Part shown: piece by piece, positions 1-59,688 of the stretch
Layout: the number at the start of each line of letters is the position of its first letter
Numbering within the stretch: the first letter of the stretch is position 1
DNA from: Ferrithrix thermotolerans DSM 19514
GTDB lineage: Bacteria > Actinomycetota > Acidimicrobiia > Acidimicrobiales > Ilumatobacteraceae
Length of the DNA stretch: 59,688 bases
Direction of reading: 5' to 3'
NCBI GenBank assembly: GCA_945861025.1
Contig: CAMASN010000012.1
Coordinates: forward strand, 1 to 59,688
Notes under the pieces: generated by a model
Databases searched by the model: none
The model's input: the letters and a program-made list of their open reading frames with translations, nothing else
What the model was told of the DNA's origin: nothing
Made by a program: the position numbers and the translations under genes

Positions 1-6
1 TGGGCG

Positions 7-279
7 CTAGGCCGTGGCCGTGCGACGTGTGCTCTGGGCGCGCTGACGACGCAAGCGACGACGCTCGCGCTCGCTGAGGCCACCCCAGATACCGAACTTC
101 TCGCCGTTAACGAGAGCGAACTCAAGACAGTCGAGCCGCACGACGCAGCCCCGGCAGACCTCTTTTGCCTCACGCGTGCTCGCGCCGCGCTCTGGGAAAA
201 AGAGGTCTGGGTCTACGCCCAAACAGTTCGCCTGGTCTTGCCAGCTGCGATCGTCATCATGTGTGTTACTGAAACTCAT
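7..279 (-). CDS. WhiB-family iron-sulfur transcriptional regulator
   Basis: A 90-residue protein with the WhiB layout: four cysteines at residues 19, 42, 45 and 51 (C-x22-C-x2-C-x5-C), which bind a [4Fe-4S] cluster in this family, followed by a GIWGG turn and a basic C-terminal tail (SERERRRLRRQR) expected to contact DNA. WhiB proteins act with the primary sigma factor in actinobacteria and respond to oxygen, NO or redox state. I chose the internal ATG at 279 because AGGAGG lies 7 bases upstream; the frame is open further upstream but that extension is unlike WhiB. Which WhiB subfamily this is cannot be told by reading. The upstream region also holds a strong hairpin (469-519). Confidence 0.93.
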   Translation of the reverse strand: MSFSNTHDDDRSWQDQANCLGVDPDLFFPERGASTREAKEVCRGCVVRLDCLEFALVNGEKFGIWGGLSERERRRLRRQRAQSTRRTATA

Positions 280-292
280 AAGGAGGCCTCCT
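280..292 (-). promoter_or_regulatory. Shine-Dalgarno of whiB inside a 12-bp palindrome
   Basis: AGGAGGCCTCCT (281-292) is a perfect palindrome whose first half is a near-ideal ribosome binding site 7 bases before the whiB ATG. It decides the start codon. Most other monocistronic genes here have no such site, so whiB is one of the few with a true leader. Confidence 0.75.
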
Positions 293-468
293 GCCCTTCG
301 TCGGCCATGAGTGCGATTGTTGCTCAAATTGCAGCATGATCGCACCCCTGTAATTACATTGCTGTCATTGTTCCCTATCACATCACGTTCGCGCAAGAGA
401 GGATTCATTATTTGTGAGATTTCTCGCGCCGTCCGCGCGAACTGGTTCGCACGCTGCACCCCCACACA

Positions 469-519
469 ACGAAGTGGCGGCGCTCACGCCCCTCACGGGA
501 TCGTGCGCCGCCACTTCGT
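469..519. repeat. Hairpin element copy C, between the VWA gene and whiB
   Basis: A perfect 15-bp inverted repeat (469-483 with 505-519; core GAAGTGGCGGCGC) surrounds a smaller CCC/GGG hairpin. It sits 23 bases past the stop of the VWA gene and well upstream of whiB, so it probably ends transcription of the VWA gene. Its outer stem and inner loop resemble the two repeats at 34105 and 35124, so it is a diverged third member of that family. There is no U-tract, as is common for actinobacterial terminators. Confidence 0.65.
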
Positions 520-541
520 CGGCAAGACAACCTTGCGGGGA

Positions 542-2557
542 TCAGCCGGCAGCGCGGCCGCCGCCGCGGGCCATCTTTTTCTTGTTCTCGATGAAGTCGA
601 CGAGCACGTAGTCGCCCAGCGTGTCTGGGGTGGTGAAGAAGGCGCGACCACGGTTGATCGCAGTGAGCTTCTCGACGAAGCTCTTCAGCGAACGATCGGC
701 ATCGAGCATGAACGTATTGATGCGGATGTTGTCTTTGGTGCACCGCACCACCTCACGCAGCGTGGCTTCGATGGTCTCTTGCGTGGGCGGATAGTTGAAG
801 TACGGATCGCCGTTGGGCGTGATGTGAGCCGTGGGCTCGCCGTCGGTGATCATGATGATCTGCTTGGTGCCCGTCTGGCGTGACAACAGCTGACGAGCCA
901 ACATGAACGCGTGCTGCATGTTGGTGCCGTAGGCAAAGTCCCAACTCACTTCGGGCAATTGCTCGGCGGTGATAACGCGAGCAACTTCGCCGAACCCAAC
1001 AAGACCCATGTAGTCGCGAGGGAACTGCGAGGTGATGAGCGAGTGCAGCGCCATCGCAACTTTCTTGGCAGGCAAGAAGTTGTCGCGCATGGGCATGCTC
1101 ATCGAGAGGTCGAGCATCAATACGGTGGACGACTTGGTGACGTGCTCGGTGCGCTCGATCTCGAAGTCGTCGGGCGACAGCTGAACAGGCGTACCTGAGC
1201 CGCCGCGGCGAATGGCGTTGCGCAACGTGCGCTGCAGATCGAGGTTAAACGGGTCGCCGTATTCGTACGCCTTGGTTTCGTAGGTGCGCTCGTGGCCCTG
1301 GCCGAAACGATCCATTTGGTGCTGGCCGGCTTTGTCTTTGGCGAGCTTGGTGTAGAGCTCGCGTAACGCATTTGAGCCGATCTTGCGCAGGCCCTTGGGG
1401 GTGAGCTCAAGGCGGCCTTCTTTGTTCTGAATGAGGCCCGCCTCTTCGAGCATCTTTGCCATCTCGGCCAGACGCGCCAACGACTTGGCGGCATCGTCGC
1501 CCATCAGATCGCGGACACGATCCATATCGGCTTCGGCCAGAGCACCGGGCGTTGAAGCGTTACGCAACAGGTTCTCGAGTTGGTCGAGCTCGCCGAGCTC
1601 TTGCATGGTCTGCATCGCCTGGCCAAAGCCCATTGGGTCTTGGCCTTGCATGTCGTATTCACGGTTCCAGTTCATCTGCGGGAACATGCCCTGCAGGTTC
1701 TGGCTGAGCTGATCCATCTGCCAACGCAGATCCATGTCGTCCATGAGTTGATCGCTGAGCTGCTGCATCTGAGCGCGCTGCTCGGGCGTCATCGAATTCA
1801 TCATTGCCTGCATTGCTGCCATGCGCTGTGCCATGGTCTCGAGCAACTCTTCGAGCGTCTCGGGATTCTCTGGGAAGAAGTCGCCGAACTTTTCCATGAA
1901 CTGTTCGAAGCCCGGGTCTTCGCCCTGCTGTTGCTTGTCGAGCATTTCGTTGAGACCGGCGAGCATGTCTTTCATGCGCTGCATGTCTTCGGGGCTCATG
2001 TTCTGCATGTCGCCGCTCATCTTGTCGACGGCTTGCTGCATAAGTTGCTGACGAAGCTTGTCCATCAGTTCATCGAAGCGCTGCTTGGCTTCGGCAGATT
2101 CGAAATCGTAGGCCTGCAGTTCGCGTACCTTGCCGGCGAGATCGTCGGGCAGCATGTCGAGTCTGAAGTTGCGATCTTCGGCGGTCTGGCGAGCAGTGTC
2201 GGCGCGTCGTTCGTCGCCACTTTGCTCGGCAGCGTTCTTGGCGTTCTCAACAGCGTGCCGTTCTTCGTCGACGATGTCGTCGAGCGCATCGGCGATCTCT
2301 TGAAAAACGCCGCCTAGGTCGCCGCGATCGAGACGCTCTTGACGCTCCTTGCGCAACCGATCCATGATCTCGCGCATGCCCTGCAGACGATCGCCGTTGC
2401 GGTCGCGCAGACCTTCTTGCATCATCCGCCGCAAGGCGCTGTTGACGTCGCCGTGATAGAGCAGATCGTCGGTCATTGCGTCGAACAGTGTCTCGGCGTC
2501 GAGATCGAAGCCCTTCTGGGAGCCGTCCCAGCGAGAGTAAATAAACCGTGCGGCCAT
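542..2557 (-). CDS. VWA-domain protein, partner of the AAA+ ATPase at 4135
   Basis: A 671-residue soluble protein. The first ~440 residues are charged, rich in Met and Gln, and largely helical or coiled-coil in character. The C-terminal 190 residues form a von Willebrand A domain with a complete MIDAS metal site: DLSMS at 483-487, Thr545 (GTNM) and Asp572 (MITDGEPT). In this family the VWA protein works with a MoxR/Mg-chelatase-like AAA+ ATPase to remodel or insert metals into client proteins; mycobacteria have a similar pair. The likely partner is encoded 1.6 kb away on the same strand, with two plus-strand genes between. The start at 2557 is supported by a TAGCGT -10 box 6 bases upstream. 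The client is unknown. Confidence 0.85.
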   Translation of the reverse strand: MAARFIYSRWDGSQKGFDLDAETLFDAMTDDLLYHGDVNSALRRMMQEGLRDRNGDRLQGMREIMDRLRKERQERLDRGDLGGVFQEIADALDDIVDEERHAVENAKNAAEQSGDERRADTARQTAEDRNFRLDMLPDDLAGKVRELQAYDFESAEAKQRFDELMDKLRQQLMQQAVDKMSGDMQNMSPEDMQRMKDMLAGLNEMLDKQQQGEDPGFEQFMEKFGDFFPENPETLEELLETMAQRMAAMQAMMNSMTPEQRAQMQQLSDQLMDDMDLRWQMDQLSQNLQGMFPQMNWNREYDMQGQDPMGFGQAMQTMQELGELDQLENLLRNASTPGALAEADMDRVRDLMGDDAAKSLARLAEMAKMLEEAGLIQNKEGRLELTPKGLRKIGSNALRELYTKLAKDKAGQHQMDRFGQGHERTYETKAYEYGDPFNLDLQRTLRNAIRRGGSGTPVQLSPDDFEIERTEHVTKSSTVLMLDLSMSMPMRDNFLPAKKVAMALHSLITSQFPRDYMGLVGFGEVARVITAEQLPEVSWDFAYGTNMQHAFMLARQLLSRQTGTKQIIMITDGEPTAHITPNGDPYFNYPPTQETIEATLREVVRCTKDNIRINTFMLDADRSLKSFVEKLTAINRGRAFFTTPDTLGDYVLVDFIENKKKMARGGGRAAG

Positions 2558-2563
2558 GCAGGC

Positions 2564-2573
2564 ACGCTAGCCT
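2564..2573. promoter_or_regulatory. Overlapping divergent -10 boxes
   Basis: The palindrome GCTAGC supplies TAGCGT on the minus strand (2564-2569, 6 bases before the VWA start) and TAGCCT on the plus strand (2568-2573, 10 bases before the cyclase ATG at 2584). The boxes share two base pairs, so one polymerase should exclude the other. A GCAGGC/GCCTGC inverted repeat (2558-2575) surrounds them. Confidence 0.6.
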
Positions 2574-2583
2574 GCCGATTGTC

Positions 2584-3135
2584 ATGCGTGTTCCTCGTAC
2601 CTTCGCCTTTGTCGACCTTTCGGGGTTCACGAACTACACCGCTGCGTTTGGCGACGACGCCGCAGGGCGGATCCTTAGCGCGTTTCGCGGCATTGCACGA
2701 GACTTGGCCAGCGCCCACGGGGTGCGAATTGCCAAGTGGCTCGGCGATGGCTGCATGATCGTGGCCATGAACCAGGCCGACTGTGTTGCCTTCGCCATCG
2801 AGCTTGAAGACAAAGCCTCCGAGGTGTGCGCTCCCCTGTCGCTGCGCGTGGGCATCGCTTCGGGACACGCGTTGTTGTTCGAGGGTGACGATTACATCGG
2901 CTCGGCCGTGAACCTTGCTGCGCGCCTGTGCGATGCCGCAGGTCCGTACGAAATCCTCATGCCCTCAATGCAACTTGAGCGCTTGCCCGAAGGCATCCAC
3001 GCCACGCCGCAGGGCTCACTCGAGCTGCGTGGCTTCCCCGGACCTATCGAGGTCTTCGAGATCAGTGGCGCACTCGCCGAGAACGCAAGGCCCGACACCA
3101 GCGAACTCTGGACTCGCACCCCGTACGGCATCTAG
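2584..3135 (+). CDS. Class III nucleotide cyclase (single catalytic domain)
   Basis: A 183-residue soluble protein that is just a class III adenylate/guanylate cyclase domain, making cAMP or cGMP from the NTP. All key positions are visible: metal-binding Asp11 (FVDLSGFT) and Asp55 (WLGDG), base-selecting Lys51 and Asp103 (DYIG), and transition-state residues Asn110 and Arg114 (VNLAAR). The Lys/Asp pair favours ATP. Unlike many actinobacterial cyclases it has no HAMP, TM or sensor domain. ATG 2584 fits the divergent -10 box; an ATG at 2548 would overlap the VWA gene. The next gene starts inside its stop codon (TAGTG), so the two are translationally coupled. Confidence 0.85.
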   Translation: MRVPRTFAFVDLSGFTNYTAAFGDDAAGRILSAFRGIARDLASAHGVRIAKWLGDGCMIVAMNQADCVAFAIELEDKASEVCAPLSLRVGIASGHALLFEGDDYIGSAVNLAARLCDAAGPYEILMPSMQLERLPEGIHATPQGSLELRGFPGPIEVFEISGALAENARPDTSELWTRTPYGI

Positions 3136-4124
3136 TGCCCGAACGAGATCCATCGCTGCCTGCCCGCGGCATCGTCATTCCGAGCTCACATCTCGATCGT
3201 ACGCGGCTGCACGAAGACATCGAGTTGTTGGCAGAACTGGGCGCGCAAGAACTGCGCATCGGCATCGATTGGGACTGGATGCAGCCCGCAGCCGGTGTGG
3301 TGAACGGCGACGCTGTCGAGTTCTACCTCGGCGCCACGCAAACAGCCCGAGCCTGCGGGGTCTCATTGCAGTTCACCTTGCTCGAGCGAAACGTACCGAA
3401 GTGGTTTGACAACGACGGCGGATTCGGTGACGCCAAATGGACCGGCCATTGGTGGCCGCGGTGGGTCGAAACGTGCGCCGACACGTTTGGTGACAGCGTT
3501 GGCGGCTGGGTGCCCATCGATCATCCGTTAGCCGTTGCCAACCGTCTGTATCCCGAAGATCCGCGGCGTCACGGCGAAGTACTCGACACCGTCATCAAGG
3601 CGTGGCGCGATGCGTGGCGCATTCTGCAGGGCGGACCACCGATCATCACCTCGTTTGGCGTAGAGATCGTGCGACCCGTAGACCAGACAATTCCTGCCGA
3701 ACACGCGGCGAAGCGACTCGATCAGATTCGCTGGCGGCTCTGGCTGCAGGGGCTGCGAGACGGTGTCGTGAGCATTCCCGGTAGAGCCGACATTGAGGTT
3801 GCCGATCTGGCTGGGTCATGCGATGTGTTGGGCATCACGGTTCGTCACGAACGCGATGCGTTGGGACTGTTGCACCGCGCTGCCGAAATGGGACTCGATC
3901 GCCCGATGGCAGTCACCATGCTGCTGCCCGCTGGCACCGATGCCGACCGCGAGTTGGTGATCGAGCGCTACATGCAACAGGCCAACGAAGCGGCCTCGGG
4001 GCTAAAGCTGTTGTCGATCGCCATAAGTCCGGCGTTCGATGTGGTCGAGGGCGACCGCGGCATCATTAGCCGCGATCGAGAACTCAAAGACAGCGGCCGC
4101 GTGTATTTCGGCCTGACTGAATAG
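3135..4124 (+). CDS. GH1-like TIM-barrel protein without the catalytic glutamates
   Basis: A 329-residue protein whose N-terminal two thirds follow the glycoside hydrolase family 1 (beta-glucosidase) barrel: ELGAQELRIGIDWDWMQP, then a FTLLERNVPKWF segment at the place of the GH1 LYHWDLP motif, then GGWVPIDHPLAVAN where GH1 has HWxTxNEP. The acid/base Glu of NEP is therefore replaced (DHP), and no ITENG nucleophile motif is visible in the C-terminal part. It is shorter than active GH1 enzymes (about 430-480 residues). It may bind a sugar or ligand without hydrolysis; this is inference. GTG 3135 overlaps the cyclase stop, so a cyclase output or sensing link is possible. Confidence 0.65.
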   Translation: MPERDPSLPARGIVIPSSHLDRTRLHEDIELLAELGAQELRIGIDWDWMQPAAGVVNGDAVEFYLGATQTARACGVSLQFTLLERNVPKWFDNDGGFGDAKWTGHWWPRWVETCADTFGDSVGGWVPIDHPLAVANRLYPEDPRRHGEVLDTVIKAWRDAWRILQGGPPIITSFGVEIVRPVDQTIPAEHAAKRLDQIRWRLWLQGLRDGVVSIPGRADIEVADLAGSCDVLGITVRHERDALGLLHRAAEMGLDRPMAVTMLLPAGTDADRELVIERYMQQANEAASGLKLLSIAISPAFDVVEGDRGIISRDRELKDSGRVYFGLTE

Positions 4125-4134
4125 CGCCCGAGAA

Positions 4135-5538
4135 TCAGCGCCCGCGGTAGGTGGCTCGCGAACCCGAAGCGTCTTTATTTAAACGCTTTGAAAGATGCAG
4201 ACCTTCGAGCACGAACTCAACTGCAGCGGCAAGTGCGGCGGGCGATTGGTCGGCTCCGGCGAGCGCCGACACTGGCGCACGCAACGCGGGCACCGACTCG
4301 AGCAGCGCCACCTCGTCGGCAGACGCAATGTCTTCGCCCGTGTGAGCAACAACGCCTTCGTCGAATGCTGCGATGACATCGCGCACTTGATCGGGGGTGA
4401 CTCGCTGCTTATAGACGGTGAGCAATGCGGCACGAACGAGGTTCTCGAGAATGGCGCCTTCGCGACCGTCTTCGAGCGACTCGATTTCGATCTTGCCCGA
4501 CGTAGAAGCGGCGATTGCGCCGAGATCACAGACGCGCGGCACGACCTCGGTCTCGCCAGCGCGCAAGGCGCGACGCAAAGCGTTGGCGGCAAGCACCTCG
4601 CTGTTGCTCACCGACAAGCGCACCGACACACCGCTGCGCTGGTTCACCTGGCTGCTTGAGCGGGCGAGGTGGCTGAGCGTGGCAATGACTTCTTCCATGT
4701 AATCGGGCACCCGAACGGTGACATCGCCCACGCTTGCGGGGCGGGCCTCTTGGCGCATGATGGCCACTTCGGTTTCGACCTCGAGTGGGTAGTGCGTGCG
4801 GATCTGGCTGCCGAAACGATCTTTCAGCGGCGTGATGATGCGACCACGGTTGGTGTAGTCGTCGGGATTGGCCGAGGCAACGAGGATGACATCGAGCGGA
4901 AGGCGAATCTTGTAGCCACGCACCTGCACATCGCGCTCTTCGAGCACGTTGAGTAAACCGACCTGAATACGCTCGGCAAGGTCAGGGATTTCGTTGATAG
5001 CAAAAATGCCGCGGTTGGTGCGTGGCACGAGCCCGTAGTGCAGCGTGAGTTCGTCGCTGAGGTAGCGGCCCTCGGCCACCTTGATGGGGTCAACTTCGCC
5101 GATGAGATCGGCGATTGAAGTGTCGGGCGTCGCCAGCTTTTCGCCGTAACGATCACTGCGGTGCACCCACGCGATTGGCGCGTCGTCGCCCTTTTCGGCG
5201 ACGAGATCGCGAGCGTGTTTCGACACTGGCGAGTACGGGTCGTCGTTGATCTCGCTGCCCGCGACAATGGGCATCCATTCGTCGAGCAAGCCGGTGAGCG
5301 AGCGGATGATGCGAGTCTTGGCTTGTCCGCGCTCGCCCAGGAAGATCACGTCGTGACCCGCCAAGATCGCGTTCTCGAGCTGAGGCATGACGGTGTCTTC
5401 GTACCCCATCACACCATCGAAGAGTGGCTCGCCGGCGGAGATCTTGACAACAGCGTTGCGGCGGATCTCCTCCTTCACGGGCCACGACTTCCAGCCGGAA
5501 GCCTTGAGTTCACCAAGAGTTGTTGCCATCTGCGCCAT
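4135..5538 (-). CDS. AAA+ ATPase, MoxR/Mg-chelatase subunit I-like
   Basis: A 467-residue AAA+ ATPase with Walker A GERGQAKT (68-75), a Walker B-like segment GIFAINEIPDL (177-187) and a sensor-type Asn in VASANPDDYTNRG. The layout matches the BchI/MoxR clade, which forms hexameric rings that drive VWA-domain partners. The partner is almost certainly the MIDAS protein at 542-2557. The start at 5538 is fixed by TAGGTT ending 6 bases before the ATG. Its 3' end faces the GH1-like gene with a 10-base gap and no obvious terminator hairpin. Confidence 0.88.
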   Translation of the reverse strand: MAQMATTLGELKASGWKSWPVKEEIRRNAVVKISAGEPLFDGVMGYEDTVMPQLENAILAGHDVIFLGERGQAKTRIIRSLTGLLDEWMPIVAGSEINDDPYSPVSKHARDLVAEKGDDAPIAWVHRSDRYGEKLATPDTSIADLIGEVDPIKVAEGRYLSDELTLHYGLVPRTNRGIFAINEIPDLAERIQVGLLNVLEERDVQVRGYKIRLPLDVILVASANPDDYTNRGRIITPLKDRFGSQIRTHYPLEVETEVAIMRQEARPASVGDVTVRVPDYMEEVIATLSHLARSSSQVNQRSGVSVRLSVSNSEVLAANALRRALRAGETEVVPRVCDLGAIAASTSGKIEIESLEDGREGAILENLVRAALLTVYKQRVTPDQVRDVIAAFDEGVVAHTGEDIASADEVALLESVPALRAPVSALAGADQSPAALAAAVEFVLEGLHLSKRLNKDASGSRATYRGR

Positions 5539-5544
5539 GCTCGA

Positions 5545-5550
5545 AACCTA
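5545..5550 (-). promoter_or_regulatory. -10 box of the AAA+ ATPase gene
   Basis: TAGGTT ends 6 bases before ATG 5538; predicted leaderless start. Confidence 0.6.
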
Positions 5551-5642
5551 GCGAAGATTCGCACCACGCGCTCAGACGGGCAACGTGTTGGGCGTTCGCG
5601 CAGGCGGTTCGTCTGCAACCCGTTGCCCCCGCCGCGCCCCAT

Positions 5643-5648
5643 TAGGCT
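5643..5648 (+). promoter_or_regulatory. -10 box of the GH2 gene
   Basis: TAGGCT ends 7 bases before ATG 5656; predicted leaderless start. Confidence 0.6.
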
Positions 5649-5655
5649 GCGTCGA

Positions 5656-7773
5656 ATGGATCTCAGCGGCACGTGGCGAGCAATAGCTGCCGATGACCAA
5701 CTCAGGCGTATCGCCATTGGCATGGACTACGACGACGCCGCGTGGACCCCCATCGAAGTGCCGGGCCATTGGAGATCTACTGCCGAGTTCGCCGAGAGCG
5801 ACGGGCCGCTGTTGTTCCGCACACACTTTGCGTTCGACACTCCACCGGCCGGCCAGCGTTCGTGGATCATCATGAACGGTCTCTTTTACCAAGCTGACGT
5901 ATGGCTCGATGGCGCGTACCTCGGCGACCCCGAGGGCTACTTCTTTCCTCACTCGTTCGATGTCTCATCGCTGCTGCGCATCGGCGACGAACACGTGCTT
6001 GCTGTTGAGGTTGCATGCGCCCCGCACAAGTCGCATCGCGGCCGCCGCAACATCACCGGCGTGATGCAGCAATGGGATGCGGCCGACCCCAACTGGAACC
6101 CCGGCGGCCTGTGGCGCTCGGTACAGGTAGAGACCACCGGGCCCGTGAGGCTCGACAAACTTCGCGTGCTGTGCCGCGACGTGAACGAATCGAGAGCGCA
6201 CCTTCGTTTGCATGGACGCCTCGACAGCGACGAATCACGCACCGTGAAGATACGCACCTTGGTCGATGGCGTAGTCGCCGCCGAAGTAGAGCAGCCGTTG
6301 GCCCGCGGCACGAACGCGGTCGACTGGAACTTTGATGTCGATAATCCGCGACTGTGGTGGCCATATTCACTTGGCGGTCAAGAGCTCAGCGATGTGCATG
6401 TCGAAGTTGTGGTCGATGGAGTCGTCAGCCATTCGCGCACTGTGCGCACCGGCATGCGCGAGGTCGCGATGCAAGATTGGGTGTGGTCGATCAACGGCGA
6501 GCGCATCTATCTCAAGGGCGCGAACCTGGCTCCCACTCAACTCAATCTCGCGGCCACCGAACCATCTGCGTTTCGCCGCGATATCGAGCTCGCTCGCGAC
6601 GCTGGACTCGATCTGCTGCGAGTGCACGGTCACATTGCACCACCAGCGCTTTACGAAGCCGCCGACGAACTCGGCATGCTCTTGTGGCAAGACTTTCCGC
6701 TGCAGTGGTCATACGCACGCGATGTTCGTCGCCGTGCTGTGAGCCAAGCGCAAGAGGCCGTGTTCGAACTGGGACATCACCCGTCGATCATCACGTGGTG
6801 TGCCCACAACGAACCTGCCGCCACCAACATCGACCTGCGCGATAACCAACCGCGCTGGAAGAACGCCGCCCGCTACCTGGTTGGCCAGCAGGTGCCGTCG
6901 TGGAACAAGAACATCCTTGATCGGTGGGTGAAGCGAGCGTTCGAAAGAGACGACGACACCCGACCTACCATCGCGCACAGCGGCGTGATGCCCCACCTTC
7001 CTGAAATCAACGGATCAGACAGCCATCTGTACTTCGGTTGGTATCACGGCGACGAGCACGAGTTCCCCGCCTTTGCCGCAGCGTTTCCGCGCATGGTGCG
7101 ATTCGTCAGCGAGTTCGGTGCGCAAGCGGTGCCGCCGCATCACGAGTTCATCGACACCAACACGTGGCCCAATCTCGATTGGGACGCGCTCGAGAGCACC
7201 TACGGATTGCAGCGCACGATGATGGAGCGTTACGTTCGCGCTGTCGATTACGCCACGTTCGAAGAGTGGAGCGAAGCAACGCAGCGCTACCAGGCAACGC
7301 TGTTGCGCTATCACATCGAAACGATGCGCCGGCTGAAGTACCGACCCAACGGCGGTTTCTGCTTGTTCATGCTCAACGACTCAAGCCCCATGATTTCGTG
7401 GAGCATCCTCGACCACACTCGGGCACCAAAGCTGGCGTTTCAAGTGGTTGTCGATGCGTGCCGACCGGTGATCATCGTGGCCGATCGTCTGCCCGCAACC
7501 GTTGCGCCAGGAGATTCAATCGCGCTCGATGTGCACGTTGTAAACGACCTCCGTCAGCCACTGGTAGACGCCGTGTTGCACGCCCATCTGCAATGGCCCA
7601 ACGGCGAGCACAAATGGACCTTTGTGGGCACCAGCGAGGCCGACGATTGCACGCGCATCGCGACTCTGCAGTTTGTGGTGCCCGACACAGCCGGGCAATT
7701 GGTGCTTGATCTCACGCTCGATGCTGGCAGCATCGCGGCTGCTACAAACCGAGACGAAACACTGATCGCGTAA
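5656..7773 (+). CDS. GH2 beta-mannosidase-like glycoside hydrolase
   Basis: A 705-residue family 2 glycoside hydrolase: N-terminal jelly-roll (sugar-binding) domain about 1-170, Ig-like domain about 170-275, TIM barrel about 285-600 and a C-terminal beta domain. The acid/base Glu386 is in WCAHNEP and the nucleophile Glu486 in VSEFG. The WGDFP-like LLWQDFPL segment and NWNPGG resemble beta-mannosidases rather than beta-galactosidases. No signal peptide is seen, so it probably acts in the cytoplasm on imported mannosides. ATG 5656 follows TAGGCT by 7 bases; the frame is open to 5161 but that part is antisense to the ATPase gene. It is monocistronic. Confidence 0.82.
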   Translation: MDLSGTWRAIAADDQLRRIAIGMDYDDAAWTPIEVPGHWRSTAEFAESDGPLLFRTHFAFDTPPAGQRSWIIMNGLFYQADVWLDGAYLGDPEGYFFPHSFDVSSLLRIGDEHVLAVEVACAPHKSHRGRRNITGVMQQWDAADPNWNPGGLWRSVQVETTGPVRLDKLRVLCRDVNESRAHLRLHGRLDSDESRTVKIRTLVDGVVAAEVEQPLARGTNAVDWNFDVDNPRLWWPYSLGGQELSDVHVEVVVDGVVSHSRTVRTGMREVAMQDWVWSINGERIYLKGANLAPTQLNLAATEPSAFRRDIELARDAGLDLLRVHGHIAPPALYEAADELGMLLWQDFPLQWSYARDVRRRAVSQAQEAVFELGHHPSIITWCAHNEPAATNIDLRDNQPRWKNAARYLVGQQVPSWNKNILDRWVKRAFERDDDTRPTIAHSGVMPHLPEINGSDSHLYFGWYHGDEHEFPAFAAAFPRMVRFVSEFGAQAVPPHHEFIDTNTWPNLDWDALESTYGLQRTMMERYVRAVDYATFEEWSEATQRYQATLLRYHIETMRRLKYRPNGGFCLFMLNDSSPMISWSILDHTRAPKLAFQVVVDACRPVIIVADRLPATVAPGDSIALDVHVVNDLRQPLVDAVLHAHLQWPNGEHKWTFVGTSEADDCTRIATLQFVVPDTAGQLVLDLTLDAGSIAAATNRDETLIA

Positions 7774-7806
7774 CGCACAGCGGCCACGAATGCCCGCGCG
7801 ACTTGG

Positions 7807-8591
7807 TTACGAGCGAGCGATTTCTTTGCGGTTCGCGAACTTTGCCTTGCGGTAATCCTTGTTCATCAACGCAATGACGTCGATGGAAATTTCCTTGGGG
7901 CAGGCTGCCTCGCACTCGCCGTGGTTGGTGCATGAGCCGAAGTATTCGTCCATGGTCTCGACCATCGACTCGGCCCGGGCATAACGCTCGGCCTGACCCT
8001 GCGGCAACAGGTTGAGGTGAGCAACCTTGGCGGCAGTGAACAAGTTGGCAGCGCCGTTAGGGCACGCTGCGACGCAAGCGCCGCAACCGATACACGCGGC
8101 CGAGTCCATTGCGGCATCGGCCACAGGCTTTGGCACAGGGACGAGGTTCGCATCGGGAGCACCACCGGTTTGAGAGGTGATGTAACCACCCGATTCGATG
8201 ATGCGGTCGAATGCGCTGCGATCGACCATCAGGTCTTTGATGATCGGGAACGAAGTGGCGCGCCATGGTTCGATGACGATGTTTGCACCGCTCTTGAACT
8301 TGCGCATGTGCAGCTGACACGTGGCGGTACCGCGCTGCGGACCATGGGCCTGCCCATCGATCATCAACGAACAGCTGCCGCAAATGCCCTCGCGACAGTC
8401 GTGTTCGAAGGTGACCGCATCGCGGCCCTCATCGATCAGTTTCTCGTTGAGCACATCGAGCATCTCAAGGAACGAGGCTTCGTCGCTAATTGAGTCGATG
8501 CGATAGCTCTCAAATGCGCCGGCGGCGTCGGGGCCCTTTTGGCGCCAAACCGACAGGGTGAGGTTGGTGAGATGCTCACCGTGTGATGCAG

Positions 8592-8595
<4 letters not shown>
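7807..8595 (-). CDS. sdhB: Succinate dehydrogenase iron-sulfur subunit
   Basis: A 262-residue SdhB/FrdB protein. The N-terminal ferredoxin-like domain has CREGICGSC plus a later Cys for [2Fe-2S]; the C-terminal domain has [12 protein letters not shown] and [14 protein letters not shown] for the [4Fe-4S] and [3Fe-4S] clusters. It passes electrons from FAD in SdhA to the membrane anchor. GTG start at 8595 overlaps the sdhA stop (GTGA), giving tight coupling in sdhC-sdhA-sdhB. The size and gene order match the Sdh1 type of mycobacteria (cytochrome b558 family). Confidence 0.94.
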
Positions 8596-10526
<1,931 letters not shown>

Positions 10527-10532
10527 GGGTCC

Positions 10533-11306
10533 TCACTGACCGACGATGCCGGCGAGCACGGCAATAGGAAACGACACGTTGCCAACGACAACGATGGTGG
10601 CAATGGCCGTGGCAAGCCAGCGGCGCCACTTATTAAAGCGAGGGCTGCTCCAGCCGATGCTCTGGAACAGGCTCCAGACACCATGGAACAGGTGGGTGCC
10701 AAGCGCGATGTTGGCAACGATGTAGAGCAGGGCCACCGGTGGGCGCTCGAAGCTACGAACCACGTTGCCGTACGCGTCGCCACGAACGAAGACACCATCG
10801 GCTGCGGTGGTTCCGAGCGCGTTGACCGTGCCCCACGTGAGGTCGGCGAGATGCCAGAACACGAAGAGAAACACAATGATGCCAGTCCAGCGCATAGTGC
10901 GACTGGCGAACGTGGCCACTTGGTAGTCACGAGGCGACTGGTACTTCACCGATCGCGCGCCACGGTTGAGCAACGTGAGGCCGTAAGCGGCATGAACGTG
11001 CAGCACCACAGCACCGAGCAACCCTCCGCGGAGGATCCACAAAAATACCGTGCGCGGCAGGATGGGCACGAGGAGTTCGCGAAGGAACTCGGCGTAGTGA
11101 TTGAAGTCCTCTTTGCCGAGGTACATCTTCAAGTTGCCGATCATGTGGGTGATCACAAAGCCGATGAGGAGTACACCGGTGATCGCCATCACGTACTTCT
11201 TACCAACGGCGGTCGAGTAGAGGTCGAGCAAGAACGGCTTGCGCTTCTTGGCCCGATGAGCGGTGCCCGTGACCGGGCCTCGCGTCGTGTTCGTTGTCTG
11301 TGCCAT
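10533..11306 (-). CDS. sdhC: Succinate dehydrogenase cytochrome b558-type membrane anchor
   Basis: A 257-residue integral membrane protein with five hydrophobic helices (starting near KYVMAITGVLLIGF, TVFLWILRGGLLGAVVLHVH, WTGIIVFLFVFWHL, ALLYIVANIALGTHLFHG and LATAIATIVVVGNV). Several in-helix His residues are suitable axial ligands for two hemes. This is the single-polypeptide anchor of type B succinate:quinone oxidoreductases. It is the first gene of sdhCAB. AAAGG upstream of the ATG is a weak ribosome site. Because SQRs of this type may couple to the proton motive force, the divergent proton-pumping pyrophosphatase gene is a notable neighbour. Confidence 0.92.
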   Translation of the reverse strand: MAQTTNTTRGPVTGTAHRAKKRKPFLLDLYSTAVGKKYVMAITGVLLIGFVITHMIGNLKMYLGKEDFNHYAEFLRELLVPILPRTVFLWILRGGLLGAVVLHVHAAYGLTLLNRGARSVKYQSPRDYQVATFASRTMRWTGIIVFLFVFWHLADLTWGTVNALGTTAADGVFVRGDAYGNVVRSFERPPVALLYIVANIALGTHLFHGVWSLFQSIGWSSPRFNKWRRWLATAIATIVVVGNVSFPIAVLAGIVGQ

Positions 11307-11524
11307 CAGATGGGGACGGCCTTTCGTGGATCGGTTATCCGCTGCTCAAAGTGGAGCAAACATGACCGTAGTCCTCGGGGCACGGTGGATGATAAATCGC
11401 AGACCGGATTGTGTTTCACACGATCGTTTCGTCACTCACGCGGTTTATTCCCTACACTCTTGCCGTTCCCATCAATGGCTCGTGCAATCTGGTGCGCGCC
11501 CACACTCAGGACAAAGGTTCACCC
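11307..11524. other. Divergent intergenic region sdhC / hppA
   Basis: A 218-base control region between two energy-conservation operons. On the plus strand TACACT (11453-11458) is a candidate -10 for hppA, which would give a leader of about 60 bases; AAAGG precedes its GTG start. No clear operator or riboswitch fold was recognised. Confidence 0.4.
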
Positions 11525-13837
11525 GTGTCAGGAATCCTCGCCGAAGGCGGCTATCAAGAATTTGCACTCAAGGGCGGCGAATGGGCAGTACTGCTCCTTT
11601 CTGTCGGAGCAGCACTCATCGCTCTCGCCGTTGGGCTCTTCCTTGCGAAGAGCGTCATGGCAGCCGACGCAGGCTCACCCAAGATGCAAGAGATTGCCAA
11701 AGCAATTCAAGAAGGCGCCGCTGCCTATCTCAGGCGTCAGTTCAAGACCATTGGCGTGATCTTGGTGCCGCTGGCAGTCATCGTGTTCGTTACCTCAAAG
11801 GCCATCATCAGAACTGACGGCACCGAGGCGCTCGGATTTGCGCAAACTGGACTATGGCGCACCGTGGCGTTCATCCTCGGATGTTTCGCATCGGGCTTTA
11901 CCGGTTACATCGGTATGACCCTCGCCACCCGAGGCAACGTGCGCACCGCCGCCGCAGCCCTCACCAACAGCATGCCAAAGGCACTCGACGTCGCCTTCCG
12001 CACTGGTGGCGTCGCCGGCATGTTCACCGTGGGCCTCGGCCTGCTTGGCGCAACCGGCATCATCATGATCTTCCAGAACAGCGCCTCGGTCATCCTCATT
12101 GGCTTCGGCTTTGGCGGCTCGCTGCTCGCCCTGTTCCTGCGCGTTGGTGGCGGCATCTTCACTAAGGCTGCCGACGTTGGCGCCGACTTGGTCGGCAAGG
12201 TCGAAGCCGGTATCCCCGAGGACGACCCACGCAACCCGGCAACCATCGCCGACAACGTGGGCGACAACGTGGGCGACTGCGCCGGTATGGCCGCCGACTT
12301 GTTCGAGAGCTACGAGGTCACCCTCGTTGCCTCGATCATCCTGGGCGTTGCGGCCTTTAAGTCGATTGATGCCAACCCAGCCCTCGGCTTGATCTTCCCG
12401 CTCGCAGCTCGCGCGATCGGCGTGGTTGCGTCGATCATCGGCATCTTCTTCGTGAAGGCCAAGGAGGGCGAGACCAACGCCCTCAAGCCAATCAACCGTG
12501 GCTTCTTAGTGGCTGGCACGCTGACCCTCATCGGCACGTTCATTGTGTCGCTCCTTTACGTCGGCAACGACAAGAGCAACGCAGGCTGGAAATGCTTCGG
12601 TGCCGTGGCCATTGGCCTTGTGCTCGCTCAGCTCATCAGTCGCCTCACCGAGTACTACACCGCAACGCACTTCACTCCGGTGAAGGAAATCGCCGAAAGC
12701 GCCGAGACGGGTCCAGCCACGGTTGTGCTCGCCGGTACCGCCAGCGGCATGGAGAGCTCGGTCTACGCCATCATCGCCATCGCAATCGCCTTGGGCGCAG
12801 CGCTGGTGCTGGGCGACGGCAACCTGCAGTTCTCGTTCTACCTCGTCGCCTTGTGCGGCATGGGCATGTTGGCAACTACCGGCATCATCGTGGCTGAGGA
12901 CACCTTCGGTCCCGTCAGCGACAACGCTGCCGGCATCGCCGAAATGTCGGGCGAGTTCCACGGCGAAGCCGAGCGCATCATGGTCAGCCTCGACGCCGTG
13001 GGTAACACCACAAAGGCCGTCACCAAGGGCTTCGCCATCGGCTCAGCGGTTATCGCCGCCGTGGCATTGTTCGCCAGCTTCATCGAGACCGCAGCAGACG
13101 AGACGCTCACCAAGGAAGCCATCGATGCCGCGCTCAAGACTCAGCGAGGCGTGTTCGACCTGATCCCAATCAACGTTGCCGATCCCAAGATCTTCATCGG
13201 CTTGCTCATCGGCGGCGCCGTGCCGTTCATGTTCAGCGCCCTGGCCATTCGCGCCGTCGGCCGCACAGCCGGTGTCGTGGTGCAAGAAGTCCGCAAGCAG
13301 TTCGCCGACGGCAAGATCATGCGTGGCGAAAAAGAGCCCGAGTACGGCCCAGTCATCGACATCTGCACCGAAGCATCGTTGCGCGAGCTCACCACCCCAG
13401 CCTTGCTGGCAGTGCTCACACCAGTGATTGTCGGCTTCGGCATCGACTTCAAGGCCCTCGGCGCATTCTTGGCCGCGGTCATCTTGGTCGGTCAGCTCAT
13501 GGCCAACTACCTGTCGAACGCCGGCGGCGCTTGGGACAATGCCAAGAAGTACATCGAAGACGGCAACCACGGTGGCAAGGGCAGCGATGCTCACAAGGCC
13601 GCCGTTATTGGCGACACCGTTGGTGACCCATTCAAGGACACCGCCGGCCCAGCGCTGAACCCACTCATCAAGGTGATGAACCTGGTCTCATTGTTGATCC
13701 TGCCCGCCATCATCGGCTTGCAGAACAACGACGGTGCCCGCTTCTCGATCGCGGCCGCAGCGCTGGCCACCCTCATTGGAGCCATCATCTATAGCTCACG
13801 CCAGAGCAACACCATCGGTGGCGCCCTCGAGGCATAG
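11525..13837 (+). CDS. hppA: Membrane-bound proton-translocating pyrophosphatase (K+-independent type)
   Basis: A 770-residue polytopic protein (about 16 membrane segments) that couples PPi hydrolysis to H+ pumping. Family signatures are present: DVGADLVGKVEAGIPEDDP, DNVGDNVGDCAGMAADLFES and GDTVGDPFKDTAGPALNPL. The segment GNTTKAVTKG has Lys497 and Thr500 where K+-dependent enzymes have Ala, so this should be the K+-independent, H+-pumping subtype. GTG 11525 is chosen because the conserved N-terminus begins there; the extra upstream residues look non-coding. A strong terminator follows (13880-13912). The enzyme recovers energy from PPi released in biosynthesis. Confidence 0.95.
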   Translation: MSGILAEGGYQEFALKGGEWAVLLLSVGAALIALAVGLFLAKSVMAADAGSPKMQEIAKAIQEGAAAYLRRQFKTIGVILVPLAVIVFVTSKAIIRTDGTEALGFAQTGLWRTVAFILGCFASGFTGYIGMTLATRGNVRTAAAALTNSMPKALDVAFRTGGVAGMFTVGLGLLGATGIIMIFQNSASVILIGFGFGGSLLALFLRVGGGIFTKAADVGADLVGKVEAGIPEDDPRNPATIADNVGDNVGDCAGMAADLFESYEVTLVASIILGVAAFKSIDANPALGLIFPLAARAIGVVASIIGIFFVKAKEGETNALKPINRGFLVAGTLTLIGTFIVSLLYVGNDKSNAGWKCFGAVAIGLVLAQLISRLTEYYTATHFTPVKEIAESAETGPATVVLAGTASGMESSVYAIIAIAIALGAALVLGDGNLQFSFYLVALCGMGMLATTGIIVAEDTFGPVSDNAAGIAEMSGEFHGEAERIMVSLDAVGNTTKAVTKGFAIGSAVIAAVALFASFIETAADETLTKEAIDAALKTQRGVFDLIPINVADPKIFIGLLIGGAVPFMFSALAIRAVGRTAGVVVQEVRKQFADGKIMRGEKEPEYGPVIDICTEASLRELTTPALLAVLTPVIVGFGIDFKALGAFLAAVILVGQLMANYLSNAGGAWDNAKKYIEDGNHGGKGSDAHKAAVIGDTVGDPFKDTAGPALNPLIKVMNLVSLLILPAIIGLQNNDGARFSIAAAALATLIGAIIYSSRQSNTIGGALEA

Positions 13838-13879
13838 TTCACCTGCCCGTCAGGGCAAAACAACAATCCAGATGTACAC

Positions 13880-13912
13880 AGCTGCCCGGACCACGTGTCC
13901 GGGCAGCTTTGT
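13880..13912 (+). terminator. Rho-independent terminator after hppA
   Basis: A perfect 12-bp stem (AGCTGCCCGGAC with GTCCGGGCAGCT) and 5-base loop, followed by TTGTGTT. It lies 42 bases past the hppA stop and just before the dedA promoter. Confidence 0.85.
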
Positions 13913-13922
13913 GTTGGGGCGA

Positions 13923-13928
13923 TAGATT
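13923..13928 (+). promoter_or_regulatory. -10 box of the dedA-family gene
   Basis: TAGATT ends 7 bases before GTG 13936; it decides the start codon. Confidence 0.6.
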
Positions 13929-13935
13929 GGGCAAC

Positions 13936-14559
13936 GTGCTCGCCCTCTTCAACATCGAATCATGGATCCAAAACGGCGGACTGCTTCTTCTCGCAGCCAT
14001 CGTGTTCGCCGAGTCAGGCCTCTTTTTTGGCTTCTTCCTGCCAGGCGATTCGTTGTTGTTCATCGCAGGTTTCTTCACGGCTTCTACCGCCACAGAAAAC
14101 TCGTTTCACCACTCGCTGCTGGTGACCGCCACCGTTGTGGTGGTGGCTGCAATAGCCGGCGATCAGGTGGGCTACATGTTTGGCCGTCGGGTGGGGCCGT
14201 CGCTGTTCACCCGGCCCGAAAGCCGTTTGTTCAAGCCGGCCCACGTCGAGCGAGCGCACGCATTTCTCGAGCACCATGGCACAAAGACCATCGTGATGGC
14301 TCGCTTCGTTCCGGTGGTGCGCACCTTTGCCCCCATCGTTGCCGGCATCGGCAACATGCGTTATCGCACCTTTGTTGTGTACAACGTGCTCGGTGGCATC
14401 CTGTGGGGCGCCGGGCTCACCACGCTGGGCCATTTCCTAGGCGACGTCGATGTCGTGAAGAACAACATCGAGGTGGCCAGCGTAATTATTGTGGTGTTGT
14501 CCCTGATCCCGGTTGGCGTTGAATTCTTGCGTCATCGCCGATCCTCCGCTGCAGGCTGA
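13936..14559 (+). CDS. DedA-family membrane protein
   Basis: A 207-residue integral membrane protein of the DedA/SNARE-associated family: early hydrophobic segment with FAESGLFFGFFLPGDSLLF, then GDQVGYMFGRRVG, the conserved MARFVPVVRTFAPIVAGIGNM block (split around residues 118-138) and a C-terminal helix pair. DedA proteins take part in lipid-carrier recycling (flippase role for undecaprenyl phosphate or phospholipids) and envelope stress tolerance. The GTG at 13936 is chosen because TAGATT ends 7 bases before it. It is probably monocistronic. Confidence 0.88.
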   Translation: MLALFNIESWIQNGGLLLLAAIVFAESGLFFGFFLPGDSLLFIAGFFTASTATENSFHHSLLVTATVVVVAAIAGDQVGYMFGRRVGPSLFTRPESRLFKPAHVERAHAFLEHHGTKTIVMARFVPVVRTFAPIVAGIGNMRYRTFVVYNVLGGILWGAGLTTLGHFLGDVDVVKNNIEVASVIIVVLSLIPVGVEFLRHRRSSAAG

Positions 14560-14570
14560 GCAACCTCTCG

Positions 14571-17500
14571 CTAGCCGGCGCCGAAACTTACGTTGAGATC
14601 TACAACCACGTGCACAGGCACCGAGGCGAACACACAAATTTCTGAGCTTGCGCTCACCGCAATGGTGGCGGCCTCGGCCACTGTCTGACCCCAAACGAAG
14701 TTCACGTTCGAAACGAACGGAGGCGTCGCGGTGCATGGGTAGACCGTCACGAATCCGGCCGATGCTGGTTCTGTGACCGTTACGTTCAGAGTGACAGCAG
14801 TGCGCTGTGCAGGCACGGCCACGTGCAAGACGCCGCCGCCGCCAAGCTTGTTGCCGTCCGTTGACGCATTGACCTCGCGGGTGTCTGCGAGGCGCTCAAC
14901 CTGACCCGACATTGGCAAGCCCGTGCCGCCGCGTGGCGAGAAGTCGGCCATGACATCGACAACGAGATGCGTGGGGGCCGACGTATACAAACAGATCATG
15001 CCCAGAGCGCCGACGGCAGAAGTTGCCGGGCTCGACACCGTTTGACCCGCTGCAAAGTTCACATTCGACGCCCACGGCCGGGCGCCGCCGCACGGATACA
15101 CGGTGACGAACCCGGCCCATCCAGGCTCGGTCACGGTCACGCTCAGTACGGCTGCAGTTGCGTCGGCGGCCACATCACCAACACCAGCCACTGCCAGTTC
15201 GTGCACAGCCCCAGCAGCGAGCTTTGCGCCGAGAGAGACGCGGCTATCGAGCAGTCTCGCCGGCGTAAACGCATGCAGGGCGCCTGAGCCCGAAGCTGTG
15301 CTCCACGCGCCATCTACGTCGATCACAACGTGCGTGGCAACCGACGTGTAGATGCACACGCGACCGTTGGCGCCCACGAAGACGCTTGCCGCGTTCGACA
15401 CCGTGGCACCAAACACGAGATTGAGATTCGACGACCATGGTCGAGTGGAACCGCACGGATACACCGTGATGAAACCGCTTCCGTCGGAATCGGTTGCGGT
15501 AACGCTGAGCAACACAGCGGTTGCATCCGTGGGGATACCCGAGCGACCGACCATCAACAGTTCATGATCTGACCCCGCTCCATACTTCGCTGCACCGTCG
15601 CGGGTGTCGAGCACACGCGTCGGAGTCATTGCGACGAAGCCGTGCAGCGCCATCGAACCAAAGAACCGATGACTCACCGACCCCTTTGCGTTGGTTGCAC
15701 TGACCGTGAAGTCAAAGGCGCCTCCGGGGGCAGCGACGATGCCAGCGATGGCGCCGGTAACCACGTTGAGCAAAAGGTCTGCCGGCAACGATCCAGCCGT
15801 CACCGAATAGGTAGGCCTGGGGATAGCCACCGCGGCAACACCGTCGGCAAACGACTCGCCGATCGTCATTGCAGCCAACGTCACATCGGTCCAAGTGGGC
15901 GCCTGATACACGGTACCCACGAAGCGGTACTCGATATATCCCAACGTGTTCGATGCCTTCAGGGTCACGTCGAGCCCGCCGCCTGGAGCAGAAGGTGTGC
16001 CGGAGATTGCACCTGTCGATGCATTCAGCGACAACCCGGTCGGCAACGCCCGCGCCATGACCGAATACGTAGGTGCCGGGAGTCCTGATGCGCTGACGCC
16101 GTCATTGAACGCTGCACCAACGAGCATCTCGGCCAACACCACATCGCTCCAAACGGGCAACTGGTACACGCTGCCAACGAAATCGTGCTCGACCGCGCCG
16201 CTCACGTTGCTCGCCGCAACGGTAAACGCGAACGCGCCGGAGGCCGACGGCAGGCCGCTGATCGCGCCCGTCGTTGCGTTCAGCCACAGCCCTATCGGCA
16301 ACGCGCCAATCGAAACCGCGTACGTGGGAGCCAGCACGCCCGAGGCAAGAACGCCATCGGCAAATGACGTTCCAACCACAACCTGACCGAGCGTCACGTC
16401 GATCCAGACGGGCGCCTCAAACGCGTATCCGGTGAACTGATGAGACGTTGCATCACCAATGCCATTCGATGCGCCCACCGTGAAATCAAACGCTCCACCT
16501 GGCGTGGTTGGCGTGCCGGTGATGCTGCCACTGGTCGCGTTGAGCAACAATCCGCTCGGTAGCGCGCCGGCAGAAACCGAATAGGTTGGGTCGGGCATGC
16601 CAGCGGCCAACACTGCGTCGGCGAACAGCGTGCCGACAACTATTTGGCCGAGCACCACATCGGTCCACTGCGGGGATTCGTCAACTGTGCCCGTGAACTC
16701 GTGGTCGATCGAGCCCGACAGGTTGGCGGCGGCGATCGTAAAAGCGAACGCACCAGAATGCGACGGGATGCCCGTAATCACTCCGGTCGACTCGGCCAAC
16801 GACAGGCCTATCGGTAACGAACCGGCGCTGACCGCGTAGGTGGGCGCCAACACCCCCGAGGCCGTCACGGCATCGGTGAAGGTGACGCCAACAACCATCG
16901 CACCGAGCGCGGTATCAGTCCATGCCGGCTGTTGTCGAGTGGTGAACGACACGATTGCGCCGTTGACTCGGCCAACTGCGTTTGTGGCTGATGCTCGGAA
17001 GTAATAGGTGGTTCCAGTGGCAAGGCTCGCAAGGCCCAACGACACCGAAGTGTCCTCTATTCCGAGCACCGGAGATTCAGTTGCAGCCGCAGCAATGCAG
17101 CCCGCAAGGTCTGACGCTGTGCCCCAGCAAAACGCCACGTTGGTGTCTGCGGAGCGAGCATTCACCGATCCGTGCAGGGTGGCTGCGCTCTCGCCGATGC
17201 CAGTGGCAGCCAGCGTGGTCACCGTTGGAACATCAGCAACATGAATGGTCACGGTGGTCGACCCGCTCGTGGCCGCACTTGGCTGAGTGTCTATAGCGAC
17301 ATACGTGAAACTGTCGTCACCCACGAAGCTGGCGAGGGTTGGCGTATACGTAAACGACCCGGTTGAGCCGGCACCAACAGCCATCGTCACCGCGCCATGC
17401 GACGCAGCTGTGAACGAACTCACCGCGAGCGGAGAACCGCCATCGTCGTTATCGAGCACGCCCGCCGGAGTTGACCCGGCCGTTGCCGCAAAGGTGAGGC

Positions 17501-18386
17501 CGGCAGCGGCCAAATAGGTGTCAGGGTGAGCGGTCGGGGCGGCATAGGGGCTCAACGCCGTGGAACACGATGCGCCATCGCTTTGGGCGGGCATGTCGGC
17601 CAACGAGGTCACAAGACCTGCGGTGGTTGATGCCGGCGACGCCAACGAATACAACCGATCGTCGAGATCCCTGAAGAAATACAGCGCGCCGGCAGAGTCA
17701 CTCCATGCAGCACTGAATGCTTGTCGGGGAGCGGCGCCAGTGATCAGCCGCACATCGGCATAGATCGCGGTTGTCACTCCAGCCCCATCGATGGTCAGCG
17801 TTGCGGCATACAGGATGGTTCCGCTGAAGCCGTACGCCACATCGCCAACCACCACCATGTCGAGCGCCCGGGCGAAGTCCCAGGCAACGCCATCGAGAAC
17901 CACGGGCGTGGAGACTCGAGTCTCGACGTTGATATCGAACCAGTTATCTGCGCTGTTGTAGACCAGCAAGTGTCCGCTGCTGGTGAAGTCTCCGCCCTGA
18001 GGCTGATACACGGGCGGGGTGATTGGGCCGACATCGGTAAAGACACCCGCACTGTCGATTCTGTACAACTCGCTCAATGATGCGGCCGTACTCACCACGC
18101 CATAGATCGAGTTATCTTGCGTGCGGTAGCCAATGGCGTTGAGATCGCCCGACGCAATCGCGGCCGACCCGACAGCGATGTAGCCGCTGGTCGCCGGAGC
18201 AACGGTGTAGAAGTGGTTCGCAGAGACGAGGGAGAATCCGCGCGAGCAAGCGGGCACCCCGTTGGCAAACACTTGCGGCACGGCCGTAGCGGCCACGGCC
18301 ATGGCCGTCACGACGTTTGCTATGAGCAACATCATCGCTGCAACGCGAGCAACAACGAGTAGGGGCTGTGCTCGGCGGTGCTTCAT
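14571..18386 (-). CDS. Large secreted multi-domain surface protein with Ig-like repeats
   Basis: A 1271-residue exported protein. Residues 1-35 form a signal peptide (basic start, hydrophobic core). About 45-285 resembles a beta-propeller-like DUF6923 region; about 290-395 a cadherin/Ig-like domain (GVLDNDDG, SFTYTP, DDSFTY); about 397-490 a fibronectin-III-like domain. Then come five ~86-residue putative Ig repeats (He_PIG type; each PxW-D-VxL...PTYxVxxGxLPxGLxLN...G.I.G.P) to about 925. The last 340 residues hold three repeats with RxLDTR, GFxTVYPC, SNxNF, GQTV and a second Cys before YTS, suggesting a disulfide per repeat. No LPxTG or TM anchor is seen at the C-terminus. It is probably an adhesin or structural surface protein; the ligand is unknown. 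Confidence 0.8.
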   Translation of the reverse strand: MKHRRAQPLLVVARVAAMMLLIANVVTAMAVAATAVPQVFANGVPACSRGFSLVSANHFYTVAPATSGYIAVGSAAIASGDLNAIGYRTQDNSIYGVVSTAASLSELYRIDSAGVFTDVGPITPPVYQPQGGDFTSSGHLLVYNSADNWFDINVETRVSTPVVLDGVAWDFARALDMVVVGDVAYGFSGTILYAATLTIDGAGVTTAIYADVRLITGAAPRQAFSAAWSDSAGALYFFRDLDDRLYSLASPASTTAGLVTSLADMPAQSDGASCSTALSPYAAPTAHPDTYLAAAGLTFAATAGSTPAGVLDNDDGGSPLAVSSFTAASHGAVTMAVGAGSTGSFTYTPTLASFVGDDSFTYVAIDTQPSAATSGSTTVTIHVADVPTVTTLAATGIGESAATLHGSVNARSADTNVAFCWGTASDLAGCIAAAATESPVLGIEDTSVSLGLASLATGTTYYFRASATNAVGRVNGAIVSFTTRQQPAWTDTALGAMVVGVTFTDAVTASGVLAPTYAVSAGSLPIGLSLAESTGVITGIPSHSGAFAFTIAAANLSGSIDHEFTGTVDESPQWTDVVLGQIVVGTLFADAVLAAGMPDPTYSVSAGALPSGLLLNATSGSITGTPTTPGGAFDFTVGASNGIGDATSHQFTGYAFEAPVWIDVTLGQVVVGTSFADGVLASGVLAPTYAVSIGALPIGLWLNATTGAISGLPSASGAFAFTVAASNVSGAVEHDFVGSVYQLPVWSDVVLAEMLVGAAFNDGVSASGLPAPTYSVMARALPTGLSLNASTGAISGTPSAPGGGLDVTLKASNTLGYIEYRFVGTVYQAPTWTDVTLAAMTIGESFADGVAAVAIPRPTYSVTAGSLPADLLLNVVTGAIAGIVAAPGGAFDFTVSATNAKGSVSHRFFGSMALHGFVAMTPTRVLDTRDGAAKYGAGSDHELLMVGRSGIPTDATAVLLSVTATDSDGSGFITVYPCGSTRPWSSNLNLVFGATVSNAASVFVGANGRVCIYTSVATHVVIDVDGAWSTASGSGALHAFTPARLLDSRVSLGAKLAAGAVHELAVAGVGDVAADATAAVLSVTVTEPGWAGFVTVYPCGGARPWASNVNFAAGQTVSSPATSAVGALGMICLYTSAPTHLVVDVMADFSPRGGTGLPMSGQVERLADTREVNASTDGNKLGGGGVLHVAVPAQRTAVTLNVTVTEPASAGFVTVYPCTATPPFVSNVNFVWGQTVAEAATIAVSASSEICVFASVPVHVVVDLNVSFGAG

Positions 18387-18415
18387 GACATCTCCTAGAG
18401 GAGCTTGGAGATGTC
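18387..18415 (-). promoter_or_regulatory. Shine-Dalgarno-sequestering hairpin before the surface protein
   Basis: In the minus-strand mRNA GACATCTCC and GGAGATGTC form a perfect 9-bp stem with an 11-base loop, directly before the ATG at 18386. The 3' arm contains the AGGAG ribosome site. An alternative small hairpin CTCCT-ct-AGGAG covers the same site. Either fold would block ribosome entry. Confidence 0.7.
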
Positions 18416-18457
18416 AGTAGACCTGCGCTGAGCGAAACATGCGTGGGCTGTTCGCGC

Positions 18458-19291
18458 TTAAGAAGCGGGCCCTTGGTCACTTTCGCTGACGAAGTCGATC
18501 AGCCGCTCGACAGCACCAACGAGCTCGGGGCGCAGGTCGGCGTAGGTGTTCACCCGATTTCGCAAGCGTGGCCAGAATGTCGCGAGATCTGTGCCCAGCG
18601 CCTGGCACATCCCCTGTTTCCACGGTTGACCGCGCGGCACCTCGGGCCATTCGGCCAGTCCAAGAACCTGCGGTCGAATGCCTGCCCACACATCAACAAA
18701 CGGATGACCAGTGATCAACACGTTGTCGTCACGCACGGCCGAGGCAATGCGTGATTCTTTCGAACCGGCCACGAGATGATCGACCAACACCCCCAGGCGG
18801 CGTTGGCTCGACGGACCGAAGTCGCGCACGGCACCGGCAAGATCGTCGATGCCGTGCAGTGGTTCCACCACGATGCCCAACTCGCGCAGATCGTCGCCCC
18901 ACACATGCTCTACGAGTTCCGCGTCGTGCTTGCCCTCGACCCAGATGCGCGCGGCTCGCGCCACCCGCGCCCGCACTGGTTCTGCAGAGGCGACCGACCC
19001 GCTATTAGTGACGATCTTTCGCGACACCTGCAGTGCAGGCGTGGCCGCTGCACGAATCAACGTGACTGGCTTGCCCTCGAGTAGGAACCCGCCCGGCTTC
19101 CATGTGAAGTAGCGCTGCTGATTTTTGCGATCGCGCAACGTGACCGCCTCGAAGGTGATCTTCACGACGTCGCCACAGAATCCACTGGATCGATCCTCGA
19201 CCACCATGCCCAACTGCGCGATGACCTCGCGATAGGCGGGGGCCTTTTTGCGGTCGGCAAATTCGTCGAGAATGTCGCGTTCGTATGTCAT
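18458..19291 (-). CDS. DUF3097-family protein, possibly a degenerate TOPRIM
   Basis: A 277-residue actinobacterial DUF3097 protein. The diagnostic C-terminal half reads RIWVEGKHDAELVEHVWGDD, HGIDDLAG, RLGVLVDHLVAGSKESRI and ITGHPFVDVW. VEGKHDAEL (Glu119, Asp123) followed ~50 residues later by LVDHLVAGS (Asp171) has the spacing of the Glu and Asp-x-Asp motifs of TOPRIM nucleases/primases, but the second acid of DxD is not there (DHL). No experimental function is known to me. The ATG at 19291 overlaps the stop of the preceding gene (ATGA), so the two are co-translated. Confidence 0.85.
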   Translation of the reverse strand: MTYERDILDEFADRKKAPAYREVIAQLGMVVEDRSSGFCGDVVKITFEAVTLRDRKNQQRYFTWKPGGFLLEGKPVTLIRAAATPALQVSRKIVTNSGSVASAEPVRARVARAARIWVEGKHDAELVEHVWGDDLRELGIVVEPLHGIDDLAGAVRDFGPSSQRRLGVLVDHLVAGSKESRIASAVRDDNVLITGHPFVDVWAGIRPQVLGLAEWPEVPRGQPWKQGMCQALGTDLATFWPRLRNRVNTYADLRPELVGAVERLIDFVSESDQGPAS

Positions 19292-19989
19292 GTGTTTGCA
19301 GCCTTCGTATTCACCCACCATCGATCGGTGAGCACCTGATCGACGTGGATCGCGTCGCTTCGCCGGTATGGCGCTCGCAGACCCGACGCTGCAATCGGCA
19401 TCGCAAACGACGATGGTAGATACGCCCCGCCCCAAACATGCACTCGCTCAGCAGGCCCAACGAAATGCACCACACCGGTGGCCAATTCGATCTCGCAATC
19501 GACCTCGCCGCTTTGCCGATAGCCACCCACGGCATCGGCTGGCGCCACAGCGCTGATATCGCGAGCGTCGATGAGTTGCGGCTTACGCGCGCTATACCAC
19601 TCAACATCGAACGTGACGGGCACCAGCGTGCCGTAGGCGCGGTTCCACGCCTCGCTTGGATCATCGAGCAACACACCGTGCGCTTCGGCGCCGAGACTCC
19701 ATTGCTGAAACGGAACATCGCACGAGTGGCCGGCCCACATCTCGGGCGGTTTGATCTCAAGTCCGTCGCGCAGATCGGTGCCATCGAGTTCTTCGATATA
19801 GAGATACGGCTCGTCGACACGAACAATGCCGGCCCAATAATCGAAACGATCGCCGCGCAGTTCGAGGCCCACGTAAATACCCGCCCTGCGGTCGCTCGAC
19901 ACGCCCCACCACCACCATGCCTCGGCGGGCGAGTTGGGATGGCGAGTCTCGTCGCTTTCGATGAGTGGCCGGATCGAAGGAATAGACAT
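19288..19989 (-). CDS. Hypothetical protein co-transcribed with DUF3097
   Basis: A 233-residue soluble protein, rich in Trp (WWWWG near residue 25) and beta-strand-like segments (GIYVGLELRGDRFDYWAGIV, LYIEELDGTDLRDGLEIKP, CEIELATGVVHFVGPAERVH). The pattern suggests a lipocalin/CrtC-like beta-barrel repeat, but I do not recognise the family with confidence. The ATG at 19989 lies 8 bases after TAGTGT; a GTG at 20001 would fall inside that box. It overlaps DUF3097 by four bases and so is the first gene of a two-gene operon. Confidence 0.6.
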   Translation of the reverse strand: MSIPSIRPLIESDETRHPNSPAEAWWWWGVSSDRRAGIYVGLELRGDRFDYWAGIVRVDEPYLYIEELDGTDLRDGLEIKPPEMWAGHSCDVPFQQWSLGAEAHGVLLDDPSEAWNRAYGTLVPVTFDVEWYSARKPQLIDARDISAVAPADAVGGYRQSGEVDCEIELATGVVHFVGPAERVHVWGGAYLPSSFAMPIAASGLRAPYRRSDAIHVDQVLTDRWWVNTKAANT

Positions 19990-19997
19990 CGCTTGGC

Positions 19998-20003
19998 ACA
20001 CTA
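19998..20003 (-). promoter_or_regulatory. -10 box of the hypothetical/DUF3097 operon
   Basis: TAGTGT ends 8 bases before ATG 19989. Confidence 0.5.
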
Positions 20004-20015
20004 GGCCGTGCGCGA

Positions 20016-20021
20016 TACCTT
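20016..20021 (+). promoter_or_regulatory. -10 box of the SCP2-like gene
   Basis: TACCTT ends 6 bases before GTG 20028. Confidence 0.55.
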
Positions 20022-20027
20022 GACGGG

Positions 20028-20417
20028 GTGCGCTACCTCAGTTTGGACTGGATCGATGCCGTTGCCGATGAGGCCGCAACCAACGAACGCGTCGCAGAGG
20101 CCGCTGCCGAGTGCGCCATTGGGGTGACCCAGGTAGTCACCGAGGCGCCCGAGGGAACCATCGTCTACTCGCTACAGGTGCTCGACGGCCAAGTCTTGTT
20201 CGCAGCAGGCGCGGCCTTTCCCGAAGATGTTCGGTTCGAACAAACATGGGACACCGCCGTGAGCGTTGCCACTGGCGCACTGAACGCCCAAGAAGCGTTC
20301 ATCCAGGGGCGCATTCTGCTCACCGGCAATCAACAAAAGCTGATGGACAGCCAAGCGGTCTTTGGCGCGATGAGCGCCGTGTTCGACTCGGTGCGCACCA
20401 ACACTTCATACGAGTAA
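20028..20417 (+). CDS. SCP2-like sterol-carrier domain protein
   Basis: A 129-residue single-domain protein resembling the SCP-2 fold: an N-terminal helix, the hydrophobic beta core (IVYSLQVLDGQVLFAAGA), the FEQTWDTAVSVATGALNAQEAFIQGRILLTGN segment around residues 68-100, and a C-terminal helix. The xxAFMxGKIKxxGD-like motif is represented by EAFIQGRILLTGN. Such proteins bind lipids or acyl-CoAs. GTG 20028 is 6 bases after TACCTT. It is divergent from the DUF3097 operon, with 38 bases between starts. Confidence 0.7.
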   Translation: MRYLSLDWIDAVADEAATNERVAEAAAECAIGVTQVVTEAPEGTIVYSLQVLDGQVLFAAGAAFPEDVRFEQTWDTAVSVATGALNAQEAFIQGRILLTGNQQKLMDSQAVFGAMSAVFDSVRTNTSYE

Positions 20418-20464
20418 CGCTGTGCGCAGACTCCTGAAGTAAGTCGCGCCGTTGCGGCGCCGCC

Positions 20465-20470
20465 TACGCT
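20465..20470 (+). promoter_or_regulatory. -10 box of deoD
   Basis: TACGCT ends 7 bases before ATG 20478. Confidence 0.6.
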
Positions 20471-20477
20471 GCATCTC

Positions 20478-21191
20478 ATGCCCATTCACCTTCGCGCAGA
20501 ACCCAGTGACTACGCCCCAGCAGTGCTGGTTCCTGGCGATCCGAATCGTGCTCGCCACATCGCAGAGACATTCTTCGATCCTGGGTTTCGGTGTGTGAAC
20601 GACGAGCGAGGCATGCTTGGTTTCACGGGCACGTTCAACGGCACGCCGATCAGCGTGCAGTCAGTAGGCATGGGCGCCGCAAGCGCCGCCATCTATTACA
20701 GCGAACTCATTCAGCTCGGCGCCAAGCGCATCATTCGAGTGGGCAGCGCCGGCGGTCTCAAGCACGGCCTCCGCATGGGCGACACGCTGATTGCGCTCAG
20801 CGCCACCCCTGACGACCCCACCACGGCGATGCTCACCCACGGCGAGGCGCATGCCCCAACCGCAACGTGGCAACTCGTTGAGTCGGCGGTGGCCTTCGCC
20901 CGCGAATCGAACCCACGTACATTCGTCGGCCCCATAGTTACCAGCGCGTTGTTCTACGACGACCGCCCCGGCCTGATGCAGCGATGGCGCGAGCGCGGCC
21001 ACCTGGGCGTCGAGATGGAAGCCTCAATTCTGTACACGCTTGGCGCTATTCACCAGATCGAGACGTTGGCCATCATGACCGTCAGCGATCTCATCGACGA
21101 CGACGGCACCACCGAACGCATCACCGACGAAGAGTTCAAACAGGGCGTCAACGCAATGACACGAGTTGCTTGCCAAGTCGCTGTCGCCTGA
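20478..21191 (+). CDS. deoD: DeoD-type purine nucleoside phosphorylase
   Basis: A 237-residue phosphorylase that splits purine (deoxy)nucleosides to base and (deoxy)ribose 1-phosphate. Every main residue of the hexameric DeoD class falls at its usual number: His4, Gly20, Arg24 (GDPNRA), Arg87, Ser90 (RVGSAGG), Glu179-Met180-Glu181 (VEMEAS) and the catalytic Asp204 (VSD). ATG 20478 is 7 bases after TACGCT. The GH38 gene starts 10 bases past its stop, so both are probably on one transcript, an unexpected pairing. Confidence 0.9.
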   Translation: MPIHLRAEPSDYAPAVLVPGDPNRARHIAETFFDPGFRCVNDERGMLGFTGTFNGTPISVQSVGMGAASAAIYYSELIQLGAKRIIRVGSAGGLKHGLRMGDTLIALSATPDDPTTAMLTHGEAHAPTATWQLVESAVAFARESNPRTFVGPIVTSALFYDDRPGLMQRWRERGHLGVEMEASILYTLGAIHQIETLAIMTVSDLIDDDGTTERITDEEFKQGVNAMTRVACQVAVA

Positions 21192-21201
21192 TCGAAACAC
21201 C

Positions 21202-24200
21202 ATGCACGACAACCACCTCATCATCGAACGACGTCTCGACCGTTTCCTTCGCGATCGCATCCGGCCAGAGCGCTACGGGGCCAGCGCCGAGCTCACCGTG
21301 TCGGCCTATTCGGCGCCCGGCGAGCCCATCTCGTTCGACGATGCGATGCTGGCCATGGTCGATGGTCTGTTCACGCCATTCGCAATCGGCACTGCGTACG
21401 GGCCGCCGTGGAGCACCACGTGGTTTCATTGCATCGCCACCGTTCCGCACGAATGGAAAGGTGCCACTGTCGAGGCGCGTATCGATCTTGGTTTCGGACA
21501 TGCACCTGGCTTCCAGGCCGAGGGCCTCGTGTGGGGACCCGATGGTCCGCTCCGCGCGCTCAACCCACTGAACCACGCAATCCCATTGCTCATTACTGCC
21601 AATGGCGGCGAGCAGTTCGAGTTTCTTGTCGAGGCCGCGGCCAACCCAATGGTCATCTCCACGATGTACCCGCCATCGCCCAACGGCGACCCCAACACGC
21701 TCACCACAGCGCCGCTGTATTCACTGAAGCGTGCCGAGCTCTCGGTGTTCAATGCCGAAGTCGCTGCGTTGGTTTACGACCTCGATGTGCTCGGTGACGT
21801 GATCAAAGAGTTACCGCTCAACGCACCGCGTAGGCCGCAGATCACGCGCGCCATCGAGCGCGCGCTCGATGCACTCGACCTGAACGACGTGGTGGGCACC
21901 GCCAACACCGCGCGCGGTCACCTCGCTCCATCGCTCGCCAAACCCGCCGTGCCAAGTGCGCATCGAGTCAGCGCCATCGGGCATGCACACATCGACACAG
22001 CATGGCTCTGGCCGTTACGCGAAACGGTTCGTAAGTGTGCGCGCACATTCAGCAACGTGCTCGATCTAATGACCCGCGAACCAGAGCTGAAGTTTGCGTG
22101 CAGTCAGGCGCAACAACACGAGTGGATGCGCGACCGGTATCCCAACGTGTTCGAGCAAATGGTCGAGCGAGCCAAAGAAGGCCGCTTCATTCCGGTGGGC
22201 GGCATGTGGGTTGAGGCCGACACAAACCTGCCCTCTGGCGAATCACTGGCGCGCCAGTTTTTGCACGGTCAACGGTTCTTCGAAGAGCACTACGGCACCA
22301 CCTGCGAAGAGGTCTGGATCCCCGATGTGTTCGGCTACCCGGCCAGCCTGCCGCAGATTTTTGCATTGGGCGGAGCCAAGTGGTTCCTCACTCAGAAGCT
22401 GAGCTGGAACAAGCAGAACCGCATGCCACACCACACGTTTTGGTGGCAGGGCATCGATGGCACACGCATGTTCACGCACTTCCCGCCAGTAGATAGCTAC
22501 AACGTTTCAATGCAGCCCGCGCAACTCGCGCATGCCGAACGCAATTACGCCGATCACGGCGGCGGCAATATGTCGATGGCACCGTTCGGTTTCGGAAACG
22601 GCGGCGGTGGTCCCACCCGAGACATGATGGAGCGTTACCGACGCATGCGCGACCTCGAGGGTCTGCCTCGCATCGTCATCGAGTCGCCCGCTGAGTTCTT
22701 TGCGGCCGCAGAAGCCGACTACCCCGACGCCGCCACATGGGTGGGCGAGCTGTACTTCGAGATGCACCGCGGCACCTATACCTCGCAGGCCAAGACCAAG
22801 GCCGGCAACCGCCGCAGCGAAGTACTCCTTGGCGAGGTCGAGCTGTGGTCATCGCTCGCCGCAGCGCTCACCACCAGCGGAACCGACGCCTATCCCCTTG
22901 CCGAACTCGAGCAGGCGTGGCGCCAAGTGCTCACGTTGCAGTTCCACGACATCATCCCTGGGTCGTCTATCGCGTGGGTGCACGACGATGCCGAAGCGGC
23001 CTACACGCGCCTCGATGCTTCGCTCACTGCGTTGCGCAGTGCTGCGCTGTCGTCGCTTACGCCAACCGTTGGCGGCGATGTGCTGCTGGCCAACTCGGCA
23101 CCCGACGCTCGCATCGGCGTCGTGCAGATTCCGGCTTCCCTCAGCCCCGCTGCGGCACCTCAGCATGCTCAGTTGCTGCACGATGGTCAGCTCGCCACAT
23201 GGGCATCGCTTCCCTCAATGGGTGTTGCCGGCATTTCGTTTGATGCCCTCGTGCCAGCGCCACCGGCCTGTGCGGTCAGTGTCGAACAGACCGACAACGG
23301 CATCACACTTGCCAACGAAATCGTGCGCATCAGCATCGACTCCGACGGCTTGATCTCATCGCTCTACGACCGACGCGCTGAGCGCGAAGTGATCAAGCCC
23401 GGCAAACGCGCGAACCTGCTCGAACTCTCGGCCGACCATCCCATCGAATACGACGCCTGGGACCTCGACGACTACTACGCCAAAAACACTCTCGAACTCA
23501 TCGAACTCGACTCGATCGAGATTCTCGACCGCGGTCCGCTACAGGCCACTGTTCAGATCACACGCACGTTCGGCGCCTCACGCATTCTGCAGCGGCTCGT
23601 GCTGTGCGCCGGTTCGGCTCGCCTCGATATCGTCAGCGATGTTGCGTGGCACGAGAACGAAAAGGTGCTCAAGGTGGCTATGCCAGTTGACGTGCACGCA
23701 GACTCGGCAACGTGCGAAATCCAATTTGGCCACGTACAACGTCCGACCCACGCGAGCACCAGTTGGGACGCCGCCAAGTTCGAGGTGTGCGCGCACCGAT
23801 GGGTCGATATGTCCGAGACTGGCTATGGCGTGGCATTGCTCAACGACTCGAAATACGGACACGATGTGCACCGCGGCGCACTGCGACTCACCCTGCTGCG
23901 CGCCTCAAACTTCCCCGACCCCGATGCCGACCGTGGCGATCACCGGTTCACCTATTCGCTGCTGCCACACCTTGGCAACTGCGTGCAGTCGACAGTGGTG
24001 GCCGAGGCTGCTCGCCTCAATCAGCCCGTCGCGGCCATCGCCTCAACGAAGGCTGCCTCAGTGGGCACCGTCGGTGCGGTTGCGTCGTCCAATCCGGCAA
24101 TCGTGATCACCGCTGTAAAGCAGGCACAAGACGGCAGCGGCGACATCGTGCTGCGATGCTATGAATCCACTGGTGGACGTGCCTCAGCGAGTCTCACAAC

Positions 24201-24345
24201 GGCCTTTGCGGCCTCGCATGTGGTGGTCTGCGACTTCCTCGAGCGAGCATTACCCGAAATGGCCGATGCAGCGTCGTTCGACGGCACCACCATTTCGCTC
24301 AACCTCAAACCATTCCAGATCGTCACCCTGCGCCTGAGCAACTAG
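21202..24345 (+). CDS. GH38 alpha-mannosidase
   Basis: A 1047-residue class II alpha-mannosidase. The catalytic domain begins with HAHIDTAWLWPLRETVRKC; HID and later Asp and His residues bind the active-site zinc. WVEADTNLPSGESLARQ and WIPDVFGYPASLPQIF follow, with Asp375 as nucleophile. A C-terminal beta-rich half (about 640-1047) completes the usual architecture. No signal peptide is seen, so it should act on imported mannosides in the cytoplasm. No Shine-Dalgarno precedes ATG 21202; translation probably depends on coupling with deoD, 10 bases upstream. Together with the GH2 enzyme at 5656 it gives both alpha- and beta-mannoside cleavage. Confidence 0.92.
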   Translation: MHDNHLIIERRLDRFLRDRIRPERYGASAELTVSAYSAPGEPISFDDAMLAMVDGLFTPFAIGTAYGPPWSTTWFHCIATVPHEWKGATVEARIDLGFGHAPGFQAEGLVWGPDGPLRALNPLNHAIPLLITANGGEQFEFLVEAAANPMVISTMYPPSPNGDPNTLTTAPLYSLKRAELSVFNAEVAALVYDLDVLGDVIKELPLNAPRRPQITRAIERALDALDLNDVVGTANTARGHLAPSLAKPAVPSAHRVSAIGHAHIDTAWLWPLRETVRKCARTFSNVLDLMTREPELKFACSQAQQHEWMRDRYPNVFEQMVERAKEGRFIPVGGMWVEADTNLPSGESLARQFLHGQRFFEEHYGTTCEEVWIPDVFGYPASLPQIFALGGAKWFLTQKLSWNKQNRMPHHTFWWQGIDGTRMFTHFPPVDSYNVSMQPAQLAHAERNYADHGGGNMSMAPFGFGNGGGGPTRDMMERYRRMRDLEGLPRIVIESPAEFFAAAEADYPDAATWVGELYFEMHRGTYTSQAKTKAGNRRSEVLLGEVELWSSLAAALTTSGTDAYPLAELEQAWRQVLTLQFHDIIPGSSIAWVHDDAEAAYTRLDASLTALRSAALSSLTPTVGGDVLLANSAPDARIGVVQIPASLSPAAAPQHAQLLHDGQLATWASLPSMGVAGISFDALVPAPPACAVSVEQTDNGITLANEIVRISIDSDGLISSLYDRRAEREVIKPGKRANLLELSADHPIEYDAWDLDDYYAKNTLELIELDSIEILDRGPLQATVQITRTFGASRILQRLVLCAGSARLDIVSDVAWHENEKVLKVAMPVDVHADSATCEIQFGHVQRPTHASTSWDAAKFEVCAHRWVDMSETGYGVALLNDSKYGHDVHRGALRLTLLRASNFPDPDADRGDHRFTYSLLPHLGNCVQSTVVAEAARLNQPVAAIASTKAASVGTVGAVASSNPAIVITAVKQAQDGSGDIVLRCYESTGGRASASLTTAFAASHVVVCDFLERALPEMADAASFDGTTISLNLKPFQIVTLRLSN

Positions 24346-24395
24346 CTCACCGCGCCCCTCAAGCGGCTCCCGCGCTCACCGCGCCCCTCACTGCC

Positions 24396-24448
24396 CGGTT
24401 TGTTGAAGACAACAGGTCGACCCTCAACCAATTGTCTTCAACAAACCG
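24396..24448. terminator. Bidirectional terminator between GH38 and mdh genes
   Basis: A perfect 17-bp inverted repeat (24396-24412 with 24432-24448; core GGTTTGTTGAAGACAA) with a 19-base loop lies between two convergent genes. A 16-base direct repeat (CTCACCGCGCCCCTCA) occurs twice just before it. The stem is much more AT-rich than its surroundings. Confidence 0.8.
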
Positions 24449-24469
24449 TTTGGTGGAGCCGATTTAGAT

Positions 24470-25456
24470 TTAGATGAGGCCGAGCTCGCGAACTGCAGTG
24501 CGCTCTTCTTCGAGCTCGCCGGTGCTGGCATCGATCTTGCCGCGGCTGTACTCGTCGATCTCGAGACCTTGGACGATGCTGTAGTTGCCGTCCTGACACA
24601 CGCACGGGAACGACGAGATGAGGCCTTCGGGGACGCCGTACGAGCCATCGGATGGGACGGCCATCGAGACCCAGTCGCCGGGCTCGGTGCCGAGCGCCCA
24701 TGAGCGCACGTGACCAATGGCAGCGTTGGCTGCCGATGCAGCCGATGAAGCGCCGCGGGCTTCGATGATCGCCGCGCCGCGCTTGGCAACGGTTGGGATA
24801 AACGTGGAGTCGACCCATGCATGATCGTTGACCAACGAGTACGCATTCTGGCCATCAACTTCGGCATGGAACAAGTCGGGGTACTGCGTGGTCGAGTGGT
24901 TGCCCCAGATGGTCATCTTCTTCACCGAACTCACAGGGCGGCCGGTCTTCGAGGCCAACTGCGACACAGCGCGGTTGTGGTCGAGGCGGGTCATCGCGGT
25001 GAACCGACCATGATCGAGATTCGGTGCGTTGTGCATCGCAATGAGTGCGTTGGTGTTGGCGGGGTTACCAACAACGAGAACCTTCACGTCTTTGCGGGCG
25101 TTGTCGCTGAGCGCCTTGCCTTGGGGCTTGAAGATGCCACCGTTAGCGCTGAGCAGATCGGCACGCTCCATGCCGGCCTTGCGTGGCATCGCGCCAACAA
25201 GCAGCACCACGTCGACGTCGCCGAATGCCACGTTGGCATCGTCGGTGCAAACCATGTCGGCCAACAGCGGGAACGCACAATCTTCGAGTTCCATGCGCAC
25301 ACCATCGAGCGCCTTCAGCGCCGGGGTGACTTCGAGCATCTGCAAGATGATCGGAGTATCGGGTCCGAGCATCGCGCCAGACGCAATACGGAACAAGAGG
25401 CTGTAACCAATCTGACCGGCGGCGCCGGAAACTGCAACACGAACAGGGGATGTCAT
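24470..25456 (-). CDS. mdh: Malate dehydrogenase
   Basis: A 328-residue NAD-dependent malate dehydrogenase of the long (cytosolic-like) class common in actinobacteria. Visible are the Rossmann motif [10 protein letters not shown] (11-20), the substrate-loop arginines Arg92 and Arg98 ([13 protein letters not shown]), Asn131 (VGNPANTN), Arg162 (DHNRA) and the catalytic His187 (WGNHS). It interconverts malate and oxaloacetate. ATG 25456 is 7 bases after TACGCT. Confidence 0.95.
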
Positions 25457-25463
25457 AGACAAG

Positions 25464-25469
25464 AGCGTA
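25464..25469 (-). promoter_or_regulatory. -10 box of mdh
   Basis: TACGCT ends 7 bases before ATG 25456, the same box and spacing as deoD. Confidence 0.6.
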
Positions 25470-25513
25470 GGCCGTGGCACGCGCTCAACAAAAAACCAAT
25501 CGCAAGTGGCGGC

Positions 25514-27505
25514 CTATGGCAGTTGAGTAAATCCGAGCGCGCCCAGAATCTGGTTGGTGTAGAACTTCTTTGCCTCGGCGGTCTTGAGATGCACACCATC
25601 GCCGCTGATGAACTCGGGATGAGCGCCCACGGCCATTTGCCAATCGACGAGCACCACGTTGGGGTGCGTTGCTGGCAGAGCCCGGATGAGTTCGTTGTTG
25701 CCGGTCGTCCACGTGCGGTCGGCCGACACGGTGAGCACCGCCACTACCCGAGCGCTTGCGCTGGCGCGCATGAGTCGATCGAGGGTCTCGGCAGACATTG
25801 GGCCATTGGTGCCGAGATGGACCACCACGTAATCGCCAAGCGACCCCAATGCAGCAACGCCCTCGAGGATGGCGGCACCGGTTTTGGCCTGCCGGCTAAT
25901 CGCTGCGTCGACACCATCGATACCGGCGAACATCATCGTTGGCCGCGCCCCGAGCATCACCGAATCACCGATGGCGAAAACCGTGAACTTTATGGGCGCT
26001 GCAGTAGTGGTGGTGGCCGCCTCGGTAGTGGTGGTGACCTCGCCAGGCACCGTGGACTGCACCGGTTGCGAACTTGTAGAACCGTTGGGCCCGGTGTTGG
26101 TCGGAGTGGACGGCGAAGCGGCCTGTAGACCCTGCTCAAACGAGCATTCATTCACGTTGGTGCATTTCACCGGCGCCAGCGCAACTCGCACACCGAGAAA
26201 GCCCAGCAACAGCGAAGCGCAGGCCAGTCCGGCAATCAGGTTGCGGCGCTCGATAGCCCCAAAGCCGCGCCGGTTACGCCACCACGTAGCGAAGTGCCCA
26301 GTGCGAATAGGCATCTCTACGAAGCGATAGCTGACCTCGGCAACGACACCAGCGCAGACCCATGCGAACAACATTTGATACACGCTGAGCTGTACGCCAG
26401 CCTCTTTGCGAATGAACTGATAGATCGGCCAGTGAAAGAGATACAGGCCGTACGAACGTGTGCCCACCCAGTTGAACAAGGGGTTGCTGAGCACCTTCGA
26501 CATCCGCGTGCCGCGATGTGTCACCGCAGCAATAGTCATTAGCGTGGCCAACCCAGTGAGCAGCAACCCGCCGCGGAAGATGGGGGCGTACCAACTGGAG
26601 GTGAACGTTGAGAACAACTCAAACTTGAGCACCAAGAACGCGAGTAGCAAGAGCCCAGCGACGCCGACCCGGTTCAACAACTTTGCCTTGTGACGCAACG
26701 GGCCACGCATGATGGCCACTGGTCGCCACACCATTGCGAAACCGGCACCAAGCAGGATGCCACTCATTCGGCTCATTGTGCCGAGGTACAAAAAGTTGTT
26801 CTTTTCTACCGCCCGTCCGAACACGTCGAACGTGCACGGAGGCCCGAGGCTTTCGCGGCCACGAAGGGCAACAGAGCAATCGGGCACTGACCCCGAGTGG
26901 AAGAACACTGCGGTGGCGATAGTGATGAGAATCGAGATGCCGAGTAGCCACAAACCAGTTCGGGGAAGTCGTGCTCTCCCGTTGCGCAAGACCACGAGCA
27001 TCACCAATGGCCACAGCAAATAGAACTGTTCCTCAACCGCAAGCGACCACAGGTGGCGCAACGGAACAAAGTCGAACTCGCCCGTGTAGCTCTGGCCGCT
27101 GAACACCTGGAACCAGTTGGTTGAGTACGTCACCGCTGCCATCAAGTCGCCGCGCAGTTTGCCCAACGCCTCGGGGAACAACACGAGGCAGTACACAGCC
27201 ACCATCAGCATCACCAGATACAACGCCGGGAGCAAGCGCCGGAAGCGACGGCGCCAGAAGTCAGCGAGGTGAAGCCGCCCGGTGCGTTCGTGTTCGGCGA
27301 TCAACAGCATGGTGATGAGATAGCCGCTGATCACAAAGAAGACTTCGACACCCAAGAAGCCGGCAGTGAGCCACAAATGGGCGTGATACAGCATCACGGC
27401 CAGCACCGCGACAGCGCGCATGCCGTCGAGGCCGGGGAGATACGGCACGCGACTGATCTGCTGCGCAGGCGCGCGGGTAGTGGGACGAGTGGCGATGGCA
27501 TTCAT
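25514..27505 (-). CDS. Acyltransferase-3 membrane protein with C-terminal SGNH domain
   Basis: A 663-residue OafA/PatA-type O-acyltransferase. The N-terminal ~400 residues have about ten membrane helices with the catalytic His region YHAHL near residue 40 and GVEVFFVISGYLIT. A Thr/Pro-rich linker (about 450-490) leads to an extracellular SGNH hydrolase-like domain with FAIGDSVMLGA (block I), HLGTNG (block III) and GDGVHL (block V). Such fusions move acyl groups from a cytoplasmic donor to surface polysaccharide or peptidoglycan. The start at 27505 has no clear -10 or ribosome site, so its N-terminus is less certain. Confidence 0.9.
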   Translation of the reverse strand: MNAIATRPTTRAPAQQISRVPYLPGLDGMRAVAVLAVMLYHAHLWLTAGFLGVEVFFVISGYLITMLLIAEHERTGRLHLADFWRRRFRRLLPALYLVMLMVAVYCLVLFPEALGKLRGDLMAAVTYSTNWFQVFSGQSYTGEFDFVPLRHLWSLAVEEQFYLLWPLVMLVVLRNGRARLPRTGLWLLGISILITIATAVFFHSGSVPDCSVALRGRESLGPPCTFDVFGRAVEKNNFLYLGTMSRMSGILLGAGFAMVWRPVAIMRGPLRHKAKLLNRVGVAGLLLLAFLVLKFELFSTFTSSWYAPIFRGGLLLTGLATLMTIAAVTHRGTRMSKVLSNPLFNWVGTRSYGLYLFHWPIYQFIRKEAGVQLSVYQMLFAWVCAGVVAEVSYRFVEMPIRTGHFATWWRNRRGFGAIERRNLIAGLACASLLLGFLGVRVALAPVKCTNVNECSFEQGLQAASPSTPTNTGPNGSTSSQPVQSTVPGEVTTTTEAATTTTAAPIKFTVFAIGDSVMLGARPTMMFAGIDGVDAAISRQAKTGAAILEGVAALGSLGDYVVVHLGTNGPMSAETLDRLMRASASARVVAVLTVSADRTWTTGNNELIRALPATHPNVVLVDWQMAVGAHPEFISGDGVHLKTAEAKKFYTNQILGALGFTQLP

Positions 27506-27556
27506 TATTGCCGATGGGCACGAGGGTCCGGGGGCACGGCACCCAACGCGTCACTG

Positions 27557-28420
27557 TCAGTGAGCGGCTGCCAACTTCAGGTTCGCGTAGATCTCACGGG
27601 TGGCCGTGCTGCGATTGAGCGTGTAGAAGTGCAAACCAGGAGCGCCGGCCAGTAACAACGCTTCGCACAGTTCGGTGGCCACGTGCACGCCAATCTTGCG
27701 CACTTCGTGAGGATCGTCGGTGGCAGACAGTCGCTCGAGCAGCCACGTCGGCAACGCCGTGCCGCTCATCTGCGCCATGCGTTGGATCTGGCCCTTGTTG
27801 GTCACGGGCATGATGCCAGGTAGCACTGGCTTGTCCACGCCAAGCGCCTGCAACTCGTCGACAAGACGCACGTAGTGATCGACATCGAAGAAGAACTGAG
27901 TGATGGCAAAGTCGGCGCGGCGAAGTTTGTCGGCCAAGCGACGGCGATCGGTTGCCATGTCGGGCGAACGAGGGTGGCCCTCTGGATGGGCAGCAACGCC
28001 GACAGAGAAGTACTCGTGCAAGTCGATGTCGGCAACAAGTTCGCTGGCAAAGGCGTAATCGCTCGGGGCGACCTCAGCCGGATCGTTCGGCACATCGCCG
28101 CCCAACGCCATGATGTTCTTGACATCGGCATCGCGGTAGTGAGCGAGAATCTCGGTAATCTCGGCGCGGGAATGGCCTTGGCATGTTAGGTGCGCCATCG
28201 GCGTCACCTCGGTTTCGCGGCGCACCCATGCGACCACATCGCGGGTGCGAGCACGGGTGGAGCCGCCAGCCCCATAGGTGACCGACACGAACGAAGGACG
28301 CAACGGCTCGAGCTCGGCAATCGTGCGCCCGAGCGTGAGTTGCGCGTCGTCGGTCTTCGGCGGAAAAAACTCAAAAGAGTACGTTGGTCCCGCCCGAAGA
28401 AGGTCGCCAATTCTCGCCAT
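27557..28420 (-). CDS. metF: 5,10-methylenetetrahydrofolate reductase
   Basis: A 287-residue MTHFR barrel enzyme making 5-methyl-THF for methionine synthesis. Motifs include YSFEFFPPKTDD with the catalytic Glu, SVTYGAGGSTRART, HLTCQGHSRAEI, NIMALGGDVP, FAITQFFFDVDHYV and PVLPGIMPVTN. There is no eukaryotic-type C-terminal regulatory domain. ATG 28420 is 6 bases after TAGTCT, so the mRNA is probably leaderless and leaves no room for a riboswitch. Confidence 0.95.
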   Translation of the reverse strand: MARIGDLLRAGPTYSFEFFPPKTDDAQLTLGRTIAELEPLRPSFVSVTYGAGGSTRARTRDVVAWVRRETEVTPMAHLTCQGHSRAEITEILAHYRDADVKNIMALGGDVPNDPAEVAPSDYAFASELVADIDLHEYFSVGVAAHPEGHPRSPDMATDRRRLADKLRRADFAITQFFFDVDHYVRLVDELQALGVDKPVLPGIMPVTNKGQIQRMAQMSGTALPTWLLERLSATDDPHEVRKIGVHVATELCEALLLAGAPGLHFYTLNRSTATREIYANLKLAAAH

Positions 28421-28426
28421 GCGGGA

Positions 28427-28432
28427 AGACTA
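28427..28432 (-). promoter_or_regulatory. -10 box of metF
   Basis: TAGTCT ends 6 bases before ATG 28420. Confidence 0.6.
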
Positions 28433-28482
28433 GCCCCGAGCGATCACTACTGGTAAGGGCTCGTTTGCATTTCGTCAACCGG

Positions 28483-29985
28483 TCAGTGACGGAAATGCCG
28501 CTCGCCGGTGAACACCATTGCGATTCCGTGCTCGTTGGCGGCGGCGATGACCTCGTCGTCGCGCACGCTGCCACCGGGCTGAATAATGGCCCGGATGCCA
28601 GCAGCCGCCGCTGCATCGAGACCATCGCGAAATGGGAAGAACGCATCGCTCGCACAGACGCCGCCGCTGGCACGACCTGCGCTGCGATCTTGAGCGATGC
28701 GCGCCGAGTCGAGTCGGTTCTGTTGGCCGGCTCCGATGCCAAAGGCTTGGCCGTCTTTGGCGAACACAATCGCGTTGCTGCTCACAACCGCGCAGACCTG
28801 CCACGCAAAAGCAAGGTCGTCCCATTGCGAGGCCGTGGGCACCGCGTCGGTGACCACTTGCCATGAACTGCGGTCGAGGTTCACGGTGTCGGACTGCTGC
28901 ACCAGCAGGCCGCCGTCGACCGCGCGCACATCGAGCCCCGAATCGGGGCACGACGAGGCCGACAGCACTCGCATGTTCTTCTTGGCGAGCAAGATCTCAA
29001 GCGCCTCGGGTTCGAATGACGGAGCGACGACGACCTCGGTGAAGACCGGCGCAAGCGCAGTAGCCAGCGCCGCTGTGACAACCCGGTTGACGGCCACGAT
29101 GCCACCAAACGCGCTGACCGGATCGCATGCGTTGGCACGGACGTAGGCCTCGGCAATGTCGACGTGAACGGCCACGCCGCAGGGGTTGGCGTGCTTCACG
29201 ATGACCACGGCTGGCGCATCGAATCGGTTTGCTAAGCGCCATGCGGCCTCGGTGTCGTACACGTTGAGATAACTCAGTTCTTTACCGCCATGTTGCGTGG
29301 CTCTATCCCACCAACTCTGAGCGCCAACGCGGCGATAACGGGCTCCTTGCTGATGCGGATTTTCGCCGTAGCGAAGTGGCTGAGCGAGTTCGAGCGACAG
29401 GTGCAGCGTGGCGGGCAACGGCGATTCGTCGAGGGCCGGAGCGGCGAACCACGTGGCGATGTCGGCGTCGTAAGCGGCGATGCGAGCGAACGCTGTAGCG
29501 GCCAACGAGCGACGCGTTGCTGTCGCGAGTTCACCCTTCTCACGCAGTTCGGTGAGCACGCCGTCGTATTGCGCCGGGTCCATCACCACACCGACATGGG
29601 CATGATTCTTTGCGGCCGCACGAATGAGCGTTGGCCCACCTATGTCGATGAGGTCAATGCTCGGATCGCTGCTGAAGGGATACAGGTTTACCACCGCGAG
29701 AGCGAACGGTTCGATGCCATATGCGGCAAGTTCGGCGACATGCTCGGCTTGATCGAGGTCGGCCAACAATCCGCCGTGAATCACCGGATGCAACGTGACT
29801 ACGCGGTGCCCCAAAATGGCGGGATATCCGGTGAGGTCGGCAAGGTCTACGACCGGCAAACCTGCGCCAGCAATGGCTTTGGCGGTTCCACCGCTGCTGA
29901 CGAGGCGCCAACCAAGGTCGTGCAATCCCTGCGCAAACTCAACGATTCCGGACTTATCGAACACTGAAAGCAAAGCTGAAGGCAC
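28483..29985 (-). CDS. purH: Bifunctional AICAR formyltransferase / IMP cyclohydrolase
   Basis: A 500-residue PurH carrying out the last two steps of IMP synthesis. The N-terminal cyclohydrolase domain (about 1-190) has [41 protein letters not shown] and [16 protein letters not shown]. The formyltransferase domain has [24 protein letters not shown] with the catalytic Lys-His, and [12 protein letters not shown], ending [15 protein letters not shown]...[17 protein letters not shown] 29985 is 7 bases after TAAGGT. A 62-base gap separates it from metF downstream on the same strand. Confidence 0.96.
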
Positions 29986-29992
29986 GGCGGCG

Positions 29993-29998
29993 ACCTTA
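29993..29998 (-). promoter_or_regulatory. -10 box of purH
   Basis: TAAGGT ends 7 bases before GTG 29985. Confidence 0.6.
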
Positions 29999-30124
29999 GA
30001 ACACCAAGAGTTGGGCCGTTGTGCTCTGTTTACGCAACGTTCAACAGGTACATGGTTCGCGTGTGTCCCTCTACCCCATTACTGGAGGATTGCAATTGAC
30101 GTCAGCACGGTAAGCAAAGGTTCG

Positions 30125-30481
30125 ATGGTGTTCATCGGCGGCAGTGTTCTGTTCGCGATTGCATCATTTCTCGACTGGTCCAGCTTCGGGTCAGTGTTCG
30201 GCGTAGGCCTTCCTGGGGCCAGCGCAAACGGATTTGACACCGGGTTCTTGTGGTGCGCGCCGCGGTTCATTGAGTTCTACGATCGCTCGGTGGGCATCTA
30301 CCTCGGACTCGTCGCAGCGCTGGTCGCCACGTTTGGCGGATTCCTCGTCTACACCGAGTCCGGCGGAACGATCGACGACCTCAAGAAAATCGACAAGCTG
30401 CGCGCGTCACTCCATCACGCTGGCAACGGCGACGCTTCGCCACCACCGCTACCGTCGGCGCCACCACCGCCGGTGGGCTGA
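30125..30481 (+). CDS. Small hypothetical membrane protein
   Basis: A 118-residue protein with two hydrophobic helices (MVFIGGSVLFAIASFL near the start and GIYLGLVAALVATFGGFLVY near residue 60), a short charged cytoplasmic stretch and a Pro-rich tail (PPPLPSAPPPPVG). I do not recognise a family. The frame is open upstream, but ATG 30125 is the first ordinary start with an AAAGG sequence nearby; a non-ATG start close to the GGAGGA at 30083 is possible. The gene is convergent with sucD and shares its terminator. Confidence 0.55.
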   Translation: MVFIGGSVLFAIASFLDWSSFGSVFGVGLPGASANGFDTGFLWCAPRFIEFYDRSVGIYLGLVAALVATFGGFLVYTESGGTIDDLKKIDKLRASLHHAGNGDASPPPLPSAPPPPVG

Positions 30482-30506
30482 GCCAGCAGAAAACCCAGAA
30501 CGACAA

Positions 30507-30534
30507 AGGGCCCCGAGCCTGCGCTCGGGACCCT
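30507..30534. terminator. Bidirectional terminator hairpin (sucD / small membrane gene)
   Basis: AGGGCCCCGAGC and GCTCGGGACCCT pair over 12 positions with one mismatch and a 4-base loop, between two convergent genes. There is no strong U-tract on either side. Confidence 0.75.
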
Positions 30535-30561
30535 CTCAGATTGTCGAACGATGGCAACAGG

Positions 30562-31461
30562 TCAGCGAAGGCTGGCCACGATCTCGGCCATCAAGTCGCC
30601 CGCTTCGGTTGGGTTCAGGCCGATGCGCACACCCGCTGCTGCGAGCGCGTCCATCTTGCCCTGAGCCGTGCCCTTGCCGCCGCTGACGATGGCGCCAGCG
30701 TGGCCCATCTTCTTGCCGGCAGGCGCCGTAACACCTGCAATGTAAGCGCTCATTGGCTTGGTGACATTGGCCTTGATGAACTCGGCTGCCTCTTCTTCGG
30801 CTGAGCCACCGATCTCGCCGATCATGATGATTGCGTGAGTCTCAGGGTCGGCCTGGAACTGGCTGAGGCAATCGATGAAGTTGGTGCCTGGCACAGGGTC
30901 GCCACCGATGCCCACGCACGTGGACACACCAATGCCGCGCTGCTTGAGCTCGTAGAGCGCCTGATATGTGAGCGTGCCCGACCGCGACACGATGCCCACG
31001 TTGGGGCCCGAAGCGCTGGGCAGTTCGGCGATCTCGCCGGCCGTGATGCCGATGTTGCATTTGCCGGGGCTGATGATGCCTGGGCAGTTCGGACCGAGCA
31101 AGCGAGTACCGGGGAAGTCGCGAAGGAGCGTGTTATACACGCGGGCTTCGTCTTGGGCCGGAATGCCCTCGGTGATGCACACCACGAAACGCACGCCTGC
31201 GGCGGCGGCTTCGAGAATGGCAGCCGAAGCCGCCTTAGGTGGCACGGCGATGAAGGATGCGTCGGCGCCGGTGGCACCAACTGCGTCCGCAACGCTGTCG
31301 AACACTGGGATGCCTTCGACATCGAGACCGCCCTTACCAGGGGTGACGCCGCCAACAACCTGAGTGCCGTAGGCCCGGTTGCGTAGGCCGTGGTACTTGC
31401 CCTGCCCACCCGTGAGACCCTGCACGATGACCTTGGTGTTCTGATCAACAAAAATTGCCAT
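30562..31461 (-). CDS. sucD: Succinyl-CoA ligase subunit alpha
   Basis: A 299-residue alpha subunit of the ADP/GDP-forming succinate-CoA ligase. CoA-binding TGGQGKYHG, the PP-loop region [26 protein letters not shown], and the phospho-His region [17 protein letters not shown] (phosphorylated His in GHAGA) are all present. It works with SucC, whose gene ends 9 bases upstream, in the substrate-level phosphorylation step of the TCA cycle and in the exit of the methylmalonyl-CoA pathway. Confidence 0.96.
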
Positions 31462-31470
31462 GACTCAGCC

Positions 31471-32622
31471 TCAGTTCGCGTTTGCGATTGCTACGGCCGC
31501 ACGAGCGGCTTCCAACATGGTGGGTTTGCTCTGCAGCACGCTCTCGGGGATGCCGGCGCTGAGCAAGATCTGGCGGCCTTCCTCGGCGTTGGTGCCATCG
31601 AGACGAATCACGATCGGGGCCCGCAACGAAACCCGGTTGAGGGCCTCGACAATTCCCTTGGCCACTTCTTCGCCGCGGGTGATGCCGCCAAAGATGTTGA
31701 TGAGAATACTCTTCACGCTCTGGTCGTAGTTGATGACCTCGAGCGCTGCCGACATCAGGTCGGCATTGGCCCCGCCGCCGATGTCGAGGAAGTTGGCTGC
31801 TGAACCGCCCACTTGGTTGACCACGTCGAGCGTGCTCATCGCCAGGCCGGCTCCGTTGGCGATGATGCCAACCGAACCTTGCAAGCCGATGTACTGCAAG
31901 CCCTTTTCACGTGCCAACAGTTCGCGCTCATCGAGTACTTCGGTTTCGCGATACTCGGCCCACTCAGGATGACGGAACTCGGCGTTGTTGTCGAGGCTCA
32001 CCTTTGCATCGAGCGCATGAATCTCGCCGGTTGGCTTAAGAATCAGCGGGTTGATCTCGGCAAGGTCGCAGTCGCCCTCGGTGAAGCAGCGGTAGAGCTT
32101 CACGAGAATCGAGGCGACGCCTTCGACTGACTGAGCTGGCATACGTGCGTCGATTGCGGCCTGACGGGCCCACTCGAGGGTGATGCCATCGACTGGATCG
32201 ATGTGGCGCAACAGAATCGCATCGGGGTTGGTCTCGGCAACCGCTTCGATCTCGATGCCGCCTTCGACCGACAACATCAACAGATGCTTCTTGGCCGCAC
32301 GATCGAGCGTGAAGCTGGCGTAGTACTCCTCGGCGATGTCACTGGCGTATTCGACCCACACGCGCTCGACGAGGTGGCCCTTGATGTCCATGCCCAAGAT
32401 GTTTGCGGCATGCAAGCGAACTTCGTCTTCGTTGTTGGCCAGCTTGATTCCGCCAGCTTTGCCGCGGCCGCCAACTTGCACCTGTGCCTTCACAACCACC
32501 GGATAACCGGCTGCGGCTGCCTGCACAACGGCTTCTTCCACGGTGTCAGCGATACCGCCGGGGCTCACCGGGATGTCGAAGCGGGCGAAGTACTGCTTTC
32601 CCTGATATTCGAAGAGATCCAA
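31471..32622 (-). CDS. sucC: Succinyl-CoA ligase subunit beta
   Basis: A 383-residue ATP-grasp subunit: DLFEYQGKQYFARFDIPVS at the start, VVKAQVQVGGRGKAGG (nucleotide loop), ALDAKVSLDNNAEFRHP and the CoA/succinate region INIFGGITRGEEVAKG. The start is TTG at 32622, two bases after the stop of the cobalamin-binding gene; the canonical N-terminus MDLFEYQ leaves no other choice. The rare start and close spacing imply coupled translation of the three-gene unit. Confidence 0.95.
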   Translation of the reverse strand: MDLFEYQGKQYFARFDIPVSPGGIADTVEEAVVQAAAAGYPVVVKAQVQVGGRGKAGGIKLANNEDEVRLHAANILGMDIKGHLVERVWVEYASDIAEEYYASFTLDRAAKKHLLMLSVEGGIEIEAVAETNPDAILLRHIDPVDGITLEWARQAAIDARMPAQSVEGVASILVKLYRCFTEGDCDLAEINPLILKPTGEIHALDAKVSLDNNAEFRHPEWAEYRETEVLDERELLAREKGLQYIGLQGSVGIIANGAGLAMSTLDVVNQVGGSAANFLDIGGGANADLMSAALEVINYDQSVKSILINIFGGITRGEEVAKGIVEALNRVSLRAPIVIRLDGTNAEEGRQILLSAGIPESVLQSKPTMLEAARAAVAIANAN

Positions 32623-32624
32623 GG

Positions 32625-33029
32625 TCAGTCCTCTCTATTGTCGAGTTCGATTTCAAGCCATGCAGCAATGCCCTTGAGCGAGCTACCTGGTCCAAAGATT
32701 TGGGCAACGCCCTGCTCGCGCAGTGCGCGGGCATCAGCGTCGGGGATGACGCCGCCACCAAAGACGAGTGAATCGCCGAGGTCGCGATTGCGAAGTTCTT
32801 CCATCACCCGTGGAAACAATGTGAGGTGCGCTCCGCTGAGCAGTGACAGTCCGACAGCGTCGACATCTTCTTGCAGGGCAGTCTCGGCGATCTGCTCGGG
32901 GGTCTGATGCAACCCGGTATAGATCACTTCGAAACCATGATCGCGGAGGGCGCGCGTGATGATCTTCGCGCCCCGATCATGCCCATCGAGGCCGGGCTTG
33001 GCAACAACAACACGGTAGGTCCGCTTCAC
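32625..33029 (-). CDS. Cobalamin-binding subunit of an acyl-CoA mutase (methylmalonyl-CoA mutase type)
   Basis: A 134-residue stand-alone B12-binding domain: KPGLDGHDRGAK supplies the lower-ligand DxHxxG His, SLLSGAH and FGGGVIPD line the nucleotide-tail pocket. It matches the C-terminal domain of methylmalonyl-CoA mutase, which some bacteria and archaea encode as a separate small subunit that pairs with a large catalytic chain (not in this window). It is the first gene of an operon with sucC and sucD, so mutase and ligase, which convert methylmalonyl-CoA to succinate, are expressed together. GTG 33029 follows TAGGGT by 9 bases. Confidence 0.88.
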   Translation of the reverse strand: MKRTYRVVVAKPGLDGHDRGAKIITRALRDHGFEVIYTGLHQTPEQIAETALQEDVDAVGLSLLSGAHLTLFPRVMEELRNRDLGDSLVFGGGVIPDADARALREQGVAQIFGPGSSLKGIAAWLEIELDNRED

Positions 33030-33038
33030 GAATATCGA

Positions 33039-33044
33039 ACCCTA
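33039..33044 (-). promoter_or_regulatory. -10 box of the mutase-sucCD operon
   Basis: TAGGGT ends 9 bases before GTG 33029. Confidence 0.45.
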
Positions 33045-33128
33045 GGCGCACTCGCCCCATTTGTCACAACCGACGACACCGGAAGGTGCAATGAGTATCC
33101 CGAAGGCTGATCGGGCAGACTTGCGGGG

Positions 33129-33644
33129 ATGCGCCGTTCACAGCTTCGATCACCCTCCGCCCGAGCCTTTGTACCCGTGCTCGGCGGCCTTGCCTTCTTT
33201 GCTGCGCTCGGCCTTTTCCTCTGGGGCATCGCCGTTTTCATCTCGCACAACAGCGACACCGCAGCGAGCGGTTTTGCCCCGAGTGTTTTCGAAGCAGGTA
33301 ATGCAGCTTCGTTAGCCCGAATCGTCGACGACGGCGGTTCCTTGATCCTGCCCGACCTGTTGAACTCAAGTGGTCGCCTCACCGTCGTGCTCGATCACAC
33401 CGGCGATGTCGAGATGGCCAACTGGACCATCAGCATGGCCTATCCCGGTGATCGTGACGTGAACTGCAAAATCACCCAGATCAAAAAAACTCACAAGTTC
33501 ACCGATTGCGAAGGCCGCACGCTGGGCGTCGCCGATCTCGCATTACCGCCCAGCGGCGTGAAGCTCATTGTGTGGCCCGACGGTCGCCTTACCATCAGCC
33601 TGAGAACGGCCGATAGCACCCCAACGAGCTCTACCAACGCCTAG
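33129..33644 (+). CDS. Hypothetical single-pass membrane protein
   Basis: A 171-residue protein with one N-terminal membrane helix (about 14-38, VPVLGGLAFFAALGLFLWGI) and an extracytoplasmic domain carrying two Cys (VNCKIT and FTDCEG) that could form a disulfide. I do not recognise the family. It is divergent from the cobalamin-binding gene. Its last four bases overlap the end of the convergent flavodoxin gene. Confidence 0.65.
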   Translation: MRRSQLRSPSARAFVPVLGGLAFFAALGLFLWGIAVFISHNSDTAASGFAPSVFEAGNAASLARIVDDGGSLILPDLLNSSGRLTVVLDHTGDVEMANWTISMAYPGDRDVNCKITQIKKTHKFTDCEGRTLGVADLALPPSGVKLIVWPDGRLTISLRTADSTPTSSTNA

Positions 33645-34072
33645 CGGCGGGCGGGCACGGCATCGAGCAGGCGCAGCGCGAACTCTTCGGCGTTGCGATC
33701 GAGATGGCGGCGGTTCATCGCCAATCCACCAATCACATCGGCGCCAACGCCCGAGATGATGCGGGTCATTTTGTCGAGCGTGCCGGCCGGATTGAGCGCA
33801 AAGGTGCAAAACACTGCGGCCTGCTTGCCGCGCATCGCCGGCAGCTGGCTCAGCAACGCAGCACCGGCCGGAGCTTGTCCGACCACAAAGAGTCCGTGGG
33901 TCCAGGTTCCGACGAGCACGATGTCGGCTTCTTGGATACTGGCGTGGTCAGGGTCGCGCACCTTCGATAATCCGGTGATGTCCCACTTGGCCTGCTGCAG
34001 GTTTGCTGCCACAAGCTCGGCTGCCTTCCACGTATTACCCGTGAGGCTCTCAACAAGAATCGCTGCCTTCAT
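33641..34072 (-). CDS. Flavodoxin-like protein
   Basis: A 143-residue flavodoxin-fold protein with the FMN phosphate loop VESLTGNTWKAAE near residue 8, VLVGTWTHGLFVVGQAP for the 50s/60s loop and a conserved AVFCTFALNP core strand. It probably transfers electrons, or is a flavodoxin-fold oxidoreductase. ATG 34072 is the start that places the first beta strand (KAAILVES) at the N-terminus; the frame is open for 18 more codons upstream, which run towards repeat A. Confidence 0.8.
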   Translation of the reverse strand: MKAAILVESLTGNTWKAAELVAANLQQAKWDITGLSKVRDPDHASIQEADIVLVGTWTHGLFVVGQAPAGAALLSQLPAMRGKQAAVFCTFALNPAGTLDKMTRIISGVGADVIGGLAMNRRHLDRNAEEFALRLLDAVPARR

Positions 34073-34104
34073 GACTACAGATTCAAGCACGTTCGCGGGC
34101 CTGA

Positions 34105-34169
34105 GTCGCGAAGTGGCGGCGTACACGCCCGTGAAGGGCGTGACCGCCGCCGGTTCGCCGCCGACTTAC
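34105..34169. repeat. 65-bp hairpin repeat, copy A
   Basis: It matches copy B (35124-35188) at 60 of 65 positions. On the minus strand it folds as GTCG, CGAA/TTCG, GCGGCG/CGCCGC and CACGCCC/GGGCGTG around a TTCAC loop, with a bulge and a 2-base internal loop. It contains the TAA stop codon (34166-34168) of the AbiEi/DUF559 gene and lies upstream of the flavodoxin gene. It is probably a terminator that is part of a dispersed repeat family. Confidence 0.8.
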
Positions 34170-35083
34170 GTCTCGCGGGCGCGGATGATGTCGAGCACCT
34201 GCTTTCGCACCCGAGCCTTCGACCGGATATGCCGATCCCCCACGTAGACGACCATCCATCCCTGCGCAGCGACCGAATGCTCGCGAGCCTCATCGTGGTG
34301 CACTGCCTCAGATCCGAAGTGAAACTGTCGGCTGTGCGCCTCGATTGCCAATTTCACCCGAGGCACTGCGAAATCGACACGCGCCACAAACTGTCCGGCG
34401 GCGGTAGTGACCGTGTGCTGACGAACCAGGCCTTCGATGCCCCGAAGACACGCCTCGAGTCGCAACTCGAGAGTCGACTCCGTTGGTCGACGATGACGCT
34501 CGGCCTCGTCGAGCAACGCCAGCAGAACACGGGTGCCGCTCTGACCCGGCCGGTGCAGACGCTCGGCCGTATCGCGAATCCACGGCAGGTTTGCGCCTCG
34601 ACGCCATGCGGATTCAAACGCCGCGCGAACCCGGTCGATCGGATCGACAGCGCCCAGGTCGGCCAACGTGCGGGCAACTCCGGTGCAGCGGATGTTGTCG
34701 ATGCGTACTGCGTCGCAGGCCGGAACAAGCGATCGATGTTGCTCAGCGAACGGTGCGATGACTGGGCGCCAATTTGGAACGATGACCTCGATCGGCCAGC
34801 GCGCATATCCATCGAATCCGTGCAGCGCTGCCGCAGAACGATGGCTAGCGATTCCCGCCTGCGATGAAGCAAGCGTTGCGACGGTGAGTCGCTGCTCCCA
34901 CGTGGGCACGGATCCAACGACAACCAGCACGCCAGGCAGCGGCTCAAGCAGATGCCCCGACGATTTCAGCCGAGCAACAACTTTGTTTGAAATCCCAAGT
35001 TCGGCAGCCTGCTTGCGGGTAACCGCGCCGTGGCGAGAAGCTGCAAACTCGCCTACGGCACCCCATTGGGCGCAGGCGAACAT
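34166..35083 (-). CDS. AbiEi-type N-terminal domain fused to DUF559 nuclease-like domain
   Basis: A 305-residue protein common in actinobacteria. Residues 1-60 resemble the AbiEi antitoxin winged helix (RHGAVTRKQAAELGISNKVVARL...), the middle region matches the AbiEi C-terminal part (ASHRSAAALHGFDG, RCTGVARTLADLGAVDP), and the last ~100 residues are DUF559/Vsr-like (ARVDFAVPRVKLAIEAHSRQFHFG...). The DF and IE-type acids are where the endonuclease fold puts metal ligands. No cognate AbiEii toxin gene is adjacent, so it may be an orphan. ATG 35083 is 6 bases after TAGCCT. The gene is bracketed exactly by the two 65-bp repeats. Confidence 0.78.
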   Translation of the reverse strand: MFACAQWGAVGEFAASRHGAVTRKQAAELGISNKVVARLKSSGHLLEPLPGVLVVVGSVPTWEQRLTVATLASSQAGIASHRSAAALHGFDGYARWPIEVIVPNWRPVIAPFAEQHRSLVPACDAVRIDNIRCTGVARTLADLGAVDPIDRVRAAFESAWRRGANLPWIRDTAERLHRPGQSGTRVLLALLDEAERHRRPTESTLELRLEACLRGIEGLVRQHTVTTAAGQFVARVDFAVPRVKLAIEAHSRQFHFGSEAVHHDEAREHSVAAQGWMVVYVGDRHIRSKARVRKQVLDIIRARET

Positions 35084-35089
35084 GCGCCA

Positions 35090-35095
35090 AGGCTA
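35090..35095 (-). promoter_or_regulatory. -10 box of the AbiEi/DUF559 gene
   Basis: TAGCCT ends 6 bases before ATG 35083. Confidence 0.6.
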
Positions 35096-35123
35096 CGCAG
35101 CGTGGGCCGCGATCACGACTCCT

Positions 35124-35188
35124 GTCGCGAACTGGCGGCGTACACGCCCGTGAAGGGCGTGAGCGCCGCAAGTTCGGCGCCGACTTAC
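35124..35188. repeat. 65-bp hairpin repeat, copy B
   Basis: Near-identical to copy A, 1019 bases away, in the same orientation. Its minus-strand hairpin is the better one: CGAACT/AGTTCG, GCGGCG/CGCCGC and CACGCCC/GGGCGTG all pair. It holds the TAA stop (35185-35187) of the YceH-like gene, so the same element ends two unrelated genes. Confidence 0.8.
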
Positions 35189-35793
35189 AGCAGGTCGGCG
35201 AGGGCGGCTTCGAGCTTGGCCACGCGTTCTTCGAGTTGCGCCACCCGATCGACCACGCTGCCGGCAAGACCCGACGCAGTGAGGGCTGCGGGCGCCGCCG
35301 ATTGCTCGGCCTCTTCGGCAACGAGCTGCTGCCACCGCTGCTCTTTTTGGCCGTGCTGGCGCTCGATGAGCTGCACCAACTGACGCTCGGCAAGTTGATG
35401 GAGGCACGAGTCGACATCGGCAACGTTGTCGAAGTTGTGCAGCCGTTCGGTACGAGTGCGAAGTTCGGCCGAAGTTTGTGGGCCGCGCACCAGCAGCACC
35501 CCCATCACGGCAGCATCGGCTGCCCCGAGGGCGAACTTCTCGTCGAGTACTTGGCGCACCCGGACGACCCCGCGACCATGGGTGGGATGCACGATGCGCG
35601 CACAACCCTGTACCTTGAGCGCGCTCACCGCAGCGTCGACCTCGTGTTCGTCGAGCGCCATGACGGGATCACGCGAGGACGACTGGTTGCACGCCGACAC
35701 CAGCGAGTTCATCGACAACGGATACTGATCGGGAACGGTGCGTTCTTTTTCGATCAGACAACCAAGCACGCGGCCTTCGATGACGGAGAACAT
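35185..35793 (-). CDS. YceH-like DUF480 winged-helix protein
   Basis: A 202-residue DUF480 protein: EGRVLGCLIEKERTVPDQYPLSMNSLVSACNQSSSRDPVM is the family signature at the N-terminus (residues 4-43), followed by two winged-helix units and a C-terminal coiled coil (VDRVAQLEERVAKLEAAL). The biochemical role of YceH proteins is not firmly established. ATG 35793 is fixed by TAGCTT 7 bases upstream; the long upstream open frame is antisense noise. It ends inside repeat B. Confidence 0.88.
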   Translation of the reverse strand: MFSVIEGRVLGCLIEKERTVPDQYPLSMNSLVSACNQSSSRDPVMALDEHEVDAAVSALKVQGCARIVHPTHGRGVVRVRQVLDEKFALGAADAAVMGVLLVRGPQTSAELRTRTERLHNFDNVADVDSCLHQLAERQLVQLIERQHGQKEQRWQQLVAEEAEQSAAPAALTASGLAGSVVDRVAQLEERVAKLEAALADLL

Positions 35794-35800
35794 AGGGTGC

Positions 35801-35806
35801 AAGCTA
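35801..35806 (-). promoter_or_regulatory. -10 box of the YceH-like gene
   Basis: TAGCTT ends 7 bases before ATG 35793 and overlaps the last bases of the ClC gene. Confidence 0.6.
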
Positions 35807-37129
35807 CCCCTGTTGAGGCTCGCGATCGGGGCGATCGCGCCGCCACTGTTGCCACTCGCCCACCCGTGGCGAACTATCGGTGCGATGACCCGACTTGGCG
35901 ATGTGCACGCGTTGGCTGGTGTAGATGCTGCGGTGGCCGCTGAATGCGTAGGCAATGACGCAGCCAACGGCAATCGGCGCAAACGCTGCGCCGCCAAAGA
36001 GCTCGACACCCATGATGGCGCAAGCAATCGGCGTGTTTGCTGCCCCAGCGAACACGGCGCAGAAACCAACCGCCGCGAGGAGTTGACCATCGAGGCCGAG
36101 GGGTAGGGCGAGTGCCGAACCAAGCGTGGCGCCCATCATGAACAACGGCGTAACCTCGCCGCCGATGAAGCCGCTGCCGATAGCGATCACCGTGAACAGC
36201 AACTTGAGCGCGAACACCGCGAAGCCGAGGTGGTCGCCATCCAGCGCCCGCTCGGTGAGGGGCGACGAAAGGCCCTGATAGTCGTGGCCGAACAACAGCA
36301 CGAGCGCGATGGTTGCCGTGCCGCCGATGAATGGCCGCAGCGGCGCCCACGGCACGCGCCGGGCCAGCAGCGCTTTGAGGCTATGCACCCACGACGAATA
36401 GGCAGCGCCAACAAGGCCGAACAACAGCCCGGCCACGGCGATTCGAAGCAGCAGCGACGTGGTGACGTGGGGGCTGAGCGCATCGAACAGCGAATGCTTG
36501 GCGCCGAGCGCACGCAACACCCGGTCGCCAACGATTGACGCCGTGAGCGCGGGAACCAGTGCCTCGAACCGCATGCGCCCGATGGACTGCACCTCGAGCG
36601 CAAACACTGCGCCCGCAATCGGAACCCCGAACACGGCGCCGAAACCGCCCGCCAACGACGCAATGAGCATCACCCGACGATCGGCCGCCGAAAGCCGAAT
36701 GACCCGCGCCAACGCATCGGACAGGCTGCCCGACATCTGCAACGCCGTGCCCTCGCGCCCGGCAGAAGCACCAAACAAGTGCGAGAGCCATGTGCCCACG
36801 AGCACCATCGGCGCCATGCGCTGCGGCACCCACGAGGTGGGCTCGTGGATCTCGTCGAGCAGCAAGTTGTTGCCCTCGCGAGAGCGACCGCCGAAGTAGT
36901 GGTAAGCAACCCCAATGACGAGGCCCACAACGGGTAGCAGATAGACCAACCACTGCCGGCCGTTTTCGCGCCAATGCGTGACACGCTCGAGACCATCGAG
37001 GAAGACCCACGATGCAGCGCCAGCCAATGCACCCGAGAGCGCACCCAACACTGCCCAACGCACGAGACGCACCAGCAACAACATCTGCTCGGTTGCGTAA
37101 CTGCGCCAACGAATGAAGGCCGTATGCAT
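35804..37129 (-). CDS. ClC-family anion channel/antiporter, possibly fluoride type
   Basis: A 441-residue ClC protein with about ten or more membrane segments. The selectivity-filter motifs differ from classic Cl-/H+ exchangers: there is no GSGIP, the filter reads GASAGREGTALQMSGSLSD, and the third motif is GGEVTPLFMMG. The block EIHEPTSWVPQRMAPMVL plus GREGT is what I associate with the fluoride-exporting ClC branch; this is from memory and needs a tree. It starts 9 bases after the pcrA stop, so it depends on that transcript and has no own fluoride riboswitch. Confidence 0.82.
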   Translation of the reverse strand: MHTAFIRWRSYATEQMLLLVRLVRWAVLGALSGALAGAASWVFLDGLERVTHWRENGRQWLVYLLPVVGLVIGVAYHYFGGRSREGNNLLLDEIHEPTSWVPQRMAPMVLVGTWLSHLFGASAGREGTALQMSGSLSDALARVIRLSAADRRVMLIASLAGGFGAVFGVPIAGAVFALEVQSIGRMRFEALVPALTASIVGDRVLRALGAKHSLFDALSPHVTTSLLLRIAVAGLLFGLVGAAYSSWVHSLKALLARRVPWAPLRPFIGGTATIALVLLFGHDYQGLSSPLTERALDGDHLGFAVFALKLLFTVIAIGSGFIGGEVTPLFMMGATLGSALALPLGLDGQLLAAVGFCAVFAGAANTPIACAIMGVELFGGAAFAPIAVGCVIAYAFSGHRSIYTSQRVHIAKSGHRTDSSPRVGEWQQWRRDRPDREPQQG

Positions 37130-37138
37130 TGGGTTGTT

Positions 37139-39454
37139 CTACAACTTCTTCAGTGGTGCCCAGGCGAGCGCGAGATGTTTCGTGCCCACATCGCGGAATC
37201 GGATGGTTGCCTCGGCCTTTTCGCCGCTGCCTTCGATGTTGATGATGACGCCCTCGCCGAACGACGGATGCTCGACATCGTCGCCCACACGTAGCGCCAG
37301 CAACTGAGAATTGGAGGGCTGCGGAGCCAAGCGCTTGCCCGCTTCGAGCGCAGCATCGACCACGCGCTCGCGATGCGCTGCGGCGGCCTCGCGGCTGTGC
37401 GAATCGCCCGAATCGCCCGAGTCGCCCGACCGCGATCGGTAGGCGCCAGCACCCGAGTATGAGCCTGAACCAGATCCCGCGTCGCGATCGCGATAGCTCT
37501 GCCGGCCATACGAGCTGCGCCCGGCAACGTTGCCCTTTTGATCTTGTAGCTCGGCCGGGATCTCGTCGAGGAAGCGCGACGACGGGTTGTACTGCGTGCT
37601 GCCAAACAGACTGCGGCTCCAGGCGTGGGAAACATGCAGTTTCTGTTGGGCGCGGGTGATACCCACGTAGGCAAGGCGCCGTTCTTCTTCGAGCTCATCG
37701 GGGTCGCTCTGCGCACGCACATGCGGAAAGATGCCTTCCTCCATGCCCACCAAGAACACGTATGGAAACTCCAGCCCCTTGGCTGCGTGCAGGGTCATCA
37801 TCACAATTCGATTGTCATCGTCGAGTTCGTCGGTGTCGGCCACGAGCGACACCTGCTCAAGAAACTCATCGACGCGGGTGAACTCGCGAGCTGACCCAAT
37901 GAGCTCGCCAATATTCTCGAGACGACCGGCTGCCTCGACTGAGCTTTCGGCTTCGAGCTCGGCGAGATAGCCACTTTGATCGAGTGCTGCTTGCAACACA
38001 TCGGCAGGCGAACCATCGAGCATGTGCGCGAGCGAATCGATCAAGGCTGCGAACGAAGCGACCCCTCGCGCCGCGCCGCCACCAAGACCGGCCTCATCGG
38101 CATGCCGCATTGCGTCGATGAAACCGTCGCCAGTTTCGCGTGCCCACGCATCGAGTTTGCCAACGCTGGTGTCGCCGATGCCCCGCTTCGGCACGTTGAG
38201 CACACGCTTGATGCTGACTTCGTCTGCCGGATTGACGATGGCGCGCAGATACGCCATTGCGTCTTTGATCTCGCGCCGATCGTAGAAGCGCGTGCCACCC
38301 ACCACCTTGTAGGGAATGCCCTGACGCATCAGCGCTTCTTCGACCACGCGGCTTTGCGCGTTGGTGCGGTAAAAGATGGCGATCTCTTTCCACATCACGG
38401 CTTGATTGTCGTGAACATCGGTGGCGGTGCGCGCCACCCACATCGCCTCATCGCCTTCGTCGTCGGCGTGATAACGGGTGATGGTCTCACCCCGGCCAAG
38501 CTCGCTCCACAAGGTCTTGAGCTTGCGCGCCGGGTTGTTGGCGATGACCGAGTTCGCGGCATCGAGAATGATCTGTGTGCTGCGATAGTTCTGGTTGAGC
38601 ACGATGGTGGTCACATCTTCGAAGGCTTCTTCGAACTGCAAAATGTTGCGCAGATCGGCGCCACGAAAGCGGTATACCGACTGGTCTTGGTCGCCAACGA
38701 CCGTGACATTTTGATGCAGGGCACCGAGCATCAACACGATCTGGTTCTGCGCCGTGTTGGTGTCTTGATACTCATCGATGAGGACGTGCAGAAAGCGCTC
38801 TTGGTACTGATTCAGCACTTCGGGATGTTGGCGAAACAGCAGCACCACATTGGTGAGTAGATCGTCGAAATCCATCGCGCCGGCCTTGTGTAACCGCACC
38901 TGATAGTCGCGGTAGATCTCAGCGTTCTTGCGATCTAACGGCGTGGCCGCTGTGGTGAGCGCGTCGCCGGGAAACATGAGCTCGTTCTTCCACTTGCTGA
39001 TCACGTTGTGAACGCCGCGTGGCGTGAAGCGTTTCGAGTCGAGCGCGAGATCGCGAATGACGTAACCAGTAAGGCGCTGCGCATCGCTTTGGTCGTAGAT
39101 GCTGAATGACCGCGGGTAGCCGAGCAGATCGGCATGGGCACGCAGGATTCGCACGCACGCTGCGTGAAATGTGCTGACCCACATGTTCTTCGCTGCCGGG
39201 CCGACAAGATTGCCGACCCGCTCTTTCATCTCGCCGGCAGCCTTGTTGGTAAACGTGATGGCCAAGATGCGTTGCGGATGCACACCCTCACTACCGATGA
39301 GGTGCGCGATGCGATGGGTAAGCACGCGGGTCTTGCCCGAGCCAGCACCAGCAACCACAAGCAACGGCCCGCCGATATGCACGACCGCGTCGAGCTGGTC
39401 GGAGTTCAGTCCGGTGAGTAGTGAAGTTGGGGAATTGTCATCGAACAGCGACAT
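37139..39454 (-). CDS. pcrA: UvrD/PcrA-type superfamily 1 DNA helicase
   Basis: A 771-residue 3'-5' SF1A helicase of DNA repair and replication restart. Motifs in order: Q-motif LNSDQLDAVV, Walker A VAGAGSGKTRVL, Ia AITFTNKAAGEMKERV, II DEYQDTN, III VVGDQDQSVYRFRGAD, IV LNQNYRST, V MMTLHAAKGLEFPYVFLVGMEEG, VI EERRLAYVGITRA. After a disordered Gly/Ser/Arg linker there is a C-terminal Tudor-like module (VGDDVEHPSFGEGVI) that in PcrA contacts RNA polymerase. Initiator region: TAGGAT lies 9 bases before the ATG. It is followed by the ClC gene. Confidence 0.95.
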   Translation of the reverse strand: MSLFDDNSPTSLLTGLNSDQLDAVVHIGGPLLVVAGAGSGKTRVLTHRIAHLIGSEGVHPQRILAITFTNKAAGEMKERVGNLVGPAAKNMWVSTFHAACVRILRAHADLLGYPRSFSIYDQSDAQRLTGYVIRDLALDSKRFTPRGVHNVISKWKNELMFPGDALTTAATPLDRKNAEIYRDYQVRLHKAGAMDFDDLLTNVVLLFRQHPEVLNQYQERFLHVLIDEYQDTNTAQNQIVLMLGALHQNVTVVGDQDQSVYRFRGADLRNILQFEEAFEDVTTIVLNQNYRSTQIILDAANSVIANNPARKLKTLWSELGRGETITRYHADDEGDEAMWVARTATDVHDNQAVMWKEIAIFYRTNAQSRVVEEALMRQGIPYKVVGGTRFYDRREIKDAMAYLRAIVNPADEVSIKRVLNVPKRGIGDTSVGKLDAWARETGDGFIDAMRHADEAGLGGGAARGVASFAALIDSLAHMLDGSPADVLQAALDQSGYLAELEAESSVEAAGRLENIGELIGSAREFTRVDEFLEQVSLVADTDELDDDNRIVMMTLHAAKGLEFPYVFLVGMEEGIFPHVRAQSDPDELEEERRLAYVGITRAQQKLHVSHAWSRSLFGSTQYNPSSRFLDEIPAELQDQKGNVAGRSSYGRQSYRDRDAGSGSGSYSGAGAYRSRSGDSGDSGDSHSREAAAAHRERVVDAALEAGKRLAPQPSNSQLLALRVGDDVEHPSFGEGVIINIEGSGEKAEATIRFRDVGTKHLALAWAPLKKL

Positions 39455-39463
39455 GGCTTGACC

Positions 39464-39469
39464 ATCCTA
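39464..39469 (-). promoter_or_regulatory. -10 box of pcrA
   Basis: TAGGAT ends 9 bases before ATG 39454. Confidence 0.45.
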
Positions 39470-39498
39470 GAGATGGGGTGCCACATGCACAGGATGGG

Positions 39499-40701
39499 TC
39501 AGCGATTGATGCGCACCGGTAGCTGTCGAGGTCCGCGAACTTGACCCACGCTCCACGTGATGGCGTCGGCGTCGGCGAGCTCGAAGTTGGGAAAGTGAGC
39601 AAGGAACTCTTCGACCGCAACGCGCAGTTCGAGCCGAGCGAGGTTCGAGCCGAGGCAACGATGAATGCCAAGACCAAAGGCGGCGTGACGATTCTCTTCA
39701 CGATCGATCAGCACTTCGTCGGCGCGGTCGAACGCGAGCGGGTCTACGTTGGCCGCCGGGAATGGAAGCAGAACCCACTCGTCGACCTTCATCGGACATC
39801 CGCCAATCTCGACGTCTTCTTTCACCATGCGCGCCATCGTGACGGGCGCATAGGCACGCAACAGTTCTTCGATGGCAGTGGGAATCAGTTCGGGCTCGGC
39901 CAAGAGGCGCTCGCGGTCGGCGGGCGTTGCTGCAAGGTGCATCAGGCTGGAGCCGATTGCGCTCCATGTGGTGTCGATGCCAGCCACGAGCAACAACACC
40001 ATGGTGCCGCGAACATGACCCTCGCTGAGCGGCTCGCCACCAATTTCGGCGTTGAGCAAAAAACTGGTGAGGTCGTCGCGAGGGTTGGCCACATGGCTAG
40101 CGATCTGCTCGTCGAGATACGCAGCCAGACGACCAAAGGCCAGAATGCGCTGCTCCATGTCGATGTTGACGCCCTCGAGCACATCGTGCACGAACCCGCG
40201 GAACAAGTGGGCGTCTTCCAATGGGAAGCCAAGCATGAGCGCAATCACGTTGACCGGAATGTGCTGCGCGTATTGAACGGCAGCATCGACAACATCGGCA
40301 TCACCCATGTCGGCCAACAGGCGCCGACATAACTCGCGAATGTCTTTCTCGAGAGGCTCGATCACCTTTGGAGAGAACGCTGGCAACAACAACCGACGCG
40401 CCTCGTGATGAAATGGTGGGTCACTTGAGATAGGGGGCGCATTGCCGATGGGGCTTTGGGCAATGGGCAAGAACGGCGACACAACGACCGAGCGAGAGGT
40501 GAAGTGCTCGGTGTCGTACGCAATCTGCGTAACGAGCTCGTGTGTCACGGGCAACCAAGTGCCGTTGTAACGATCGGTGTGCGCAACCGGGCACTGCTCA
40601 CGCAGTTGAGCCCAAATCTCGGGCGCGTTGGCGTTGTATTCGGGGTCTGCGTGATCGAAATCGGTCGCCCAGTCGGTGACCGGTCCGTAAATTGAAGTCA
40701 T
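39499..40701 (-). CDS. Cytochrome P450
   Basis: A 400-residue soluble bacterial P450. The I-helix oxygen-binding motif is VAGIDTTWSAIG, the ExxR is in EELLRAYAP, and the heme-thiolate loop FGLGIHRCLGSNLARLEL holds the axial Cys. The size and features fit a class I enzyme needing a ferredoxin and reductase; no ferredoxin gene is adjacent. The substrate cannot be told. ATG 40701 is 6 bases after TACAGT. It is divergent from yaaA with 30 bases between starts. Confidence 0.95.
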   Translation of the reverse strand: MTSIYGPVTDWATDFDHADPEYNANAPEIWAQLREQCPVAHTDRYNGTWLPVTHELVTQIAYDTEHFTSRSVVVSPFLPIAQSPIGNAPPISSDPPFHHEARRLLLPAFSPKVIEPLEKDIRELCRRLLADMGDADVVDAAVQYAQHIPVNVIALMLGFPLEDAHLFRGFVHDVLEGVNIDMEQRILAFGRLAAYLDEQIASHVANPRDDLTSFLLNAEIGGEPLSEGHVRGTMVLLLVAGIDTTWSAIGSSLMHLAATPADRERLLAEPELIPTAIEELLRAYAPVTMARMVKEDVEIGGCPMKVDEWVLLPFPAANVDPLAFDRADEVLIDREENRHAAFGLGIHRCLGSNLARLELRVAVEEFLAHFPNFELADADAITWSVGQVRGPRQLPVRINR

Positions 40702-40707
40702 GACATG

Positions 40708-40713
40708 ACTGTA
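40708..40713 (-). promoter_or_regulatory. -10 box of the P450 gene
   Basis: TACAGT ends 6 bases before ATG 40701. Confidence 0.6.
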
Positions 40714-40731
40714 TGCCGGTTAGATGAACGG

Positions 40732-41463
40732 ATGGCCAACCAAACGCTCGCTATTTTGTTGCCGCCATCCGAGGGCAAAGCGTCGGGTGGCGGCAAGACC
40801 TTCTGGAATCCAGCCGATGGCCAGTTCGGTGCTGCGCTTGGTACTCAACGGCAATTGTTGGTCCATGCACTCGCTACTGCACATGGTGGCGACGAGAAGC
40901 TGCTTGGCGTTGGCGGCAAGCATTTGGCCACTGCGCTGCAAGCAAACAGCACTCTCGCCGCGGCGCCGGCGCTGCCCGCATCGAGTCGCTACACCGGCGT
41001 TGTGTGGGATCACCTCGACCTGAAGTCGATGCCCACAGCCGACCAACGTCGGGCGGCGCGCAGCGTGTTTGTGATCTCGGGTTTGCTCGGAGTCGTCGCG
41101 GCCGGCGAGCCAACGCCCGAGTACCGGCTCAAGATGGGCGCTCGGCTCGCAGGCTTCGGAGTGTTGAGCAGCTGGTGGCGCAACGACCTGAGCAACGCGC
41201 TCAACGAGGTGCTCGCCAAGCGTGTGGTGATCGACCTGCTCCCCAACGAACATCGCGCTGCATGGACACCGACCCCCAATCGCTACCGCGAAGGAGTTCG
41301 AGTGGGCTTCATCGAGCGCGACGGCAAGGTGGCCGGACACGACGCAAAAGCAGCCAAGGGCATGCTTGCTCGCCACATTCTCACCACCGGTGGCGACGCA
41401 ATCGCAGCGCTGCGAACCTGGCGCCATCACCGTTTCGACCTCGACATCGCCGAACTCGGCTGA
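40732..41463 (+). CDS. yaaA: YaaA-family (UPF0246) peroxide stress protein
   Basis: A 243-residue YaaA-like protein: N-terminal ILLPPSEGKASGGG is the family hallmark, then LDLKSMPTADQRRAARSVFVISGLLGVV and the C-terminal KAAKGMLARHILTTGGD. In E. coli YaaA limits free iron and oxidative DNA damage. ATG 40732 was chosen because the conserved core starts 7 residues later; TTAGAT lies 6 bases upstream. It is convergent with the DUF3445 gene, two bases apart. Confidence 0.85.
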   Translation: MANQTLAILLPPSEGKASGGGKTFWNPADGQFGAALGTQRQLLVHALATAHGGDEKLLGVGGKHLATALQANSTLAAAPALPASSRYTGVVWDHLDLKSMPTADQRRAARSVFVISGLLGVVAAGEPTPEYRLKMGARLAGFGVLSSWWRNDLSNALNEVLAKRVVIDLLPNEHRAAWTPTPNRYREGVRVGFIERDGKVAGHDAKAAKGMLARHILTTGGDAIAALRTWRHHRFDLDIAELG

Positions 41464-41465
41464 AC

Positions 41466-42323
41466 TCAGCCGGCGTGGGCCACCTTGGCGAGCCACTCGT
41501 TGAGTTGACGCAGCGCACCTCCGGTAGAGGCATACATTCGCTTCTCGGCATCCCATGCGTCGGTGACGCTGAGCATACGCGCAGCGAGATCAGGCCGTTC
41601 GAGCAACACGCCCAACGGAGTTCGTTGCACGAGGATCGTGAACAAAATCGCATCGGTTTGCGGAAGCCGACGCAACGTCTGACGCTCGCTTCGGATCCAC
41701 ATCGGTGATCCATCGGCTTCGATAACCAGTTCGACATTTGGGGTGCCTGCGCTCGAGAGACCTCCACGTTCGATGAGATCGAGTCGTGGCGTCGGCGCAA
41801 CGATCCAGTTACGCCGCCACACCGGATGGTCCACTCTGAGCCGGTCGTGCAGGCGATCGACCTTCGCGCTTAACTCGTCTTCATAGTGGGCTACCGGGCC
41901 GTGCACACCAGCGAGCGACCTGCCCACTTTGTCGGCGATGCACCAGTGCGTGGGGAAGCACACTGCACCCGCAGTGAGCACCCACTCGCCATCGATCTTC
42001 TGTAAGACCGCGAGATCTTCCTGCACGAGGCGCGCCGCCTCGATGAGCGGATGTGCATCGCCCGAAGGCGCCGCGATTTCTATGCCGCGGCCAGACAGCC
42101 ACCCCTGCACCTCAGCGAGCACTTCGGCCCCAGCCGCTTCGGTACCCGGCATCGCCGCAAATACCGACGACCGATCGGCCCCAAGCAACGCAGCCTTTTG
42201 AGCGAGATAGAAATCGCACTCGTCGTTGACAACAAGCCAATGATCAAGCTTGAGAGCGCGCGTCCCCATCGCCAAATACGGCGGCCCCGGCTCGAGCCAA
42301 AGCTCGTCGAGCCAATCGGTCAC
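41466..42323 (-). CDS. DUF3445 family, heme-dependent oxidative N-demethylase-like
   Basis: A 285-residue DUF3445 protein. The family core CFPTHWCIADKVGRSLAGVH is visible at about residues 121-140, followed by GPVAHYEDEL and the C-terminal RSERQTLRRLPQTDAILFTI segment. Characterised relatives are heme enzymes that demethylate amines. GTG 42323 has a GGAGA ribosome site and overlaps the SDR stop by four bases (GTGA), so the two are co-translated. A released formaldehyde or carbonyl intermediate could be handled by the SDR; this link is inference. Confidence 0.82.
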   Translation of the reverse strand: MTDWLDELWLEPGPPYLAMGTRALKLDHWLVVNDECDFYLAQKAALLGADRSSVFAAMPGTEAAGAEVLAEVQGWLSGRGIEIAAPSGDAHPLIEAARLVQEDLAVLQKIDGEWVLTAGAVCFPTHWCIADKVGRSLAGVHGPVAHYEDELSAKVDRLHDRLRVDHPVWRRNWIVAPTPRLDLIERGGLSSAGTPNVELVIEADGSPMWIRSERQTLRRLPQTDAILFTILVQRTPLGVLLERPDLAARMLSVTDAWDAEKRMYASTGGALRQLNEWLAKVAHAG

Positions 42324-43147
42324 GCAGGATTCTCCTGAGCCACGGCGCGCTGCATGCGCTCGATGGGGGCTTGGCCGTAATCGGGGTGGGTGAGGATCCA
42401 AAACTGATCGGCTTTGATTGCACCGACAACTTGCATCGCCACGTCTTCGGGCGAGATGCCGTTCTCGACGCCGTCGCGAAGAATCTGATCCATGAACTGA
42501 CCGATGGGGTTCGCTGTGGCTGCAGGCTTATCGCCGAGGCGATCGGCCCATGTCATCTGCGCCATCAATTCGGTGCGCACAAAACCTGGGCACAACACCG
42601 ACACGCTGACCGGCGAACCAGTGCCCTTCAGTTCAAGGAAAAGTCCCTCGCTGAGCGCCACCACGCCATGCTTGGTCACGTTGTACGGCGCCGCACCAGG
42701 CATCGCAACGAGGCCAGCCATCGAGGCCGTGTTCACAATGTGCCCCTCGGCTTGCTCCTGCATGATCGGCAAGAAGGCGCGGATGCCGTGGACGACGCCG
42801 TACAGGTTGATGCCAACGACCCAATCCCACACGCTCATCGGCCCGGTCCACGGGTCGCCCGTGCCCACGACGCCAGCGTTATTGCACAACACATGCGCTG
42901 CGCCATAGCGCTCGAGAGTGCGCTGTGCGAGCGACTGCACCGACTCTTCGAGAGCCGTGTCGCACACCACCGGGAACACATCGCCGCCCACCTCAGACAG
43001 TTGCGCTTCGACCGAGCGCAAACGCACTTCGTCGATATCGGCAAGCACCACTTTCATGCCCTCGGCAACGAACTGTTGGGCAATTGACTTACCGATACCA
43101 CTGCCCGCACCTGTGACTACCGCAACCTTGCCGACGAGATTTTCCAT
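42320..43147 (-). CDS. Short-chain dehydrogenase/reductase (SDR)
   Basis: A 275-residue classical SDR: TGAGSGIGKSIA (cofactor loop), LADIDE (the Asp after beta-2 favours NAD(H)), NNAGVVG, the catalytic Ser in NTASMAG and the YxxxK motif YNVTKHG. The C-terminal region (CPGFVRTELMAQMTW...) is ordinary for the family. ATG 43147 is 7 bases after TAGTGT. The substrate is unknown. It is the first gene of an operon with the DUF3445 protein and divergent from the SCO6745-family gene. Confidence 0.92.
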   Translation of the reverse strand: MENLVGKVAVVTGAGSGIGKSIAQQFVAEGMKVVLADIDEVRLRSVEAQLSEVGGDVFPVVCDTALEESVQSLAQRTLERYGAAHVLCNNAGVVGTGDPWTGPMSVWDWVVGINLYGVVHGIRAFLPIMQEQAEGHIVNTASMAGLVAMPGAAPYNVTKHGVVALSEGLFLELKGTGSPVSVSVLCPGFVRTELMAQMTWADRLGDKPAATANPIGQFMDQILRDGVENGISPEDVAMQVVGAIKADQFWILTHPDYGQAPIERMQRAVAQENPA

Positions 43148-43154
43148 GTACGTC

Positions 43155-43160
43155 ACACTA
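43155..43160 (-). promoter_or_regulatory. -10 box of the SDR/DUF3445 operon
   Basis: TAGTGT ends 7 bases before ATG 43147. Confidence 0.6.
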
Positions 43161-43173
43161 TGCACCTATGCCG

Positions 43174-43179
43174 TACGGT
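43174..43179 (+). promoter_or_regulatory. -10 box of the SCO6745-family gene
   Basis: TACGGT ends 7 bases before ATG 43187; only 13 bases from the divergent SDR box. Confidence 0.6.
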
Positions 43180-43186
43180 TGGCCAG

Positions 43187-44053
43187 ATGGACGCCCTCAC
43201 AGCACGTAAGACCTGGCGCAGCATGGAAGCTGTGCACGGGATGATCTATTTCACCCCCGACGCCCCGCCCGCATACGCCGCCGTCGGAGTCACCAAGAAC
43301 CGCATGGGTTACTTCGCCTCGCGCGTTGCAGCAATGGGGCCGGTGCCAGTCGAAGTGGTCATGGCCACCTTCTACAACTTTCACCCAGGCCTCGTTCGGG
43401 CGAGCATGCACGATGCGTGGATTGTCACCACACCAGAGGCGATGCTCAGTGCCCGACTCAACGCCGTGAACACATCACTCACGCGAGCCTTTGGGCCCGA
43501 TGTACTCAACTCTGGCGAACTCGCCGAAGCGGCAGGCCTCACGCGTCGTGCCGCGCTCATTGCGTGCGAGCGCCCTGAGGGCCGGCCGTTGTTCGCCGCG
43601 CACGCCTCGCTGCCGTGGCCCACAGAACCTCACCTCGAGCTGTTCCACGGCCAGACCCTGCTGCGCGAATTCCGCGGCGATGGCCACATCGCTGCGCTCA
43701 TGCTCGAAGGGCTCAGCGGCCTCGAAGCCTTGATCTCGCATGCCGCAAGTGGCGATGTACCCGCCGCCGCGCTCAAGGCCACCCGCTCATGGAGCGACGC
43801 CGAGTGGGACGCCGGAGTGCAGGCAATGGCCGCACGTGGCCTCGTGAATCCCGACGGATCCTTCACCGATGCGGGCCGCGCCCAACGGCAATGGATCGAA
43901 GACCGAACCGACCAAAGCGCCCTCGCTCCGTATCTCGAAATGGGCGACGACGCTGCGCTGACCTTGCGCGGCACCGGCAAGAAGCTCACCGAACTCGTGA
44001 TGGCCGCCGGACTTCTCACCTTCGATCCTCGCCGTCTCGTAGACGCTGATTGA
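43187..44053 (+). CDS. SCO6745-family protein
   Basis: A 288-residue actinobacterial protein of the SCO6745 type, a helix-turn-helix-like family often annotated EvbL: WRSMEAVHGMIYFTPDAPPAYAAVGV and YFASRVAAMGPV at the start, ATFYNFHPGLVRASMHDAW, and a later HGQTLLREFRGDGHIAALM segment. Its biochemical role is not known to me. ATG 43187 follows TACGGT by 7 bases. The next gene begins 26 bases downstream but has its own -10 box. Confidence 0.8.
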   Translation: MDALTARKTWRSMEAVHGMIYFTPDAPPAYAAVGVTKNRMGYFASRVAAMGPVPVEVVMATFYNFHPGLVRASMHDAWIVTTPEAMLSARLNAVNTSLTRAFGPDVLNSGELAEAAGLTRRAALIACERPEGRPLFAAHASLPWPTEPHLELFHGQTLLREFRGDGHIAALMLEGLSGLEALISHAASGDVPAAALKATRSWSDAEWDAGVQAMAARGLVNPDGSFTDAGRAQRQWIEDRTDQSALAPYLEMGDDAALTLRGTGKKLTELVMAAGLLTFDPRRLVDAD

Positions 44054-44065
44054 CCCGACCCGCAC

Positions 44066-44071
44066 TATCGT
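44066..44071 (+). promoter_or_regulatory. -10 box of the OYE-type gene
   Basis: TATCGT ends 8 bases before ATG 44080. Confidence 0.5.
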
Positions 44072-44079
44072 ATGTGGCG

Positions 44080-46062
44080 ATGGCGCATCGATATCTGTGG
44101 ACCCCACTACAACTCGGACCCGTGTCCACGCTGAACCGCATTGTGTTCAGCGCGCATCTCACCAACTACGCGCTCGACGGTAAACCCACCGAGCAGCACG
44201 CTGCGTATTACGCGGCCCGCGCTGCAGGTGGAACCGGCCTGATCATCACCGAGGAACACTCGACCCACCCCACCGATTGGCCGTACGAAAAGCTCATCCA
44301 CGGTTTCCACCGCGATGTCATCCCCGGCTACCGCACGATCACCGACGCCGTGCATCGCCACCGCACGCCGATTTTCGCTCAGATCAACCACAACGGCGGG
44401 CAGGCCAGCAGCATGTTCAGCAGGCTTCCCGTGTGGGCCCCGTCGCCAGTGGCCGATCCGTTGTTCCGCGAGGTCCCCAAGGCCGTATCGCTCGCTGAGA
44501 TCGACGAAATCATTGCTGGCTATGCACTGGTGGCCGAGCATTGCGCCGAGGGCGGCTTCGACGGAATCGAACTGCAGTGCAGTCACTCGTCCATCGTGCG
44601 TGGCTTCCTGTCGCCCGCCACCAACAAGCGCACCGACGACTACGGCGGTTCATTGCAAAATCGTGCACGACTTCTCGTCGACATCGTGCACGCCGTTCGT
44701 CGTGTCATCGGTAATCGCCTCGCACTCGGAGTGCGCATCTGCGGCGACGAACTTATTGACGGCGGCACCACCATCGACGAAGCCGTGCAGATCGCACAGA
44801 TCGTCGAAGCAACCGGTCAGGTCGATTACATCAACACCTCGATTGGCGTCGCAACCGCAAGCCTGTTCATGATCGAAGCGAGCATGCACATTCCGCCCGG
44901 CTACGCGATGTTCATCCCCAGCGCCATTCGCAAAGCGGTAGATCTGCCCGTGGTTGGTGTCGGTCGTTTCAAGGATCCGCTGCAAGCCGAGCGCGCGTTA
45001 GCCGAAGGCCACTGCGATCTCGTGGGCATTGTGCGCGGCCAGATCGCCGATGCCGACTTCGCGGCAAAGGCCCGCGCCGGATCGAGCGACGAAACGCGTT
45101 TGTGTCTGAGCTGCAATCAAGAATGCGTCGGCCGGATGGGAATGAACCGTTGGCTCGGATGCATCGAGAATCCACGCACGGGTCGCGAAGCCGAATACGT
45201 GCGGCGCGAACTGAGCGACAACAAGGTCGCTGTCACGCTCGGGCGAGCGTTGGTCCCGGCGCGCAAGCAAGTGATGGTCGTTGGCGCTGGGCCCGGCGGG
45301 CTTCAAGCCGCCATCTCAGCGGCACGCGCTGGCCATCAGGTAACTGTCTACGAAAAGCAAGATGAGGCCGGCGGCCAGGTGCGCCTCGCCGCAAGCGTTC
45401 CGAATCGCGCCGAGTTCGGCGACATGATTCGTAACCAACTCACCGAGTGCCGCCGTCTTGGCGTGGCCATTGAATACGGCGTTGGGGTCTGGCCCGGCAT
45501 TGTCGATGAGCGCAAGCCCGATCATGTGATCGTGGCTACTGGAGCAGAGCCAAACCGTCCGTGGTGGGTTCCAAGCGACGCCGCAAACGTGTGCGACGTG
45601 CGCGATGTGCTCGAGGGCACCACCGAACCATTTGGCAACGTCGTCGTTATCGACGAGATCGGTTTTCACCACGCCACGTCGGTGGGCGAGCTGCTCGCCG
45701 ACCGTGGCTGCAACGTAGAGATCATCACCAACGGCATGGTCGTTGGGCAAGACCTTGGCATCACTCTCGACATGGAGAACTGGTGGGTGCGGGCAAGCGC
45801 TAAGTCGATTACGCAGACCACCGATCTCGTGCCGATGGGCTTCGAAGGCACGACGCTGAACCTGTTGCATCACCCCACCGGCACCCAGGTGACCCGCACC
45901 CCCGACTGGGTGGTGTTGGCAGTGCCGCCGAACCCAGTTGAGTGGCTCTACAAAGCTCTCAAAGATGCAGGGGTCAGCGTGCAACGAGTGGGCGATTGCC
46001 TTGCGCCACGACGTGCGCACGCGGCAGTTGTCGACGGCGAAAGAGCCGGCTTAGCGATCTAG
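44080..46062 (+). CDS. Old-yellow-enzyme type NADH:flavin oxidoreductase (2,4-dienoyl-CoA reductase-like)
   Basis: A 660-residue three-part flavoenzyme. Residues 1-350 form an OYE barrel (FMN) with FAQINHNGGQASSM, GFDGIELQCSHSSIVRGFLSP and NKRTDDYGGS. Then LCLSCNQECVGRMG...LGC carries four Cys for a [4Fe-4S] cluster (near 345-365). The C-terminal part is an FAD/NAD(P)H module with VVGAGPGGLQAAISAARAGH and VIVATGAEPNRP. This is the FadH/trimethylamine dehydrogenase architecture. Homologues occur with mycofactocin genes, but none are seen here. ATG 44080 is 8 bases after TATCGT. Confidence 0.9.
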   Translation: MAHRYLWTPLQLGPVSTLNRIVFSAHLTNYALDGKPTEQHAAYYAARAAGGTGLIITEEHSTHPTDWPYEKLIHGFHRDVIPGYRTITDAVHRHRTPIFAQINHNGGQASSMFSRLPVWAPSPVADPLFREVPKAVSLAEIDEIIAGYALVAEHCAEGGFDGIELQCSHSSIVRGFLSPATNKRTDDYGGSLQNRARLLVDIVHAVRRVIGNRLALGVRICGDELIDGGTTIDEAVQIAQIVEATGQVDYINTSIGVATASLFMIEASMHIPPGYAMFIPSAIRKAVDLPVVGVGRFKDPLQAERALAEGHCDLVGIVRGQIADADFAAKARAGSSDETRLCLSCNQECVGRMGMNRWLGCIENPRTGREAEYVRRELSDNKVAVTLGRALVPARKQVMVVGAGPGGLQAAISAARAGHQVTVYEKQDEAGGQVRLAASVPNRAEFGDMIRNQLTECRRLGVAIEYGVGVWPGIVDERKPDHVIVATGAEPNRPWWVPSDAANVCDVRDVLEGTTEPFGNVVVIDEIGFHHATSVGELLADRGCNVEIITNGMVVGQDLGITLDMENWWVRASAKSITQTTDLVPMGFEGTTLNLLHHPTGTQVTRTPDWVVLAVPPNPVEWLYKALKDAGVSVQRVGDCLAPRRAHAAVVDGERAGLAI

Positions 46063-46072
46063 GCGTTGGCCG

Positions 46073-47023
46073 CTAGGCCGGACGAGCGCGAGGTCCGCGA
46101 TACTGATCGGGCGCGTGATAATCGTACTCGCGCCGCCACGGCAGTTCGGCGAGAAACAGCGCCGCAGCCGGATGTGGATCCATCACGCGCTCAAGGCCGA
46201 GCGGTGGTGTTGGTGCGATGCGCTGATCGCCACGCGCCTGACATTCGGCGCACCAGTAGAGCAAGCGGTGCATTTCGCCGATGCGCTTCACGCGGATGGT
46301 GTCGCCGCAAATCTCGCATCGTTGACCATTGCGGCCATACACCGACAGACCGTTGTGGTCGTGCGATTCAGCTGACAAAAATGGGGACTTGCGATTGGTG
46401 ATACCGGCGCGCATCATGCGGGCGATTGTCTGCACCAACTTGCGGGCGTCGTCTTCGCTGATCGAACCAGCAGTGGCAAACGGGCTCAGCCCAATGTCCC
46501 ACAGCGCTTCGCATCGGTACACATTGCCCACGCCACTGGCCACGTGTTGATCGAGCAGTACTTCGGCAATCGTGGCCGACGGGTCGGCGTAATCGAGGAT
46601 GCGCCGAACGCAGTCTCCGAGGTTCGCGTTGGGGTGCAGCAGATCGGGGCCAAGCCCGCCCGAGCCAGGGTGACGATGGCGATCGAACTGACGGAAGGTC
46701 TCGACGACTGGAGCGTTAAAACACACCGCCACCCAATCGGCAACTTCGATGCACACGCGCAGTTGCTTGGTGGGCTTATGCCAGTGCTCGCCGACCCTGT
46801 ACAGACGCCATGAGCCCGTGAACCGATGCTGTGTGTGCAAGGTGAGTCCGTCGTCCCACACAATCTCGAGGTGCCTGCCGTAGATGTGCACCTGTTCGAT
46901 GACGCGACCGGCGACAGGCGTTGGCCCAGACAACGTTGGCGCGGAGAAACCCACAGTTGGCTTACCGACCAACGCGGTTCGCAACGCCGTGGCGGTGCGA
47001 TGGGCTGTATCACCATCGAGCAC
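46073..47023 (-). CDS. Fpg/Nei-family DNA glycosylase-like protein lacking the N-terminal proline
   Basis: A 316-residue protein with the full Fpg/Nei fold: N-terminal beta sandwich (TLHTQHRFTGSWRLY), H2TH region with GVGNVYRCEALW, and a C-terminal zinc finger with Cys236, Cys239, Cys258 and Cys261, with Arg253 before it. The start GTG at 47023 is fixed by TATTGT 7 bases upstream and gives M-L-D-G-D-T where active enzymes have M-P-E-G-D-T. The catalytic Pro and Glu are thus Leu and Asp, and the conserved Lys of the GK segment is Arg50. It may be a lesion-binding protein or use a different nucleophile. Confidence 0.85.
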   Translation of the reverse strand: MLDGDTAHRTATALRTALVGKPTVGFSAPTLSGPTPVAGRVIEQVHIYGRHLEIVWDDGLTLHTQHRFTGSWRLYRVGEHWHKPTKQLRVCIEVADWVAVCFNAPVVETFRQFDRHRHPGSGGLGPDLLHPNANLGDCVRRILDYADPSATIAEVLLDQHVASGVGNVYRCEALWDIGLSPFATAGSISEDDARKLVQTIARMMRAGITNRKSPFLSAESHDHNGLSVYGRNGQRCEICGDTIRVKRIGEMHRLLYWCAECQARGDQRIAPTPPLGLERVMDPHPAAALFLAELPWRREYDYHAPDQYRGPRARPA

Positions 47024-47030
47024 ACAAGGC

Positions 47031-47036
47031 ACAATA
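47031..47036 (-). promoter_or_regulatory. -10 box of the Nei-like gene
   Basis: TATTGT ends 7 bases before GTG 47023 and decides the unusual N-terminus. Confidence 0.65.
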
Positions 47037-47083
47037 GTGTGCCTTTCGACACCCCTGAGGTGATACCCGATTGTGATCGCATC

Positions 47084-47089
47084 TAGGGT
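47084..47089 (+). promoter_or_regulatory. -10 box of the acidic hypothetical gene
   Basis: TAGGGT ends 6 bases before GTG 47096. Confidence 0.6.
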
Positions 47090-47095
47090 ACGAAA

Positions 47096-47455
47096 GTGAC
47101 CGACAACCAACTTCCTGGCGACAACGACTCAATCGATGAGATCGTTGAGCAGCACGAAGAGTTCGATCCCATCGATCCCATCGACCCAACGAACGACAAC
47201 ATGGTCGAGACGGCGCGGCAGCGCTACGGCAAAGGTGGCGCCGCGATGGCGGCCGGAATGTTCGGTCTCGATGTGGCCCTCGGACTCAAAAAGAAGCCCG
47301 AGTCGGTGCAGGTTCAAGAGGCCTCAAGTCAGCCAGTAAACCTCGACTCCGACGGCTTCGAGATGCCCATCGATGCCAGTACCACTGTGGCCACACCGGC
47401 CCTCGAGCGACGCCCGCCAATCGGTGTCGGCAAACGAAAGTCACGACGTTCGTAG
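47096..47455 (+). CDS. Small acidic hypothetical protein
   Basis: A 119-residue protein with an acidic start containing a DPIDPIDP repeat, a central Gly/Ala-rich helix (GKGGAAMAAGMFGLDVALG) and a basic tail (KRKSRRS). No family is recognised. GTG 47096 follows TAGGGT by 6 bases, so translation is probably leaderless. It is divergent from the Nei-like gene with 72 bases between starts. Confidence 0.6.
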   Translation: MTDNQLPGDNDSIDEIVEQHEEFDPIDPIDPTNDNMVETARQRYGKGGAAMAAGMFGLDVALGLKKKPESVQVQEASSQPVNLDSDGFEMPIDASTTVATPALERRPPIGVGKRKSRRS

Positions 47456-47473
47456 CCAGGCAGTGCGAACGAT

Positions 47474-48010
47474 CTAGGGCAACTCGCCCACGTGCGCGAG
47501 GGCGAACCGAATGAGGCGATCGTGGCCCGCTGTCATTTCGTTACGCACTTTTGCGTCAACCGCTTCTTCGGGCGTGAACCACGCAAGATCTAGGGCCTCT
47601 TGCGATGGAGTGCAGTCGCCATCAACGGGCACGACATACGCAAGGCTCACCGCGTGATGGCGAGGATCATGGAATCCACTTTGGTCAGGATCGGGGAAGT
47701 ACTCGATCACGGTGAACGGTGCAGGGTTCGGCGGAATGCGAGGCAACGCCACCGGCCCGAGATCTTTTTCGAGATGTCGAATGAGCGCATCGCGAATTCG
47801 TTCGCCGAACAACACGCGTCCGCTGACCACCATGCGACTAATGGTTCCGTCGGCGGCCACGCGCAGCAAGAGTCCGATATGCGTCACTCGCCCAAGCGAG
47901 TTCACTCGGACGGGCACGGCATCTACGTACACCATCGGCACGTTGGCTCGCACTTCTGCAAGTTGGTCAGGACTCATCCAGCCGGTCTTGGTCTCAATCT
48001 GATCGCTCAC
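47474..48010 (-). CDS. DUF4916 NUDIX-like protein with a degenerate Nudix box
   Basis: A 178-residue protein of the actinobacterial DUF4916/NUDIX type (ETKTGWMSPDQLAEVRANVPMVYVD around residues 5-29). The Nudix helix reads GRVLFGERIRDALIRHLEKD, where the consensus GX5EX7REUXEEXGU keeps G, E and R but has His, Lys and Asp in place of the metal-binding Glu residues. Pyrophosphohydrolase activity is therefore doubtful. GTG 48010 is chosen for the AAGGAG ribosome site 4 bases upstream, one of the few clear ones in the window. Confidence 0.8.
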   Translation of the reverse strand: MSDQIETKTGWMSPDQLAEVRANVPMVYVDAVPVRVNSLGRVTHIGLLLRVAADGTISRMVVSGRVLFGERIRDALIRHLEKDLGPVALPRIPPNPAPFTVIEYFPDPDQSGFHDPRHHAVSLAYVVPVDGDCTPSQEALDLAWFTPEEAVDAKVRNEMTAGHDRLIRFALAHVGELP

Positions 48011-48066
48011 GCTGCTCCTTGGGGGGGTAACGAATGATCCCAGACGCGGACCCCAAATTCGCGGCT

Positions 48067-48072
48067 TACTAT
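48067..48072 (+). promoter_or_regulatory. -10 box of the DUF3089 lipoprotein gene
   Basis: TACTAT ends 6 bases before ATG 48079. Confidence 0.6.
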
Positions 48073-48078
48073 GTGACA

Positions 48079-49434
48079 ATGCGAAGTCGGTCGGTTCTTG
48101 TGGTGGTTGCCGTTGCTCTGCTCGCCGCGTGTTCTGACGCAGCAACGAACAGCGCTACACCCGACTCAAGCAAATCGGTGTCCACATCTGCAGGAATTTT
48201 GACCACCACTGCGGCCTCGCTTGCCACCACGCCACCAGTCGCCACAGCGCTCACTAACACCACGTCTACGCCCACCGTGCCCACGGTGCCCACCGCTGCG
48301 GCGCCCACAACCACCGCTAAGCCGAAGGCGAAGCCCAAGACTCCGACGCCAACGACAACCACCTCAACGGTTCCGGTGGGGCCGTATAACAGCGCTCTCT
48401 ACGCAGACCCTGCGCGCTGGATCTGCCGCGGCGATGTCACCAACGACGTCTGCGACAGCAGTTATCCCGTCACCGCTGTGGCCGCCGATGGCACCTTGAC
48501 TCTCAATCCGTCCGACATGGCCATTGAACCGCCTACCGATTGCTTCTACGTGTATCCAACTAGCAGCGAAGATGCCACGATGGCCAGCGACTTCACGGCC
48601 GGCGCCGAGGTAAACACGACCATCTTGCAGGCCGCCCGTTTCAACCAAGTGTGTCGTGTGTTCGCACCGATCTACCGATCGGTTACCTCTGCGGGACTCG
48701 GCCGTGCGTTCAGTGCGGGCGACCCACAATTCCCCGCCGCTTGGAACCAGGCGTATCTCGATGTACTCGACTCGTGGCGCCAATATCTCGCTCACCACAA
48801 CAACGGTCGACCCATCGTTATCATCGCTCATTCGCAAGGCAGCTTTCATGTGGTTCGTCTGCTGAAAGAAGAGATCGATCCCAAACCCGAGCAACGCAAT
48901 CTTGTCGTGTCGGCCATCGTCGCTGGCACCTCATTTCAAGTGGCGACTGGTCGCGATGTGGGCGGCGATACCCAGAACATGCCGCTCTGTCGTTCGAATA
49001 TCCAGTTCGGTTGTGTCATCACCTTTCAGACATTCCGCGACAACGTGCCACCCCAACCCGGCACATTGTTCGGCGTGCCCGGCGCAACCACAGACTCAGC
49101 ATGCACCAATCCAGCAGCCCTCGCAGGCGGTCCCGCCTTGCTCGATGCGGCAGCGCCTACGGGTCCATGGATCTTTGCGAGTACCTACACAGGACCCGCT
49201 ATTTCCACTCGATTCATGAGCGCGCCTGGCCTTGTCACCGCCGAATGCAAAGTGCTCAATGGCTACCGGTATCTGGCGGTCACCATCAACGCCGATCCAA
49301 CCGATGCCCGCACCGACGACATCCGCGGCGACAGCGCTCCCAACTGGGGCCTGCATGCGGTAGACCTCAACCTGCCACAGGAGTCGCTGATCTCGGTGGT
49401 GCGATCGCAAGCCGCCGCGTTCCTTGGTCGCTGA
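48079..49434 (+). CDS. Lipoprotein with DUF3089 alpha/beta-hydrolase domain
   Basis: A 451-residue exported lipoprotein: signal peptide with lipobox LLAAC ending at Cys18, then a ~90-residue Thr/Pro/Ala-rich wall-spanning linker (PTTTAKPKAKPKTPTPTTTT) and a DUF3089 hydrolase domain with CFYVYPT near the oxyanion strand and nucleophile Ser in IAHSQGS. Several Cys pairs (CRGDVTNDVCD) suggest disulfides outside the membrane. It probably hydrolyses an ester or lipid at the cell surface. ATG 48079 is 6 bases after TACTAT. Confidence 0.88.
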   Translation: MRSRSVLVVVAVALLAACSDAATNSATPDSSKSVSTSAGILTTTAASLATTPPVATALTNTTSTPTVPTVPTAAAPTTTAKPKAKPKTPTPTTTTSTVPVGPYNSALYADPARWICRGDVTNDVCDSSYPVTAVAADGTLTLNPSDMAIEPPTDCFYVYPTSSEDATMASDFTAGAEVNTTILQAARFNQVCRVFAPIYRSVTSAGLGRAFSAGDPQFPAAWNQAYLDVLDSWRQYLAHHNNGRPIVIIAHSQGSFHVVRLLKEEIDPKPEQRNLVVSAIVAGTSFQVATGRDVGGDTQNMPLCRSNIQFGCVITFQTFRDNVPPQPGTLFGVPGATTDSACTNPAALAGGPALLDAAAPTGPWIFASTYTGPAISTRFMSAPGLVTAECKVLNGYRYLAVTINADPTDARTDDIRGDSAPNWGLHAVDLNLPQESLISVVRSQAAAFLGR

Positions 49435-49470
49435 GTTCAAGCTCCGCATGGAGACTCTCGGCTACTGGGT

Positions 49471-49476
49471 TACCCT
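49471..49476 (+). promoter_or_regulatory. -10 box of the ArsA-like pair
   Basis: TACCCT ends 6 bases before ATG 49483. Confidence 0.6.
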
Positions 49477-49482
49477 TGTGTG

Positions 49483-50454
49483 ATGAACCGTGGCGCGCTT
49501 CGTAGTCTGACGCCGACATGGATCGCCAACTCGAGTGTCACTGTCGTTGCCGGCAAGGGCGGCGTGGGCTCAAGCACCGTGGCCGCAGCACTTGCACTAG
49601 TTGCCGCTCGCCAGGGGGCCGACGTGTTGCTCGTGGCAGTCGATGGCCGGCCAGGCTTGGGACCATTGCTCGGCGGTGAACCCATTGGCCCCGAAGAGCG
49701 AGTGCTGCGAGCGTTCAAAGGTAAGGGCCGCATCAGGGGTCGCACGATTCCGCCCGCTCAGGCGTTTAGCGACTACCTCGAGCTCAAGGGCATCAGCGGG
49801 CTGTTGCGTAAAGCGGCGTCGGCTGCGTCGCTCGATGTGATTGCCGCTGCCACACCTGGCCTTGAGCACCTGCTGGTGTTGGGCAAGATCAAAGAACTCG
49901 ATCGCGAGAAGGCTGCCGACCTGATCATCGTCGACGCTCCACCGGCCGGACTCGCTGCACCGTTTCTGCGATCTGCGTCAGCGCTGCAGGCAGTGGTGGC
50001 CAGTGGGCCCATCCGCACGCAGGCCGACGAAGTAGCCGCGATGCTCGCCGATCCGCGTCGGTGCCAAGGCTTGCTTGTCACCCTTGCCGAAGAGACTCCG
50101 GTCAACGAAGTGGTCGAACTCGCATACGACCTCGAGGAGAAGATCGGACTCACCCTTGGTCCGCTCGTGGTCAACGCGTGCTGGCCCGATCGTCCCGGAT
50201 TGCATATGTCGCCCACCGCAGCAGCGCGCGCTCAGGGTGTGAAGTTGTCCCGCGCCGCGAAAGCAGCGCTCGACATATCTGGCGAGTTCGGACGTCAACG
50301 ACTCGAGGGACAGAGCCGACAGCTCACTCGTCTCGGCCAACTGTTGCCGCTCTCACGCGTGATTCTGCCACGCATACCGACGGCTCGGTTTGGACCCGCC
50401 GAACTCGATGTGCTTGCCGACGCGTTGTCTGTAGATCCAGTGGGTGCGCGATGA
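49483..50454 (+). CDS. ArsA/Get3-like ATPase subunit 1 (P-loop lysine missing)
   Basis: A 323-residue ArsA/Get3-family protein, homologous to the first member of the paired ATPases of mycobacteria. The deviant Walker A reads GKGGVGSST (24-32): the intermolecular signature Lys25 is present but the P-loop Lys is Ser30. The A-loop motif VDAPPAGLAAPF is present; the usual DPA switch is VDGRPG. Alone it should bind ATP poorly. ATG 49483 is 6 bases after TACCCT (a GTG three bases earlier is possible). It overlaps subunit 2 by four bases (ATGA), so a stable heterodimer is likely. Confidence 0.88.
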   Translation: MNRGALRSLTPTWIANSSVTVVAGKGGVGSSTVAAALALVAARQGADVLLVAVDGRPGLGPLLGGEPIGPEERVLRAFKGKGRIRGRTIPPAQAFSDYLELKGISGLLRKAASAASLDVIAAATPGLEHLLVLGKIKELDREKAADLIIVDAPPAGLAAPFLRSASALQAVVASGPIRTQADEVAAMLADPRRCQGLLVTLAEETPVNEVVELAYDLEEKIGLTLGPLVVNACWPDRPGLHMSPTAAARAQGVKLSRAAKAALDISGEFGRQRLEGQSRQLTRLGQLLPLSRVILPRIPTARFGPAELDVLADALSVDPVGAR

Positions 50455-51533
50455 CCACACAGCCAACTCTCAACGACGTGCTCGCCAACTCATCGCTCCT
50501 TGTCACCTGCGGACCTGGCGGTGTGGGCAAGACAACTACTGCTGCAGCACTCGCGATCGCTGCGGCTCGTATGGGTCGACGCGTCGTTGTGGTCACCGTA
50601 GATCCGGCCCGGCGACTCGCCGATGCGCTCGGGCTCGACATGGACTCGCGCGATCACGAGCCTCATCAGGTGCACGAAGCAACCGAGGGCACCGGCTCGC
50701 TGTCGGCGCTGATGCTCGACGCCGAAACAACCTTCGATCGGCTCATCACCGAACGGGCCGGCGATCCCGAACGTGCCGCAGCCGTACTCGCCAACCCGGT
50801 GTATCGCAGCCTTGCCGGCTCGCTGGGTGGCGCTCAGGAGTACATGGCCATTGAGCGACTGCACCAGTTGCACTCAAGTGGCGCTTACGACCTTGTGGTC
50901 ATCGACACGCCACCGTCACGCCACGCCATCGATCTGCTTGAGGCGCCCGATCGGCTCGTCACGTTTCTGAGCCACCCCATCTATCGAGTCCTCACCCTGC
51001 CATCGCGTTCGTTTGCCAAAGTCACCAACGCTGGGTCGTCGGCGTTCTTGTGGCTGGTTCGCAAACTTGCTGGGCCAAAGATTGTCGAAGACACCATCGA
51101 GTTCTTTCGATCGTTAGCAACAATGGAAGAGGGCCTGCGCACACGCGCCGCCGAAGTGTCGGTGTTGCTGCGCGACAAACAAACAGCCTTCGTCTTGGTG
51201 TCCAGTCCGCGTGCCGAGGCCATTGCCGAGTCGACCCATCTTGTGAACGCATTGCGCGATGGCGGGTTCCGTCTCGGCGGTGTTGTGGTGAACCTCGTTC
51301 ACCCATTGCCGCCACCCGCCGAGGCGTTCTTCGATTTGGCTCCTGGGCCGCTCGCCGATCACGTTGCGTACCACGCCGAACTCTTCGCGCTCGCAACATC
51401 CGAGCGCAGCGAGATGGCCGAGTTGATGGCACTCGCTAAGGGTGCAGCCGAAGCCGAGCTGCCGTTGCTTGACGGCGACATCCACGACGTCGCTGGCCTC
51501 AAGGCATTGGCCGAAATGCTCGTCGGTCCCTAA
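50451..51533 (+). CDS. ArsA/Get3-like ATPase subunit 2 (signature lysine missing)
   Basis: A 360-residue ArsA/Get3-family protein. Walker A reads CGPGGVGKTT (20-29): the P-loop Lys27 is present but the deviant signature Lys is Pro22, the mirror of subunit 1. Switch motifs VDPARRLADALG and VIDTPPSRHAIDLL are intact. No arsenite-binding Cys triad is seen, so arsenic transport is unlikely; a client-protein or envelope role is more plausible. ATG 50451 overlaps the upstream stop. The heterodimer would hold one composite ATP site. Confidence 0.9.
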   Translation: MTTQPTLNDVLANSSLLVTCGPGGVGKTTTAAALAIAAARMGRRVVVVTVDPARRLADALGLDMDSRDHEPHQVHEATEGTGSLSALMLDAETTFDRLITERAGDPERAAAVLANPVYRSLAGSLGGAQEYMAIERLHQLHSSGAYDLVVIDTPPSRHAIDLLEAPDRLVTFLSHPIYRVLTLPSRSFAKVTNAGSSAFLWLVRKLAGPKIVEDTIEFFRSLATMEEGLRTRAAEVSVLLRDKQTAFVLVSSPRAEAIAESTHLVNALRDGGFRLGGVVVNLVHPLPPPAEAFFDLAPGPLADHVAYHAELFALATSERSEMAELMALAKGAAEAELPLLDGDIHDVAGLKALAEMLVGP

Positions 51534-51564
51534 CGCAGATTGTCAGGCCGAGCCACAGCGGCCG

Positions 51565-51570
51565 TACCGT
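51565..51570 (+). promoter_or_regulatory. -10 box of the LLM monooxygenase gene
   Basis: TACCGT ends 6 bases before ATG 51577. Confidence 0.6.
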
Positions 51571-51576
51571 AGGGGC

Positions 51577-52602
51577 ATGACTTCGTCGCCCCCCGTGCAA
51601 CTGTCAGTACTTGATCTTTCGATCCTCGCCGAGGGAGCGTCAAGCAGCGACGCTCTCCGCGACACCACAGCGCTTGCGGTGCATGCCGATGCGCTTGGCT
51701 TCACCCGCTTTTGGGTAGCCGAGCATCACAACATGCCCAGCGTGGCGTGCACCTCGCCCACCATCCTCATCGCGCATCTCGCCGCGCTCACTCAACAGAT
51801 CCATGTCGGGTCCGGTGGGGTCATGCTGCCCAACCACGCTCCGCTCGTTGTAGCCGAACAGTTCGCAATGCTCGAGGCGCTTCACCCCGGCCGCGTCGAT
51901 GTCGGCATCGGTCGCGCACCGGGCACCGACCAACTCACCGCAGCAGCGCTTCGCCGTTCCACCGACGCTCTCGGTGCCGAAGACTTTCCGCGTCACCTCA
52001 TCGACCTGATGGGTTTGCTCGGCGATGCTCGCGCCGATGTTCCGTGGGGCAGCGGCCTAGCGAGCAAGTTCCGCGCCACCCCCGCAGCCGCATCATCGCC
52101 AAGCGTCTTCCTGCTCGGATCAAGCGGATACAGCGCCGAGCTTGCGGGGTTCCTCGGGCTTCCGTTTGCCTTCGCTCACCACTTCGACATGGGTGGCACG
52201 CTGCAAGCCGTAGACCTCTATCGCCGCAACTTCAAGCCATCGAGTGTGCTCGCCGAGCCACACATGATCGTCACCGCAAACGTGCTCGCCGCCGACACAG
52301 CCGAAGAAGCCGATTGGCACTCGGCACCCGGTCGCCTCACCGCGCTTGGTCGCCGCACGGGCCGCTTCACCCCGCTGCCCTCGCCAAGCGTTGCCGCAGC
52401 GCACCCCGACATCGAAGAAGCCAAGCGTCTTCCAAGCAACCGAATTGTTGGATCCATCGTCGAGGTGGCGGAGCAACTTCATGGTCTTGTCGAGCGCACC
52501 GGAGCCGACGAAATCATGGTCACTGCGGTGGCCTTCGATCTGTCAGCGCGACTGCGCAGTCTTGAACTCTTGGCCGAGCACTGGCTCGGGGTCAGGGCGT
52601 AG
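51577..52602 (+). CDS. LLM-class (luciferase-like) flavin monooxygenase
   Basis: A 341-residue bacterial luciferase-like barrel: LDLSILAEGASSSDALRDTT at the start, FWVAEHHNMP (typical group A motif), VGSGGVMLPNHAPLVVAEQFAMLEALHPGRVDVGIGRAPGTD (around residues 75-115). It uses reduced FMN or F420; the substrate is unknown. ATG 51577 is 6 bases after TACCGT. Its 3' end overlaps the convergent membrane gene by 11 bases. Confidence 0.9.
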   Translation: MTSSPPVQLSVLDLSILAEGASSSDALRDTTALAVHADALGFTRFWVAEHHNMPSVACTSPTILIAHLAALTQQIHVGSGGVMLPNHAPLVVAEQFAMLEALHPGRVDVGIGRAPGTDQLTAAALRRSTDALGAEDFPRHLIDLMGLLGDARADVPWGSGLASKFRATPAAASSPSVFLLGSSGYSAELAGFLGLPFAFAHHFDMGGTLQAVDLYRRNFKPSSVLAEPHMIVTANVLAADTAEEADWHSAPGRLTALGRRTGRFTPLPSPSVAAAHPDIEEAKRLPSNRIVGSIVEVAEQLHGLVERTGADEIMVTAVAFDLSARLRSLELLAEHWLGVRA

Positions 52603-53206
52603 ACGCCGGGGGCAGCGTTGGCTGCGTAATCGACGAGATATCCAACGGGATTCTGGTCACGCCCGATGGAGTCTCGGTCTCCATGACACCTTGGTGCACC
52701 TCAATGGTGTCGCCGATCACTGCCCAATACGAGAACGCTGTCACATAGAGCAGCGTGGCGACGATGACGATCTTTGACGACAGGTCGGCCTTGGCCGGCG
52801 TTTGCTCGGCATACCCTGCCCGCAGAAACGGCCACAGCGAGACGACGACAACGACCTCAAGCAGTATTGAGAGCACATCTGATCGGCCAAAAGTTCCGCG
52901 AATGCCCTGCGTCGGCCCAATCGGCAGGCCAAAGGCGCGGTCCCACACCCAGATCACTATTGGTATCACGCTGATCGCGATGACTCCAGCGACAACCTGC
53001 CGGTTCAACGCGAACAACATCGCAACGGCTGCCAATGCCTCGACAATGGCAAGCACAAAGAAGAACGTGCCCGAAACGGGCCACTCATCGTTGTGGGGCC
53101 CAATAACGCTCCAGTGAACAACCTGTGCGCCCACCAGACAAATGAAAGCGACCACCACGCGGGCGGTAAACCACCGACTGAGCGGGTGCTCCACAGAATC
53201 TGTCAT
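52592..53206 (-). CDS. Hypothetical polytopic membrane protein
   Basis: A 204-residue protein with five hydrophobic segments (ARVVVAFICLVGAQVV, FFFVLAIVEALAAVAMLFAL, VVAGVIAISVIPIVIWVW, LSILLEVVVVVSLWPFL, IVIVATLLYVTAFSYWAVIG). No family is recognised. It starts two bases after the stop of a 46-residue membrane peptide gene, so they form a pair. The ATG at 53206 is preceded by an A-rich GAAGAAG sequence. Confidence 0.65.
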   Translation of the reverse strand: MTDSVEHPLSRWFTARVVVAFICLVGAQVVHWSVIGPHNDEWPVSGTFFFVLAIVEALAAVAMLFALNRQVVAGVIAISVIPIVIWVWDRAFGLPIGPTQGIRGTFGRSDVLSILLEVVVVVSLWPFLRAGYAEQTPAKADLSSKIVIVATLLYVTAFSYWAVIGDTIEVHQGVMETETPSGVTRIPLDISSITQPTLPPASTP

Positions 53207-53208
53207 CG

Positions 53209-53349
53209 CTACTTCTTCTCGCGAAGCGAACTACCGCGCGACGAGGCGCCGCGACGGCGAACCACCAACAACAGCGCGCATACGGCAGCCAACGGCGCTG
53301 CCATCAGCAACGCTTCGTCCCAATTAAAACCGCTGGCATGACCAAGCAT
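53209..53349 (-). CDS. Small (46-residue) membrane peptide
   Basis: A short open frame encoding MLGHASGFNWDEALLMAAPL, one membrane helix (AAPLAAVCALLLVV) and a basic tail (RRRGASSRGSSLREKK). It sits two bases upstream of the 204-residue membrane protein, and its charge pattern fits an N-out, C-in single-pass peptide. The frame is open upstream to 53397, but the extra residues are hydrophilic. It could be a small subunit or regulator of its neighbour. The evidence is composition and spacing only. Confidence 0.5.
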   Translation of the reverse strand: MLGHASGFNWDEALLMAAPLAAVCALLLVVRRRGASSRGSSLREKK

Positions 53350-53433
53350 CGCTACTCCCTCAACCGTTGCGCTCTCCGCATCAATCGCGTCACGCACTCA
53401 ATGAAATCAAGGTGATTCTAATGGTCTGGTCAC

Positions 53434-54141
53434 ATGCGAACGCGGCACGATCACTCCTTCACCGAACCCATCGGCTTTGATGTTCGAATGAACGTTATTG
53501 ACGCCGTCGGCACCCGCATTTCCATACGCCAGTTCACCGCGGAGCCCGTCAGCGACGAGCTACTCCGCGGCCTCGTCCAAGACGCAGGCGGCGCGCCAAG
53601 TGGCGGCAACGTACAGCCATGGCGCATCTACGTTGTGAACGGCGCATCGATGGCACGGCTTCGTGAGTTTCTCCCCACTCAGGCTCCCATGGATGCCCCC
53701 GAGTACGACATCTACCCCGCTGGTCTCGTCGAGCCGTACCGCACCAATCGTTTCACCATCGGCGAGCAGATGTACGCGACGCTCGGCATTCCCCGCGACG
53801 ACAAAGCCGGTCGCAGCCAACAGTTCGCGCACAACAACAACTTCTTCGATGCCCCAGCCGCGATCTTCTGCTTCATCGATCGCCAGATGGGTCTACCCCA
53901 GTGGAGCGACCTCGGCATGTACCTGCAAACCTTCATGCTGCTGGCTGTCGAGCGGGGCCTCGGCACCTGCGCGCAGGAGTACTGGTCAATTCGCCATGCA
54001 GCGATATCGACCTTTGTCGATGCGCCCGCCAACGAGATGATTTTCTGTGGCGTTTCCATCGGCCACCCCGACCCGACCGCAGCGATCAACACACTGAAGT
54101 CCGAGCGCATGCCATTCGACGGTTTCGCCCGATTCGTGTAA
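53434..54141 (+). CDS. Nitroreductase-family flavoprotein
   Basis: A 235-residue FMN nitroreductase: RISIRQFTAEPVSDELLRGL followed by DAGGAPSGGNVQPWRIYVV, which places the FMN phosphate and ring contacts, and C-terminal LGTCAQEYWSIRHAA and GVSIGHPDP. ATG 53434 is the first start; ATG 53488 (MNVIDAVGTR) would also contain the whole fold. It is convergent with the flavin monooxygenase gene, 25 bases apart. The natural substrate is unknown. Confidence 0.88.
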   Translation: MRTRHDHSFTEPIGFDVRMNVIDAVGTRISIRQFTAEPVSDELLRGLVQDAGGAPSGGNVQPWRIYVVNGASMARLREFLPTQAPMDAPEYDIYPAGLVEPYRTNRFTIGEQMYATLGIPRDDKAGRSQQFAHNNNFFDAPAAIFCFIDRQMGLPQWSDLGMYLQTFMLLAVERGLGTCAQEYWSIRHAAISTFVDAPANEMIFCGVSIGHPDPTAAINTLKSERMPFDGFARFV

Positions 54142-54166
54142 CTCGCCAGCGAAGCGGGATCACTGT

Positions 54167-55375
54167 CTAGATGGCCGCTGTGAGCGGGTCGTAGCTGTAC
54201 ACCCACTCGAGGGGTCCAAAGCCTGCGATTCCACTGGCCAAGAATTCATCTCGGCCCTGTTGCATCTCTCCGTCTGGCATATGGAACAGATCGCGGTTCA
54301 TGAACGACGTGGTTTGCACTTGCGCGGTTCGGCCTTGGCGCGCGGTTTCGTAGCGACGCAGCGCTGCAATCACTGCGGTGTTGTCGGCATCGTCGACCCC
54401 TTCAAGGTCGTGAACTTCGTCGAGACAACGTCCGAGAATCGCCGCATCTTCGATTGCTTGGCATGACCCCTGCGCCATGAACGGAAGCATCGGGTGGCAC
54501 GCATCGCCGAGCAACGTTGTGCTGCCGATGCCCCATTGCTCAAGCGGTTCGCGGTCGTACAGGGCCCAACGGAAAACGGGTTCTTCAACTCGTTCGAGAA
54601 TTGAAAGCAGCTCTGGCGACCAACCTTCGAAACGCTCACGAAGATCGTCGAGGGTTCCGGGTTCGGTCCACGACTCTGTGGTCCATGAGTCCTCGGGAGA
54701 GATGCAGACCAAGTTGAGATACTGACGGTCTTTGCCGATGAAGTAACTCACCACGTGACGATCTGGTCCGACCCGATTCGTGAAGTCAACCGGCAGGTCC
54801 TCGACCGCATCGAGTGGCACCAAGGCGCGGTACGCAACCGACCCGCTGAAGCGCGCCGAGTCGACGCCACCCACGCTTGGGCGCACCACCGAATGGATTC
54901 CGTCGGCACCGATAACTACGTCGAACGGCAACGATGTTTCATCCGCGAAGAAGATCGTCGAAGTCCCGTCGCCCGGCTCAACGTGTGTCACACGGCTACC
55001 AAGTGACACGCTGATATTGGGCACGGCAGCCACTGCTTGAGCGAGGATTTCGATGAGGTCTGTGCGAGCCACGCTGGCAAGCGGCATGCCGTACTGATCG
55101 GCGAAGGCCTCGTCGAAATCGTTGGCTCGGATGATCGAGTCGTCTTCCCAACGGCGAAACACCATCCGCTCGGGATGCACCGAGATCTCGTCGAAGGCAT
55201 CGCCTAATCCGAGCGAATGCAGGACACGCCCAGCATTCGGACTGATCTGAACTCCGGCACCCACTTCGCGGAACGCCGAAGACCGCTCAAAGACCGCGAC
55301 ATCGTGACCGCGGTGCGCAATGACCAGCGCCGCAGTAAGTCCGCCAATACCTCCACCAACAATTCCGAACCGCAT
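54167..55375 (-). CDS. FAD-dependent monooxygenase (salicylate hydroxylase-like)
   Basis: A 402-residue group A flavoprotein monooxygenase: FAD dinucleotide fold FGIVGGGIGGLTAALV, the DG motif VVIGADGIHSVVRP and the GD motif LLGDACHPMLPFMAQG. This fits ring-hydroxylating enzymes of the NahG/UbiH group. The ATG at 55375 lies 7 bases after TAGAGT, and that -10 box is made from the last codons (ATA-GAG-TAA) of an acyl-CoA dehydrogenase remnant. The frame is open further upstream, but that reading crosses the remnant out of frame. Confidence 0.9.
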   Translation of the reverse strand: MRFGIVGGGIGGLTAALVIAHRGHDVAVFERSSAFREVGAGVQISPNAGRVLHSLGLGDAFDEISVHPERMVFRRWEDDSIIRANDFDEAFADQYGMPLASVARTDLIEILAQAVAAVPNISVSLGSRVTHVEPGDGTSTIFFADETSLPFDVVIGADGIHSVVRPSVGGVDSARFSGSVAYRALVPLDAVEDLPVDFTNRVGPDRHVVSYFIGKDRQYLNLVCISPEDSWTTESWTEPGTLDDLRERFEGWSPELLSILERVEEPVFRWALYDREPLEQWGIGSTTLLGDACHPMLPFMAQGSCQAIEDAAILGRCLDEVHDLEGVDDADNTAVIAALRRYETARQGRTAQVQTTSFMNRDLFHMPDGEMQQGRDEFLASGIAGFGPLEWVYSYDPLTAAI

Positions 55376-55380
55376 CAGGC

Positions 55381-55479
55381 TTACTCTATGCGCAAGCCGG
55401 GAAGCGCCCCGGCAATAGCCAACCGCGAAATTCCTGAGGTGACCTCGAAGACGGATCGAATCTTGGCATCGCGGTGCCC
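55381..55479 (-). pseudogene. Remnant 1 of an acyl-CoA dehydrogenase 3' end
   Basis: The minus strand reads RDAKIRSVFEVTSGISRL then AIAGALPGLRIE and stop. It matches the universal acyl-CoA dehydrogenase C-terminus (RDAKI..IFEGTSEIQRLVIARA) and shares about 18 of 32 residues with remnant 3, but FEGT is now FEVT and the SEIQ core is decayed. No 5' part of the gene is present. It is the most degraded of three copies. Confidence 0.8.
55383..55388 (-). promoter_or_regulatory. -10 box of the FAD monooxygenase, inside remnant 1
   Basis: TAGAGT ends 7 bases before ATG 55375 and overlaps the ATA-GAG-TAA end of the acyl-CoA dehydrogenase remnant. Confidence 0.6.
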
Positions 55480-55510
55480 CAGTTGAGGTTTGTGTTTCCA
55501 CGTGCAGAAC

Positions 55511-55516
55511 TAGGCT
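55511..55516 (+). promoter_or_regulatory. -10 box of the DrrAB-like exporter operon
   Basis: TAGGCT ends 6 bases before GTG 55523. Confidence 0.6.
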
Positions 55517-55522
55517 CAAAAC

Positions 55523-56506
55523 GTGAACGATGCAGTGAGAAGTACCCATTCGGGGGAGTTCGCCGTAGAGGCGCGTGGGCTCACCAAACGCTATGGGGGC
55601 GTAGTCGCACTCGATGGCCTTGATCTCTCCGTCCCGACCGGCTCAGTCCTGGGGCTACTGGGTCCGAATGGTGCCGGCAAGACAACCGCAGTTTCCATAC
55701 TGACGACGCTCCTTACACCCGATGCCGGAACAGCACGGGTCGCTGGTGTCGATGTCCTGAGTGAACCGCAACGCGTGAGGTCGTTAATCGGCTTGTCTGG
55801 GCAATACGCCGCCGTCGACGAACACCTCACCGCGACAGAGAACCTCGAAATGATCGGATGTCTGTACGGGATGCGTCGCCGGGCAGCCCGCAAGAAGGCG
55901 AACGAACTCATCGAGCGCTTTCGCTTGAGCGAATCCGCCAATCGGCCGCTGAAGACCTTCTCCGGAGGAATGCGACGTCGCATCGACTTGGCGGGAGCAC
56001 TGCTGGCCGATCCCCCGGTTCTCTTTCTTGATGAGCCGACAACCGGACTCGATCCGCGAAGTCGAGGCGAACTGTGGGATGTAATCCGCGAACGTGTACA
56101 AGCTGGCACCACCGTGGTTCTCACGACCCAATACCTTGAGGAAGCCGATCAACTCGCTCACGAAATCGTCGTGATTGACCACGGTCACGCAATCGCGCGG
56201 GGCACCTCACAAGAACTGAAACGGCGTATCGGGGGCGAGCATCTCGATATTCATCTCGCGTTCCCCGAGGACCTTTCTCGTGTTGAAACGATCGTTCGAC
56301 CATTCGCAATAGGGGCCATCCGCATCGACGATCAGGAGGCACTCGTTTCGATTCCGGTCGCCACAGGTGTGGAGGCTCTCGGCTCGGTGATGGTTGAACT
56401 CTCCGCACAGAACGTTGAGATCGTTGACATCGGCCTGCGACGACCAACCCTCGACGACGTTTTCATGGACCTCACGGGACACAAGAGCCAGGAGGACCAG
56501 TCGTGA
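55523..56506 (+). CDS. ABC transporter ATP-binding protein, DrrA type
   Basis: A 327-residue ATPase: Walker A LLGPNGAGKTTAV, Q-loop LSGQYAAVDEHLTATENL, signature FSGGMRRRIDLAGALLADPP, Walker B LFLDEPTTGLD and H-loop TTQYLEEADQLA. The C-terminal ~90 residues and the closing LRRPTLDDVFMDLTG match DrrA-like drug/lipid exporters. GTG 55523 is 6 bases after TAGGCT. It overlaps the permease by four bases. GC is slightly lower than in the core genes and it lies among the integration remnants, so acquisition is plausible. Confidence 0.93.
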   Translation: MNDAVRSTHSGEFAVEARGLTKRYGGVVALDGLDLSVPTGSVLGLLGPNGAGKTTAVSILTTLLTPDAGTARVAGVDVLSEPQRVRSLIGLSGQYAAVDEHLTATENLEMIGCLYGMRRRAARKKANELIERFRLSESANRPLKTFSGGMRRRIDLAGALLADPPVLFLDEPTTGLDPRSRGELWDVIRERVQAGTTVVLTTQYLEEADQLAHEIVVIDHGHAIARGTSQELKRRIGGEHLDIHLAFPEDLSRVETIVRPFAIGAIRIDDQEALVSIPVATGVEALGSVMVELSAQNVEIVDIGLRRPTLDDVFMDLTGHKSQEDQS

Positions 56507-57297
56507 TCAGCATGATTCGCGATGCCACCACAATCGCCCGACGAAACATGATCCGCATCAGGCGCGTGCCCGAAGTGATGGTCTTCGTCATCATTCAGCC
56601 ACTCATGTTCGTGCTGCTTTTCGCGTACGTGTTCGGAGGCTCAATCGACATTCCCGGAGGCAACTATCGCGAGTTCCTCATCGCTGGAATCTTTACTCAA
56701 ACCGTAGTTTTCGGCGCGACGTTCACCGCATCTGGCTTGGCCGAGGACGTGCAAAAAGGGTTGATCAATAGATTCAGATCACTCCCGATGTCACGCTCGG
56801 CGGTGGTGGCGGGTCGCACAGCCAGCGACGTGGTCTACAACATGCTGTCGATCATCATCATGTCGTTGGCAGGATTGGCAGTGGGATGGCGCATTCGAGG
56901 TTCAGTTCTCGATGCTGTGGTCGCCTACTTGCTGCTGCTCTTCTTCTCGTACTCGTTCTCTTGGGTGATGGCGTGCCTTGGCCTGTTGGTTCCCACTCCG
57001 GAAGTGGTGAACAACGCAACCTTCATCGTGCTCTTTCCGCTCACCTTTATCGCCAACACCTTCGTTCCATCCGACACCTTGCCTGGCGTGTTGAAAACCA
57101 TCGCCGAATGGAATCCGGTGTCGACATTGACGCACGCAGTTCGTGTTCGGTTCGGAAACCTTCCCGCCGAAACCCCCAAGCCAACCGCATGGCCACTGCA
57201 GAACGCAATGTTGTACTCGCTCGGATGGGCAATTCTCTTGATCGTTGTCTTCGCACCGATCGCCACGCGCTTGTATCAGCGCACCGGAAAGCGTTGA
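56503..57297 (+). CDS. ABC-2 type permease, DrrB type
   Basis: A 264-residue ABC-2 permease with six membrane helices: MVFVIIQPLMFVLLFAYVFG, ILI-type loops, AGIFTQTVVFGATFTASGLA, ...IIIMSLAGLAVGWRIRG, VAYLLLLFFSYSFSWVMACLG and a final ...YSLGWAILLIVVFAPIATRLY. The EVVNNATFIVLFPLTFIANTF segment is typical of DrrB. GTG 56503 overlaps the ATPase stop (GTGA). Together they form one exporter, probably for a hydrophobic compound. Confidence 0.92.
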   Translation: MISMIRDATTIARRNMIRIRRVPEVMVFVIIQPLMFVLLFAYVFGGSIDIPGGNYREFLIAGIFTQTVVFGATFTASGLAEDVQKGLINRFRSLPMSRSAVVAGRTASDVVYNMLSIIIMSLAGLAVGWRIRGSVLDAVVAYLLLLFFSYSFSWVMACLGLLVPTPEVVNNATFIVLFPLTFIANTFVPSDTLPGVLKTIAEWNPVSTLTHAVRVRFGNLPAETPKPTAWPLQNAMLYSLGWAILLIVVFAPIATRLYQRTGKR

Positions 57298-57308
57298 GTT
57301 GCGTCACC

Positions 57309-57371
57309 CCAGCATGATGCTGGGGTGGCTCGCAAATGCATAGAACCGCAGGTCAAGTCACTCGATGCGCA
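57309..57371. repeat. 63-bp direct repeat, left copy
   Basis: Identical base for base to 58094-58156. It spans the last codons, stop and 3' flank of acyl-CoA dehydrogenase remnant 2 and includes CCAGCATGATGCTGG, a palindrome. Beyond 57371 similarity continues only through the coding part, with mostly synonymous differences. Confidence 0.9.
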
Positions 57372-57402
57372 AGCCGGAAATCGCACGAGCGATAACCAAC
57401 TT
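57358..57402 (-). pseudogene. Remnant 2 of an acyl-CoA dehydrogenase 3' end
   Basis: The minus strand reads KLVIARAISGLRIE and stop, equal to the last 13 residues of remnant 3 with synonymous base changes. Similarity stops abruptly upstream at about 57402. It lies in the gap between the DrrB gene and the low-GC membrane gene. Confidence 0.82.
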
Positions 57403-57422
57403 GAATCGGTCGACTGCGGAAC

Positions 57423-58037
57423 TCACTGGAACTGTTCGTCGCCGACCAACTGTAGGAACGTCCACCTATGAAGAACTCGTCTTCGAGCGATGCGGCCCCT
57501 GTATAGAACTCCTTCAAAGAACCCATACACGGGAATGACCACCTGCATCAGCAAGAGAACTCCCCAGGGAACCCAGTCAACGAAGATGAAGATGATTCCA
57601 ACAAGCAATGAGAGGACTGACATCAAAAACAAAATAGACCCGCGAAACCTACCAAACTCAGGCGAATGCGGGAGACCTACTGGAACTAGTAATCCCTTCG
57701 TCACCGCCTCGCTTCGAACGCTATCGGCATACTTCTTCCTGTCCTGCAGCCAATAATAGCCCACCACGAACAGCACGAACCTATTGGTGAGGATTCCTGT
57801 CAACTGGAACACCTCCGACCGATAGTCTTCGGCGTAGACGCCGATCGCACCGACCAAGAACAGGGCCGGGATGGCGACCATGAAGCCCTTCCACTCGCTG
57901 GCTTGACGCATCAACAACCATCGCCAACGGATTGACTCACAACCTGAGAGGTGCCTAAGTTCATCGCCTCCGAGTTTGGCACAATTACGAACCGACTGGC
58001 ACAGCAAACTGGCACAGTTTCGGCACAATTGCGGCAT
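57423..58037 (-). CDS. Low-GC hypothetical membrane protein between the direct repeats
   Basis: An open frame of 204 codons with four hydrophobic segments (MVAIPALFLVGAIGVYA, FVLFVVGYYWL, SILFLMSVLSLLVGIIFIFV, GVLLLMQVVIPVYGFF). No family is recognised. GC is visibly lower than in the surrounding core. The first 42 residues are odd (four Cys from the GGCACA repeats), so the true start may be ATG 57911, giving 162 residues. It is the only gene between the two 63-bp repeats and looks like cargo left by integration. Confidence 0.55.
   Translation of the reverse strand: MPQLCRNCASLLCQSVRNCAKLGGDELRHLSGCESIRWRWLLMRQASEWKGFMVAIPALFLVGAIGVYAEDYRSEVFQLTGILTNRFVLFVVGYYWLQDRKKYADSVRSEAVTKGLLVPVGLPHSPEFGRFRGSILFLMSVLSLLVGIIFIFVDWVPWGVLLLMQVVIPVYGFFEGVLYRGRIARRRVLHRWTFLQLVGDEQFQ
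57978..58027. repeat. Four GGCACA direct repeats
   Basis: GGCACA occurs at 57978, 57998, 58011 and 58022 in one orientation, each in a (C/T)TGGCACA or TCGGCACA context, spaced 20, 13 and 11 bases. They sit between the membrane gene's likely start and the right direct repeat. They resemble operator or recombinase arm-type sites. Confidence 0.5.
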
Positions 58038-58093
58038 TACCGAAGATGAATTACGGCCGAATCAGGCCAAAACCGTTCGAGCACGGGACCAAT

Positions 58094-58156
58094 CCAGCAT
58101 GATGCTGGGGTGGCTCGCAAATGCATAGAACCGCAGGTCAAGTCACTCGATGCGCA
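58094..58156. repeat. 63-bp direct repeat, right copy
   Basis: A perfect copy of 57309-57371, 785 bases away in the same orientation. It covers the 3' flank and last codons of remnant 3. The two copies bracket a low-GC segment, as att sites do around an integrated element. Confidence 0.9.
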
Positions 58157-58238
58157 GGCCAGAGATTGCACGAGCAATCACCAGCTGCTGAATCTCTGAG
58201 GTGCCCTCAAAGATGGTGTGAATCTTTGAATCACGGTT
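58143..58238 (-). pseudogene. Remnant 3 of an acyl-CoA dehydrogenase 3' end (least decayed)
   Basis: The minus strand reads NRDSKIHTIFEGTSEIQ then QLVIARAISGLRIE and stop, an intact acyl-CoA dehydrogenase C-terminus including the FEGTSEIQ motif. Similarity ends just upstream (58239); the following sequence is unrelated and lower in GC. The rest of the gene is missing from the window. Confidence 0.88.
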
Positions 58239-58334
58239 GCATCTCCTTACAGGCTTGGCTTTCACGACTTTTACTGTGTCACGGTGACACAAACTGTGTC
58301 GGAACCGTTCGTATCTAGTCGCAAGTCTGCGGAT
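58239..58334. other. Intergenic junction with an inverted repeat
   Basis: The segment between remnant 3 and the two-gene cassette holds TGTGTCAC-G-GTGACACA (58275-58291), an 8-bp perfect inverted repeat, and a third TGTGTC half-site at 58295. It could be a terminator, an operator or a recombination site for the cassette; I cannot choose. Confidence 0.5.
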
Positions 58335-58766
58335 TTACTTACCGAACATTTTGGGATTTGCACGATTCCTCGCCGCGACAAGCTCGTTGATGTTGTCGTC
58401 CGCTGCACCATTTAATGCGTGCAGGGAACCAATCACATCGACTGCACAAAGAACACTGAGAGCAATTTCATAATGTGGCATATCTGAAACGTTCATGCTC
58501 ATCCACGCCCATGCCTCTTCATCTACCGGACATATTGGGCGAGAGTTAGCAAGGTCACGGATGGTGCGCGCAATGTCTGGATCCTTCGGAAAGTCATCAT
58601 CCTCACCATCGATAAAGACGAGATACAACTGAGAGAGCCTCCATACCCGCCATGCTGCCGTCTCAAAATCACCGAAGGCACCATCACTCTCACGAACTAG
58701 TTGTCTTAGTTCATCAGCTCGACGAGGGTATGTTTCCCTCAGTTTCTGAGATCCTAAAACTTCCAT
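58335..58766 (-). CDS. Hypothetical protein of a low-GC two-gene cassette
   Basis: A 143-residue soluble, mainly helical, acidic protein (ends NRANPKMFGK; centre FIDGEDDDFPKDPDIARTIRDL). No family is recognised. The ATG at 58766 has GGAG 7 bases upstream, a normal ribosome site, unlike the leaderless style of the core genes. It starts 12 bases after the end of the 300-residue gene, whose stop overlaps this ribosome site region. GC is clearly lower than the window average. Confidence 0.65.
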   Translation of the reverse strand: MEVLGSQKLRETYPRRADELRQLVRESDGAFGDFETAAWRVWRLSQLYLVFIDGEDDDFPKDPDIARTIRDLANSRPICPVDEEAWAWMSMNVSDMPHYEIALSVLCAVDVIGSLHALNGAADDNINELVAARNRANPKMFGK

Positions 58767-58778
58767 GTTTCGCTCCTC

Positions 58779-59681
58779 TCAGCCAACTGCTTTGAAGAAC
58801 TTGTGTGTGTTGCGAGCACCGAGTACCGAACTCAATACCTGAGACTCCTGTGACGTGGCGGGTCTATTCAGAAAGAAACTGGAATCCATTGCTACCGGCC
58901 CGCTCTCACTCGGACGATTTGCCACGAGCGAAAGGCGTTGTTGATTTCCTATCAACATGAAGACACACGTTGCGCCGAGGAAAAGGATGTTTGCACCTTC
59001 TTCATCTCCAACCAGACGGCGTGACTCTGCCCATTCTTGCAACGCTCGACCCGCCATTGTTCCTTCGTCATTTTCAAGAAAGATTGTGAATGCTGCACCG
59101 AACCATGAATCAGACAGAGTCGCATCTTGCCACGCAAAGGCTTCGGCTTGTTTATGAGCCAGAACTCGCGCGATAGCTCCCCACATACATGCATGGCCAC
59201 GACCAATCTCTGGACCATCAATCGGCCATTCACTGGCATCGGGGGAAACCGAACCAGAGTCAGCGCTTGCGATAGCGGCGTTAATCAGTCTTTGTGCTGC
59301 AGCCTTTGAACCTGCCTCGTACTGCTTGTACGCATCAAGAAGAGCTTGGCGGGAGGTCAAGACCGGTGACCGCGTAGCTGAAGCCACTTGCTTTGCTCCG
59401 GCAGTCTTTATCGCCTTGATGTGATCTTGGTACTGCTTAGTCATGATCCCGGCAAAATTTCCAAACCACTCCTCGGCATTGAAATCATCCATGTTCGTAT
59501 CACCCTTCAGTTGTTGATTTTCTTTGTACGTATTTATCGCATCTTTAGTTGCATCTCGTGTTGCGCGGTATGCCTTACCAGACAACTCCGCTGTCTTCTT
59601 GCCAGCTTCAGTTTCAGAGAACGCCATTACGCCACGTGCTGCCCACTTGACCCCATGACCAACAAGGTTCCACATCACCAT
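58779..59681 (-). CDS. Hypothetical protein, first gene of the low-GC cassette
   Basis: A 300-residue soluble protein. Residues 1-60 are amphipathic and Lys/Ala-rich (GKKTAELSGKAYRATRDATK); the middle and C-terminal parts are helical with a TPR-like flavour (YKQYEAGSKAAAQRLINAAI, HKQAEAFAWQDATLSDSWFG). No family or catalytic motif is recognised. Only seven bases lie upstream of ATG 59681 in the window, so the true start may be further out. It forms an operon with the 143-residue protein. Confidence 0.6.
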   Translation of the reverse strand: MVMWNLVGHGVKWAARGVMAFSETEAGKKTAELSGKAYRATRDATKDAINTYKENQQLKGDTNMDDFNAEEWFGNFAGIMTKQYQDHIKAIKTAGAKQVASATRSPVLTSRQALLDAYKQYEAGSKAAAQRLINAAIASADSGSVSPDASEWPIDGPEIGRGHACMWGAIARVLAHKQAEAFAWQDATLSDSWFGAAFTIFLENDEGTMAGRALQEWAESRRLVGDEEGANILFLGATCVFMLIGNQQRLSLVANRPSESGPVAMDSSFFLNRPATSQESQVLSSVLGARNTHKFFKAVG

Positions 59682-59688
59682 AGAAATC

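Follow-up and report, generated by a model that had tools for sequence, protein, structure and literature searches.

Some temperate phages and integrative elements insert into the 3' end of a protein-coding gene and rebuild that end. Integron cassette arrays consist of small one-gene units in tandem with a repeated recombination site between them. The closest pattern that we find described, as far as the available text goes, is the additive flexible genomic island of freshwater Methylophilaceae, which is located at a tRNA-Lys gene, carries repeats of that gene's last 20 bases and has variable content ranging in size from 330 bp to 42 kb (PMC10872708). The accessible part of that source also describes tycheposons of plankton, which combine a tyrosine recombinase with cargo at a fixed site (PMC10872708). 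In Mycobacterium abscessus, a serine-integrase prophage uses attB-21 inside fadE (PMC9934374, available text). The accessible portions of two more papers (PMC7466150 and PMC6299477) are on other subjects. In the literature searched, to the extent that the sources were available, the 3' end of an acyl-CoA dehydrogenase (ACAD) gene is not described as an integration hotspot.

The window examined here, the whole stretch of 59,688 nucleotides that was analysed, corresponds to contig C12, one of the 104 contigs of a 2.89-Mb draft genome; both end at position 59688. It contains a pair of 63-bp direct repeats that are very probably displaced 3' ends of one ACAD gene, an end that appears from sequence comparison to serve as a chromosomal attachment site and, in relatives, as an integration hotspot that is used by a phage among other elements. 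This high confidence covers the displaced-tail and hotspot reading only.

The principle, integration at a gene end with restoration of the tail, is ordinary, and it is the anchor that is unusual and heavily used. Like the Methylophilaceae island, as available text describes it, the locus has insertions that pile up at one site and are marked by anchor-end repeats. The anchor here, however, is a protein-coding ACAD gene with a coding tail of about 93 nt in an actinobacterial family, rather than a tRNA gene with a 20-nt repeat. The window has no tRNA gene, which rules out tRNA attachment and also separates the locus from tycheposons, described in the accessible text as tRNA-bordered and larger (4-200 kb; PMC10872708). 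The likeness to attB-21 is that an ACAD gene serves as attB; in the available account that site lies at about position 280 of 1140, is likely inactivated by insertion and is used by a serine integrase (PMC9934374), unlike the ACAD end considered here. Elements of gene 3' ends in general resemble the present case in having a tail carried by the element that would restore the gene, an integrase adjoining the gene end and empty alleles. They differ in that a single metabolic gene is here the site of numerous layers, of two or more integrase groups and of small inserts lacking an integrase. Integron arrays share the tandem small one-gene units separated by a repeated site, but the site here is a gene tail and not attC, and integrases at two of the related loci score 20.1 (L134) and 24.3 (L127) bits against the integrase_gron model, for which the cut-off is 265.

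The features of the window that bear on this reading are as follows.

54167-55375, minus strand: FAD-dependent monooxygenase gene, directly after tail 1
55381-55476, minus strand: orphan ACAD tail 1, decayed, HRDAKIRSVFEVTSGISRLAIAGALPGLRIE followed by a stop
55523-57297, plus strand: drrA-like and drrB-like ABC transporter genes, between tails 1 and 2
57305-57327: strong hairpin CACCCCAGCATGATGCTGGGGTG, terminator-like (fold z -3.8), between tail 2 and the converging DrrB gene
57309-57371: 63-bp repeat copy 1, the end of tail 2 plus 3' flank
57358-57402, minus strand: orphan ACAD tail 2, KLVIARAISGLRIE followed by a stop, core half absent (E 0.01)
57403-58093: insert A, between tails 3 and 2, without integrase; main open reading frame at 57423-58037, minus strand
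57977-58016, minus strand: three direct TGTGCCA repeats downstream of tail 3, suggestive as candidate integrase arm sites
58094-58156: 63-bp repeat copy 2, the end of tail 3 plus 3' flank
58143-58238, minus strand: orphan ACAD tail 3, NRDSKIHTIFEGTSEIQQLVIARAISGLRIE followed by a stop, whole from RDSKIHTIF to the stop, core included; matches PF00441 with 24.2 bits
58207-58229, minus strand: putative recombinase core in tail 3, inverted repeat TCAAAGAT-TCACACC-ATCTTTGA
58239-59688: insert C, 50.2% G+C, running into the contig end
58275-58291: palindrome TGTGTCACGGTGACACA, 42 bp upstream of the start of tail 3
58335-58766 and 58779-59681, minus strand: open reading frames of insert C, with no significant Pfam, PHROG, PADLOC or NCBIfam match

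The two repeat copies are identical at 63/63 bases, and the next 31 coding bases carry eight mismatches (Fisher exact p = 7e-5 versus 0/63). Read in the ACAD frame, seven of these are synonymous and the outermost exchanges K and Q. The segment between the copies (57372-58093) has 53.0% G+C, compared with 61.5% for positions 1-54000 and 60.9% for the whole window. Perfect repeats, coding bases diverged at synonymous sites beside an identical flank and a segment of lower G+C had all been described in an earlier note on this DNA, and these observations hold. The identity of the gene and the existence of a third tail at 55381-55476 were absent from it. Both repeats are the 3' end and terminator-like flank of an ACAD gene on the minus strand: each copy reads as the last ACAD codons, a stop and then non-coding bases up to the hairpin, of which copy 2 keeps only the core CCAGCATGATGCTGG.

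Several other origins for the repeats have been discarded. The note had named copies at many unrelated loci as grounds for abandoning its reading; a DNA search of the own genome returns two copies, both at this locus, and genome-wide scatter is thus ruled out. No Rfam match reaches the gathering threshold, which excludes a known structured RNA. An insertion sequence or transposon was rejected given that no transposase occurs among the open reading frames scanned and that the repeats are direct rather than terminal inverted.

Displaced tails, with coding parts at 55384-55476, 57361-57402 and 58146-58238, are all that the window contains of this gene, and the same DNA search of the own genome finds no ACAD tail beyond these three. 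There are 35 ACAD-domain matches in that genome, of which one is tail 3 and 30 others, inspected individually, do not end in this tail; the remaining four have no locus and fall outside the inspection. Since an ACAD gene with this tail was not found, the intact gene probably lies past the contig end at 59688. Tail 2 differs over 41 nt at five positions from the g6 and g25 genes and at six or seven from those of its own genus. A clearly native origin by codons was therefore dropped for tail 2, and its native status rests solely on its place beside drrB. Tail 3, compared with 45 intact-gene tails, differs from a g6 gene at three of 92 nt, from other genes at five or more and from the four genes of its own genus at 14-17. 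It thus looks imported from an allele of another genus, in keeping with the note's suggestion that the coding side came from a different allele.

Tail 1 has a counterpart in a relative. In G006, of the same genus, an intact ACAD gene lies about 90 bp from drrB, and a tail still more decayed than tail 1 (L080) lies behind drrA at the tail 1 place, so that the drrAB layer predates the split from this relative. The drrAB genes directly adjoin an intact ACAD gene in G006, G009, G112 and G217.

Tails of this kind are widespread among relatives, whose family we infer to be the Ilumatobacteraceae. A tail-length DNA query finds matches in 143 of 221 family genomes and at least two in 31 of those 143, the own genome counted, although these numbers may take in intact genes and paralogues. 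Intact ACAD genes and orphan tails are present in 80 loci and 79 further stretches that partly overlap; some of the 80 repeat the same contigs, and part of the loci examined were picked for a strong or multiple tail match, so they give no frequency. The window and the 79 stretches yield 32 orphan tails, with eight further hits cut by contig ends, and tail 2 falls below the cut-off of this count. The starts of 22 of the 32 lie between nt -5 and +13 of the tail, where the core is at nt 12. Three others start at -17 inside a shared element end, one at -48 and six between +19 and +26. The count is informative for orphan starts only: a 'gene' was defined by an upstream ACAD motif, and the upstream extension of all 52 of 52 gene tails is by construction. 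The same search with a reversed control sequence gives no hits. Most orphan tails start near the codons K-I-H-T-I-F (AAGATTCACACCATCTTT), and the usual start, AAGATTCACACC, forms with its surroundings the inverted repeat AAAGAT-TCACACC-ATCTTT. Such an inverted repeat is what the core of a tyrosine recombinase would show; the KIHTIF codons in themselves favour this symmetry. The putative core of tail 3 draws support from the place where most relatives' orphan tails start and from a similar palindrome beside a phage attP (see below).

Empty and occupied alleles can be compared where a malic enzyme gene is the recurrent downstream neighbour (17 distinct contigs). An intact ACAD gene is directly upstream of it in four (L199, L244, L294 and L295) and an orphan tail in eight (L069, L120, L123, L124, L129, L130, L131 and L134). 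By eye, a decayed tail precedes it in three more (L078, L289 and L291), and two are ambiguous (L200 and L292). The orphan lies about 80 bp before the malic enzyme in seven of the eight, and the same spacing occurs in the empty sites L199, L294 and L295; the distance is instead about 165 bp in L123 and about 60 bp in the empty L244. The contigs of L120, L123 and L134 do not include the intact gene. In relatives such as L069, L124 and L126-L131 a displaced tail bounds an insertion with the intact gene before it, and variable content at the fixed ACAD anchor, with anchor-end repeats between units, also occurs.

Other arrangements of the tail were observed at single loci. The L145 contig (G119:C67) has an ACAD tail at its beginning and breaks off within a second ACAD 3' stretch, with an overlap of 20 bases, and may be a tandem or circular unit; contig C16 starts with the same 119 bases. 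L142 and L143 (G137:C57 and C55) share an ACAD 3' part with ten differences in 345 bp, diverge after the stop and are probably two strain alleles in one draft genome. Right after the ACAD stop of L088 (G007) are short pieces like the last ACAD bases in both orientations. At L072:8089-8320 (G038), from another family of the order, an ACAD tail and a 27-bp hairpin-like flank are repeated in tandem without cargo.

Integrase-like sequences occur at ACAD ends in L127, L134, L189, L246, L226, L266 and L196, with an edge fragment in L085. PF00589 matches L127, L134 and L246; the other four complete the set by similarity to these or to a phage integrase, and the 329-aa open reading frame of L226 has no Pfam match. 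A first group has three members beside ACAD tails (L127, L134 and L189), the only family hits at E<=1e-30 (next hit 2e-10), and the own genome has none. By our reading, the L189 member sits at the tail of a different, paralogous ACAD. The L127 element measures 8.4 kb and encodes, besides the integrase, a type II restriction-modification pair and a replication-initiator-like protein; L134 encodes the integrase, a small HTH protein and a replication-like protein. The L134 integrase is absent from phage and plasmid collections, has no tblastn-confirmed relative in viral contigs and, in a search that had no positive control, gives no hit at E<=1e-20 in any of the 397 genomes sampled from the order.

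The second group resembles a phage integrase and lies directly after the ACAD stop in L246, L226, L266 and L196. On a 29-kb viral contig, which may be either a free phage or a phage integrated at its edge, an integrase, an ACAD tail and an excisionase stand in a row together with head and endolysin genes. The gene tail is a putative attP in this one viral contig, an element other than that of the window. Searches of viral contigs with a flank 19-mer and a longer tail pattern give no hits. The palindrome TGTGYCACNNTGRCACA, with two substitutions allowed, has eight sites in 840 kb, seven of them at most 125 bp from an ACAD tail, including 58275 in the window. A search for arm motifs and wider half-sites finds 11 sites within 150 bp upstream of tails, a weak enrichment of 2.7-fold, compared with 0-1.3-fold in other bins.

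Cargo at these loci includes likely and possible defence genes. Behind the ACAD-linked integrase of L266 (3127-6452, JAUSLQ010000083.1) is a reverse transcriptase (best PADLOC model RT_UG22, E 2.9e-60) adjoining a nitrilase-like protein (RTasNitrilase, weak, E 3.4e-5), and the pair is likely a defence system. An AAA_14/DUF4143 protein in L246 (17984-19366; PADLOC PDC-S01, E 1.5e-163) lies shortly before a decayed orphan tail. A 192-aa nucleotidyltransferase-like protein, weakly AbiEii-like, is beside ACAD tails in several genera (L069:3762-4337, L124, L139, L148, L194 and L200). Integrase fragments in the short loci L037 and L038 (G000:C10 near 67978 and C8 near 68697), 43% identical to the phage integrase over 45-57 aa, are perhaps cut-off elements.

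An open reading frame and Pfam scan finds no tyrosine integrase in the assembled part of the window. The main open reading frame of insert A, likely starting at 57911 (162 aa), had been called a membrane gene; its sequence is hydrophobic, but Pfam offers no significant match (best CitMHS, E 0.15). Its protein is absent from eight other genomes of the own genus and has one match elsewhere among the 221 family genomes (G240, 43% identity), with no ACAD tail in the 8 kb examined there. The 300-aa protein of insert C has one match outside the window (G223, 58%, with two stop codons), with no ACAD tail in 12 kb. L120 and L134 carry a motif related to TGTGTCACGGTGACACA at the same distance from the tail.

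Coding tails do not track genus. G035 and G202 belong to different genera. Their shared 801-bp insert is 97.4% identical, compared with 76-82% for the ACAD bodies, 88.1% for gene tails, 94.3% for orphan tails and 90.5% for malic enzymes. Compared with G136, an empty site of the same genus, G035 has 97.0% identity in the ACAD body, 87.7% in the gene tail, 92.6% in the orphan tail and 97.5% in the intergenic region. Its body is near that of G136 and its gene tail is not, so the gene tail was replaced, though not with that of G202; judged by sequence, its orphan tail is not cleanly native either. The proposal that every gene tail is imported with its insert is not borne out by this pair, in which gene tails differ beside a near-identical insert. 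G035 and G202 show the same pattern as the window, a diverged tail beside a near-identical flank.

In the proposed scheme, tyrosine-integrase elements and phages would target a core located some 80 nt ahead of the stop codon. Each arriving element would supply a tail copy of its own, which would keep the enzyme gene complete, and the previous tail would be displaced downstream as an orphan. Repeated insertions would then stack orphan tails, and the window would comprise three layers, with drrAB lying over tail 1, insert A separating tail 3 from tail 2, and insert C beginning at 58239. The sequence basis for this scheme consists of the tails and the place where they usually start, the empty and occupied alleles, and the integrases and phage at like sites in relatives; we infer the recombination itself, and also that insert A came in this way by means of an integrase supplied from elsewhere. 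For the 0.7-kb segment, the best reading is a small insert that lacks an integrase and is flanked by displaced tails, and its arrival by this route is reasonably likely. The earlier note's view of a recombination or integration locus agrees with what is found at ACAD ends in relatives, where the empty alleles that it proposed to look for also exist. Several observations count against the scheme. One integration at the core does not copy a 52-bp non-coding flank, tail 2 lacks the core, and the cargo of inserts A and C has a single match each beyond the window, in neither case next to an ACAD tail. The failure to find in the own genome an intact ACAD gene with this tail or an integrase of the three-member group, the differing gene tails of G035 and G202, the lack of hits for the L134 type of integrase in the order and the modest arm-motif enrichment also weigh against it. 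The flank copy beside tail 3 probably arose, or was made uniform, through a later homologous exchange in the ACAD end. Later homologous replacement of that end, which would run to the stop codon, where homology ends, probably accounts for the identical flank and is the explanation that we prefer.

The 63 bp had been proposed as a recombination core in its own right, making the copies attL and attR of the 0.7-kb segment with a crossover in the flank or hairpin. Such a core would suit the perfect non-coding identity, the sharp drop in the coding part and the palindrome at which identity ends. It is nonetheless improbable, because displaced copies in relatives mostly start at the upstream core and the block common to them runs from near AAGATTCACACC to the stop codon. 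Furthermore, among the matches listed for the flank in 220 other family genomes, none exceeds 36 bases (81% identity) and the best has E 6e-4 over 25 bases. Within-genome pairs of gene and orphan likewise share no flank where compared, except in G040, whose contigs overlap by 141 bases; the tandem case of G038 stands beside these pairs. A misjoin of the repeat copies near the contig end is a very remote prospect. The contig does stop 1.45 kb past tail 3, and several relatives' contigs likewise break at or near this tail, but the side with drrAB, tail 1 and the monooxygenase follows the order of G006 (DrrB 100% and DrrA 99% identical), and the end motif at the junction of tail 3 and insert C recurs in contigs of G114 and G206.

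More substantial is the possibility that homologous recombination or slippage copied the tail together with its flank and that the segment reflects unequal exchange between strains, with no site-specific recombinase involved. The cargo-less tandem units of G038 make duplication or exchange a serious rival for this pair, and the disregard of coding tails for genus and the missing core of tail 2 also fit. A plain copy, however, would not yield a diverged coding part beside an identical flank, and the low G+C of insert A and the absence of its protein from the eight other genomes of the genus argue against it. Duplication, which is compatible with the hotspot reading, is possible although on balance unlikely. 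Integration at the ACAD end followed by homologous replacement is retained as the preferred account.

On this preferred account, the odd repeat is explained as the visible trace of an integration hotspot, and the case points to the coding tail of an enzyme gene being exchanged between genera. Orphan ACAD tails provide a simple marker for mobile cargo, including defence genes, in bacteria known chiefly from draft genomes, and the locus offers a test of how small integrase-less inserts move. We suggest, tentatively and against the odds, that small one-gene units of about 0.7-1.3 kb, bounded by ACAD tails, moved in trans between Ilumatobacteraceae genera by means of integrases supplied by rarer elements and phages with the same ACAD core. 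If this is true, the C-terminal codons of this ACAD would be a family-wide recombination currency.
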